This document shows, in pieces, positions 1-36,343 of a stretch of 36,343 nt of DNA. The stretch spans positions 1 to 36,343 of the IMG/VR virus record IMGVR_UViG_3300047276_000388. One strand, 5' to 3'. How positions within the stretch are numbered: the stretch's first letter is position 1; the number at the start of each line of letters is the position of its first letter. Under the pieces are notes generated by a model. It worked only from the letters and a program-made list of their open reading frames with translations, made no database searches and had not been told where the DNA came from. Made by a program: the position numbers and the translations under genes. The stretch comes from a virus.

Positions 1-233
1 CCCACGGTCCCTCCCGTCTTTTTCCGTCTCCCCGGCGACGGGGGCGGCCACCAGAGCCGCTGTGTGGCCGTGTGCGGGCCTGGCGGCCGTCGGGCCAGCC
101 GGCGCGTCGTCTCGAGGGCTGGCAGCGCAGCCCGTGCCAGCCTGTGCGGTCGTTCACTTTCGGCGCCCGTTTCGTGCACGTCGGCGCAGGTCATGGGTGT
201 GCAGCCGTTACAACGGGCGGCTATGCTGCCGGC
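1..233. other. Non-coding left end
   Basis: No convincing gene is seen here; the open frames look like GC-rich shadows. There is a hairpin at 117-142 with arms GGCTGGCA and TGCCAGCC and a 10-base loop. A second, shorter pairing (CTGGC at 79-83 with GCCAG at 94-98) lies just upstream. Because terminase genes follow, a packaging site (cos or pac) near here is plausible, but nothing in the sequence proves it. Confidence 0.4.
222..227 (+). promoter_or_regulatory. -10 box of a leaderless promoter
   Basis: TATGCT ends 6 bases before the ATG at 234, so transcription would start at or next to the start codon. No Shine-Dalgarno sequence precedes that ATG. No good -35 box is visible. Leaderless mRNAs with a TAnnnT box at this spacing are common in Actinobacteria. 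Confidence 0.5.
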
Positions 234-797
234 ATGGTCTGCCACACCTGCCACGCCCGGATCGGGCCGCTGACCCGGGCCGACGCCAGGTACTGCTCGA
301 GCCGGTGCCGGGTCCACGCCCACCGGCGGCTGGCGCCGCAGCAGCTGCGGGACCTCGACCGGTGGGTGCGCTTCGATGCCACGAAGCGGCCGCTGACGAT
401 CGACGGAGCCTGGGCGTCGTCGACCAACTCGGCGACCTGGTCGACGTACGCCGAGGCGGCGGCGAGCACGGCCGGGGTCGGGGTCGGGTTCGTGCTCAAC
501 GGCGACGGCGTCGTGTGTGTGGATCTCGACCACTGCGTCGACGGCAACCGGCTGGCCGGCTGGGCCGCCGACCTGCTGGCCGACTGCCCGGCCACCTTCA
601 TCGAGCGCAGCGTGTCGGGCACGGGGCTGCACGTCTGGGGCACCGGCCTGGTGGGCAAGGGTCGCAGGCTGCAGGTCGGCGACGGCGGGATCGAGGTGTA
701 CGGCACCAGCCGCTACATCGCTGTGACCGGCCGGCGCTGGTCGACGGCGCCGGCGACGCTCGCCGATCTGTCCGGGTGGTTGCCGGGTCTCGTCTGA
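234..797 (+). CDS. Small zinc-finger prim-pol-like protein
   Basis: A 187-residue protein resembling the N-terminal catalytic part of bifunctional DNA primase/polymerases. Residues 3-25 form a probable zinc finger (C3, C6, C21, C25), as at the start of many phage prim-pol proteins. The fold's acidic pair is DLD at 97-99 in the string GVVCVDLDHCVD. SGTGLHVWG at 128-136 supplies the conserved histidine (H133), and GIEVYGTSRYIAVTG at 152-166 matches the later strand motif. There is no helicase domain, so the protein stands alone, unlike the large prim-pol at 32538. The ATG at 234 was chosen because the finger starts there and a -10 box sits just upstream. It could prime DNA synthesis or be a diverged accessory copy. 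It precedes the terminase genes. Confidence 0.7.
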   Translation: MVCHTCHARIGPLTRADARYCSSRCRVHAHRRLAPQQLRDLDRWVRFDATKRPLTIDGAWASSTNSATWSTYAEAAASTAGVGVGFVLNGDGVVCVDLDHCVDGNRLAGWAADLLADCPATFIERSVSGTGLHVWGTGLVGKGRRLQVGDGGIEVYGTSRYIAVTGRRWSTAPATLADLSGWLPGLV

Positions 798-806
798 CCG
801 ACTCGG

Positions 807-812
807 TACCCT
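807..812 (+). promoter_or_regulatory. -10 box of a leaderless promoter for the packaging genes
   Basis: TACCCT ends 6 bases before the ATG at 819, the same spacing as at 222-227. No Shine-Dalgarno sequence is visible before that ATG. This suggests a leaderless late or structural transcript beginning with the small terminase. The -35 region is not recognisable. Confidence 0.45.
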
Positions 813-818
813 CGGCGC

Positions 819-1124
819 ATGACCGCAGCGAAGAAGCCGGCGGCGCGCAAGCGGGCGGTGAAGCCGCCGCCGGCGCTGCCGAACCGGGCGGCCGTCGTCG
901 CCACGCTGGCCCAGCTCGAGGCCGACCCGGCGACCGACGCCCGGGCGCAGCTGGCGCTGACCTTGGCCGACGCCCTCGACGCCGGTGCGGGCATGGCGAC
1001 GGCTGCGATCTCCAAGGAGCTGCGGGCGACGCTGCGCGAGCTCGAGGAAGGCGGCGGTGGGCCTGATGACTTCGACGTCTTCGTCGCTGGATTGTCTTCC
1101 TCGCTGGGCGACGCCAAGGACTGA
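819..1124 (+). CDS. Terminase small subunit-like protein
   Basis: A 101-residue protein with a Lys/Ala/Pro-rich N-terminus (residues 1-20) followed by a helical domain. The segment ALDAGAGMATAAISKELRAT (about 53-72) resembles a motif common in short actinophage proteins encoded directly before the large terminase. Such proteins are taken to be the DNA-recognition subunit of the packaging motor. The acidic C-terminus (GGGGPDDFDVF) may contact the large subunit. The position immediately before terL supports the call, although the small subunit is poorly conserved and the family match is from memory. The gene overlaps the proposed terL start at 1057 in another frame. Confidence 0.7.
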   Translation: MTAAKKPAARKRAVKPPPALPNRAAVVATLAQLEADPATDARAQLALTLADALDAGAGMATAAISKELRATLRELEEGGGGPDDFDVFVAGLSSSLGDAKD

Positions 1125-2505
1125 CCGCCCGACCCGAGGCCACGAGGTTGCGGCCATCGCCGAGGCGCTCGGCCAGCCGCTGATGCCGTGGCAGCAGCAC
1201 GTCGCCGACGTCGCCCTCGAGGTCGGCGACGACGGCCGGCTCGCCTACCGGGAGGTCCGGCTGACAGTTCCCAGGCAGTCCGGGAAGACGACGCTGATGC
1301 TGGCGCTGATGATCCACCGGTGCATCGCCTTCGGGGCCAAGCAGCGGGTGGGGTACACCGCCCAGACCGGGCAGGCCGCCCGGGCGAAGTTCATCGACGA
1401 TCACGTCCCGGTGGTGTCTGCTTCGATGTTCGGGCAGCGGGTGCGCATCCGCAGGGCCAACGGCAGCGAGGCGATCCTGTGGAAGAACGGCAGCATCTGG
1501 TCGGTGCTGCCCACCACCGAGACCGCCGGCCACGGCGCCCAGTACGACCTCGCCGTCTGCGACGAGGCGTTCGCCCTACCCGATGACCGGCTGGAGCAGG
1601 CGTTCAAGCCGACGATGATTACCCGCCCCGAGCCGCAGCTGTGGATCGTCAGCACCGCCGGCGACGTGAACAGCCACTGGTTCAACGCCAAGGTGGACGA
1701 CGGCCGGCTCCTCGCCGACCGGGGCGTGACCGACGGCGTGGCCTACTTCGAGTGGTCCGCCGCCGAGGACGCCGACCCGGCCAGCGAGGACACTTGGCGG
1801 GCGTGTATGCCGGCGCTGGGGCACACGATCAACCCGGTGGCCATCCGGGCCGACTACGAGTCGATGCGGCTCGTCGAGTTCCGCCGGGCGTACCTGAACC
1901 AGCGGCAGAACCGCAACGCCGTGGAGCCGTGGCAGGTCATCGCCGAGGACACCTGGCAGGACCTTGAGGACCCGCGGTCCCGCATCGACGGCGACCCGGT
2001 GCTGGCCATCGACGTCACACCCGACCGGTCGTCGGCGTCCATTGCCGCCGCCGGCCGCCGCAAGGACGGGCGCCTGCACGTCGAAGTGGTCAACCACCGG
2101 CACGGCACCGGCTGGGTGGTCGACTGGTTCCGGGAACGCAAGGGCAAGTACGGCCCGGTGGTCGTCGACCCGGGCGGCCCTGCCGGCCCGCTGGTGGCGC
2201 TGCTGGTCGACGCCGGCGTGCAGATCCGCACCGTGCCGCCGAGGTGGCACGCCCACGCCTGCAGCCAGTTGTACGACGCCGCCATCACCGACCGGCTGCG
2301 CCATCTCGGCCAGACGCCGCTCGAGGTGGCGCTGGCTGGTGCTGCGCAACGGCACTACGGCGAGCTGTGGCTGTGGTCCCGCAAGGACCTCACCACCGAC
2401 ATGAGCCCGCTGGTGGCGTGCACGTTGGCGCTCGGTGGGGTGCTCGACCCCGGCGGCGACGTCGAGGTGCCGGTGCGAGTCGTGTCACTGGCAGATCTTG
2501 ACTGA
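1057..2505 (+). CDS. Terminase large subunit (ATPase/nuclease)
   Basis: The motor of DNA packaging: an N-terminal ATPase drives DNA into the procapsid and a C-terminal RNase H-like nuclease cuts concatemers. Seen in the sequence: Walker A PRQSGKTT near residues 72-79, Walker B LAVCDEA near 165-171, a coupling motif IVSTAGD shortly after, and nuclease acidic residues in VLAIDVTPD near 315-323 and VVVDPGGPAG. I chose GTG at 1057 because GAGGAAGG at 1044-1051 is a good ribosome site 5 bases upstream; ATG at 1066 is the alternative. The resulting 482 residues are usual for the family. The start lies inside the small subunit gene, suggesting coupled translation. Confidence 0.95.
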   Translation: MGLMTSTSSSLDCLPRWATPRTDRPTRGHEVAAIAEALGQPLMPWQQHVADVALEVGDDGRLAYREVRLTVPRQSGKTTLMLALMIHRCIAFGAKQRVGYTAQTGQAARAKFIDDHVPVVSASMFGQRVRIRRANGSEAILWKNGSIWSVLPTTETAGHGAQYDLAVCDEAFALPDDRLEQAFKPTMITRPEPQLWIVSTAGDVNSHWFNAKVDDGRLLADRGVTDGVAYFEWSAAEDADPASEDTWRACMPALGHTINPVAIRADYESMRLVEFRRAYLNQRQNRNAVEPWQVIAEDTWQDLEDPRSRIDGDPVLAIDVTPDRSSASIAAAGRRKDGRLHVEVVNHRHGTGWVVDWFRERKGKYGPVVVDPGGPAGPLVALLVDAGVQIRTVPPRWHAHACSQLYDAAITDRLRHLGQTPLEVALAGAAQRHYGELWLWSRKDLTTDMSPLVACTLALGGVLDPGGDVEVPVRVVSLADLD

Positions 2506-2518
2506 CGAGGAGGACGTG

Positions 2519-2689
2519 ATGCGCAAGTGGGTGGCAGAGGCCCTGCAGTGGGTCGGAGTAGCATTGATCGCAAGTGGTGCCTTCCTCGTGTGGGTGCCGC
2601 TGGGCCTGTTCGCCACAGGGGCCTCCGTCATCGTTCTCGGCGTCCTGATGGACCCGAGAGTCAACCGGACCAAGGCGAACAACCCATGA
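2519..2689 (+). CDS. Small two-helix membrane protein
   Basis: A 56-residue protein with two hydrophobic stretches, roughly residues 5-24 (WVAEALQWVGVALIASGAFL) and 26-44, and a basic C-terminal tail (DPRVNRTKANNP). GAGGAGG precedes the ATG. It sits between terL and portal, and its stop overlaps the portal start (ATGA). Small membrane proteins in this slot are seen in some actinophages; the role is unknown. I see no homology that would name it. Confidence 0.65.
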   Translation: MRKWVAEALQWVGVALIASGAFLVWVPLGLFATGASVIVLGVLMDPRVNRTKANNP

Positions 2690-3837
2690 TCGGACGACTG
2701 CTGGAGCTCAGGTCTGGTGCCGAGGCGCGCGTCGTCCGGGACCCGGCGTGGGGCCGGTGGGCGAAGGGCGGAGATCTTGCGGCGGCGCCCGGCCGGCAGG
2801 TGGACTCGTCGACGGCGATGGGGCTGCTCAGCGTGTACGGCTGCGTGCAGCTGATCGCCGACTCGATCGCCACCCTGCCCGTCGACGTGCTCGACGGCCG
2901 CAACCCCGAGCCGCTGCCGGTGTGGCTCGACCAGGACGCCGAGATGAACCGGGTCGACCTGTTCACCTCGATCCTCACCAGCCTACTGCTTGAGGGCAAC
3001 GCCTTCTTGGTCCCGACCCGGGACAACCGGGGCCGGGTGGTGCGCATTGACCCGCTGGCACCGAACCGGGTGCACGTTGAATCCGAGTCGTCGGGCGCCC
3101 GCCCGATGTTCGAGATTGACGGCCGGGTGTTCCCCGGCGAGATGCTGATGATCCGGGGCCTGATGCTGCCGGGCCACCTGCGGGGCCTGAGCCCGGTTGA
3201 GTTCGCCCGCCAGTCGATCTCACTCGGGCTGGGTGCGCAGGAGCAGGCGCAGCGCTTCTACCAGCAGGGCGCCATCACGCCCGGCGTCATCCACGCCAAG
3301 TCGGACCTGTCGGCCGAGCAGATGCGCGAGATCCGGGACCAGTGGCTGGCCTCCCACGGCGGCTCGTCCCGCTCCCACCTGCCGGTGGTGCTGTCTGGCG
3401 AGACGACGTACCAGGCGATCGCTGTGACGCCCGAGCAGGCCCAGTTCCTGGAGTCCCGCCAGTTCTCCGACGCCCAGATCGCCGGTCAGCTGTTCCTCGT
3501 CGATCCGTCGATGCTCGGCATCTCAACCGGCGGCTCGACGCTGACCTACCAGAACCTCGAGCAGCGTGGCCACCACCTCGTGCGCCACAGCCTCCTGCGC
3601 TGGATCGTCCGGGTCGAGAACGGCTTGTCGCAGCTGCTGCCCGGCTCCCAGCACCTCAAGTTCAACGTGAACGGTCTGATGCGAGGCGACCTGACCAGCC
3701 GTTACAACTCGTACAAGACAGCCGCCGAGATCAACACCCTGCTGGGTGCCCCGCTGCTGAGCGTGCAGGAGATGCGCGACTTCGAGGATCTCGGCCCGAT
3801 GCAGGACACCGGCCTGACGCCGGCCCGGGAGGCGTGA
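2686..3837 (+). CDS. Portal protein (HK97 family)
   Basis: A 383-residue protein forming the dodecameric ring at the capsid vertex through which DNA enters and leaves and to which the tail attaches. The early segment SVYGCVQLIADSIATLPVDV, the phrase LEGNAFLVPTRDNRGRVVRIDPLAPNRV and the later QLFLVDPSMLG followed by YQNLEQRGHHLVRHSLLRWI are typical of HK97-type portals. Length is normal. The ATG at 2686 overlaps the preceding stop by 4 bases. It is followed by protease and capsid genes, the standard HK97 order. Confidence 0.93.
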   Translation: MIGRLLELRSGAEARVVRDPAWGRWAKGGDLAAAPGRQVDSSTAMGLLSVYGCVQLIADSIATLPVDVLDGRNPEPLPVWLDQDAEMNRVDLFTSILTSLLLEGNAFLVPTRDNRGRVVRIDPLAPNRVHVESESSGARPMFEIDGRVFPGEMLMIRGLMLPGHLRGLSPVEFARQSISLGLGAQEQAQRFYQQGAITPGVIHAKSDLSAEQMREIRDQWLASHGGSSRSHLPVVLSGETTYQAIAVTPEQAQFLESRQFSDAQIAGQLFLVDPSMLGISTGGSTLTYQNLEQRGHHLVRHSLLRWIVRVENGLSQLLPGSQHLKFNVNGLMRGDLTSRYNSYKTAAEINTLLGAPLLSVQEMRDFEDLGPMQDTGLTPAREA

Positions 3838-3842
3838 CACCG

Positions 3843-4637
3843 ATGACAACCGATGCCACCACGACAGAGGACATTGCAACCATGAAGCGAGGCCAGCTCA
3901 ACAACGTGCGGGAGGTGCGGCACTACGGCATCTCTGACATTGAGGTCCGGGAGGAGGGCGCCGACACCGGGACCGTGACGTTCTCGGGGTACGCCAGCGT
4001 CTTCAACCACGACTACGAGGTGTACGACTCGTTCGGGAAGTTCACCGAGCGGCTGGCACCGGGTGCGTTCACCCGGACGCTGACCGAGGACCCCGATGTC
4101 ATGCTGCTCATCAACCACCAGGGCCTGCCGCTGGCCCGCACGAAGTCCGGGACGCTGCGGCTCACCCAGGACAAGGTGGGCCTGCGGGTGTCGGCGCAGC
4201 TCGACGCCACCGACCCTGACGTGCAGGCGGTGCTCCCCAAGATGCGCCGAGGGGACGTCGACGAGATGTCCTTCGCCTTCCGGGTCAACCAGGACGAATG
4301 GGATGCCGACTACAGCGACCGCACCATCACCGAGGTGAACCTCGCCCGGGGCGACGTCAGCATCGTGTCCTACGGCGCCAACCCGGCGACCGTCGCCGCC
4401 CTGCGTGCCGCCCTCGCCGACGAGGACGTGCGGGCTCAGCTGCTCGGCGAGCTTGGCGAGGAGCGCATCCTGACCACCTCCGATCTCGACGAGCCGGCCG
4501 ACGGTGAGCTTGTCGAAGCGCCTGCTGAGGACGTCGTCGACGACACCGACGCCGACGAGGAGCGGGGGTGTCAGGGTTCTGTCGCGACGCTGTCGTACTA
4601 TGAGGACCGGTTGGTCGACGCCGCTCGGCCCGACTGA
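3843..4637 (+). CDS. Prohead maturation protease (S78 family)
   Basis: A serine protease that trims the capsid protein and itself during head maturation. Catalytic candidates are H92 in LLINHQGLPLART and S143 in VDEMSFAFRV, the usual S78 signatures. The domain covers about residues 25-190 (GYASVFNHDYEVYDSFGKF to VSIVSYGANPATVAAL). The remaining 75 residues are strongly acidic and probably disordered, as expected for a part that is removed or acts as scaffold. ATG 3843 is preferred; ATG 3882 is possible. The gene lies 5 bases after portal. Confidence 0.92.
   Translation: MTTDATTTEDIATMKRGQLNNVREVRHYGISDIEVREEGADTGTVTFSGYASVFNHDYEVYDSFGKFTERLAPGAFTRTLTEDPDVMLLINHQGLPLARTKSGTLRLTQDKVGLRVSAQLDATDPDVQAVLPKMRRGDVDEMSFAFRVNQDEWDADYSDRTITEVNLARGDVSIVSYGANPATVAALRAALADEDVRAQLLGELGEERILTTSDLDEPADGELVEAPAEDVVDDTDADEERGCQGSVATLSYYEDRLVDAARPD
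4596..4601 (+). promoter_or_regulatory. Possible -10 box ahead of the capsid gene
   Basis: TACTAT lies within the 3' end of the protease gene, about 135 bases before the capsid start. It would give extra capsid transcription. No -35 match is visible, so this rests on the hexamer, its position before a highly expressed gene, and similar boxes at 8137, 9196 and 19426. Confidence 0.25.
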
Positions 4638-4735
4638 CCACAGCGCCTGCTCGTCGCTGACCCGGGGCTCCGGCCCTCGGCCATACCGGCAGGTTTCCCA
4701 ACAGGACGCCACAACGTCTTCAGGAGACCTGAACC

Positions 4736-5986
4736 GTGAACGAGTACATCGACCAGCTCGTCGAGGCCCGCAACCGTGCGTGGCACCAGGCGAAGGACAT
4801 CACCAGCAAGGCGCACGCCGAGGAGCGCGAGCTCACCGGCGAGGAGCGCGAGAGCCTCGACCGCATCTTCGCCGACATGGACGCGAAGAAGGCCGAGATC
4901 GACTCGCTGACCGCCCGTGCGCAGTCCGAGCGTGAAGCCGACGTGGCCCGTGAGGCCTACGCCGAGTTCGTGCGCCCCGAGCCCGCAGCTCCGGTCGTCG
5001 ACGCCGTCGACGCCTTCCTGCGTGGCGAGTCCGGCGCCCGGTACATCGACGTGGACCTCCGCCAGGTGGCCTCCCACAAGCGGGCCATCCGGGCCGGCGC
5101 TGGCGTCCGTGAGCTTCGTGACCTGACCAAGACCGCTGCCGCTGGTGGCAACACGGTCCCGACGGCGTTCGCCGCCCAGCTCTACGACTTCCTCGAGGTC
5201 TACAGCGGGATGCGCAACACGAACGCGACGATCATCACCACGTCCGGTGGCGAGAACCTTGAGTTCCCGACGGTGGCTGCCCACGGCACCGCCGCAGTGG
5301 TGCTCGAGGGCTCGGCGATCGCCGAGGCCGACCCGGCGTTCGACAAGATGACCCTCGGTGCGTTCAAGTACGGCGTCCTCACGCAGATCAGCAACGAGCT
5401 GCTGCAGGACTCCGGCGTCGACATCGTCGGCTTCGTCGCCCAGGACATGGGCCGCAGCCTCGGCCGGGTGACCGACACCGCCTACGTCACCGGCGCCGGC
5501 GGCGCCAACGCACCGCAGGGTGTGATGACCGCCATCGGCACCGGCAAGACGGGCGGGACGGCGCAGGCCGGCGTGGCCTCGATCCAGGACCTCACGGAGC
5601 TCGTCTACTCGGTGAACTCCGAGTACCGGGCCCGTGGCGCCCAGTTCCTGATGCGGGATGAGACCGCCGGAAAGATCCGCAACTTGGTGAACACCAGCGG
5701 CGACTTCCTGTGGCAGCCCTCGGTGCAGGCCGGCCAGCCCGACCGCCTCCTGGGCTTCCCGGTCATCACCGATCCCAACGTGGCGGCGGCAGCGACCAAC
5801 GCCAACAGCGTGGCGTTCGGCGACTTCTCGGGGTTCTACATCCGGGACGTCGGCGGTGTCCGCATCGAGCGCAGCGACGACTTCGCCTTCTCGACCGACC
5901 TGGTCACCTGGCGTGCAGTCCTGCGGACCGACTCGGACCTCATCGACGCCAACGCCATCAAGCTCTACCGGGGCGGCACCGCCTGA
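4736..5986 (+). CDS. Major capsid protein (HK97 fold)
   Basis: A 416-residue coat protein. Residues 1-75 are charged and helical (EERELTGEERESLDRIFADM and following), matching the delta domain that acts as internal scaffold and is cleaved by the S78 protease. The mature HK97 fold starts near residue 105 (LTKTAAAGGNTVPTAFAAQL) and ends with VTWRAVLRTDSDLIDANAIK. The start is GTG at 4736 with AGGAG nine bases upstream. The 98-base gap before the gene and the long hairpin after it suggest independent control of this most abundant protein. Confidence 0.95.
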   Translation: MNEYIDQLVEARNRAWHQAKDITSKAHAEERELTGEERESLDRIFADMDAKKAEIDSLTARAQSEREADVAREAYAEFVRPEPAAPVVDAVDAFLRGESGARYIDVDLRQVASHKRAIRAGAGVRELRDLTKTAAAGGNTVPTAFAAQLYDFLEVYSGMRNTNATIITTSGGENLEFPTVAAHGTAAVVLEGSAIAEADPAFDKMTLGAFKYGVLTQISNELLQDSGVDIVGFVAQDMGRSLGRVTDTAYVTGAGGANAPQGVMTAIGTGKTGGTAQAGVASIQDLTELVYSVNSEYRARGAQFLMRDETAGKIRNLVNTSGDFLWQPSVQAGQPDRLLGFPVITDPNVAAAATNANSVAFGDFSGFYIRDVGGVRIERSDDFAFSTDLVTWRAVLRTDSDLIDANAIKLYRGGTA

Positions 5987-6004
5987 TCCTCGGTCGGGGT
6001 GGGG

Positions 6005-6044
6005 AGCTGGCCTGGTCGGTTTGTGGCGGCCGACCGGGCCAGCT
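6005..6044 (+). terminator. Long hairpin after the capsid gene
   Basis: Two 15-base arms (6005-6019 and 6030-6044) pair with 14 Watson-Crick pairs and one T-G wobble around a 10-base loop. No T-run follows, so it may be a U-tract-independent terminator or a 3' stabiliser of the capsid mRNA. The next gene starts 40 bases later. Confidence 0.7.
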
Positions 6045-6084
6045 GTCCCTCAACTAGCCACACGACACGCCACAGGAGCCACCG

Positions 6085-6270
6085 ATGCCACTCCATCGCC
6101 ATCCCGGCCGGGACACCCAGGACCTCGAGGCGGCTGTTGCCGACGTCGAGCGCAAGGGCGGCCGCGTCGTGCAGGTTGTCGGCCAGATGGCCGGCCACTG
6201 GTGGCTGCTGGTCGACAAGCCCGCCCGCAAGCCTGCCGGCGCGCGTGAGACCCGGGCAGCCGCCAAGTGA
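6085..6270 (+). CDS. Small hypothetical protein downstream of capsid
   Basis: A 61-residue protein: a possible helical N-terminal half (DTQDLEAAVADVERKGGRVV), then QMAGHWWLLVDKPAR and a basic Ala/Arg-rich tail. CAGGAG lies eight bases before the ATG. Its stop overlaps the next GTG. The middle reads like a small beta-alpha-beta unit, but I do not recognise the family. A head or glycosylation accessory role is only suggested by position. Confidence 0.6.
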   Translation: MPLHRHPGRDTQDLEAAVADVERKGGRVVQVVGQMAGHWWLLVDKPARKPAGARETRAAAK

Positions 6271-7460
6271 AGATCCTCTGGTACTCCAACGCCCCGTGGG
6301 TCACGTCCGGGTACGGGCAGCAGACCGGCCTCGTGGTCGAGTCCCTCGCCGCTGACGGCCACGACGTCGCCATCGCCGCCAACTACGGGCTGCAGGGCGC
6401 CAAGCTCGACTGGAACGGCCTGGAGGTGTACCCGTCGGGCTGGGAGCAGTGGTCCAACGACGTCATCAAGGGTCACGCCCTCAACCACTTCGGCGAGGAC
6501 CGCGGCTGGCTGATCTCGCTGGTCGACGTCTTCATCGCCAAGGGGCCGGCGTGGCGGGACCTCGACGTCGCCGCCTGGACGCCCGTCGACCACCTGCCGA
6601 TCCCGCCGGCGGTGCTCAAGTTCTTCCACGACTCCGAGGCGGTCCCGATCGCCATGAGCGAGTTCGGTGTCGCCCAGATGGAGAAGGCCGGCCTGCAGCC
6701 GCTGTACGCCCCGCACGGCATCGACACCTCGGTGTTCCGGCCCGACATCACCGAGATCAAGGGCGTGACGCCTAGGCAGATGCTGGGGCTGCCGGAGGAC
6801 GCCTTCGTGGTCGGCATGAACGCTGCGAACAAGGGCAACTACAAGGCCCGCAAGGGCTTCCCGTGGGCGTTCGCTGCGATGGGCCTGTTCATGCAGCAGC
6901 ACCCCGACGCCGTGCTGTTCATCCACACCGAGCGGCACGGCATGGCCGAAGGGTTCAAGATCGACCGGCTGCTCGACGCCTGCAACGTCCCGCAGGACCG
7001 GGTGTTCTTCATCGACCAGTACGCCTACCGGCTCGGCCTGCAGCCCGCCACGATGGCGGCGATGTACTCGGCGTTCGACGTGCTGCTGGCCCCGAGTATG
7101 GGCGAGGGCTTCGGCATCCCGGTGATCGAGGCGCAGGCCTGCGGCGTGCCGGTCATCGTCAGCAACTTCTCGGCCCAGCCCGAGCTCGTCGGCTCCGGCT
7201 GGGCGATCGACGGCACCCCCGACTGGGACGAGGGGCAGGGCGCCTGGTTCCACATCCCGTCGGTGCACGGCATCATCGAGGCGCTCGAGGAGGCATACCA
7301 GGGCGAAGGCAACCCGACCAACGCCCGGGCGAAGGCGCTGGAGTACGACCACGGCCTGGTCTACGACCGGCACTGGCGGCCGATCGTCGCCGAGCTGGGG
7401 CGCCGCATCACGGTGCCCGACGTCGAGGCCGAACCGATCGACATCGGGAGGCTGGCGTGA
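6267..7460 (+). CDS. GT4-type glycosyltransferase
   Basis: A 397-residue GT-B fold enzyme that transfers a sugar from a nucleotide donor. The N-terminal domain begins MKILWYSNAPWVTSGYGQQT, a typical start for this group. The donor-site motif is GEGFGIPVIEAQACGVPVI near residues 277-296, with the E-x7-E signature of GT4 enzymes (EGFGIPVIE). APHGIDTSVFRPD marks the inter-domain region. GTG 6267 overlaps the previous stop. The setting between capsid and connector genes, paired with a GT2 enzyme, suggests it decorates virion proteins, though modification of a host surface polymer or DNA base cannot be excluded. Confidence 0.9.
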   Translation: MKILWYSNAPWVTSGYGQQTGLVVESLAADGHDVAIAANYGLQGAKLDWNGLEVYPSGWEQWSNDVIKGHALNHFGEDRGWLISLVDVFIAKGPAWRDLDVAAWTPVDHLPIPPAVLKFFHDSEAVPIAMSEFGVAQMEKAGLQPLYAPHGIDTSVFRPDITEIKGVTPRQMLGLPEDAFVVGMNAANKGNYKARKGFPWAFAAMGLFMQQHPDAVLFIHTERHGMAEGFKIDRLLDACNVPQDRVFFIDQYAYRLGLQPATMAAMYSAFDVLLAPSMGEGFGIPVIEAQACGVPVIVSNFSAQPELVGSGWAIDGTPDWDEGQGAWFHIPSVHGIIEALEEAYQGEGNPTNARAKALEYDHGLVYDRHWRPIVAELGRRITVPDVEAEPIDIGRLA

Positions 7461-8185
7461 AGATCGTCGCCGGGATGTTGATCCACAACGCCATCACCCA
7501 CGACCGCCTCGAGATCGCCAAGGAGGCCGTCTGGTCGCTGGCCAGCGAGGCCGACGAGGTGATCGTGTGGGACAACGGCAGCACCGACGGGACGCAGGAC
7601 TGGGTGGCGAGCATCGGCGGCCACTGCGACGTCCCGGCCGACGGCAACACGACGGGCGGGCGGGGTATGAACAACGTGGCCACCGCCGCCGCCAAGCGTG
7701 GCGACATCGTCGTCCTGACCGCCGACGACATGATCTGGCGGCCGGGCTGGCGGTCGGTGGTTGAGGAGTTCTGGTCGCACGTCGACCGCAAGGTGGCAAT
7801 CTTCTGCGGCCTGCTGGAGCCTGAGTACCCGTGGAGCGTCCCGGAGGGCGGCATCCGGGTCAACACCGTGCACGCCCTGATCCGGCCCACCGTGCCCGGC
7901 TCGGCGTGGACGTTTCGCAGCCGGGACTGGTTCGAGGCGATCGGCCCGGTGCCGGAGGTGAAGGGCCACGACGACGTCCCGACCTGCAAGCGCCTGGTGG
8001 ACCGCAACTGGCTGCTGTGCGCCGCCGACCTCGCCGAGCACCGTGGCGAGGACCGCAGCGTGTGGGGCAACAAGTCCTACCAGTACGCCCGGCCGCTCAA
8101 CACCCGAGGCTTCCCGGTCACCTCGACCCTGCCCGGTAGGATGGACGAAGACATCGCCACCCTGTCTGCCCGGGAGGCGCTGTGA
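7457..8185 (+). CDS. GT2-type glycosyltransferase
   Basis: A 242-residue GT-A fold enzyme. WDNGSTDGT at 38-46 is the nucleotide-binding motif of GT2 enzymes and TADDM at 88-92 takes the place of the metal-binding DxD. GHDDVPTCKRL later resembles the ED/DD acceptor-side acidic motif. The GTG start at 7457 overlaps the stop of the GT4 gene by four bases, so the two are translationally coupled. The pair probably builds a two-sugar or longer glycan on a virion component. The 3' end carries a possible promoter for the connector gene. Confidence 0.88.
   Translation: MKIVAGMLIHNAITHDRLEIAKEAVWSLASEADEVIVWDNGSTDGTQDWVASIGGHCDVPADGNTTGGRGMNNVATAAAKRGDIVVLTADDMIWRPGWRSVVEEFWSHVDRKVAIFCGLLEPEYPWSVPEGGIRVNTVHALIRPTVPGSAWTFRSRDWFEAIGPVPEVKGHDDVPTCKRLVDRNWLLCAADLAEHRGEDRSVWGNKSYQYARPLNTRGFPVTSTLPGRMDEDIATLSAREAL
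8137..8142 (+). promoter_or_regulatory. Possible -10 box before the connector gene
   Basis: TAGGAT, followed by GG, sits 39 bases before the GTG at 8182, inside the GT2 gene. The same TAGGATGG occurs at 19426, there in a true intergenic gap. No -35 box is seen. Confidence 0.25.
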
Positions 8186-8757
8186 AGTACGTCGAGCTGG
8201 ACGAGCTCAAGGCCATGCTGTCGATCGACGACTACGTCGACGACGAGCTGCTGAGCGGCCACATCGAGGCGGCCAGCCGCACGGTGGACGACATCTGCCA
8301 CCGCACCTTCTCGCTGGCCGGCACCGCTAGCGCCCGCACCTTCTACCCGGACTCTGGCCTGCTGTGCACCGTCGACGACATCGGCTCCACGTCAGGGCTG
8401 GTGGTCAAGGTTGACGAAGACCTCACGGGCACGTTCGAGACGACGGTAACCACCTACACCTCCCAGCCCGACAACGCTCTGGCCAAGGGCCGGCCGATCA
8501 CCCGGCTGGTGGCCTACGACGTCTACTGGCCGCAGGATCTGCGCCCCACCGTCGAGGTCACCGCCAAGTGGGGCTGGCCGGCGGTACCGGAGCCGGTGAA
8601 GTCGGCGACCGCCATCATGGCCGGACGGCTCTACAAGCGGGCTGACAGCCTGCTCGGCGTCGCCGGTTTCGGCGATCTGGGCGCCATCATGCTGCGGGCC
8701 GTCGACCCCGACGTGAAGCTGATGCTGCAGCCATACATCCGGGTGGCGGTTGGCTGA
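8182..8757 (+). CDS. Head-tail connector (adaptor) protein
   Basis: A 191-residue protein whose N-terminal half (YVELDELKAMLSIDDYVDDE, then HIEAASRTVDDICHRTF) matches the helical start of gp6/gp15-type adaptor proteins that bind beneath the portal. The middle WDVYWP-like segment (AYDVYWPQDLRPTVEVTAKW) and the VPEPVKSATAIMAGRLYKR helix are also typical, the latter resembling the IKQA..LLAARLYKR element of connectors. GTG 8182 overlaps the GT2 stop. Genes in this position nearly always supply head-tail joining. Confidence 0.85.
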   Translation: MKYVELDELKAMLSIDDYVDDELLSGHIEAASRTVDDICHRTFSLAGTASARTFYPDSGLLCTVDDIGSTSGLVVKVDEDLTGTFETTVTTYTSQPDNALAKGRPITRLVAYDVYWPQDLRPTVEVTAKWGWPAVPEPVKSATAIMAGRLYKRADSLLGVAGFGDLGAIMLRAVDPDVKLMLQPYIRVAVG

Positions 8758-9164
8758 TGGCTGGGTCGCTGTCTGACATCAAGCAGGGCCTCGCCGACCG
8801 GCTCAAGACGGTTCCGAGACTGCGGGTGGCAGCGCAGATCCCTGAGCAGGTGAACCCGCCGATGGCGGTGATCTCCAGGGCAACGGTCAACTACCACCGG
8901 GCAATGGGTGGCGGCGCCACCGAGTGGACGATGCAGGTGCAGCTGATCGCCGGCCGAATGGCGGAGAAGCAGGCGCAGCGCACCATCGACGCCTGGCTGA
9001 GCTGGGACGGCGCCCAGTCGGTCCGAGCCGCCATCGAGGCCGACGGCACCCTCGGCGGCGCTGCGCTCGACACCGTCGTCACCGACGCCGACGCCCTCGC
9101 CACCTTCCAGATCGGCGACTCCGAGTACGTCGGGGTCACGCTGAACGTGACGGTGTACGCCTGA
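8757..9164 (+). CDS. Tail completion/terminator-like protein
   Basis: A 135-residue protein starting in the stop codon of the connector (TGATG). It has an early helix (SLSDIKQGLADRLKTVPRL) followed by beta-strand-rich sequence and ends GDSEYVGVTLNVTVYA, a layout like the tail-terminator or minor tail proteins encoded just before the tail tube gene. Such proteins cap the tube and join tail to head. The assignment is by position, length and secondary-structure feel. Confidence 0.7.
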   Translation: MAGSLSDIKQGLADRLKTVPRLRVAAQIPEQVNPPMAVISRATVNYHRAMGGGATEWTMQVQLIAGRMAEKQAQRTIDAWLSWDGAQSVRAAIEADGTLGGAALDTVVTDADALATFQIGDSEYVGVTLNVTVYA

Positions 9165-9195
9165 TGGGTGGCGGGGTGCCGTCACCGGCCCGGAG

Positions 9196-9201
9196 TAGCA
9201 T
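9196..9201 (+). promoter_or_regulatory. Possible promoter of the tail tube gene
   Basis: TAGCAT in a 112-base intergenic gap; a start near 9208 would give a leader of about 70 bases before the tube gene at 9277. The -35 region is GC-rich and does not match a consensus. High demand for tube protein makes a promoter here reasonable. Confidence 0.35.
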
Positions 9202-9276
9202 GGACCCGCTGGGCCTTGCGGTCTGGCCATACGCCACAACTCACAACCGATTCTCTGATCCCGGGAGTTAGCTGGC

Positions 9277-9678
9277 ATGGCCAAGATCGTGCTTACCAAC
9301 GCTTACGTCAAGTTCAACAACCTTGACGTCAGCACCCTGTGCAACCAGGTGACCCTGTCCTCGAGCGCCAACGAGGTCGAGACCACGGCGTTCGGCACCG
9401 GGCACGTCACCCGTGTCGGCGGCCTCCGTGACGACTCCGTCAGCCTGACGTTCCACCAGGACTTCGTGCCCGCCCAGATCGACGCCGTGGTGTCGCCGCT
9501 GCTCGGCTCGCTGGCCACCGTCGTGATCGCACCGAACGGCTCGGTCGTCGGATCGGCCAACCCGACCTACACCTGCGAGGTTCTCGTGACCGAGTGGGGC
9601 TGGGAAGGCGGCGTCGGCGAGCTCGCAACCAAGGGTGTCACCTGGCCGGCCAACTCGGTCACCCGGGCCACCGCCTGA
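9277..9678 (+). CDS. Major tail (tube) protein
   Basis: A 133-residue beta-rich protein. The phrases LTNAYVKFNNLDVSTLCNQV, VETTAFGTGHVTRVGGLRD and DSVSLTFHQDFVPAQIDAVV closely resemble short siphovirus tube proteins, which stack as hexameric rings around the tape measure. GGGAG lies about ten bases before the ATG. It has its own intergenic gap upstream and is followed by the chaperone gene, the universal order in this phage type. Confidence 0.9.
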   Translation: MAKIVLTNAYVKFNNLDVSTLCNQVTLSSSANEVETTAFGTGHVTRVGGLRDDSVSLTFHQDFVPAQIDAVVSPLLGSLATVVIAPNGSVVGSANPTYTCEVLVTEWGWEGGVGELATKGVTWPANSVTRATA

Positions 9679-9702
9679 CCAACCTAGAAGGGAGCGCCAC
9701 AC

Positions 9703-9969
9703 ATGGCCTTGATGACACTCAAGGTTGTCCCTACCAAGGGCGACCCGGTGACCGTGCCGGTCACGCCGAAGGTGATTGTCGCTTGCGAGCGGCATTTCAA
9801 GAAGGGCATGGGCGAGCTGTTCGCCGCCGGTTCGGCCTCGTATGAGGCAATGGCGTTCGCCGCCCACCAGGCGATGCTGCAGTCCGGCCATGACGTGCAG
9901 CTGTTCGACGCCTGGCTTGACGGCATTGACGAGATCACAACCGAGGAGACGCCCACCGTCCCTTTGTAG
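9703..9969 (+). CDS. Tail assembly chaperone, short form (gpG-like)
   Basis: An 88-residue protein that would coat the tape measure during tail assembly. It has a beta-rich start (LKVVPTKGDPVTVPVTPKVI) and a helical remainder, with an acidic end (DEITTEETPTVPL). GAAGGGAG precedes the ATG. The last codons before the TAG form the heptamer CCCTTTG in the reading register needed for -1 slippage, so part of the product is extended into the frame ending at 10121. The short form is the major product in such systems. Confidence 0.88.
   Translation: MALMTLKVVPTKGDPVTVPVTPKVIVACERHFKKGMGELFAAGSASYEAMAFAAHQAMLQSGHDVQLFDAWLDGIDEITTEETPTVPL
9960..9966 (+). promoter_or_regulatory. -1 ribosomal frameshift slippery site
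   Basis: C CCT TTG is an X XXY YYZ heptamer in the zero frame, directly followed by the TAG stop at 9967-9969. After slipping, the ribosome reads GTA GGA ACG from 9966 and continues 51 codons to TAA at 10119-10121. Both position and register match the G/GT chaperone switch of long-tailed phages. Confidence 0.85.
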
Positions 9970-10121
9970 GAACGCTCACGATGCTGGTGGCTCAGGTGGC
10001 GGTAGCGACGTCCATCTCGCCGAATGAGCTGCTGGAGGCGCCACCGGAGATCTTCTGGGCGATGGTGCAAGTACTCATAGACCAGCAGAACGAGATCGAG
10101 AAGGCGCAGAGGCGACGGTAA
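9966..10121 (+). CDS. Chaperone extension (T part of gpGT-like fusion)
   Basis: The 51 codons reached by -1 frameshifting encode a sequence that includes SPNELLEAPPEIFWAMVQVL and the basic end QQNEIEKAQRRR. This is the typical character of the T domain, which recruits tail tube subunits. The full fusion is 139 residues. An ATG at 9981 could start it separately with a weak AGGAA upstream, but the slippery heptamer makes frameshifting much more likely. The stop TAA overlaps the next ATG. Confidence 0.85.
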   Translation, partial: VGTLTMLVAQVAVATSISPNELLEAPPEIFWAMVQVLIDQQNEIEKAQRRR

Positions 10122-10603
10122 TGGCAAGGGCGACGATCCAGGTGAACGGGCTGCAGCACACACTGCGCGCCCTGCAGGTGATCGACCCTGAGGCCATGAA
10201 GGCGTTGCGCAAGGGCTTCAAGCAGGCCGCCGAGCCGATCATCGAGAAGACGAAGCGCCGGGTCCCTGAGCGTCCGATGACCAACTGGGGCAACTGGGGC
10301 GGGCGGCTGGACTGGGACAGCAACCAGGTCAAGCGTGGCCTCAGGACGCAGATCAGCGTCGCCAAGAAGTACGCAGCCTTCCGCCTGGTGTCGAACAGCG
10401 CCGCCGGCGCCGTGTACGAGAACGCCGGCAGCAAGTCGCCGTACAGCAAGTTCACCCTCGGCCTGGTGCGCAGCGGGCAGGGCCCGGAGCCTCGCCTGCT
10501 GGTCAAGACGTGGAAAGACGAGAAGGGCATCAAGTCCATCTACACCCAAGTTGGCCGGCTGATTGACGACGCCAGCAACCGGGTAGCGCAGGCGGTGCGC
10601 TGA
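10121..10603 (+). CDS. HK97 gp10-like tail component
   Basis: A 160-residue protein with the pattern of HK97 gp10-like neck/tail proteins: an N-terminal NGLQHTLRALQVID, a helix ending QAAEPIIEKTKRRVP, a Gly/Trp segment (NWGNWGGRLDW), then strands around AAFRLVSNSAAGAVYENAGS and a C-terminal amphipathic helix (VGRLIDDASNRVAQAVR). These proteins help join or complete the tail. Its place after the chaperone and before the tape measure is unusual; it normally comes before the tube gene. TAATG couples it to the frameshifted extension. Confidence 0.75.
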   Translation: MARATIQVNGLQHTLRALQVIDPEAMKALRKGFKQAAEPIIEKTKRRVPERPMTNWGNWGGRLDWDSNQVKRGLRTQISVAKKYAAFRLVSNSAAGAVYENAGSKSPYSKFTLGLVRSGQGPEPRLLVKTWKDEKGIKSIYTQVGRLIDDASNRVAQAVR

Positions 10604-12582
10604 TGGCCATCCGCATCAACGTCGTAGGCGCCTACGACGACAAGGACATCCGGCGCGCCCAGCGGGACCTCGACAAGCTCGGCGGCGTCGCCGGCACGAC
10701 CTCGGCAACTTTCTCGCAACGGTTCGCAGACATGGGCGCCAGCATGGCGGCGTTCGGGATGACCATGACCACGAAGGTCACGCTCCCGATCGTGGCGGCT
10801 GGCGGCGCCATGTTCGCTCTGTTCACAAAGCAGGAGGATGCGCTGGCCCGCATGACCGGCGCACTCCGAGCCAACGGTGGTCAGGCCAACGTCACCGCCG
10901 AGGAGATCCAAGACCTGGCGTCTCGACTGCAGGAGACAACCACCTACGGTGACGAGGCGACGATCTCGGCGGCCGGTCTGCTGCTCACGTTCCACAAGGT
11001 TCGCAACGAGTTCGGCGAAGGCAACCGAGTGTTCGACCGGACACTGATCGCCGCGCAGGACCTCGCCGCAGCGCTAGGAACCGACCTCGAGTCGGCGACC
11101 ATGCAGCTGGCCAAGGCGCTGGAGAACCCTGAGGTCGGCCTCACTGCGCTATCCCGCTCAGGTACCACGTTCACCGAGCAGCAGAAGGACATGATCCGGG
11201 CGATGGTCGACGCCGGCGACACGCTCGGCGCACAGAAGATGATTCTGGAAACCGTCGAGAGCCAGTACGGCGGCATGGCCGAAACGATGGCGGGCACGTC
11301 TTCGGGTCGCATCAAGCAGGCGTTCAACGAGCTGGGCGACGCCGGCGAGCAGTTCGGCGAGATCATCGCCAACGTCGTCGACAAGTTCACGGCCGGACTC
11401 AAGGCGGTCGGCGAGTTCCTGAAGAACCTGTCACCGGAAATGCGGGAACTCATCGTGACCGGTGCGGCGATCGCCGCCGCCATCGGGCCGGTGCTGCTGA
11501 TCGTCGGCAAGCTCATGGGCGCCATCGTCGCCATCAAGGGCGTGTTCGCCGGCCTTGCCGCCGCTGTGTCGGCGCCGGTGCTGATCGTCGTCGCCATCAT
11601 CGCCGCCCTCGTTGCCGCCTTCGTCATCGCCTGGCAGCGCTCCGAGGAGTTCCGCAACACGGTCACGAAGGTCTTCAACGAAGTCCGAGACGCCGTCATC
11701 GGGGCCTGGGAGGGCTTCATCAAGCCGGCGCTTGACGACCTTGTGGCCGCCTTCGAGAACCACATTGCACCGGCGCTTGACAACCTCGCCGCCAAGTTCA
11801 ACGAAGTGTGGCCGAGCATCTCGTCGGCGCTGGCCAGTTTCTGGGGCTACGCCCAACCGGTCCTGCAGTTCCTCGTCAACATTCTCACGAACGTGCTCAT
11901 CCCGGTGCTCGGATTTCTGCTCAACACAGCGTTCACCGTGTTCACCGGCATGGCCGGATTCTTGGCCGGGGCGTGGACCAACGTTTTCCAGCCGACGTTG
12001 TCGGGCATCTCCTCGATCGTCAGAAACGTCGTCATCCCGGCGTTCATGTTCCTGTGGAACGTGGCAAGGACCGTCTGGTCGGGCGTCTCGGGCGCCATCT
12101 CAACGGCCTGGGGCTTCATGGCCGGCGTGTTCGAGTCCATCAAGGGCGGCATCTCCGGTGTGGCCACTTGGTTCAGCGACCGGGTGAACGACATCAAGGG
12201 CGTGTTCTCCGGCATTGCCGACGCCATCTCGGGGCCGTTCCAGGTGGCGTTCGACGCCGTGAAGGCGATCTGGAACAACACTCTGGGTGGCAAGGGCGTC
12301 ACCATTCCCGACATCCCGGGCTTGCCGGGCCGTGGCCAGCGGTTCGAGTTCCCGACCTTCGACAAGGGCGGCATGGTGCCCGGTATCCCGGGTGAGCCGC
12401 AGCTGGCGATCGTGCATGCCGGCGAGATGATCCTGCGGCGCAGCGAGATCGACGGCTACCGGAACCGGCCAGAGCAGGGCGGCGGCCGCTCCGGCGACGT
12501 CTACGTCACGGTCAACAAGACCGACGCCAACCCGTATGACATCGGCCGGGAGCTGCTGTGGCAGATGAAGGTGGCCGGCTGA
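10603..12582 (+). CDS. Tape measure protein
   Basis: A 659-residue protein that sets tail length and is ejected at infection. The first 270 residues carry the usual tape measure core (SATFSQRFADMGASMAAFGM, YGDEATISAAGLLLTFHKV, ATMQLAKALENPEVGLTALS). Residues about 279-346 are strongly hydrophobic with two to three probable membrane-spanning stretches. A Trp-rich helical stretch follows, and the C-terminus has FDKGGMVPGIPGEPQLAIVH plus AGEMILRR near 585-611, a widespread tape measure ending. At about 0.15 nm per residue the tail would be near 100 nm. The start overlaps the previous stop (TGATG). Confidence 0.95.
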   Translation: MAIRINVVGAYDDKDIRRAQRDLDKLGGVAGTTSATFSQRFADMGASMAAFGMTMTTKVTLPIVAAGGAMFALFTKQEDALARMTGALRANGGQANVTAEEIQDLASRLQETTTYGDEATISAAGLLLTFHKVRNEFGEGNRVFDRTLIAAQDLAAALGTDLESATMQLAKALENPEVGLTALSRSGTTFTEQQKDMIRAMVDAGDTLGAQKMILETVESQYGGMAETMAGTSSGRIKQAFNELGDAGEQFGEIIANVVDKFTAGLKAVGEFLKNLSPEMRELIVTGAAIAAAIGPVLLIVGKLMGAIVAIKGVFAGLAAAVSAPVLIVVAIIAALVAAFVIAWQRSEEFRNTVTKVFNEVRDAVIGAWEGFIKPALDDLVAAFENHIAPALDNLAAKFNEVWPSISSALASFWGYAQPVLQFLVNILTNVLIPVLGFLLNTAFTVFTGMAGFLAGAWTNVFQPTLSGISSIVRNVVIPAFMFLWNVARTVWSGVSGAISTAWGFMAGVFESIKGGISGVATWFSDRVNDIKGVFSGIADAISGPFQVAFDAVKAIWNNTLGGKGVTIPDIPGLPGRGQRFEFPTFDKGGMVPGIPGEPQLAIVHAGEMILRRSEIDGYRNRPEQGGGRSGDVYVTVNKTDANPYDIGRELLWQMKVAG

Positions 12583-13439
12583 TGGCAACCGCAACGCTCA
12601 CCTACAACGGCCTGACCATCGGCGTCGGCAGCGACTTCCGGGTCGTCGAGCTCGAGGGGCTGTGGGAGACGCCGGACGTCCGCACCTCCGACGTGGACCG
12701 GGCGAGGGCCCACGGCCAGTGGGCCGGGGTGGATCTGCTCGGCGGCCGGGCGATCACCGCCACCGTGCAGGCCAACGCCGACCTGGGAGATCCGGCGTGG
12801 GGCACACTGCAGCAGGCGCTGCGGGCGACCGGCCCAGAGCTGCCGCTGAGCGTCGAGCTCAGCGGTTACGCCAACGGCCGGGCGCTGGTGGCGAACGCCC
12901 GGGTGCGCCGGCTGGCGGTGCCCGTCGACGTGGAGCGCTACCAGTTCGGCGTGCCGCGGGTGGTCGTCGAGTGGTGGGCGACCGACCCCCGCCTCTACGA
13001 CGCCCAGCTGACCACCGCCTCGGCGCAGGTGTCGGCGCCGACCGGCACGGGCCTCGTGTTCGACGCCACCTTCGACCTGTACTTCTACGACCCCAACGAC
13101 GGCCCGCCGGTGGTGCCGTCGGGCGTGGTGTCGGTGTCCAACGACGGCAACTTCTCCGCCCCGTGGGTCGCCGAGATTGCCGGGCCGGTCACCGACCCGC
13201 GCATCGAGAACGTCACGACGGGGCAGACGCTGCGGTTCCGGGGGACGGTCAACGGCGGGCAGGTGCTTCGTGTCGACTCGCAGGCCCGTTCGGTCACCCT
13301 GGACGGCGGCTCGAGGTACTCGTGGCTGCTGCCACGGTCCCGCTGGTTCGACGTGGTGCCAGGGGTCAATCAGGTGCGGTTCGCTGCGGTGGGCGGTACG
13401 GGTGCTGGGACGCTGACCTTCCGGTCGGCGTGGATCTAG
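12582..13439 (+). CDS. Distal tail (Dit-like) protein
   Basis: A 285-residue beta-rich protein following the tape measure, where siphoviruses encode the distal tail hub. The N-terminal half (VVELEGLWETPDVRTSDVDR with DLLGGRAITATVQANAD) is the Dit-type domain seen in many actinophages, and RVVVEWWATDPRLYDAQ is the recurrent linker to the C-terminal galectin-like domain. The ending LTFRSAWI is also common in this family. ATG 12582 overlaps the tape measure stop. Residue-level function is not inferable. Confidence 0.85.
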   Translation: MATATLTYNGLTIGVGSDFRVVELEGLWETPDVRTSDVDRARAHGQWAGVDLLGGRAITATVQANADLGDPAWGTLQQALRATGPELPLSVELSGYANGRALVANARVRRLAVPVDVERYQFGVPRVVVEWWATDPRLYDAQLTTASAQVSAPTGTGLVFDATFDLYFYDPNDGPPVVPSGVVSVSNDGNFSAPWVAEIAGPVTDPRIENVTTGQTLRFRGTVNGGQVLRVDSQARSVTLDGGSRYSWLLPRSRWFDVVPGVNQVRFAAVGGTGAGTLTFRSAWI

Positions 13440-13448
13440 GAGACGAAC

Positions 13449-14381
13449 ATGGCAATGAGGACTGAGGCGACGTTCATCCAGGCGAACGCTCACCCGGCGG
13501 AGAACGTCCGGCTGGCGCTGGGCGGGATCTTCGGGGTGGACGCCGGGGCGTTCAGCGGCGGCGTCGGGGCGCTCGATCCCGGCCACGGGCTGCAGCGGCC
13601 CGGGGCGCTGGCGGTGTCGGAGAACGGCGGCACGCCGGACATGAGCGTCGACGTGGCAGCAGGCGGCGCCTGGATTCGGGGTACCGAGTCGGCGTCGCAG
13701 GGCTGCTACCACGTCTACAACGACGCCACCGAGAACGTGGCGGTGGCCACCTCCGACGTCAACAATCCCCGCATCGACCTGGTGGTGGTGCGGGTGGCTG
13801 ACGACTCGTACTCCGGCAGCGACAACCAGGCGACCCTCGAGGTCGTCACCGGCACACCCGGGTCGTCGCCCAGCGTGCCCGCGGTGCCCGACAACGCCCT
13901 GGTGCTGGCCCGCATCGACGTGGCGGCGAACGTCTCGTCGATCACCGACGCCGCCATCACGCCGGTGGCGACCCTCGCCCGCCCGTGGAACACGGCGTGG
14001 GGCGTGCTGGCGGTCGGGGTGGACACCTCCGAGCGGACCAACCGCACGACGTCGGCGGACATCGCCTCGGGCGTGTCGGTGGCCGTCGACGTGCCGGCGG
14101 GACGCCGGGTCGTGGTGCGGGCGCAGGTGTCCGCCGAGCAGAACAGCTCGGCGGGGCTGGTGCGGCTGTTCGTCTACAAGAACGGCTCGTCGCTGCAGAT
14201 CGTCGGCCGGGAGACGGTGGCGGCGGGCAGCAACGCCTCGCTGTCGGGTGCCGCCTACGACACGACGTCGGGCGGCTCGGTGACCTACAGCCTGCGGATG
14301 AACTCCTCGGCCGGCACCGTCGACGCCCGGGGCGACGGGATGCCCACCCAGATCATCGTCGAGGACGCCGGGCCTGCCTGA
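13449..14381 (+). CDS. Minor tail/upper baseplate protein
   Basis: A 310-residue protein beginning with an ancillary domain (residues 1-60), then SVDVAAGGAWIRGTESASQG and the string NNPRIDLVVVRVADDSYSG, which is very like the N-terminal domain of baseplate upper proteins in phages of Gram-positive hosts. VPDNALVLARIDVAAN continues that pattern. The C-terminal 130 residues look like a beta-sandwich (VDVPAGRRVVVRAQVSAEQN), perhaps for receptor or carbohydrate contact. AGGAG lies before the ATG. It is likely part of the tail tip. Confidence 0.75.
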   Translation: MAMRTEATFIQANAHPAENVRLALGGIFGVDAGAFSGGVGALDPGHGLQRPGALAVSENGGTPDMSVDVAAGGAWIRGTESASQGCYHVYNDATENVAVATSDVNNPRIDLVVVRVADDSYSGSDNQATLEVVTGTPGSSPSVPAVPDNALVLARIDVAANVSSITDAAITPVATLARPWNTAWGVLAVGVDTSERTNRTTSADIASGVSVAVDVPAGRRVVVRAQVSAEQNSSAGLVRLFVYKNGSSLQIVGRETVAAGSNASLSGAAYDTTSGGSVTYSLRMNSSAGTVDARGDGMPTQIIVEDAGPA

Positions 14382-14383
14382 CC

Positions 14384-15490
14384 GTGGCTTCCTACCGGGT
14401 GATCTGCGTCGACACGAAGTCGGGGACGCTGCTGGCAGAGGTGCCGGCGTCGGGCCTGTCCTTCGCGTCGGTGCTCAACGGGGCAGGGGAGTGCTCGTTC
14501 TCGGTGCCGCTGGGCGAGGATGCGTCGGCCGGCGTGTACGTCGACGCCACCGAGCCGGTGCGCCGCAGCATCGTGGTGGAGCGGGACGGGGTCATCGTCT
14601 GGTCGGGGATCGTGTGGGCCACCACCTACGACGACGCCTCCCGGGAGCTCGAGGTGCGGGCGGCGGAGACGTGGTCGTACTACCGGCGGCGCAACATCCA
14701 CACCACCCTGCGCTACACCCAGGTCGACCAGTTCGACATCGTCCGGGGCATCCTCACCTGGGTGCACGCCCAGACCGGCGGCGACATCGGGGTGACCCTC
14801 GGCGATGAGGTCGGGTTCTTCCTGCGTGACCGGGAGTACCTGATCTGGGACGCCAAGAACGTCGGGGACGCCATCGAGGAACTCGCCGACGTCATCGGCG
14901 GCTTCGACTTCTACATCGACGCCGCCTGGGGTGACGACGGGCGGCTGGTGAAGCGGCTGCGGCTGTTCCTGCTGCGACGGGGCCGGCCGCCGGCGGAGAC
15001 CGACCTGATCTTCGAGGTGGGCCGCAACGTGGTGGAGTGGACGTGGCCCAACGACGGCACCCGCTACGCCAACCGGGTGGTGGCGTTCGGCGCCGGCCAG
15101 GACAACATGAGGCTGCGGGCGCAGGCGGTGGTCGCCACCGCCCAGCTCAACGCCGGCTACCCGCTGATCGACGACGTCATCTCCGACAACGACGTGACCC
15201 GCCTGTCGACGCTGCGGGCGAAGGCGGACCAGCAGCTGGCCGACCTGTCCCAGCCGGTGGTGCTGCCCGAGGTGACCGTTCGAGCCGACGAGCTGCCGCT
15301 GTTCGGCGCCTACGAGCTGGGCGACGGCTGCCGGTTCGTGTGCCCGCCGGGGGTGTCGCCACGATTCCCCGACGGCATCGAGGTCGCCCGCCGGATCGTC
15401 GGCTGGCAGGTGCGAGTGAGTGACGAAGGCACCGACGAGGTGCGCCTGAGCCTGGGAGCGGAGGACGATGCCAAGCAGCCTGCACCCTGA
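14384..15490 (+). CDS. Tail tip protein (hub/Tal N-terminal-like)
   Basis: A 368-residue protein starting at GTG 14384, two bases after the previous stop. The opening (VASYRVICVDTKSGTLLAEV, then SGLSFASVLNGAGECSFSVP), the DGVIVWSGIVWATTYDDASR segment and the ETWSYYRRRNIHTTLRY segment are typical of the tail-tip protein that closes the tube in actinophages. A late segment (GAYELGDGCRFVCPPGV) resembles the cap domain. It overlaps the next gene by 23 bases. No enzyme motif is visible. Confidence 0.8.
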   Translation: MASYRVICVDTKSGTLLAEVPASGLSFASVLNGAGECSFSVPLGEDASAGVYVDATEPVRRSIVVERDGVIVWSGIVWATTYDDASRELEVRAAETWSYYRRRNIHTTLRYTQVDQFDIVRGILTWVHAQTGGDIGVTLGDEVGFFLRDREYLIWDAKNVGDAIEELADVIGGFDFYIDAAWGDDGRLVKRLRLFLLRRGRPPAETDLIFEVGRNVVEWTWPNDGTRYANRVVAFGAGQDNMRLRAQAVVATAQLNAGYPLIDDVISDNDVTRLSTLRAKADQQLADLSQPVVLPEVTVRADELPLFGAYELGDGCRFVCPPGVSPRFPDGIEVARRIVGWQVRVSDEGTDEVRLSLGAEDDAKQPAP

Positions 15491-16019
15491 GAACCTGTCG
15501 ACCTGGATGGCCGACGTCGAACGTCGGCTGCGGGCCGTGGAGGCCGGCCGGGGTCAACGCATCGTGCAGCACGGCAACGTCGTGCCGCCGAACCTGTTCA
15601 TCCCGGTCACCGAGCTCGGCGTCGTCGGTATTGCCGCCTGGGAGTGTTTCGTCAACCAGGTCGAGGCCGACAGCCTCTACGTCCGGCTGGTCGTCACCGT
15701 CGCTGGGGAGACAACGGGGCGCATCTACCTGCGGGCCACCTACGGGGACGCCATCGTCGGGCAGACCTCCGAAGCGGTCGTCGCGGCGCCGGCGGGGCCC
15801 GGCAAGCAGTTCGTCGTGCGGTTCCGGTGGGCGCCGCCGCCGGAGGCGTGGGTGACCGGCGCCCGGCTGGTGAGGATCGAGATCATGGCCTTCCGGCAGG
15901 CCGGCCCCGTCGTGAACGTCTACTACCCGACCATCTTCATGCAGATGCCGACCGACGCCACCTCGGCCGGCGGTGTCGCCGACGCCGACGGCAACCCGAC
16001 CGTCCAGGAGCTGATCTGA
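15468..16019 (+). CDS. Minor tail protein
   Basis: A 183-residue protein with an N-terminal coiled-coil-like start (STWMADVERRLRAVEAGR), characteristic of small tail proteins that attach to the tip, then a beta-sandwich-like body (SLYVRLVVTVAGETTGRIYL) resembling a carbohydrate-binding or receptor-binding domain. It overlaps both neighbours, with TGATG into the endolysin gene. No specific family is recognised; the tail role is inferred from position and this layout. Confidence 0.7.
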   Translation: MPSSLHPENLSTWMADVERRLRAVEAGRGQRIVQHGNVVPPNLFIPVTELGVVGIAAWECFVNQVEADSLYVRLVVTVAGETTGRIYLRATYGDAIVGQTSEAVVAAPAGPGKQFVVRFRWAPPPEAWVTGARLVRIEIMAFRQAGPVVNVYYPTIFMQMPTDATSAGGVADADGNPTVQELI

Positions 16020-16831
16020 TGGGCTACTACCTGCTCGACAACCCGAACCCCTACGCCAAGCAGTACTCGGACTACCGCAACGGCCGGCTGTCCGGCGGTG
16101 TGCTGCTGCACACCACCGAGTCGAACAAGGCGTCGGGTGCGGAGTCCATCGCCCGCTGGATCGCCACCCAGCGCCGGGACTACGGCAGCTACCACGCCAT
16201 CTTCGACGCCGACATCACCATCCCGATGGCCCCCGACGGCTACACCGTGTGGCACTGCGCCGCCAACGGGTACAACTCGACGACGATGGGCGTGTCGTTC
16301 GCCTGCCGCACCTCAGACCTGCACCCCGACGACGACTGGACGAAGCGGGCGTTCGCCCGGGCGGCCCGCTGGCTCGTCGACTTCTGGACCCGCAACGGCT
16401 TCGACCCGGCCGCCGCTGCGGCGTTCATCCCGGCCCCCGACACCCGCACCCGGCCGGGCCTCACCACCCACGGCGACGCCCAGCCAGCCGACCGCAGCGA
16501 TGCGTTCACCCGCCACCCCCAGCGAGCAGGCCTCGAAGCGCTGCTGCTGTCGCAGATCGCCGCCATAGTGAAACCAGTCCAACCGACCCCCCAGGAGTTG
16601 AAGAAGATGTCCATCATCGCCAACGACGACGGCACCGACCCGAAGTCCCCACCGAACATCTGGTGGATCACCGACGGGCAGACGAAGCGCCGGCTGCTGC
16701 CCGGCACCGCTGGCCAGGAGCAGGCCAAGCAGCTGGCGGCGCTGGGGCTGGTGGTCAACAAGCGCAAGGCAGACGGTGGCGTCGACGCCATCTACGCCCC
16801 CTACGTCCTGCGCGGCGCTCGGGAGGTCTGA
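16019..16831 (+). CDS. Endolysin: N-acetylmuramoyl-L-alanine amidase
   Basis: A 270-residue lysin that cuts the amide bond between muramic acid and the stem peptide, releasing progeny. The amidase_2/PGRP-type zinc domain covers about 1-175: H31 in VLLHTTES, H59 in YGSYHAIFD, H151 in TTHGDAQP and D161 in ADRSD are the expected ligand and catalytic positions. Residues 178-270 form a separate domain (NIWWITDGQTKRRLLPGTAG) that may bind the cell wall. There is no signal peptide, so a holin is needed. A membrane protein gene follows at once. Confidence 0.88.
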   Translation: MGYYLLDNPNPYAKQYSDYRNGRLSGGVLLHTTESNKASGAESIARWIATQRRDYGSYHAIFDADITIPMAPDGYTVWHCAANGYNSTTMGVSFACRTSDLHPDDDWTKRAFARAARWLVDFWTRNGFDPAAAAAFIPAPDTRTRPGLTTHGDAQPADRSDAFTRHPQRAGLEALLLSQIAAIVKPVQPTPQELKKMSIIANDDGTDPKSPPNIWWITDGQTKRRLLPGTAGQEQAKQLAALGLVVNKRKADGGVDAIYAPYVLRGAREV

Positions 16832-16835
16832 CGCC

Positions 16836-17081
16836 GTGGACTGGCTGGCGCACCCCATCGTCGTCGCCACCTACGTCGCGTTTCTGGGCATCGGCATTGC
16901 CGGGGTCAAGAAGCTGACCGGCTTGTTCAACCGGATGGACCGGGTTGAGGAGGGCGTCGGGCGGCTCGAGGGCAAGGTCGACGAGCTCGGCTCGGACCTT
17001 CGGGCCCACATGGACGAAGAAGGCAAGAACGTCTCCGAGCTGATGGACCTGATCCGCAGCGTTCACCCCGACAAGGAGTAG
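16836..17081 (+). CDS. Membrane-anchored coiled-coil protein, possible holin
   Basis: An 81-residue protein with one transmembrane segment at about residues 6-24 (HPIVVATYVAFLGIGIAGV) and then a heptad-rich charged helix (FNRMDRVEEGVGRLEGKVDE and on). It begins four bases after the endolysin stop, a place where actinophages often encode a holin or a holin partner. One transmembrane span plus a coiled coil also fits an accessory lysis protein. The better holin candidate by hydropathy is at 19471. Confidence 0.6.
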   Translation: MDWLAHPIVVATYVAFLGIGIAGVKKLTGLFNRMDRVEEGVGRLEGKVDELGSDLRAHMDEEGKNVSELMDLIRSVHPDKE

Positions 17082-17089
17082 CCACACCC

Positions 17090-17362
17090 ATGAAGCTCAG
17101 CGAGTACGCCACGACCCGCCGCAGCGGCCGGGTGTCCAGCGTCGACCTGTTGCCGCCGGAGATCGTCGAGCAGCTCGTCGCCGCCCGCCTGGCGAACACC
17201 CACAGCGTCCCGGCGATGATCGAGTGGCTCCGCACCGACGAGGAGACCCGCCAGTCGGCGCCGGGCGTGGCCGAGAAGTGTGACGCCGTCACCACCGGCG
17301 CCCTGCGCCAGTGGTTCGACGCACGGGGCTACAAGCCCGGGTCGGGTAGTGGCGACGCTTGA
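17090..17362 (+). CDS. Small helical protein, possibly DNA-binding
   Basis: A 90-residue protein with several predicted helices: LLPPEIVEQLVAARLANTHS, VPAMIEWLRTDEE and VTTGALRQWFDARGYKPGS. The last part reads like a winged-helix recognition segment. It overlaps the metallophosphoesterase start by 14 bases, so the two are coupled. I recognise small HTH proteins of this size before phage phosphoesterases, but the assignment stays tentative. Confidence 0.5.
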   Translation: MKLSEYATTRRSGRVSSVDLLPPEIVEQLVAARLANTHSVPAMIEWLRTDEETRQSAPGVAEKCDAVTTGALRQWFDARGYKPGSGSGDA

Positions 17363-18590
17363 CGAGTACTCGGCGGCCGGCGCCGGGGACCGCCTCTCCA
17401 TCGAACTGGCGGGCCACGAGGGCACCGGCACGTCGAAGGTGTACGTCGGGTCCCCGGACCTGACGCTCGATGAAGCCGACCTGCTGCTCGGCTGGCGGCT
17501 GGACCCCGAGCACTGGGAGATCATCGACGGCACCTTGCGGGTGAACCGGTGGGTGCAGAACGCCGAAGCGGACCTGTGGTGCCACCAGTACAAGGCGAGC
17601 GTGCGTCGCCGCACCGTCGACCTCGAGGACATCCCGCCGCTGGTGTCGGTGAAGGTCACGGTGAAGCGGCAGGCGACCCGACGCACGGCGACCGACCTGT
17701 CGGTGGCGGTGATCTTCCCCGACGCCCAGATCTCCTACTGGCGGGACATCGAGGACGTCTGGCGCACCAGCCACGACGAGCGGGCGCTGGACATCTCCCG
17801 CCAGGTCCTCGCCGACGTGCAGGCCGCCCACGGCGTCGACGTGGTCGTCGACCTCGGCGACTTCCTCGACGCCACGTCGTTCTCCCGGCATCGGAGCCAG
17901 GCGGCGTTCGCTGACCGGGTGGCGTTCAAGCGCAGCGTGGCCCGGGGCCAACAGGAGCTCGCCGCCCGCTCCGCCCTGGCGCCCGACGCCGACCGCTGGC
18001 TGATCCCCGGCAACCACGAGAACCGGATCACCCACTGGCTGACCGACAACGCCCCGTTCCTGCTCGGCCTGCAGATGCCCGGTCAGGACCCGGTGCTCAG
18101 CCTGGAGTGGCTGCTGCAGACGGCCGAGCACGGCTGGCAGATCGCCGACGCCTACCCGGAGGGCGCCGTGTACCTGTCGCCGAACCTGCGCTGCATCCAC
18201 GGCACCATCGCCAAGGGCCGGCCGGGGCAGACCGCTGGGGAGTACCTGGCCGAAGAAGTGAACACGATCGCCGGCCACCATCCCCGCACGCAGACCGCCT
18301 ACCGGACGGTGGCCCGGCACGGCCACACCCGCACCTACGTCGCCCACCTGCCGTCGGGGTTGATGCGGGTGGACGGGGCGGTGCCGTCGGCGACGACCGG
18401 CTCGACGATCCAGGGCGACCCGGTGCTCGGCAAGGGCGAGAAGTGGGAGCAGGGCGTGAGCGTCGTGTTCTACGACCCCGACGGGCACACGGTGCCCTAC
18501 ATCGAGCACGTCCCGATCTTCGACGGCAAGGCGGTGTGGCGGGGCCGGGTGTACGAGTCCGAGCTCGACGTGGACGGGCTGGCGGCGTGA
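17349..18590 (+). CDS. Calcineurin-like metallophosphoesterase with N-terminal domain
   Basis: A 413-residue protein. Residues 1-115 form an extra domain (GWRLDPEHWEIIDGTLRVNR, QYKASVRRR) and 118-400 the two-metal phosphoesterase. Motifs in order: PDAQ at 124-127 in place of the usual D-x-H, GDFLD at 170-174, GNHEN at 221-225, HG at 284-285 and GHH at 309-311 or HGH at 324-326. The missing first histidine (Q127) is odd and could alter metal binding, as in some nucleases of this fold. The start GTG 17349 lies inside the previous gene. Substrate unknown; DNA ends, cyclic nucleotides or 2',3'-phosphates are possible. Confidence 0.85.
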   Translation: MATLDEYSAAGAGDRLSIELAGHEGTGTSKVYVGSPDLTLDEADLLLGWRLDPEHWEIIDGTLRVNRWVQNAEADLWCHQYKASVRRRTVDLEDIPPLVSVKVTVKRQATRRTATDLSVAVIFPDAQISYWRDIEDVWRTSHDERALDISRQVLADVQAAHGVDVVVDLGDFLDATSFSRHRSQAAFADRVAFKRSVARGQQELAARSALAPDADRWLIPGNHENRITHWLTDNAPFLLGLQMPGQDPVLSLEWLLQTAEHGWQIADAYPEGAVYLSPNLRCIHGTIAKGRPGQTAGEYLAEEVNTIAGHHPRTQTAYRTVARHGHTRTYVAHLPSGLMRVDGAVPSATTGSTIQGDPVLGKGEKWEQGVSVVFYDPDGHTVPYIEHVPIFDGKAVWRGRVYESELDVDGLAA

Positions 18591-18919
18591 ACCCGCCCCG
18601 TCACGTCACCGTCGGGCCGTACCGCTACGAGCTCGTGATCTCCGCCGCCGAGGTGGCCCGGGCCAACCGCACCGACGGCGAGCTGCGGCTGGGCCTCACC
18701 GACCACCGGAACCTGCGGATCCTGGTCTGCGACGACGCCGCCGACCAGGTGGTGCAGGAAACGACCCTCCACGAGGTGCTCCACGCGGCGTTTGCCGCCA
18801 GTGGCCTCTCTACGCCCGCAGGAGCCGATGAGGAGGAGCGGCTGGTGGCTGCCCTATCCCCGGTGCTCTACGGCGCTCTCAGGGCAAATAAGGGGCTGGT
18901 TTCGTGGCTGACCTCCTGA
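18587..18919 (+). CDS. Small HExxH metallopeptidase-like protein
   Basis: A 110-residue protein with HEVLH at 62-66, the zinc-binding pattern of metallopeptidases, followed by acidic residues (GADEEERLVAAL) that could supply the third ligand. It resembles short ImmA/SprT-like proteins found in actinophages. The start is GTG 18587 overlapping the phosphoesterase stop. Its size leaves little room for a full protease, so it may act on one specific partner or only bind metal. It overlaps the kinase gene by 16 bases. Confidence 0.65.
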   Translation: MNPPRHVTVGPYRYELVISAAEVARANRTDGELRLGLTDHRNLRILVCDDAADQVVQETTLHEVLHAAFAASGLSTPAGADEEERLVAALSPVLYGALRANKGLVSWLTS

Positions 18920-19395
18920 ACCCGCGGCTGATCGGCCTCGCCGGGTACGCCGGGAGCGGTAAGGACACCGCTGCCGACGTACTGGTGGGCCTCGGCTACG
19001 AGCGCCGGGCGTTCGCCGGGGCGCTCAAGGACCTCGCCACCAGGATCGGCTGGGACGGGCGCAAGGACGAGGCCGGCCGGCGGCTGCTCCAGGAGCTCGG
19101 GGTGGCGGCCCGGGACATCCTCGGCGCCGACGTCTGGGTGAACGCCCTCATGGCCACCCTCGAGGGGCCGAGCGTGATCTGCGACGTCCGGTTCCCCAAC
19201 GAGGTGGCCGCCATCGCCGACCACGGCGGGATCGTGGTGCGGATCGTCCGGCCCGGGGTGACACCGGCGCTCGGCCACGTCTCCGAGACGGCGCTCGATG
19301 ACCTCGAGCTGCCGACGGTGGTGAACGACGGCGACGTGTTCGGCCTGCACGCCCGGGTGCTGGCGATCCTCGCCGCCTGCCCGGCGACGCCGTAG
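18904..19395 (+). CDS. Deoxynucleoside monophosphate kinase-like protein
   Basis: A 163-residue P-loop kinase. The Walker A LAGYAGSGKDTAAD at about 11-24 is the signature of phage dNMP kinases (GxxGSGKDT), and VICDVRFPNEVAAI near 95-108 contains the DVRFPNE motif that is equally typical. VNDGDVFGLHARV marks the C-terminal part. The enzyme phosphorylates dNMPs released from host DNA or made by the phage to supply replication. The start is GTG 18904. It ends the enzyme cassette before a 75-base gap with a promoter-like box. Confidence 0.88.
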   Translation: MADLLNPRLIGLAGYAGSGKDTAADVLVGLGYERRAFAGALKDLATRIGWDGRKDEAGRRLLQELGVAARDILGADVWVNALMATLEGPSVICDVRFPNEVAAIADHGGIVVRIVRPGVTPALGHVSETALDDLELPTVVNDGDVFGLHARVLAILAACPATP

Positions 19396-19425
19396 CGGCG
19401 GAGGCTCCGGGTCGTAACTGTTGGG

Positions 19426-19431
19426 TAGGAT
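19426..19431 (+). promoter_or_regulatory. Possible promoter before the holin-like and fibre genes
   Basis: TAGGAT preceded by TTGGG and followed by GG lies in a 75-base gap. Transcription from about 19438 would give a leader of 33 bases. The -35 match is poor. The box is identical to the one at 8137-8142. Confidence 0.4.
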
Positions 19432-19470
19432 GGTGGCGCCGCCACGCATCCTCTGATTGTTGGAGTTGTC

Positions 19471-19764
19471 ATGTGGCGCAAGGAACCCGTGCTGATCGCC
19501 CTGGGCGGCCTCGACGCCGCCGTCGTGGCGGTGCTGAGCGCCCTGATGGCGCTCGACGTCATCGGAATCGACGGGCAGCAGCTGGCTGCCATCTCGGCTG
19601 CCGTTGTCGCTGTCACCAGCCTCGCCGCCGCCGTGCTGCGGGCCAACGTCGTCTCGCCCGAGTCGTGGCAGGAGGACGTCGTCGACGCCCTCTACAGCCC
19701 GATCCCCGAGTCGGAGAAGGCTGACCTGTCCCAGTTCAAGGGCTACCTCGGAGATGACGCCTGA
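19471..19764 (+). CDS. Holin-like two-span membrane protein
   Basis: A 97-residue protein with two hydrophobic segments, about residues 8-28 (LIALGGLDAAVVAVLSALMA) and 36-56 (LAAISAAVVAVTSLAAAVLR), then a polar tail beginning ANVVSPESWQEDVV. The arrangement of a membrane pair, a basic residue and a VSPE or VTP-type tail is common among actinophage holins. It is separated from the endolysin by the enzyme cassette. TTGGAG lies a few bases before the ATG. A holin would make the pore that releases the amidase. Confidence 0.65.
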   Translation: MWRKEPVLIALGGLDAAVVAVLSALMALDVIGIDGQQLAAISAAVVAVTSLAAAVLRANVVSPESWQEDVVDALYSPIPESEKADLSQFKGYLGDDA

Positions 19765-20099
19765 TGCCCCGCAATGAGCTTTCATCCGTCCCCGGCCAAC
19801 TCGATCTTCGCTTTCAGCAGGGCTCCCCGTTCTCTTTCCAGTTTCAGATGCCCGACGACCAGACCGGCTACACGTTCGCTGCTGAGATCCGGCGCTACCC
19901 GAAGGCCGACGACGTGGCCGCAGAGTTCGCCGTCGAGGTCGACGAGGTCGACGGAACACTGGTCACTGCAAGCCTTACGGCCGAGGACACGGCCGCGCTT
20001 ACCGGCACTGTGTACGCCTGGGGCCTCGAGCGGCTGGAGGACGACTTCGCCATCTTCGCCGGCACCGTCCGGGTTGAATCAGACGTGAGGCGCGCCTGA
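19764..20099 (+). CDS. Fibre-associated beta-sandwich structural protein
   Basis: A 111-residue protein. [40 protein letters not shown] and [13 protein letters not shown] match a short phage structural domain often encoded just before fibre genes, in which a first strand with F-x-F is followed by Y-x-W/D-L-E. It likely forms part of the tail fibre attachment. TGATG overlaps link it to the holin-like gene before it and the collagen-like gene after it. Exact role unknown. Confidence 0.6.
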
Positions 20100-21286
20100 T
20101 GCCCGACGTCGTCGTTGTCGAGACGCCAGGACTCGTCACCGTCGAGATCGCCGACGACCGGGTCGTCGAGGTCGGCATTGTCGCCGCTGGCCCTCCGGGC
20201 GCGATCGGCCCGCAGGGTCCGCAAGGGTCTACGGGTCCGCAGGGTGCGACGGGTGCGACCGGTGACACGGGCCCGGCCGGCGTTGCCGGGCCGCAGGGGC
20301 CAGCGGGCGTGACGGGGCCTGCCGGCGCGACCGGCGACACCGGGCCCGAGGGGGCACCGGGCGACACAGGCCCTCAGGGTCCGACAGGCGGGGTCGGCCC
20401 GCTAGGTCCCGCAGGCCCGCAGGGTCCCGCAGGCCCGCAGGGCGCGACCGGCGCAGACTCGACGGTGCCCGGGCCCACCGGGCCGCAGGGCGCCGCCGGT
20501 GCCACGGGTCCAGCTGGCCCCCAAGGCGTCGCCGGCCCGACCGGCCAAGAGGGTCCGCAAGGTGAGACGGGCCCGACGGGACCACAAGGCGCAGCTGGCG
20601 CGCAGGGAGATCCGGGGCCAACTGGCCCTCAAGGTGCCGTGGGCCCGGAAGGGGCGCAGGGCGCCCAGGGTCCGCAGGGGGCGGCTGGCCCGCAGGGACC
20701 GCAGGGCGCCGTTGGCGCGCAAGGCCCGGCGGGTCCCACAGGTGACACCGGTGCGCAGGGACCACAGGGGGCGACTGGTTCGCAGGGCGCTATCGGCCCA
20801 CAGGGCGCTGCTGGGGCAACAGGCGACACTGGCCAGCAGGGTTCTATGGGCCCACAGGGCGTGGTCGGGCCACAGGGTCCGCAAGGTGCAGCGGGTGCGA
20901 CTGGTGACACCGGCCCGCAAGGCTCTACTGGCCCGCAAGGTCCGCAGGGTAGTGCCGGTGCGACTGGGGACACGGGACCGCAGGGTGCGCAAGGTGCGAC
21001 CGGGGAGACAGGGCCACAAGGTCCGGATGGCCCAACCGGTGCAACTGGTGACACCGGTTTGCAAGGCGATACAGGTCCACAAGGCTCCGAGGGTGCGACT
21101 GGGGACACGGGACCGCAGGGTGCGACTGGTGCCACCGGCCCGCAAGGATCTATCGGCCCGCAGGGCGATACGGGTCCCCAAGGTGCGACTGGCCCGCAAG
21201 GCGCAGCTGGACCGCAGGGCGCTGTCGGTGCCGCAGCGAATCCAGAGGATGACCAGTACATCCTCGCCAACCGGGTGTTCAACTAG
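20099..21286 (+). CDS. Collagen-like tail fibre protein
   Basis: A 395-residue protein. Residues 1-30 form a non-collagen head ([18 protein letters not shown]) and about 31-379 are Gly-X-Y triplets rich in GPQ, GAT, GDT and GPA, forming a trimeric collagen-like rod. Without hydroxyproline, such phage rods are held by Gln, Thr and charged residues. One break occurs near [11 protein letters not shown], about residue 121, and would make a hinge. The end [15 protein letters not shown] is a short cap. The GC-rich repeats make recombination and length variation likely. It is followed by two small structural genes. Confidence 0.93.
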
Positions 21287-21295
21287 GAGGCCGAG

Positions 21296-21655
21296 ATGGC
21301 GACATTCACAAAGAAGATCCTGTCGGGCAGCACCGATGGCCGTGGCATCAAGGTCGCTGCGACTGGCACGCCGGGCACGACGATTCACACTGGTCCGACC
21401 AACAGCGGGCACATCGACGAGGTGTGGCTGTACGCCGTGAACAGCGACACCACCGCCCGCAAGTTGACCATCGAGTACGGCAACACCTCGTCGCCTGACG
21501 ACCTGATTGAGTTGACGATCCCGCCAGAGGCTGGGCTAGTGCTCATCGTTCCGGGTCTGCCGGTCAAGGGCAACGCCACGGCGCTCGTCGTGCGGGCGTT
21601 CTGCGCTTCGGCCAACGTGGTGATGATTCACGGCTGGGTGAACTCAATCTCGTGA
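21296..21655 (+). CDS. Small structural protein of the fibre module
   Basis: A 119-residue beta-rich protein: GRGIKVAATGTPGTTIHTGP, HIDEVWLYAVNSDTTARKLT, DDLIELTIPPEAGLVLIVPG and a final strand VVMIHGWVNS. This pattern recurs in small phage proteins beside fibre genes that probably decorate the virion or fibre. TAGGAGG just upstream of the ATG is a strong ribosome site. Its stop overlaps the next gene's GTG. Function inferred from context only. Confidence 0.65.
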   Translation: MATFTKKILSGSTDGRGIKVAATGTPGTTIHTGPTNSGHIDEVWLYAVNSDTTARKLTIEYGNTSSPDDLIELTIPPEAGLVLIVPGLPVKGNATALVVRAFCASANVVMIHGWVNSIS

Positions 21656-22437
21656 GTCCGGGACCCTACGGTCGGCTGGCAGGGCGCCAGCAGTTGAGGC
21701 CGACGAGTCAGAGCAACGGCGGACTGTCGGTGCCTGTCGCTGCCACGTTCCCACCGTTCAACCCGTTGGAGCGAATCACATGGGCAGCGGCCTTCTGGGC
21801 ATCCGACCCGCTGTGGGCAAACCCCGGTGACGGGGGCAAAGTCAGCAGTTGGCGAGATGGCTCAGGCAATGGACGAGACATAACGCAAGGCACGGATGCT
21901 CGGCGTCCGACTTATCGAGCCAACCATCCACAGTTGAACAACCAAGCAGCCGTTGAGTTTGTCAAGGCGGACATCAACCGACTGGTCTCCGCCACATTCA
22001 CTGTTTCGCAGCCAAACTCTTGGGTCACGATTAGTCGATTTACCGATGCCGTAAACAACAACGAGTTCATGCGCATCGTTGACAACAACGGCGTCGGTGG
22101 CGGTCGGCAACTCTTTGGCGGGTTCAACTCAACGCAATGGGTAGGACTTGCAGGATCGGTCGTCACCTTCAACCGTGCGCCAGATAATGCGCCAACCATT
22201 GGTGTCTTCTACGTCAACGGCGCAACTAGTTGGATCGAGATCAACCGAGTGCGTTCAGGAAATCTCTCACCTGGCAATAGTGGAGTCGGCAGCATCGGCA
22301 TCGGCAGCGACGGGGGGAGTTCACACCTTTCTGCGGCCGTTGCCTTTGTCGGTCTCTACAGCGGAGATCTCACTACCGACGTTCAATGGCCCACATTTTT
22401 GACGTGGGCAACGAACACTTACGTCATCAAAGGCTGA
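21652..22437 (+). CDS. LamG/ConA-like tail fibre tip protein
   Basis: A 261-residue protein. After a 45-residue linker, the segment VSSWRDGSGNGRDITQGTDA with RRPTYRANHPQLNNQAAVEF is a hallmark of concanavalin A-like (LamG) domains. AAVAFVGLYSGDLTTDVQ is the matching last strand. Such domains often bind host glycans. The second half of the gene is visibly less GC-rich than its neighbours and has more Asn and Thr codons, which suggests recent exchange of the receptor-binding tip. It is the last late gene before the terminators. Confidence 0.8.
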   Translation: MSPGPYGRLAGRQQLRPTSQSNGGLSVPVAATFPPFNPLERITWAAAFWASDPLWANPGDGGKVSSWRDGSGNGRDITQGTDARRPTYRANHPQLNNQAAVEFVKADINRLVSATFTVSQPNSWVTISRFTDAVNNNEFMRIVDNNGVGGGRQLFGGFNSTQWVGLAGSVVTFNRAPDNAPTIGVFYVNGATSWIEINRVRSGNLSPGNSGVGSIGIGSDGGSSHLSAAVAFVGLYSGDLTTDVQWPTFLTWATNTYVIKG

Positions 22438-22499
22438 CACCGGAGGCGCTGGTCGCTGAGGCTGAGGCGTGGGCTGCGGCTGCGGTCTATTTCCCGTGA
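22386..22499 (+). CDS. Possible 37-residue ORF overlapping the fibre gene
   Basis: ATG 22386 opens a frame that runs through the end of the fibre gene and stops at 22499. The last part (LTPEALVAEAEAWAAAAVYF) looks coding-like in its Ala/Glu pattern. There is no clear ribosome site. It could be a remnant of an alternative fibre C-terminus. Confidence 0.2.
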   Translation: MAHIFDVGNEHLRHQRLTPEALVAEAEAWAAAAVYFP

Positions 22500-22601
22500 C
22501 AGCAACGTGTCGGCATCCGTATCTACATAAGGGCCATGTGGATACAGTTTCTATCATCTGACCCTGATTCCGACGAGTGGTAGTCGGTGTAGAAGAAATG
22601 G

Positions 22602-22628
22602 CCGATACCGACTTCGGTTCGGTATCGG
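22602..22628 (+). terminator. Stable UUCG hairpin after the late operon
   Basis: Arms CCGATACCGA and TCGGTATCGG form a perfect 10-bp stem. The loop CTTCGGT can add a C-G pair closing a TTCG tetraloop with one bulged T, an especially stable arrangement. It lies about 165 bases after the fibre gene. No T-run follows. Confidence 0.65.
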
Positions 22629-22712
22629 GGCAATCTGTTGCACATCCTGACCGTTTCGACGGCCTGGCCGAGTCGTAACCACGAATCGTGTGTCAATCTT
22701 GGTACGGGCACC

Positions 22713-22812
22713 CCTAGAACGCTTGCTATTACAGGGTTATTAGGGGCCTGCAAAGCCCCGTACTTCCTGACCCTCGCTGGGGACCCCGGCGAGGGTCGTT
22801 TTGCGTTCTAGG
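22713..22812. repeat. 10-bp inverted repeat flanking the terminator region
   Basis: CCTAGAACGC at 22713-22722 and GCGTTCTAGG at 22803-22812 are perfect inverted copies 80 bases apart. The right copy overlaps the integrase stop codon. They may be integrase or excisionase binding sites, or chance. Confidence 0.4.
22769..22803 (+). terminator. Rho-independent terminator facing the integrase
   Basis: GACCCTCGC (22769-22777) and GCGAGGGTC (22789-22797) form a 9-bp GC-rich stem with an 11-base loop, followed by GTTTTG. It would stop plus-strand late transcription from running antisense through int. Confidence 0.8.
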
Positions 22813-23623
22813 CCACCGCCCGCACGGCGTCGACCGCCCGGGGCGACGAGAACTTGGCGTAGACCGCCGTGGTCGTCGGCGAGGCGTGCCCGAGCAGCGC
22901 CTGGGTGACGAGGATGTCGCCGGAGGCGTCGTGGACCCGGGTGCCGAACCGGTGGCGCAGCTGGTGCGCTGTCCAAGGCATCTCCAGTGCGGAGAAGTGG
23001 TTGTTGATGATCCGGGACACGTCGGCGGGGGAGTAGGGCAGACCGTTCTCCCGCCGGAACATCGGGCCCGTCCGGCTCGACCGGGGTAGGGCGTCGGCCA
23101 CCCGGGGATGGATGGGCACGAGGCGGTCCTTGCCGCCCTTGCCCCGCACCAGCAGCATCTCGCTGTCGACGAGCACGTCCTCGAGGTGCAAGCCGGCGAT
23201 CTCCATGCACCGAAGCCCAGCCCAGCCGCCGAGCACGAGCCACGTCCGCACCGGGTCGGCGGCGGCGGCGACGGCCGCCTCGAGGTCGGCGTCGGGGATG
23301 GGGCGGGGCAGCCCTTGGCGCACCTTCGGGCGCACCATCGCCACGGTCGGGTCGGCGGGCACCGTGTCGGGGTGGTGGATCACCGCCCACTCGTAGAACC
23401 GGTGCAGCGTCGAGATCCACAGGTACCGGGACTTCGGCCCAAGGTTGCGGGCGTCGAGGAACCGCTCAAGCTCGTCGCTGGTGAGCGTGGCGAGGTGGCG
23501 GTCGCCGAACCGCTGCATCGTCAGCTGTACCTTGTTACGGAATGAGTAGATCGTCCCCGGCGTGCAGTCACGGCGACGCAGGTGCTTCGTCCACTCGATC
23601 AGCAGCTCTTCATTAGTGCGCAC
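22808..23623 (-). CDS. Tyrosine recombinase integrase
   Basis: A 271-residue phage integrase that joins attP to a host attB and, with a directionality factor, excises the prophage. Catalytic residues are visible: R138 in GWAGLRCMEIAGL, K165 in GKGGKDRLVP, H220 and R223 in TAHQLRHRF, H246 in LLGHAS and nucleophile Y255 in TAVYAKF. Residues 1-90 are the SAM-like core-binding domain; there is no separate arm-binding N-terminal domain, so it is XerC/D-sized. GTG 23623 was chosen because AAGGAGG lies five bases before it. It is transcribed in the same direction as the repressor, 86 bases downstream of it. Confidence 0.93.
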   Translation of the reverse strand: MRTNEELLIEWTKHLRRRDCTPGTIYSFRNKVQLTMQRFGDRHLATLTSDELERFLDARNLGPKSRYLWISTLHRFYEWAVIHHPDTVPADPTVAMVRPKVRQGLPRPIPDADLEAAVAAAADPVRTWLVLGGWAGLRCMEIAGLHLEDVLVDSEMLLVRGKGGKDRLVPIHPRVADALPRSSRTGPMFRRENGLPYSPADVSRIINNHFSALEMPWTAHQLRHRFGTRVHDASGDILVTQALLGHASPTTTAVYAKFSSPRAVDAVRAVA

Positions 23624-23709
23624 TGTTGCCTCCTTGTCGAAAGGTGGCGAGCAACGTAGGTCGGTGCGCTCGATGGATGCCACCGTGTCGTTCGTCCGAT
23701 GCTGGGTGG

Positions 23710-24024
23710 TTAGGCGGCAACAGGCATGGCCCCGGAGCATCTACTTCTAGAACTGCCCTCGCGGGCAACCTTGCGGCCCCGGTTGCGCCGGATGCTCGGC
23801 TCCAGGGCGACCATGACCCGCAGGTCGACGTTGAGGGCGTCGGCCAGCCGCACGGCCTGCCAGAGGTCAGGGACTGACAGGTCCCGTTCCCACTTGCCGA
23901 TGAGCTGACGGGACGCTCCGCAGCGCTCCCCGAGCTGGGTCTGATCAAGCCCGAGCTCGTGCCGGCGCAGAAAGATCAACTCGCCGAGCGTGGTGTCGTT
24001 GAGCGGTGATGTAACCAGTGCCAT
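23710..24024 (-). CDS. Cro/CI-type repressor
   Basis: A 104-residue XRE-family DNA-binding protein. The HTH covers about 12-70: LGELIFLRRHELGLDQTQLG, then ERCGASRQLIGKWERDLSVP with the recognition helix near 37-46. The C-terminal 30 residues are basic (SIRRNRGRKVAREGSSRSRC) with no peptidase domain, so it lacks RecA-type self-cleavage. It diverges from an excisionase-like gene, with phased operator repeats between them. The start codon at 24022-24024 appears leaderless. It is the likely immunity repressor, though a role as a Cro-type switch is possible. Confidence 0.85.
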   Translation of the reverse strand: MALVTSPLNDTTLGELIFLRRHELGLDQTQLGERCGASRQLIGKWERDLSVPDLWQAVRLADALNVDLRVMVALEPSIRRNRGRKVAREGSSRSRCSGAMPVAA

Positions 24025-24031
24025 GCCGTGA

Positions 24032-24037
24032 ACACTA
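24032..24037 (-). promoter_or_regulatory. -10 box of the repressor promoter
   Basis: On the minus strand TAGTGT ends seven bases before the repressor start at 24024, giving a leaderless mRNA. The box overlaps the first of three CTACA-type direct repeats, which would allow autoregulation. Confidence 0.5.
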
Positions 24038-24063
24038 CACGGCGCTACATCTCGCTACACGGC
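24033..24063. promoter_or_regulatory. Operator array of three 10-bp-phased repeats
   Basis: CACTACAC (24033-24040), CGCTACAT (24043-24050) and CGCTACAC (24053-24060) are 8-bp direct repeats each followed by two bases, so the CTACA core recurs exactly every 10 bp on one helix face. CTACACGGC is repeated exactly at 24035 and 24055. The array covers the repressor promoter and is the natural binding site for the repressor. Confidence 0.7.
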
Positions 24064-24089
24064 ACGGCGACAGGATTCATACCCGGTTC

Positions 24090-24118
24090 TTGCATGTTGC
24101 GGAATGTCATGTTATAAA
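24090..24118 (+). promoter_or_regulatory. Rightward early promoter
   Basis: TTGCAT (24090-24095), a 17-base spacer and TATAAA (24113-24118) precede the ATG at 24126, with a transcript start at or next to it. It is the best promoter in the window by spacing and -10 match. It likely drives the excisionase-like gene and the early operon. Confidence 0.7.
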
Positions 24119-24130
24119 TCGCAACATGAC
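24093..24130. promoter_or_regulatory. Operator with 15-bp-spaced CATGTT half-sites
   Basis: CATGTTGCG (24093-24101) and CGCAACATG (24120-24128) are a perfect 9-bp inverted repeat. A third half-site CATGTT lies at 24108-24113, and GTCATGTT there pairs with AACATGAC at 24123-24130. The three half-sites begin at 24093, 24108 and 24123, exactly 15 bp apart, covering the -35 box, the -10 box and the start codon. Confidence 0.7.
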
Positions 24131-24314
24131 TCAACAGGACACGACATTCCTCACGAGTGCCGAGGTCGCTGACCGTCTCCGGGTCCACGTCGAGACGGTA
24201 CGCCGCTGGGCCCGCAGCGGGCTGCTCACGCCAATCCGCACACCGGGCGGCCAGATGCGCTTCGCCGCCGCCGAGGTCGACGCTTTCACCCGGGACACGG
24301 AGGCGGCCGGATGA
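24126..24314 (+). CDS. Excisionase-like MerR-type HTH protein
   Basis: A 62-residue protein: FLTSAEVADRLRVHVETVRR at about 8-27 is the HTH of the excisionase/MerR family, followed by WARSGLLTPIRTPGGQMRF, the wing, and a short C-terminal helix. The ATG at 24126 lies on the right arm of the inverted repeat and has no Shine-Dalgarno sequence, consistent with a leaderless mRNA. It could be the recombination directionality factor, the Cro-like partner of the repressor, or both. It is the first gene of the rightward operon. Confidence 0.8.
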   Translation: MTQQDTTFLTSAEVADRLRVHVETVRRWARSGLLTPIRTPGGQMRFAAAEVDAFTRDTEAAG

Positions 24315-24403
24315 CCTACGAGCTGTGGTTCGCCGTCGTCGCCGGGGTCACCTTCGGCGTCCTCGCCGGGGCCCTCGCCCTGCTCATCGGCGGCTGGCGA
24401 TGA
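24311..24403 (+). CDS. Tiny single-span membrane protein
   Basis: A 30-residue protein, almost entirely one hydrophobic helix (LWFAVVAGVTFGVLAGALAL) ending GGWR. The ATG overlaps the preceding stop (ATGA) and its own stop overlaps the next ATG, so it is tightly embedded in the operon. Short membrane peptides of this kind are common in phage early regions; no function is inferred. Confidence 0.55.
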   Translation: MTYELWFAVVAGVTFGVLAGALALLIGGWR

Positions 24404-24708
24404 CCGAGATCCTCGCCGCCCTTGCCGTCGGGCTGGTCGTGCCGGCCTACTACGCCGGCCGCCTCGTCGAGCTGAAGCGCTGGGCCCGCCAGCGGGACCA
24501 CGCTTTCGCCGTCGTCGCCTCGGCGCACCGCCGCCTCATCGAGACCCGCCTGGCCGAGGCGCAGGCGCTGCGCATCGTGCGGGAGCAGCGGGACCTCCTC
24601 GACACCTTCGCCGACGCCGCCGAGCGCCTGAACCACCCCGGCGCCGGCCGGATCGCCCATGAGCAGATCGCCTGGGCCGCGCACCGTGCCCGCACCGAAC
24701 TGCTGTGA
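24400..24708 (+). CDS. Membrane-anchored coiled-coil protein
   Basis: A 102-residue protein with an N-terminal membrane span at about 3-19 (EILAALAVGLVVPAYYAG) and a long charged helix with heptad spacing (HRRLIETRLAEAQALRIVRE, then DLLDTFADAAERL). It is likely anchored with the helix in the cytoplasm. It overlaps the previous gene by four bases. No family recognised. Confidence 0.6.
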   Translation: MTEILAALAVGLVVPAYYAGRLVELKRWARQRDHAFAVVASAHRRLIETRLAEAQALRIVREQRDLLDTFADAAERLNHPGAGRIAHEQIAWAAHRARTELL

Positions 24709-24731
24709 ACCACGACCAAGGAGCCACCGCC

Positions 24732-25097
24732 ATGACCACGACCAACCAGTACCAGCGCCACGCCGAAGGGCTGCGCAACCTCGCCACGCTCGTCGACGAG
24801 CTCGACCGGTTCCTCGGGCCGCTCACCGAGTTCGTTCACGTCCACAGCAACACCTACCAAGCGAAGATGGAAGTGAGCCTGTTCGCCCCGTCCAAGGGCG
24901 AGCTGGCCGGCTCGAACTGGCACAAGGCGGTCCTGCGCCTGTCCGATCTGTTCGGCGAGCCGTTCATCGTCGACGACATCGGCACGCTCCGGGCGAGGTT
25001 CGACACGCCGTTCGACGTGCAGGTGTGCGTGTGGACCAACCGTCGCGGCTTCCAGCCCGTGCCGGCGCAGATCACTCTCGCCGAGGCGGTGGCGTGA
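24732..25097 (+). CDS. Hypothetical early protein
   Basis: A 121-residue protein with a helical N-terminus (HAEGLRNLATLVDELDRFLG) and an alpha/beta remainder (FVHVHSNTYQAKMEVSLFAP, GEPFIVDDIGTLRARFDTPF). AAGGAG precedes the ATG at 24732; a GTG at 24705 overlapping the previous stop is the alternative start. It resembles small actinophage early proteins of unknown function. Its stop overlaps the next ATG. Confidence 0.6.
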   Translation: MTTTNQYQRHAEGLRNLATLVDELDRFLGPLTEFVHVHSNTYQAKMEVSLFAPSKGELAGSNWHKAVLRLSDLFGEPFIVDDIGTLRARFDTPFDVQVCVWTNRRGFQPVPAQITLAEAVA

Positions 25098-25294
25098 TGC
25101 CCGACCATCGCCCCGGCGGGCCCCTCGACATCCGCTTCGACGTCGAGGACGGCCGTGTGGTGCTGCGCCTCTCCGACGCCGAGCACGGCGGCGGCATGAA
25201 CCTGCACTTCCCGAGCGCCGCCTGGGCGCAGGTGTGGCTCGACGAGCTCGCCACCCAGCTCGCCGACATCGAGGCCGAGCAGGTGTTCGGATGA
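25097..25294 (+). CDS. Small hypothetical protein
   Basis: A 65-residue protein that reads as two or three strands (LDIRFDVEDGRVVLRLSDAE) followed by a helix (AWAQVWLDELATQLADIEAE). The ATG starts within the previous stop (TGATG) and the end overlaps the next gene by four bases. I do not recognise it. The compact operon setting supports real coding. Confidence 0.55.
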   Translation: MPDHRPGGPLDIRFDVEDGRVVLRLSDAEHGGGMNLHFPSAAWAQVWLDELATQLADIEAEQVFG

Positions 25295-25413
25295 CCGACG
25301 CCGACCTCCTCGTCGCCTTCGACGCCCTCGCCGACCAGCTGCGGGCCGAGATCGCCGACGCCCGTGCGCTGCTGGCCGGCCTCGAGGCGGGCCCGGAGGA
25401 CGACGCAGCGTGA
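25291..25413 (+). CDS. Very small acidic helical protein
   Basis: A 40-residue protein, mostly one acidic helix (LLVAFDALADQLRAEIADAR then ALLAGLEAG) with the acidic end PEDDAA. ATGA at its start and GTGA at its end couple it to both neighbours. Short acidic helical proteins in phage early regions sometimes mimic DNA or bind host factors, but nothing specific can be claimed here. Confidence 0.45.
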   Translation: MTDADLLVAFDALADQLRAEIADARALLAGLEAGPEDDAA

Positions 25414-25742
25414 CCAGCCCGTCGAAGCGCAAGGGCTCGTGGTTCGAGCGGCTCATCCGGGACTACCTGGCCGAGACGATGCCGTGCGAGCGCATCCCCG
25501 CCGGCCGCAGCGACGACATCGGCGACCTGTTCGTCACCGCCCCGTCGGTCATCGAGTGCAAGAACCGCCAGCAGCTGAGCCTCGGCGCCTGGCTGGACGA
25601 GACCGAGCACAAGCAGGCCAACGCCAACAAGCCCTACCACTTCCTCGTCGTGAAGCGGCGGGGCGTCACCGACCCGGCCCGCCAGTTCGCCATCTGCACC
25701 GTCGAGCAGATGCGCCGCATCCTCGACGACCTCAACGACTAG
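25410..25742 (+). CDS. PD-(D/E)XK nuclease, Holliday-junction-resolvase-like
   Basis: A 110-residue nuclease. KGSWFERLIRDYL at about 8-20 has the first-helix glutamate, SDDIGDLFV at about 34-42 the aspartate and VIECKNRQQLSL at about 47-58 the E-x-K core. This arrangement is typical of small phage endonucleases related to archaeal-type junction resolvases. It probably resolves branched DNA before packaging or during recombination, working with the RecB-like enzyme next to it. The start is GTG 25410 overlapping the previous stop. Confidence 0.8.
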   Translation: MTSPSKRKGSWFERLIRDYLAETMPCERIPAGRSDDIGDLFVTAPSVIECKNRQQLSLGAWLDETEHKQANANKPYHFLVVKRRGVTDPARQFAICTVEQMRRILDDLND

Positions 25743-25749
25743 GAGCCAC

Positions 25750-27423
25750 ATGACCACCGCCACGACCGCCCACGCCGCCGAGCACGTTGAGCCGCCCAGG
25801 GACCGCTGGGGTCGCTACCTCATCCCCGACCCCGAGACCGGCAAGCAGATGCCGTACACCCGGGCCACGACGTTCGCCAAGACCGTCAGCGACACCTTCG
25901 GGCTGACGAAGTGGATGCTGCGCATGGGCGGGCTGGGCCTCGCCCAGCGCCAGGACCTGCTGCTGGGCATCGCCGCCGCCGACCCGACCGACACGAAGAC
26001 GCTCGACAGCCTCATGGCCGAGGCGAAGGAGCACGCCGGCGCCAACAGCGGGGCGACCATCGGCACCGCCCTGCACTCGTTCACCGAGCAGGTGGACCGG
26101 GGCGAGGCGCCCGCCATCCCCGCCCCGTGGGACGCCGACGTCGCCGCCTACGTCGAGGCGGTGAGCGCCGCCGGCCTCACGATCCTGCCCGAGTGGATCG
26201 AGAAGGTGGTGGTGATCCCGAGCCTGCAGGTGGCGGGCACGCTCGACCGCATCGTGCGCACCGCCGACGGGCGCCTCGTCATCGCCGATCTCAAGACCGG
26301 CAAGGACGTCTCCTACGCCATGGGCGAGATCGCCGTGCAGCTGGCGCTCTACGCCGCTGCGGAGTTCACCTTCGACCCCGCCACCGGCCTCCTCGAGCCG
26401 ATGCCCGAGGTCGACCAGGCGGAGGCGCTCGTGTTCCACGCCCCGGCCGGCAAGGGCACCTGCTCGGTGCTCAGCGTCGACATCACCGCCGGCCGGGAGA
26501 TGTTCGAGACCATCGAGGTGGTGCGGCAGTGGCGCAAGCGCCGGGACCTGCACACGCCGTATGTCTCCACCGGCGCAGCGGCTCCTAGCCCGGTCGCTGC
26601 GCCGGTGGACCCCGCTGCGGTGCCCGTCGACGGGCGGGCCGACAAGGAGGCCTGGTGCCTGTCAGCGGTCACCGAGCTCGTCGACGCCGGCCACGGCGAA
26701 GCGCTGGCGGGCAACTGGCCGCTGGGCCTGCCGACGTTCAAGGAGTCCCGGGAGCGGGGCCTGCAGATGACCGAGGTGTGGCTGGACATGATCCACACGG
26801 TGGCGCTCAAGGTCGCCGCCCAGGTGTCCCACCCGTTCTTCGCCTGCGGCGCCTACCCCGACGACGACGCCTTCATCCCGCCCAACCACGAGCGGGTCCA
26901 GGTGGTGCGGCAGCGCCTCGCAGCGCTGCCCAACGACATCGTCGAGCTCGTGCAGGGACAGGCCGCCGCCGCCGACATCCCCAAGCTGACCAGCGGCAAG
27001 GCCCGCCGCAGCCAGATGGACCAGATCGAGGCGTGGATCACCGCCGCCGAGGCCGACTACGCCGAGCGCCGCAGCATGGCCGCCGCCCACCTCGGCACCC
27101 TCCCCGACGAGGTGCAGCCCGCCGCCCTGCTGCTGGCCGGCGTGTCGGATCGGGCACGCCTGAGCGCCCAGGCGTGCGAGCGCCTCGCCCTGCTCACCGA
27201 CGCCCACGAACTCGGGGCGCTGACCGCAAGCGGCAGCGACCTCGTCATCGCAGAGACCGGAGTCGCCGACCTCCTCGAGCGCCACGGCGGCTCGAAGCGG
27301 TCGGTGGTCGACGCCGCCAAGGGGGCGGCGACGTTGTGCGGGCTGGCCCGGCCGACCAGCTCGACGCAGGTGGCGAACGACGTGATGTTGTTCGCCGCCA
27401 CCTACATGGCCAACACCCAGTAA
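25750..27423 (+). CDS. RecB/Cas4-like exonuclease with long C-terminal extension
   Basis: A 557-residue protein. The nuclease domain spans about 35-265: GTALHSFTEQV with the active-site histidine, VAGTLDRIVRT with the aspartate, VIADLKTGKDV with D-x-K and QLALYAAAEF with the QxxxY motif. Too few clustered cysteines are visible for a classic Cas4 iron-sulphur site. Residues about 290-557 form a second helical region with no motif I recognise, possibly for partner binding. TAGGAG precedes the ATG. With the OB-fold-like protein downstream it probably forms a recombination or end-processing pair. Confidence 0.85.
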   Translation: MTTATTAHAAEHVEPPRDRWGRYLIPDPETGKQMPYTRATTFAKTVSDTFGLTKWMLRMGGLGLAQRQDLLLGIAAADPTDTKTLDSLMAEAKEHAGANSGATIGTALHSFTEQVDRGEAPAIPAPWDADVAAYVEAVSAAGLTILPEWIEKVVVIPSLQVAGTLDRIVRTADGRLVIADLKTGKDVSYAMGEIAVQLALYAAAEFTFDPATGLLEPMPEVDQAEALVFHAPAGKGTCSVLSVDITAGREMFETIEVVRQWRKRRDLHTPYVSTGAAAPSPVAAPVDPAAVPVDGRADKEAWCLSAVTELVDAGHGEALAGNWPLGLPTFKESRERGLQMTEVWLDMIHTVALKVAAQVSHPFFACGAYPDDDAFIPPNHERVQVVRQRLAALPNDIVELVQGQAAAADIPKLTSGKARRSQMDQIEAWITAAEADYAERRSMAAAHLGTLPDEVQPAALLLAGVSDRARLSAQACERLALLTDAHELGALTASGSDLVIAETGVADLLERHGGSKRSVVDAAKGAATLCGLARPTSSTQVANDVMLFAATYMANTQ

Positions 27424-27447
27424 CCACTAGCAGAGAGAGAGACAACC

Positions 27448-27849
27448 ATGACCACCATCGACTGGGGCGAGTTCCAGGGCTCGTCAGGCGACTGGCAGAA
27501 GTTCCGCTTCGAGGCCGTCGGCGACTCCATCGCCGGCGAGATCGTCGAGCTGCGGATCGCCACCATGCCCGACGGCACCCGGATGCCCGCCCTCACCATC
27601 AAGACCGAGGACAACAGCGAGTGGAGCCTGCTGGCCAGCCAGATGGGCCTGCAGCGGGCCCTCGCCCAGCACCGGCCCGCCACCGGCGACACCATCGCCA
27701 TCGTCTACACCGGCGACGGCGAGGCCAAGCCCGGCAAGTCGGCGCCGAAGCTGTTCGACGTCGTCATCAAGCGTGGCGACGACGCCGTGCCGGCCGCTGC
27801 GGCCCCGGCGCCTGCCCCGGCCGCCCCGTCGGCCTCGAGCCTGATCTGA
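27448..27849 (+). CDS. ssDNA-binding-like OB-fold protein
   Basis: A 133-residue protein. The N-terminal 110 residues read as an OB-fold (RFEAVGDSIAGEIVELRIAT, ALTIKTEDNSEWSLLASQMG, RPATGDTIAIVYTGDGEAKP). The rest is a low-complexity Ala/Pro linker ending PSASSLI, much like the flexible tails of SSB-type proteins, although it lacks the usual acidic tip. Its place right after the RecB-like nuclease suggests it protects or presents single strands. GAGAGAGAG upstream is an unusual but usable ribosome site. Confidence 0.65.
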   Translation: MTTIDWGEFQGSSGDWQKFRFEAVGDSIAGEIVELRIATMPDGTRMPALTIKTEDNSEWSLLASQMGLQRALAQHRPATGDTIAIVYTGDGEAKPGKSAPKLFDVVIKRGDDAVPAAAAPAPAPAAPSASSLI

Positions 27850-27863
27850 GAGGGGACGCCACG

Positions 27864-28217
27864 ATGACGATGGACGAACTGCATCAGCGACTGCGGGAGA
27901 TCGGTGAGGCGCTGTTGGGCCTGGCTGACCGGATTGCAGACGAGAACCACGGCGTTGCGGAGATTTCTGATCTGACGCAGCGGACAAGGTCCAAGGTCGA
28001 GCGCACGGAGGAAACGGCGCGACAGGGCTACGCATGGACGGCGAAGGACGACGACGACCTTCTGACCATGTACCAGCTCAACGTCGACCTTTCCGTGATT
28101 GCCAAGGCTCTGAAGCGGACGGAGAAGGGCGTTTACGACCGCCTGTTCCACAAGGACAGCCCGCTCCGCCATCGTCTCGGCAATGACGACGGCACTGACG
28201 TGACCGACGTCGCCTGA
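27864..28217 (+). CDS. Coiled-coil plus SANT/Myb-like HTH protein
   Basis: A 117-residue protein with a coiled-coil-type N-terminus (LHQRLREIGEALLGLADRIA) and a C-terminal HTH of SANT/Myb type (YAWTAKDDDDLLTMYQLNVD, then LSVIAKALKRTEKGVYDRL). The last part fits a recognition helix. It may be a regulator of early transcription or a DNA-bridging protein. GAGAGGGGA lies before the ATG at 27864; 27870 is an alternative start. A large hairpin follows the gene. Confidence 0.65.
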   Translation: MTMDELHQRLREIGEALLGLADRIADENHGVAEISDLTQRTRSKVERTEETARQGYAWTAKDDDDLLTMYQLNVDLSVIAKALKRTEKGVYDRLFHKDSPLRHRLGNDDGTDVTDVA

Positions 28218-28234
28218 CCCACAGATCCCCACCT

Positions 28235-28298
28235 GCTCCGGGAGGGCCCGGGCGGGGGACAGCCGCAGCCACGGCAACCCCCGCCCGGTACCCGGAGC
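28235..28298 (+). terminator. Large two-segment hairpin in an intergenic gap
   Basis: GCTCCGGG (28235-28242) pairs with CCCGGAGC (28291-28298), and CCGGGCGGGGG (28248-28258) with CCCCCGCCCGG (28278-28288), separated by a 5/2-base internal loop and closed by a 19-base loop. All 19 pairs are Watson-Crick. It fills the 123-base gap between two genes. No T-run follows, so it may be a terminator, an mRNA-stabilising end or a structured RNA. Confidence 0.7.
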
Positions 28299-28340
28299 AC
28301 CCGCCACGACCGCCCATTCACGACAACCGGAGCAGATGCC

Positions 28341-28568
28341 ATGAAGACGTTACTGACCACCGCCATCGTCGCCGCCCTCGCCCTGCTGGGCTGGGCGGTG
28401 GACCTCCTCGCCGGCCTCGAGCCGGTCGCCTTCCTCGCCACGCTGGTGCTCATCGCCCTGGCCGGCTGGGCGGGCATCATCTACGCCACGGCCCGCCAGG
28501 CCGACGCCGGGGCGGCCCGCCGCCGGCGTGACGCCGAGTTCGCCCGCCGTGCCCGGGTGGTTCGGTGA
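28341..28568 (+). CDS. Small two-span membrane protein
   Basis: A 75-residue protein with two hydrophobic helices, about 4-22 (LLTTAIVAALALLGWAVDLL) and 28-48 (PVAFLATLVLIALAGWAGII), and a strongly basic tail (RRRRDAEFARRARVVR), which would stay in the cytoplasm. CGGAG lies about ten bases upstream of the ATG. It directly precedes a WhiB gene with an overlapping stop. Function unknown; its position does not suggest a holin. Confidence 0.6.
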   Translation: MKTLLTTAIVAALALLGWAVDLLAGLEPVAFLATLVLIALAGWAGIIYATARQADAGAARRRRDAEFARRARVVR

Positions 28569-29116
28569 TGGCGGGGGAGCACGGCACGCCTCGTTCATTC
28601 CGCAGTGGGTGCCGCTGCAGCGAGTGTCATGCCGCCATTGCCGACTACCACCGGCGGAAGCGCGACAGGCAACGGGAACGCGCCCGAGCTCGACGTGAGT
28701 CACGGCGCATGAACGCCGTCGCCGACGTCGGGCTCCCTGCAGCGCCCGCTTTCGACACTTCGTGGATGGCGGCGGCGGCCTGCCGTGACGTCGACACCAG
28801 CGTCTTTTTCGCCAAGCAGCCGAAGGATCGACTGGTCGAAGCGGCGAAGCGCATCTGCGAAGGCTGCGAGGTCAGCCGGCAGTGCCTCAACTTCGCCATC
28901 GCTACTTGTGCCGTCGGCGTGTGGGGCGGCACCACTGCCGAGGAACGCCGCAAGCTGCGGCCCGACAGCATTTCCTGCGCTGACTGCGGGGAGCCGATGG
29001 CGTGGAAGTCGGTGAAGCACGTTCGCTGCGCCGAGTGCTACCCGGCCTACCGCCTGCAGCAGAAATACGGCTGGGACCACGAGGTCGGCAAGTTCCGCCA
29101 GGAGGCGTCGGCATGA
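28568..29116 (+). CDS. WhiB-like protein with extra N- and C-terminal zinc-type domains
   Basis: A 182-residue protein in three parts. Residues 6-40 (HGTPRSFRSGCRCSECHAAI plus a basic helix) resemble a short Cys-rich DNA-binding unit. Residues 68-130 are the WhiB domain, with the four cluster cysteines C72, C97, C100 and C106, then GVWGG at 117-121 and a basic end. Residues 135-160 are a zinc ribbon (C137, C140, C154, C157). WhiB proteins carry an iron-sulphur cluster and bind the main sigma factor. Phage copies can interfere with host WhiB2 and block division or superinfection. The three-part fusion is unusual. Confidence 0.85.
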   Translation: MAGEHGTPRSFRSGCRCSECHAAIADYHRRKRDRQRERARARRESRRMNAVADVGLPAAPAFDTSWMAAAACRDVDTSVFFAKQPKDRLVEAAKRICEGCEVSRQCLNFAIATCAVGVWGGTTAEERRKLRPDSISCADCGEPMAWKSVKHVRCAECYPAYRLQQKYGWDHEVGKFRQEASA

Positions 29117-29292
29117 TTGACGTGCTGCACCATCTCCACGCCCTGCTTGACGACGAGCGGGCCAAGGCCCCGACACTGCGGAACACCGAGCTCGTCGACG
29201 TGCTCGACGCTGCCGCCGGCGAGATCGAGTGGCAGCGCAAGGCCATCGCCCGCCTCGAGGCGCGCATCGCACGACTGGAGGGTCTGGCGTGA
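29113..29292 (+). CDS. Short coiled-coil protein
   Basis: A 59-residue protein, wholly helical, with heptad spacing in LVDVLDAAAGEIEWQRKAIA and RLEARIARLEGL. It starts in the WhiB stop and its own stop overlaps the helicase GTG. Similar small coiled-coil proteins (E-I-E-W/R-L-R type) recur across phage early regions, including the two at 31837 and 32096. Probably a small dimeric protein of unknown role. Confidence 0.6.
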   Translation: MIDVLHHLHALLDDERAKAPTLRNTELVDVLDAAAGEIEWQRKAIARLEARIARLEGLA

Positions 29293-30575
29293 GCACCTAC
29301 GCAGAGTTCCTTGAGCGCAAGAAGCGCAAGGCGTCACCCACGGGGCGCACTGTGTCCGCCCACGACGTGAACCCGACCCTGCACGAGTGGCAGCGGGAGA
29401 TCGTCGCCTGGGCGTGCAACGTCGGCCGGGCCGCCATTTTCGCCGACTGCGGACTCGGCAAGACGTTCATGCAGCTGGAGTGGGCGCGGCTCATGGCCGA
29501 CACGACGCTGATCCTCGCCCCGTTGTCAGTGGCCCGCCAGACCGTGCGGGAGGCGACCAAGATCGGGCTGGAGGTCGCCTACGTCCGCAACGGCGACCAG
29601 GTGACCGGCCCGGGCGTGTGGATCACGAACTACGAGATGGCCGACCAGTTCGACGCTGCCACGTTCGGCGCCGTCGTTCTTGACGAGTCGAGCATCCTCA
29701 AGAACCACATCGGCCGCACCCGGAACACGCTGGTTCAGCAGTGGGCGCAGACCCCGTACCGGCTGGCCTGCACCGCCACCCCGGCCCCCAACGACGTCAC
29801 CGAGCTCACGAACCACGCCGAGTTCCTCGGGCTCATGCCCCGGAACGAGATGTTGGCGGCGTACTTCATCCACGACCAGGACGGCTGGCGGCTGAAAGGC
29901 CACGCCGCCCTGCCCATGTACCAGTGGATGTCGACGTGGGCCATGGCAGTGCGCCGGCCGTCAGACCTCGGCTACCCCGACGACGGCTACGATCTCCCGC
30001 CGCTGACCATCAAGGGCGAGCCCGTCGACGTCGACGTCGCTCCCGACGGCCAGCTTTTCGCCACCGACCTCGGTGGCATCGGCGGCCGACACGAGATCCG
30101 GCGCAGCACCCTCGACGCCCGGGTCGAGCGTGCGGCCGAGATCGCCAGCGGCCCCGGCCAGTGGATCGTCTGGTGCGGACTGAACGACGAGGCCAGCCGG
30201 GTCGCCGCCCTCGTCGACGGCGCCGTGAACGTCGAGGGCAACTGGGACCCCGACGCCAAGGCCGAGGCCATGGAGCAGTTCCAAGACGGGCAGATCCGGG
30301 TCCTCGTCACCAAGCCGGCCATCGCCGGGTTCGGCATGAACTTCCAACAGTGCAACCAGATGATCTTCCTCGGCATGAGCGACTCCTACGAGTCGTACTA
30401 CCAGGCCATCCGGCGCTGCTGGCGGTTCGGGCAGGCGAGCGCCGTGGACGTGCGCATCGTCGTGTCCGAGCTGGAGCAGCAGATCGTCAACAACGTCCGA
30501 GAGAAGGAAACGCAGGCCGCCACCATGACGGCCCAGCTCGTCGAAGCCATGAACACCGCCAAGGAGGCACCGTGA
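29289..30575 (+). CDS. SNF2-type superfamily 2 helicase
   Basis: A 428-residue ATPase. Motifs: DCGLGKT at 53-59 (Walker A), LDESS at 131-135 in place of DEAH, TATPAPN at 162-168 (motif III), KPAIAGFGMNFQ (motif V) and QAIRRCWRFGQ near 372-382 (motif VI). HEWQREIVAWA is the Q-motif-like entry. The enzyme would move along or remodel double-stranded DNA. It is followed with a four-base overlap by a DNA methyltransferase, a pair found in many actinophages whose joint role is not settled (replication, protection of phage DNA or anti-restriction). Confidence 0.88.
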   Translation: MSTYAEFLERKKRKASPTGRTVSAHDVNPTLHEWQREIVAWACNVGRAAIFADCGLGKTFMQLEWARLMADTTLILAPLSVARQTVREATKIGLEVAYVRNGDQVTGPGVWITNYEMADQFDAATFGAVVLDESSILKNHIGRTRNTLVQQWAQTPYRLACTATPAPNDVTELTNHAEFLGLMPRNEMLAAYFIHDQDGWRLKGHAALPMYQWMSTWAMAVRRPSDLGYPDDGYDLPPLTIKGEPVDVDVAPDGQLFATDLGGIGGRHEIRRSTLDARVERAAEIASGPGQWIVWCGLNDEASRVAALVDGAVNVEGNWDPDAKAEAMEQFQDGQIRVLVTKPAIAGFGMNFQQCNQMIFLGMSDSYESYYQAIRRCWRFGQASAVDVRIVVSELEQQIVNNVREKETQAATMTAQLVEAMNTAKEAP

Positions 30576-31468
30576 CACTCATTGACCCCCAGCCCTACAT
30601 CGTCGACGACGCCGAAGGCGCCGGATGGCGAGTAATGCTCGGCGACTCGTGCGAACGCCTCGCCGAGGTCCCCAACGAGAGCGTCGGGCTCAGCGTCTAC
30701 TCGCCCCCGTTCGCCAGCCTGTTCACCTACTCGCCATCGGACCGGGACCTCGGCAACAGCACGAGCCGCAGCGAGTTCATCGAGCACTACGGCTTCATCA
30801 TCGACGAGGTGCTGCGGGTGACGATGCCTGGGCGTCTGACCGCCGTTCACTGCCAGCAGATCGCCACCCAGAAGGGCAGGGATGGAGCCATCGGCCTCTC
30901 CGACTTCCGTGGCGACCTCATCCGGGCCCACGTTGAGCGGGGCTGGATCTTCCATGGCGAGGTGACCATCGACAAGGACCCGCAGGCCCAGGCCATCCGC
31001 ACGAAGGCCACGTCGCTCATGTTCGTGACCCTCAACAAGGACTCGTCGATGAGCCGCCCCGCCCTGGCTGACTACGTCCTGCTGTTCCGCAAGCCCGGCG
31101 ACAACGAGACGCCCATCAAGCCGGACTGCGACAACGAGACGTGGATCGAGTGGGCGAGGCCCGTCTGGTACGACATCCGAGAGACGGACACCCTGAACAC
31201 CGCCGTCGCCAAGGAGAACAACGACGAGCGGCACATCTGCCCACTGCAGCTGCCCCTCATCGAGCGTTGCATCCGGCTGTGGTCGAACCGGGGCGAGACC
31301 GTGCTCTCGCCGTTCACCGGAATCGGGTCGGAGGGCTACGTCGCCGTCAAGTGGCGCCGCAAGTTCGTCGGCTGCGAACTCAAGCCGAGCTACTGGCACA
31401 CGGCCGTGCGCAACCTCCAGCTCGCAGAGCAGCAGGCCGCCACCCCGTCACTGTTCGGCGAGGAGTGA
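30572..31468 (+). CDS. DNA methyltransferase, N4-cytosine/N6-adenine type
   Basis: A 298-residue class beta amino-methyltransferase. Motif IV is SPPF at 44-47 within VYSPPFASLF, and the AdoMet-binding motif comes late, LSPFTGIGSEGYVAVKWRRK at about 244-263, followed by FVGCELKPSYW. The order IV then I is the beta class. SPPF often marks N4-cytosine enzymes but also occurs in adenine ones, so the base is uncertain. No restriction endonuclease gene is seen beside it, so it probably protects phage DNA or acts with the helicase. Start GTG 30572 overlaps the helicase stop. Confidence 0.9.
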   Translation: MTLIDPQPYIVDDAEGAGWRVMLGDSCERLAEVPNESVGLSVYSPPFASLFTYSPSDRDLGNSTSRSEFIEHYGFIIDEVLRVTMPGRLTAVHCQQIATQKGRDGAIGLSDFRGDLIRAHVERGWIFHGEVTIDKDPQAQAIRTKATSLMFVTLNKDSSMSRPALADYVLLFRKPGDNETPIKPDCDNETWIEWARPVWYDIRETDTLNTAVAKENNDERHICPLQLPLIERCIRLWSNRGETVLSPFTGIGSEGYVAVKWRRKFVGCELKPSYWHTAVRNLQLAEQQAATPSLFGEE

Positions 31469-31635
31469 TGGCGACCGTGTGGACCCGGCTGCGGCCGGCG
31501 CTGCCGCTCTACGCCGTGTACGCCTCCCTCACCGTCATCGCCGGCAGATTCCAGGACGTTGACCTGCTGCCGATGGTGCTGCTGCTCCTCGCTGGCGCTG
31601 CGCTCGGCGGTGCCGTCTGGAGGTACGGGAAGTGA
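31468..31635 (+). CDS. Small two-span membrane protein
   Basis: A 55-residue protein with two hydrophobic stretches, about 12-26 (LPLYAVYASLTVIAG) and 33-50 (LLPMVLLLLAGAALGGAVW), and a basic end RYGK. GAGGAG precedes the ATG, which also lies in the stop of the methyltransferase gene (TGATG). No function recognised. Confidence 0.55.
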   Translation: MATVWTRLRPALPLYAVYASLTVIAGRFQDVDLLPMVLLLLAGAALGGAVWRYGK

Positions 31636-31844
31636 GCGCAGACTGCAGGCACGAGTACGTCGTCGTGGAAGCCCACCCGATGTCGCTGTCCAAGGTCATG
31701 TGCCGGGTGTGCGACCTCACTTTCGAATCCATGTGGATTGAGCGTCTTATTGGCGACGGTTGCGAGTGTCCGATTGGCACGCCGTCGCGCATTCCTGCGT
31801 GTGACTACTGCGGCTATCAGAATTGGTTGGAGGATCGTGACTGA
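31632..31844 (+). CDS. Small Cys-rich zinc-binding-like protein
   Basis: A 70-residue protein with cysteine pairs MCRVCDLTF, GCECPIG and ACDYCGYQNW, fitting one or two small zinc sites. The last 110 bases of the gene are visibly less GC-rich than the surroundings. GTG 31632 overlaps the previous stop. It may be a nucleic-acid or protein-binding adaptor. No family recognised. Confidence 0.6.
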   Translation: MSADCRHEYVVVEAHPMSLSKVMCRVCDLTFESMWIERLIGDGCECPIGTPSRIPACDYCGYQNWLEDRD

Positions 31845-32103
31845 CGACGTTCGTTTCGCAATAACGAGAGACATTTTGGACCGCTTGCACTGGTCATTCG
31901 ATGACGCATTGAGCGGCGGTCAAGTGGATCCAAAGCTGCTAGATGATGCAGCCAACGACATTGAGTGGTTGCGCTCAATAGTGGTCGCCATTCTGAATGG
32001 ACCATTTTCGGGCACGTCTACTGAACGACGCGCCCGTTACGCCGATCCCTCCTGGCAACAGGTTCATGACGCAGTGGACATGTGGGAGCGCAGCCGTGAC
32101 TGA
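31837..32103 (+). CDS. Small protein with VTDD start and AANDIEWLR motif
   Basis: An 88-residue protein starting VTDDVRFAITRDILDRLHW and carrying KLLDDAANDIEWLRSIVVAI at about 48-67. This start-plus-helix layout belongs to a loose family of small phage proteins (ITDxLR ... AADEIERLR). It is a likely paralogue of the next gene. The DNA is distinctly AT-richer than the flanks, suggesting recent arrival from elsewhere. GTG 31837 overlaps the previous gene by eight bases. Function unknown. Confidence 0.6.
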   Translation: MTDDVRFAITRDILDRLHWSFDDALSGGQVDPKLLDDAANDIEWLRSIVVAILNGPFSGTSTERRARYADPSWQQVHDAVDMWERSRD

Positions 32104-32413
32104 CGACATCGTTCAGCGGCTCCGCCAGTGGACCCCGGCCGATTGCTGGGCGTGCGACAGCGCGGCGTGCTGGAACAGGACGCCAGCGGACCGCTGGACG
32201 TGTGAAAGCCCAGAATGCTGGAACAGCGTGACCCCTTCGTGCGAGTGCACCTGCCACATCCACTTCGGCAAGGAAGCAGCCGACGAGATCGAGCGGCTGC
32301 GGGCGGAGGTTGCGCGACTTGAAGAGTCAGCGGGCAATTGGGGTTTGCCGACTTTCGATCAGATCCTCGAGGCACTGCAATCACCAGCTGACAACCGGGG
32401 GCGTGGCAGGTGA
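32096..32413 (+). CDS. Cys-rich protein with a duplicated 16-residue unit
   Basis: A 105-residue protein. It begins VTDDIVQRLRQ like the upstream gene and has the same later helix (AADEIERLRAEVARLEE, about 61-77). Between them is an insert with two tandem 16-residue units, WTPADCWACDSAACWN (12-27) and RTPADRWTCESPECWN (28-43), then CECTCHIHFG. Cysteines and histidines could bind one or two zinc ions. It looks like the simple family protein with a duplicated metal-binding insertion. GTG 32096 overlaps the previous stop by eight bases. Confidence 0.65.
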   Translation: MTDDIVQRLRQWTPADCWACDSAACWNRTPADRWTCESPECWNSVTPSCECTCHIHFGKEAADEIERLRAEVARLEESAGNWGLPTFDQILEALQSPADNRGRGR

Positions 32414-32541
32414 GCGGCTACGACGACTGGCTGGCAGCGCCCTACGACGACGCCCCCGAGTGCCCCGACGGCTGCGGCGAGGACTGGTGCAGCTGCGCCG
32501 AGGCCCTCGCCGACCAGCGGGCTGAGGAGGCGGCGGAGTGA
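32410..32541 (+). CDS. Very small acidic Cys-rich protein
   Basis: A 43-residue protein with PECPDGCGEDWCSCAEAL, five cysteines counting the close pair, and an acidic helix at the end (ADQRAEEAAE). It starts GTG 32410 within the previous stop and overlaps the replication gene start. It may bind zinc. The tight coupling to the prim-pol gene suggests a replication accessory role, but this is only inference. Confidence 0.5.
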   Translation: MSGYDDWLAAPYDDAPECPDGCGEDWCSCAEALADQRAEEAAE

Positions 32542-35213
32542 TCCACCCGACCCTCGCCGCCGCCCTCACCTACATCGACCAGGGCTGGCGGGTCATCCCG
32601 ATCCGGCCCGGGGAGAAGCGCCCCGCCCTCGCCGCCTGGCAGGACGCCGCCACGCTCGACCCCGACCTCGCCACCGACTGGTTCACCCGCTGGGCCGACC
32701 ACGGGGTCGGGATCGCCTGCGGGGAGGCGTCGGGGCTGTTCGTCATCGACGTCGACAACGCCAAGGGCAAGGTGGGGGACCGCACCCTCGCCGAGCTGGA
32801 GGCGAAGTACGGCCCGCTGCCGGAGACCCACACCGTGCGCACCGGCTCAGGCGGCTGGCACTTCTACTTCCGCTTCGACCTCACCCGGCCGCTGCGCAAC
32901 GGCGTGCTCGGCCCCGACATTGACATCCGGGGCGAGGGCGGGCAGGTGCTGGCGCCGCCGACGATTCATCCGACGACAGGGCAGCCGTACCTCGTCCACC
33001 TCGACGTGCCCGTCGCCGACGCCCCCGAGTGGGTGTACGACATCCTCCTCGCCCCGGCCCCGGCGCCTGCCTCAGCCCCGGCGCAGCCGGCGGGCAGCCA
33101 GGGCGAGGACGGCCCGGCCCAGCGGTACAACGAGGCGACGACGTGGGAGGAGCTGCTCACGGCCGACGGCTGGACGCTGCACCACGTCGACCGCTCCGGC
33201 GAGGCCCACTGGACCCGGCCCGGCAAGGACAAGCGGGACGGGACCAGCGCCACGACGAACTACGAGGGCCGGGACTGCCTCGTCGTGTTCACCTCGAGCG
33301 TGCCCGCCCTGGAGCCGAACAAGGCGTACTCCCGCTTCGGGTACTACGCCGCCACCCGCCACGGCGGCGACCGCAGCGCCGCCGCTGCGCAGCTGCGCAG
33401 CGAGGGGTACACGCCCGACCTTGTCAGTTGGATTGAGCAGCCGACCGTCGTGCCGGCCGCCCTTGACCCCGACACCGGCGAGGTCGTCGACGACGACGCC
33501 TGGGAGGAACCGATCCCGCTGGGCCTCGGCGTGCGGGAGTTGCCCTCGTTCCCTGTTGACGTGTTCCCCGACTGGCTCGCCGAGCATGTCACGGCGGTGG
33601 CGGCCGACATCCAGGTGCCCATCGACCTGCCGGCCACCATCGCCCTGGCGGCCCTCGCCGCAGTCTCGGCCCGGTACATCGAGGTCGAGGCCGACAGCTG
33701 GGTGACGCACACGAACCTGTACCTCGTCGTCGCCAGCCCGCCCGGGCAGGGCAAGTCGCCGGTGTTCTCGGCGATGGTCTCGTGTATCGAGGAGTTGCAG
33801 GCCGACCTCGCCGTCAGCCTCGGCCCCGCCATCGCCCAGGCCGAGCTCACCCGTCGGGTCGCAGAGAAGCAGGCCCGCAAGGCCGAGGAGCGCGGCGACG
33901 CCGACGAGGCGTGGATTCACTACCAGACGGCGCTCGCCGTCGACGTGCCCCGCACCCCACGTCTGATCGCCGACGACGCCACGCCCGAGGCGCTGACCAA
34001 GCTCCTGAGCGAGAACGCCGGCCGCATGGCGGTCATGTCAAGCGAGGGCGGGGTGTTCGACCTCATGACCGGGAAGTACTCCGACCGGGCGAATCTCGAG
34101 GTGTACCTCAAGGCCTGGTCGGGCGACACCATCCAGGTGGACCGCATCAACCGGGAGCCCGAGTACGTCCGCAAGCCGGCGCTGACCATCGGGCTCACCG
34201 TGCAGCCCATGGTCATCCAGCGCCTCGCCAACAAGCCGGAGCTCGCCGGCCGGGGACTGACCGCCCGGTTCATGTACGCACTGCCGCCGTCCAACGTCGG
34301 CTACCGGGACATGACCAAGCGGCGAGCGAACCGCAAGGCGCAGCAGCGGGCCTACGACGCCGCCCTCGTCGACCTGTACCGCCGGCTCTCCAGCTACCAG
34401 AACCCGGGCCGCCTCTCGCTCAGCGAGGACGACATGGACCGGTTCGCCCACTGGCGGCAGAGCATCGAGGTGCGCCGGGCCGAGGGCGGCGACCTGCACC
34501 CCATGGCCGAGTGGTCGACCAAGCTGGAGGCGTCGGTGCTGCGGCTGGCCGGGCTGCTGCACCTGGCGCACGGCGGCGCCCACCACGGCACCGTCGACCC
34601 GGGAGCGCTCGACCTGGCGCTCATCGTCGCCGACTACTGGATCGAGCACGCCTTCGCCGTGCACGACCTGTGGGGCACCGACGACACCTTGGCCGGCGCC
34701 CGCGTCATCCTCGCCTGGCTGTCCCGGGAGAACCGGGCCACGTTCACCCCGTCGGACGTCCAGAAGAAGCTGCGCAGCCAGTTCAACCGCATCGCCGACA
34801 CCGTCGAGCCGCTGAAGCTGCTGGTCGAGCGGGGCTGGATCAGGCCGACCTTCGACGGGCCCATTGAGGTGGGGCGCCGGGGCAAGCCCAGCTCGGTGTT
34901 CGCCTTCCACCCCAGCGCCCGCCCTGTGGATAACCACACCGGCCGTGGCGTGGTGTCTCGCGAATGGCGCACAACTTCAACATCGCTAGAGGAAGTTTCG
35001 CGTCATTCGCGTCATTCGCGTAAAGGGGAATCTGGGCCACTCACTCTCTCTGTACAGGCCCCCATGGACGGGGTACCCCCCGCGAATGACGCGAATGAGA
35101 CACAACTCGCCAATCCACAGGTTTCCGTGCCCGAGCCTGACGACGACCCGCCGGCGGAGCCCTACGCCGGCCCGCTGCCCGAGCCCGAGCCCGACCTGTC
35201 GGGGCTGTTCTGA
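32538..35213 (+). CDS. Primase-polymerase/DUF3987 helicase-like replication protein
   Basis: An 891-residue protein. Residues 1-175 are a bifunctional primase/polymerase domain with DVD at 71-73, H108 in GSGGWHFYF and DIDIRGEGGQVLAPP at 127-141. An Ala/Pro linker follows, then a middle segment (about 195-300) and the DUF3987 ATPase, with P-loop ASPPGQGKS near 399-407 and MSSEGGVFDLMTGKYSDRA near 503-521. The last 95 residues (from about 795) are low complexity, with SRHSRHSRKG and ANDANE, and are probably disordered. This is the main replisome protein, able to prime and probably unwind. Its 3' end contains a candidate origin. GTG 32538 overlaps the previous stop. Confidence 0.88.
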   Translation: MIHPTLAAALTYIDQGWRVIPIRPGEKRPALAAWQDAATLDPDLATDWFTRWADHGVGIACGEASGLFVIDVDNAKGKVGDRTLAELEAKYGPLPETHTVRTGSGGWHFYFRFDLTRPLRNGVLGPDIDIRGEGGQVLAPPTIHPTTGQPYLVHLDVPVADAPEWVYDILLAPAPAPASAPAQPAGSQGEDGPAQRYNEATTWEELLTADGWTLHHVDRSGEAHWTRPGKDKRDGTSATTNYEGRDCLVVFTSSVPALEPNKAYSRFGYYAATRHGGDRSAAAAQLRSEGYTPDLVSWIEQPTVVPAALDPDTGEVVDDDAWEEPIPLGLGVRELPSFPVDVFPDWLAEHVTAVAADIQVPIDLPATIALAALAAVSARYIEVEADSWVTHTNLYLVVASPPGQGKSPVFSAMVSCIEELQADLAVSLGPAIAQAELTRRVAEKQARKAEERGDADEAWIHYQTALAVDVPRTPRLIADDATPEALTKLLSENAGRMAVMSSEGGVFDLMTGKYSDRANLEVYLKAWSGDTIQVDRINREPEYVRKPALTIGLTVQPMVIQRLANKPELAGRGLTARFMYALPPSNVGYRDMTKRRANRKAQQRAYDAALVDLYRRLSSYQNPGRLSLSEDDMDRFAHWRQSIEVRRAEGGDLHPMAEWSTKLEASVLRLAGLLHLAHGGAHHGTVDPGALDLALIVADYWIEHAFAVHDLWGTDDTLAGARVILAWLSRENRATFTPSDVQKKLRSQFNRIADTVEPLKLLVERGWIRPTFDGPIEVGRRGKPSSVFAFHPSARPVDNHTGRGVVSREWRTTSTSLEEVSRHSRHSRKGESGPLTLSVQAPMDGVPPANDANETQLANPQVSVPEPDDDPPAEPYAGPLPEPEPDLSGLF
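34925..35119. other. Candidate replication origin inside the replication gene
   Basis: TGTGGATAA at 34925-34933 is the reverse complement of the consensus DnaA box TTATCCACA. CAATCCACA at 35111-35119 matches it at 7 of 9 positions. TCATTCGCG occurs twice in tandem (35003-35020) and inverted as CGCGAATGA twice in tandem (35081-35098), a perfect 18-bp inverted repeat around 60 bases. CGCGAATGG lies at 34959. A relatively AT-rich stretch sits at 34971-35000 and the palindrome GGGGTACCCC at 35070-35079. Confidence 0.6.
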
Positions 35214-35257
35214 TGCGCCCGTATCCGTCGACCGCCGCAGATCGGAACCCATGAACC

Positions 35258-35485
35258 GTGACCTGGCTCAAGCGAGCAGCGTGCCGAGGCCTCCCGGCCC
35301 ACTGGTGGTACCCGCCGTCACCCATCACCACCGAGGCGACGGTGAACCTGCGCAAAGCGAAAGCGCTCTGCGCCGGGTGCGAGGTGCGCTTGGAGTGCCT
35401 CAAGGCCGGCATGGACGAGGACTACGGGCTCTGGGGTGGCGTCAGCCCGAAGGCCCGGCGCCGGATGCGGAAGGCGGCGAGCTGA
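35258..35485 (+). CDS. Short WhiB-like protein
   Basis: A 75-residue protein with the four WhiB cysteines C9, C38, C41 and C47 (AACRG, LCAGCEVRLEC) and the GLWGG turn near 57-61, followed by a basic tail (SPKARRRMRKAAS). It is a minimal WhiB protein expected to carry a [4Fe-4S] cluster and to act on the host main sigma factor or on host WhiB functions. The start is GTG 35258. It is the second WhiB in the window and differs from the first by lacking flanking domains. The HNH gene starts in its stop codon. Confidence 0.88.
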   Translation: MTWLKRAACRGLPAHWWYPPSPITTEATVNLRKAKALCAGCEVRLECLKAGMDEDYGLWGGVSPKARRRMRKAAS

Positions 35486-35742
35486 TGGTGGCCAACGGTG
35501 ATCCCCGCAAGTCGCACCGCTGGCACCAGGTGCGCGCCCAGGTCCTGGAGTCGAGCACGGTCTGCTGGCTCTGCGGCAAGCCCGGCGCCACCGAGGTCGA
35601 TCACGTCCTGCCCTACAAGTACTTCCCGGAGCTCGTGTTCGAGCTGAGCAACCTGCGGCCGGCCCACAAGAAGTGCAACTCGTCCAAGGGCGCCGGGACC
35701 GGCGGCGCCACCCAGCCCATGCCAAGGAGCCGACGATGGTGA
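35485..35742 (+). CDS. HNH endonuclease
   Basis: An 85-residue nuclease. C27 and C30 (CWLCG), C64 and probably a fourth ligand form the structural zinc site. The catalytic beta-beta-alpha-metal fold has D39-H40 in EVDHVLPY, N56 in LSNLRPAH and H61, with N65 and K68 in HKKCNSSKG. In many siphoviruses such a gene adjoins the terminase and helps cos cleavage. Here it is at the opposite end of the window, so it would be near terminase only if the ends join. ATG 35485 lies in the WhiB stop. Confidence 0.88.
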   Translation: MVANGDPRKSHRWHQVRAQVLESSTVCWLCGKPGATEVDHVLPYKYFPELVFELSNLRPAHKKCNSSKGAGTGGATQPMPRSRRW

Positions 35743-36343
35743 ACCTCCCGCCCGACAGCCGCCGCTACCTCGCCATGCACAAGCGGCGGGTGTGCCGGCC
35801 GTTCCACCTGCGCTGGCTCCTGCCGCTGACCCTGCGCGGAAACGTCAAGGCGTGGACGTGGGCGACCCGCACCGCCGTCGTCGCCATCGGCCTGCTCACC
35901 GCCATCTACACCGGCAGCCCGTGGATGGCGGCGGTGGCGTTCCTGCCGGCCATGACGTGGAACTGGCACAACCCGGTGATGGTCGACATGGTCGGCATGG
36001 CGTGGGCGCTGGCCACCGCCCTGGTGGCGCTCGAGGGCTGGTGGTGGCTGGCCATCCCGATGGCGCTGGTCGGCGGCACGATCCGGGAGACCGTGCCGGT
36101 GTGGGCAGCCATCTACGCCTGGCACCCGGCGCTGCTCGTCGGGCTGGTGCCGGTGGCGGTGCGCTGGGCGATGCGGCACGGCGCCGACACCTGGACCGAT
36201 CACAACGCCGAGCTCGTCGCCCGCCCGTTCATGGCCGGCCAGCTGTTCCACCGAGGACGCTGGCGTGACCCGCTGCTGATGGTCACACCGTGGGCCGGGT
36301 TGATAGCCGGGGTGGTTGTGATGGCCGGGGGGGTATTTGATGC
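35736..36343 (+). CDS. Polytopic membrane protein, cut by the window end
   Basis: At least 202 residues with no stop before the window ends. After a basic N-terminus (MHKRRVCRPFHLRW) there are about five to six hydrophobic segments: TRTAVVAIGLLTAIYTG, MAAVAFLPAM, MAWALATALVALEGWWWLAI, HPALLVGLVPVAVRW and WAGLIAGVVVMAGG. AAGGAG lies before the ATG, which overlaps the HNH gene by seven bases. No transport or enzyme motif is recognised. A large membrane protein is unusual in a phage early operon and could serve superinfection exclusion or be a host-derived gene. Confidence 0.7.
   Translation, partial: MVNLPPDSRRYLAMHKRRVCRPFHLRWLLPLTLRGNVKAWTWATRTAVVAIGLLTAIYTGSPWMAAVAFLPAMTWNWHNPVMVDMVGMAWALATALVALEGWWWLAIPMALVGGTIRETVPVWAAIYAWHPALLVGLVPVAVRWAMRHGADTWTDHNAELVARPFMAGQLFHRGRWRDPLLMVTPWAGLIAGVVVMAGGVFD

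Follow-up and report, generated by a model that had tools for sequence, protein, structure and literature searches.

The last ~290 bp of a Prim-Pol/DUF3987 gene very probably contain the replication origin of the phage described here, a reading for which there are no binding, replication or read-depth data. We observe that the tail of this gene contains a nonrandom set of sites, that relatives have the same architecture with diverging repeat units, and that the DNA is conserved independently of the reading frame. The organisation is best read as that of a PICI/SaPI origin, embedded here in a reading frame and with host DnaA as a helper. An earlier note had proposed an origin in this 3′ coding tail, and the relatives support that proposal.

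The window, by which we mean the whole stretch of 36,343 nucleotides that was analysed, is the 36.3-kb record of a temperate tailed phage. Genes for an exonuclease, a WhiB protein, an SNF2-type helicase and a DNA methyltransferase are followed by the Prim-Pol/DUF3987 gene. The relevant features are as follows.

1–21 kb: genes for terminase, portal, major head, tape measure and tail fibre
22808–23740, minus strand: integrase gene
32538–35213, plus strand: Prim-Pol/DUF3987 gene (891 aa), presumed initiator primase-helicase, with the putative origin at its 3′ end
32562–33032, plus strand: Prim-Pol domain, residues 9–165 (Pfam PF09250, E 3e-45)
33612–34661, plus strand: DUF3987 domain, residues 359–708 (Pfam PF13148, E 1e-83), with a predicted MCM-type AAA+ fold
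34683–34907, plus strand: predicted C-terminal winged helix, residues ~716–790 (secondary structure HHH-beta-wing-beta), presumed iteron-binding domain
34925–34933, minus strand: perfect DnaA box TTATCCACA, the sole perfect copy in 36 kb
34959–34967, minus strand: degenerate single iteron CCATTCGCG, one mismatch, oriented like array 2
34997–35021, plus strand: iteron array 1, a period-9 run with two perfect copies of TCATTCGCG at 35003–35020 and a partial copy before them
35021–35080: spacer of 60 nt, candidate melting region, 37% AT against 29% in the gene
35038–35051, plus strand: CT-rich period-4 tract CACTCACTCTCTCT in the spacer; similar tracts occur in relatives
35081–35098, minus strand: iteron array 2, two perfect copies of TCATTCGCG, inverted relative to array 1
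35111–35119, plus strand: weak DnaA-like box CAATCCACA, 7/9 to consensus

Three further observations concern neighbouring or more distant genes. The phage encodes two WhiB-family regulators (28565–29116 and 35258–35485), the latter directly after the replication gene. A small ORF just upstream of the primase-helicase gene (31997–32413) has a repeated Cys/Trp-rich motif (CWACDSAACWN / RWTCESPECWN) and no Pfam family, and the tail-fibre ORF (20099–21286) matches many tail-fibre families, collagen-like minor tail proteins included.

The candidate origin sits after the winged helix, which ends at ~34907, and before the stop at 35213, within the ORF. The earlier note had listed a perfect DnaA box, two tandem 9-mers with two inverted copies 60 nt away, a weaker DnaA-like box on the far side and the peptides SRHSRHS and ANDANE from the repeats, and every one of these could be located. 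All four exact copies of the 9-mer TCATTCGCG in the record lie in this tail, and five of the six matches with at most one mismatch fall inside 140 bp. Only one place in the window combines a tandem repeat of at least 8/9 with an inverted one of at least 16/18, and any tandem plus inverted array of that criterion appeared in just 1 of 60 order-3 Markov windows. Additionally, DnaA-box matches with at most one mismatch number 6 in the window against 1.3 expected, and the core ATCCACAGG of the weak DnaA-like box exactly complements CCTGTGGAT in the first DnaA box. With one perfect and one 7/9 box, the tail does not amount to an oriC-like cluster of several DnaA boxes. GC skew is uninformative on the origin, because the genes of this arm are unidirectional and the record continues for just another 1.1 kb.

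Comparison of related 3′ ends was the check named beforehand, and it came out strongly positive, with 9-mer arrays kept and their units diverging. We fetched 80 loci each from viruses and from bacterial genomes, and a further 78 viral loci at a later stage. A whole-protein scan of viral contigs found no relatives, and an alignment-based query was required. Loci were selected by conserved peptide patterns, not at random, and the thresholds used for arrays overlook degenerate ones (e.g., L130, L055) as well as 8-bp spacing. In the closest clade, actinophages at 35–51% identity, inverted tandem 9-mers with diverging units are present in 90% of 21 dereplicated tails. Elsewhere they occur in 45% of tails from bacterial genomes (n = 51) and 48% of those from other viruses (n = 46), and the controls of these three groups yielded none inside genes and none in shuffled tails. 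Across 102 dereplicated tails, 51% have inverted tandem 9-mers of at least 15/18 (1% in-gene, 0% downstream), and 40% have period-9 runs, compared with 6% inside the same genes and 0% at 1.2 kb downstream. Period 18, in 17% of tails, is a harmonic of 9; period 21 is somewhat in excess (21%), and period 4, less strongly enriched, probably reflects the spacer tract.

The iteron units vary by element. The nearest relatives have units like GCGCATGAC; others are CGCGCAACC, CGTGTCG(T/C)C, CCGCAGAAA in Streptomyces, and GGACAAAAA and TGACAAAAG in AT-rich loci of Firmicutes type, a label that we infer from their composition and from Streptococcus phage Javan191. Among the distant DUF3987 relatives found first, repeats spaced at 9 bp follow the stop codon (GTGACAAAA twice; CTGACAGAA twice with inverted partners), and a Tsukamurella plasmid has three copies of GGACAGAAG in its coding tail. 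Individual plasmids of Legionella, Bartonella and Pseudomonas putida contain 9-bp repeats 3′ of the gene and a Parabacteroides plasmid has repeats at 8-bp spacing, and one Citrobacter IncHI plasmid has none. Overall, inverted 9-bp arrays, mostly post-stop, accompany about half of the more distant DUF3987 genes; by this criterion about half lack them.

Some relatives are organised differently. Integrative elements of Nonomuraea and Herbidospora (L091–L103) have helix-turn-helix and integrase-like genes directly after the DUF3987 stop and no 9-bp array, so their origin must be elsewhere or of a different kind. In Streptomyces-type elements (L008:4508-4760; post-stop in L105, L106, L155 and L158) the iteron sets are oppositely oriented around a GC-rich centre of ~47 nt, and inverted repeats there reach 38 nt; because of this orientation and centre, at least two layouts exist. 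The collections searched contained no close cultured member of the actinophage clade, with protein matches only distant, and tail DNA gave only short, weak matches to sequenced phages. The exact 18-mer was found in three viral contigs, none with a DUF3987 match. Two of these matches lie in portal/structural-type genes, and the third contig, a prophage record (L005:5198-5299), has GCGAATGAC, which equals the 9-mer of the window, three times in tandem plus one distant copy, upstream of an AlpA-like gene. We thus regard the matches as coincidence or another system.

Could the repeats simply encode a low-complexity protein tail of tripeptide repeats with a function of its own? Both arrays of the window are in frame, as this explanation would have it. 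However, relatives read one DNA unit in more than one frame and on either strand, and relatives have arrays that lie partly or wholly beyond the stop. One gene (L184) reads a single iteron unit in two frames, as PCAPCAH and RHARHAR. L177, a sister phage and clade member with a short frame, has two iteron copies before the stop and six after it, and L178 has degenerate copies post-stop. The iterons are coding in most clade members, and in most distant relatives the arrays are wholly noncoding. The DnaA boxes of the clade, for their part, encode four different peptides depending on strand and frame (PVDN/PVDK, LYPQ, LIHS/VIHS or LSTV), and the box of L021 is noncoding. Because frames and strands vary, the box peptides differ and arrays occur post-stop in relatives, peptide conservation is excluded as the cause, and a functional protein tail is barely conceivable. 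The earlier suggestion that DNA rather than protein is being selected thus holds, since iterons that are coding in most clade members lie mostly post-stop in L177.

The same tails bear on the proposed involvement of host DnaA. The perfect box TTATCCACA is present in 10 of 24 clade tails (13 boxes; p ~1e-13, given 0.012 boxes expected per tail, as estimated from these loci beyond their tails), and none of 500 letter-shuffled 9-mers had more than one match in these tails, against 13 for the DnaA box. We found no perfect box in 93 more distant tails. The recurrence of the box supports an involvement of DnaA within this clade, which need not be general.

Between the arrays, the spacer measures 60–62 nt in the window and several close relatives, with a median of 69 across 18 coding-tail loci. 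Its AT content exceeds that of the gene in 17 of 18 members of the coding-tail clade (48.0% vs 37.1%, p=1.5e-5) and reaches 64–84% in most Firmicutes-type loci; in the window it is only mildly AT-rich, and the CT tract there scores modestly (7). By eye, many clade spacers start with a run of purines (GTAAGGGGGGAAT-like), after which come CT-rich or other microsatellites of period 2 to 4 (CTCTCTCT, CTTCTTCTT, ACTTACTTACTT, ACATACATACAT, TCTCTCTC), as in the tails of L010, L013, L016, L172, L184, L187 and L195 and in the tract of the window. Such a microsatellite is perhaps a melting or single-strand binding region. An automated tract score of at least 8 was reached by 67% of tails against 29–33% of controls, an excess that is not clean because some top-scoring tracts fall outside the spacer.

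Inverted arms around a spacer could also fold, either as an attenuator or terminator in mRNA or as extruded DNA in a stem-loop origin like that of the plasmid pRN1. The segment does fold better than its shuffles (z −4.9 as DNA, −4.3 as RNA), and its arm and loop sizes resemble those of the pRN1 origin (21-nt stem, 58-nt loop; PMC4234260). A hairpin, however, requires neither tandem 9-bp periodicity nor unequal copy numbers on the two sides. Moreover, we found no T-run or terminator-like site on the plus strand at the arrays, an Rfam search of the site returned no RNA family, and the arrays precede the stop codon of the gene. We consider a hairpin very unlikely as the explanation, and one made of DNA within an origin would still be an origin. 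Double-stranded iterons are the more likely form, because the tandem copy number is unequal between the sides and the length of the spacer is variable.

A further possibility is that the arrays are an operator, or an incompatibility or copy-control site, for the same protein or another phage regulator, and that replication starts elsewhere. Iterons often have a control role besides initiation, and more genes follow directly downstream, beginning with WhiB at 35258. Against this, no promoter-like site was found at the arrays, and two-sided arrays around an AT-enriched spacer with recurrent DnaA boxes fit initiation better. We judge a pure control site unlikely and retain the origin as the preferred reading.

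The predicted structure of the gene product is compatible with the role of an initiator. The DUF3987 part with the C-terminus was modelled at a mean pLDDT of 93.3, and the DUF3987 core aligns with an archaeal MCM (6mii_A) at a VIA Z of 17.8 over 267 residues and 3.6 Å. Among the Foldseek matches listed, the top ones are MCM chains; a PDB sequence search with DUF3987 gave no significant match. Supported by structure prediction only, the core appears to be an MCM-type AAA+ fold followed by a winged helix, and hexameric helicase activity is inferred. DUF3987 had earlier been predicted as a helicase (PMC5862659).

The winged helix itself (the last ~75 modelled residues), modelled alone, reached a pLDDT of 75 and a VIA Z of 8–9.6 to winged helices including that of MCM4, and Pfam assigned no family to the segment. 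Because the C-terminal domains of SaPI Rep and Cch2 bind their origins (PMC7581432), we infer that the iterons are probably bound through this putative domain; binding data are lacking. Across 64 loci, iteron distance follows protein distance (r 0.67–0.69). The partial correlation with iteron distance is 0.115 for the winged helix, no stronger than the 0.277 for the helicase, so we claim no co-evolution specific to the winged helix. Since iteron divergence follows the whole protein and not this domain specifically, the binding domain is only inferred. In one pair, L020/L021, the winged helices differ by 28% and the helicases by 10% (p=0.0002), which is suggestive, but other pairs do not show this.

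Weak matches of the winged helix include plasmid centromere-binding proteins, and short repeats are also typical of partition, recombination and packaging sites. Yet the arrays are constantly linked to a replication gene across phages, plasmids and integrated elements, and the integrase is encoded 11 kb from the iteron site. A role in any of these three processes is thus highly improbable.

For the origin, we propose a mechanism in which every step is inferred. The gene product would occupy both sets of inverted 9-bp iterons, and a pair of helicase rings would load, one at each side of the 60-nt spacer with its AT enrichment and CT tract. The spacer would then melt, with host DnaA at the flanking box assisting melting or loading. 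Helicase could be loaded in both directions, with which the inverted arrangement is consistent, and the Prim-Pol domain may prime the exposed strands.

Origins inside initiator genes have precedent, as gene O of phage lambda carries its own iterons in coding sequence, and the novelty of the present site is limited in this respect. The likeness to lambda O that had been suggested extends to iterons inside an initiator gene and stops there: Pfam finds only Prim-Pol and DUF3987 and no O-family protein. The phage site also differs from lambda ori in its repeats, its two inverted sets and its DnaA box. Lambda O recruits the host helicase, whereas the phage initiator would be Prim-Pol and MCM-like helicase itself.

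Closer parallels come from satellites and plasmids. The PICI/SaPI origin likewise lies directly 3′ of the initiator helicase domains (PMC6092414; Ubeda et al. via PMC7581432), and the initiator has a C-terminal DNA-binding domain like the one predicted here (PMC6092414, PMC7581432). Unlike PICI/SaPI, the phage places the putative origin inside the initiator ORF, with a perfect DnaA box, 9-bp inverted units and a DUF3987 helicase; unlike PICI satellites, it has its own virion genes, and the array design is found with DUF3987 initiators in complete phages as well as in plasmids and integrative elements. In SCCmec Cch2/CCPol-MP, the C-terminal domain of an initiator helicase paired, as here, with a primase-polymerase binds direct repeats just downstream of the gene; that system differs in having 5-nt intergenic iterons and separate polypeptides, and no two-sided 9-bp inverted array is described (PMC7581432). 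In pRN1, the gene for the prim-pol/helicase/winged-helix protein orf904 is followed directly on its 3′ side by an inverted element of ~100 nt that is essential, but this element is reported as a noncoding stem-loop without iterons, with an SF3 helicase and on an archaeal plasmid (PMC4234260).

A full-text search limited to open-licence papers found no published origin for DUF3987 replicons. Phages, satellites, plasmids and integrative elements commonly carry DUF3987 (YfjI) genes. We lean toward a joint reading, probable rather than established, in which DUF3987 proteins are a widespread family of initiator helicases resembling MCM, and a single origin design is common to their replicons, be these phages, plasmids or integrative elements, across several phyla. 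At the 3′ end of the gene, a spacer would be flanked by inverted groups of ~9-bp iterons whose unit sequences diversify rapidly, and one actinophage lineage would have a coding version that includes host DnaA boxes and a CT-rich tract. With the origin folded into the coding sequence of its initiator, the DNA would be under dual constraint.

The MCM-type fold, as predicted, is a useful annotation for a large family of unknown function. A simple search of the 3′ ends of DUF3987 genes for inverted 9-bp arrays would locate origins in many uncultured elements and supply testable pairs of initiator and iteron. The coding-tail clade, if read correctly, offers a clear example from nature of one DNA segment serving both as an origin and as protein-coding sequence, and it connects host DnaA with an MCM-like phage helicase.
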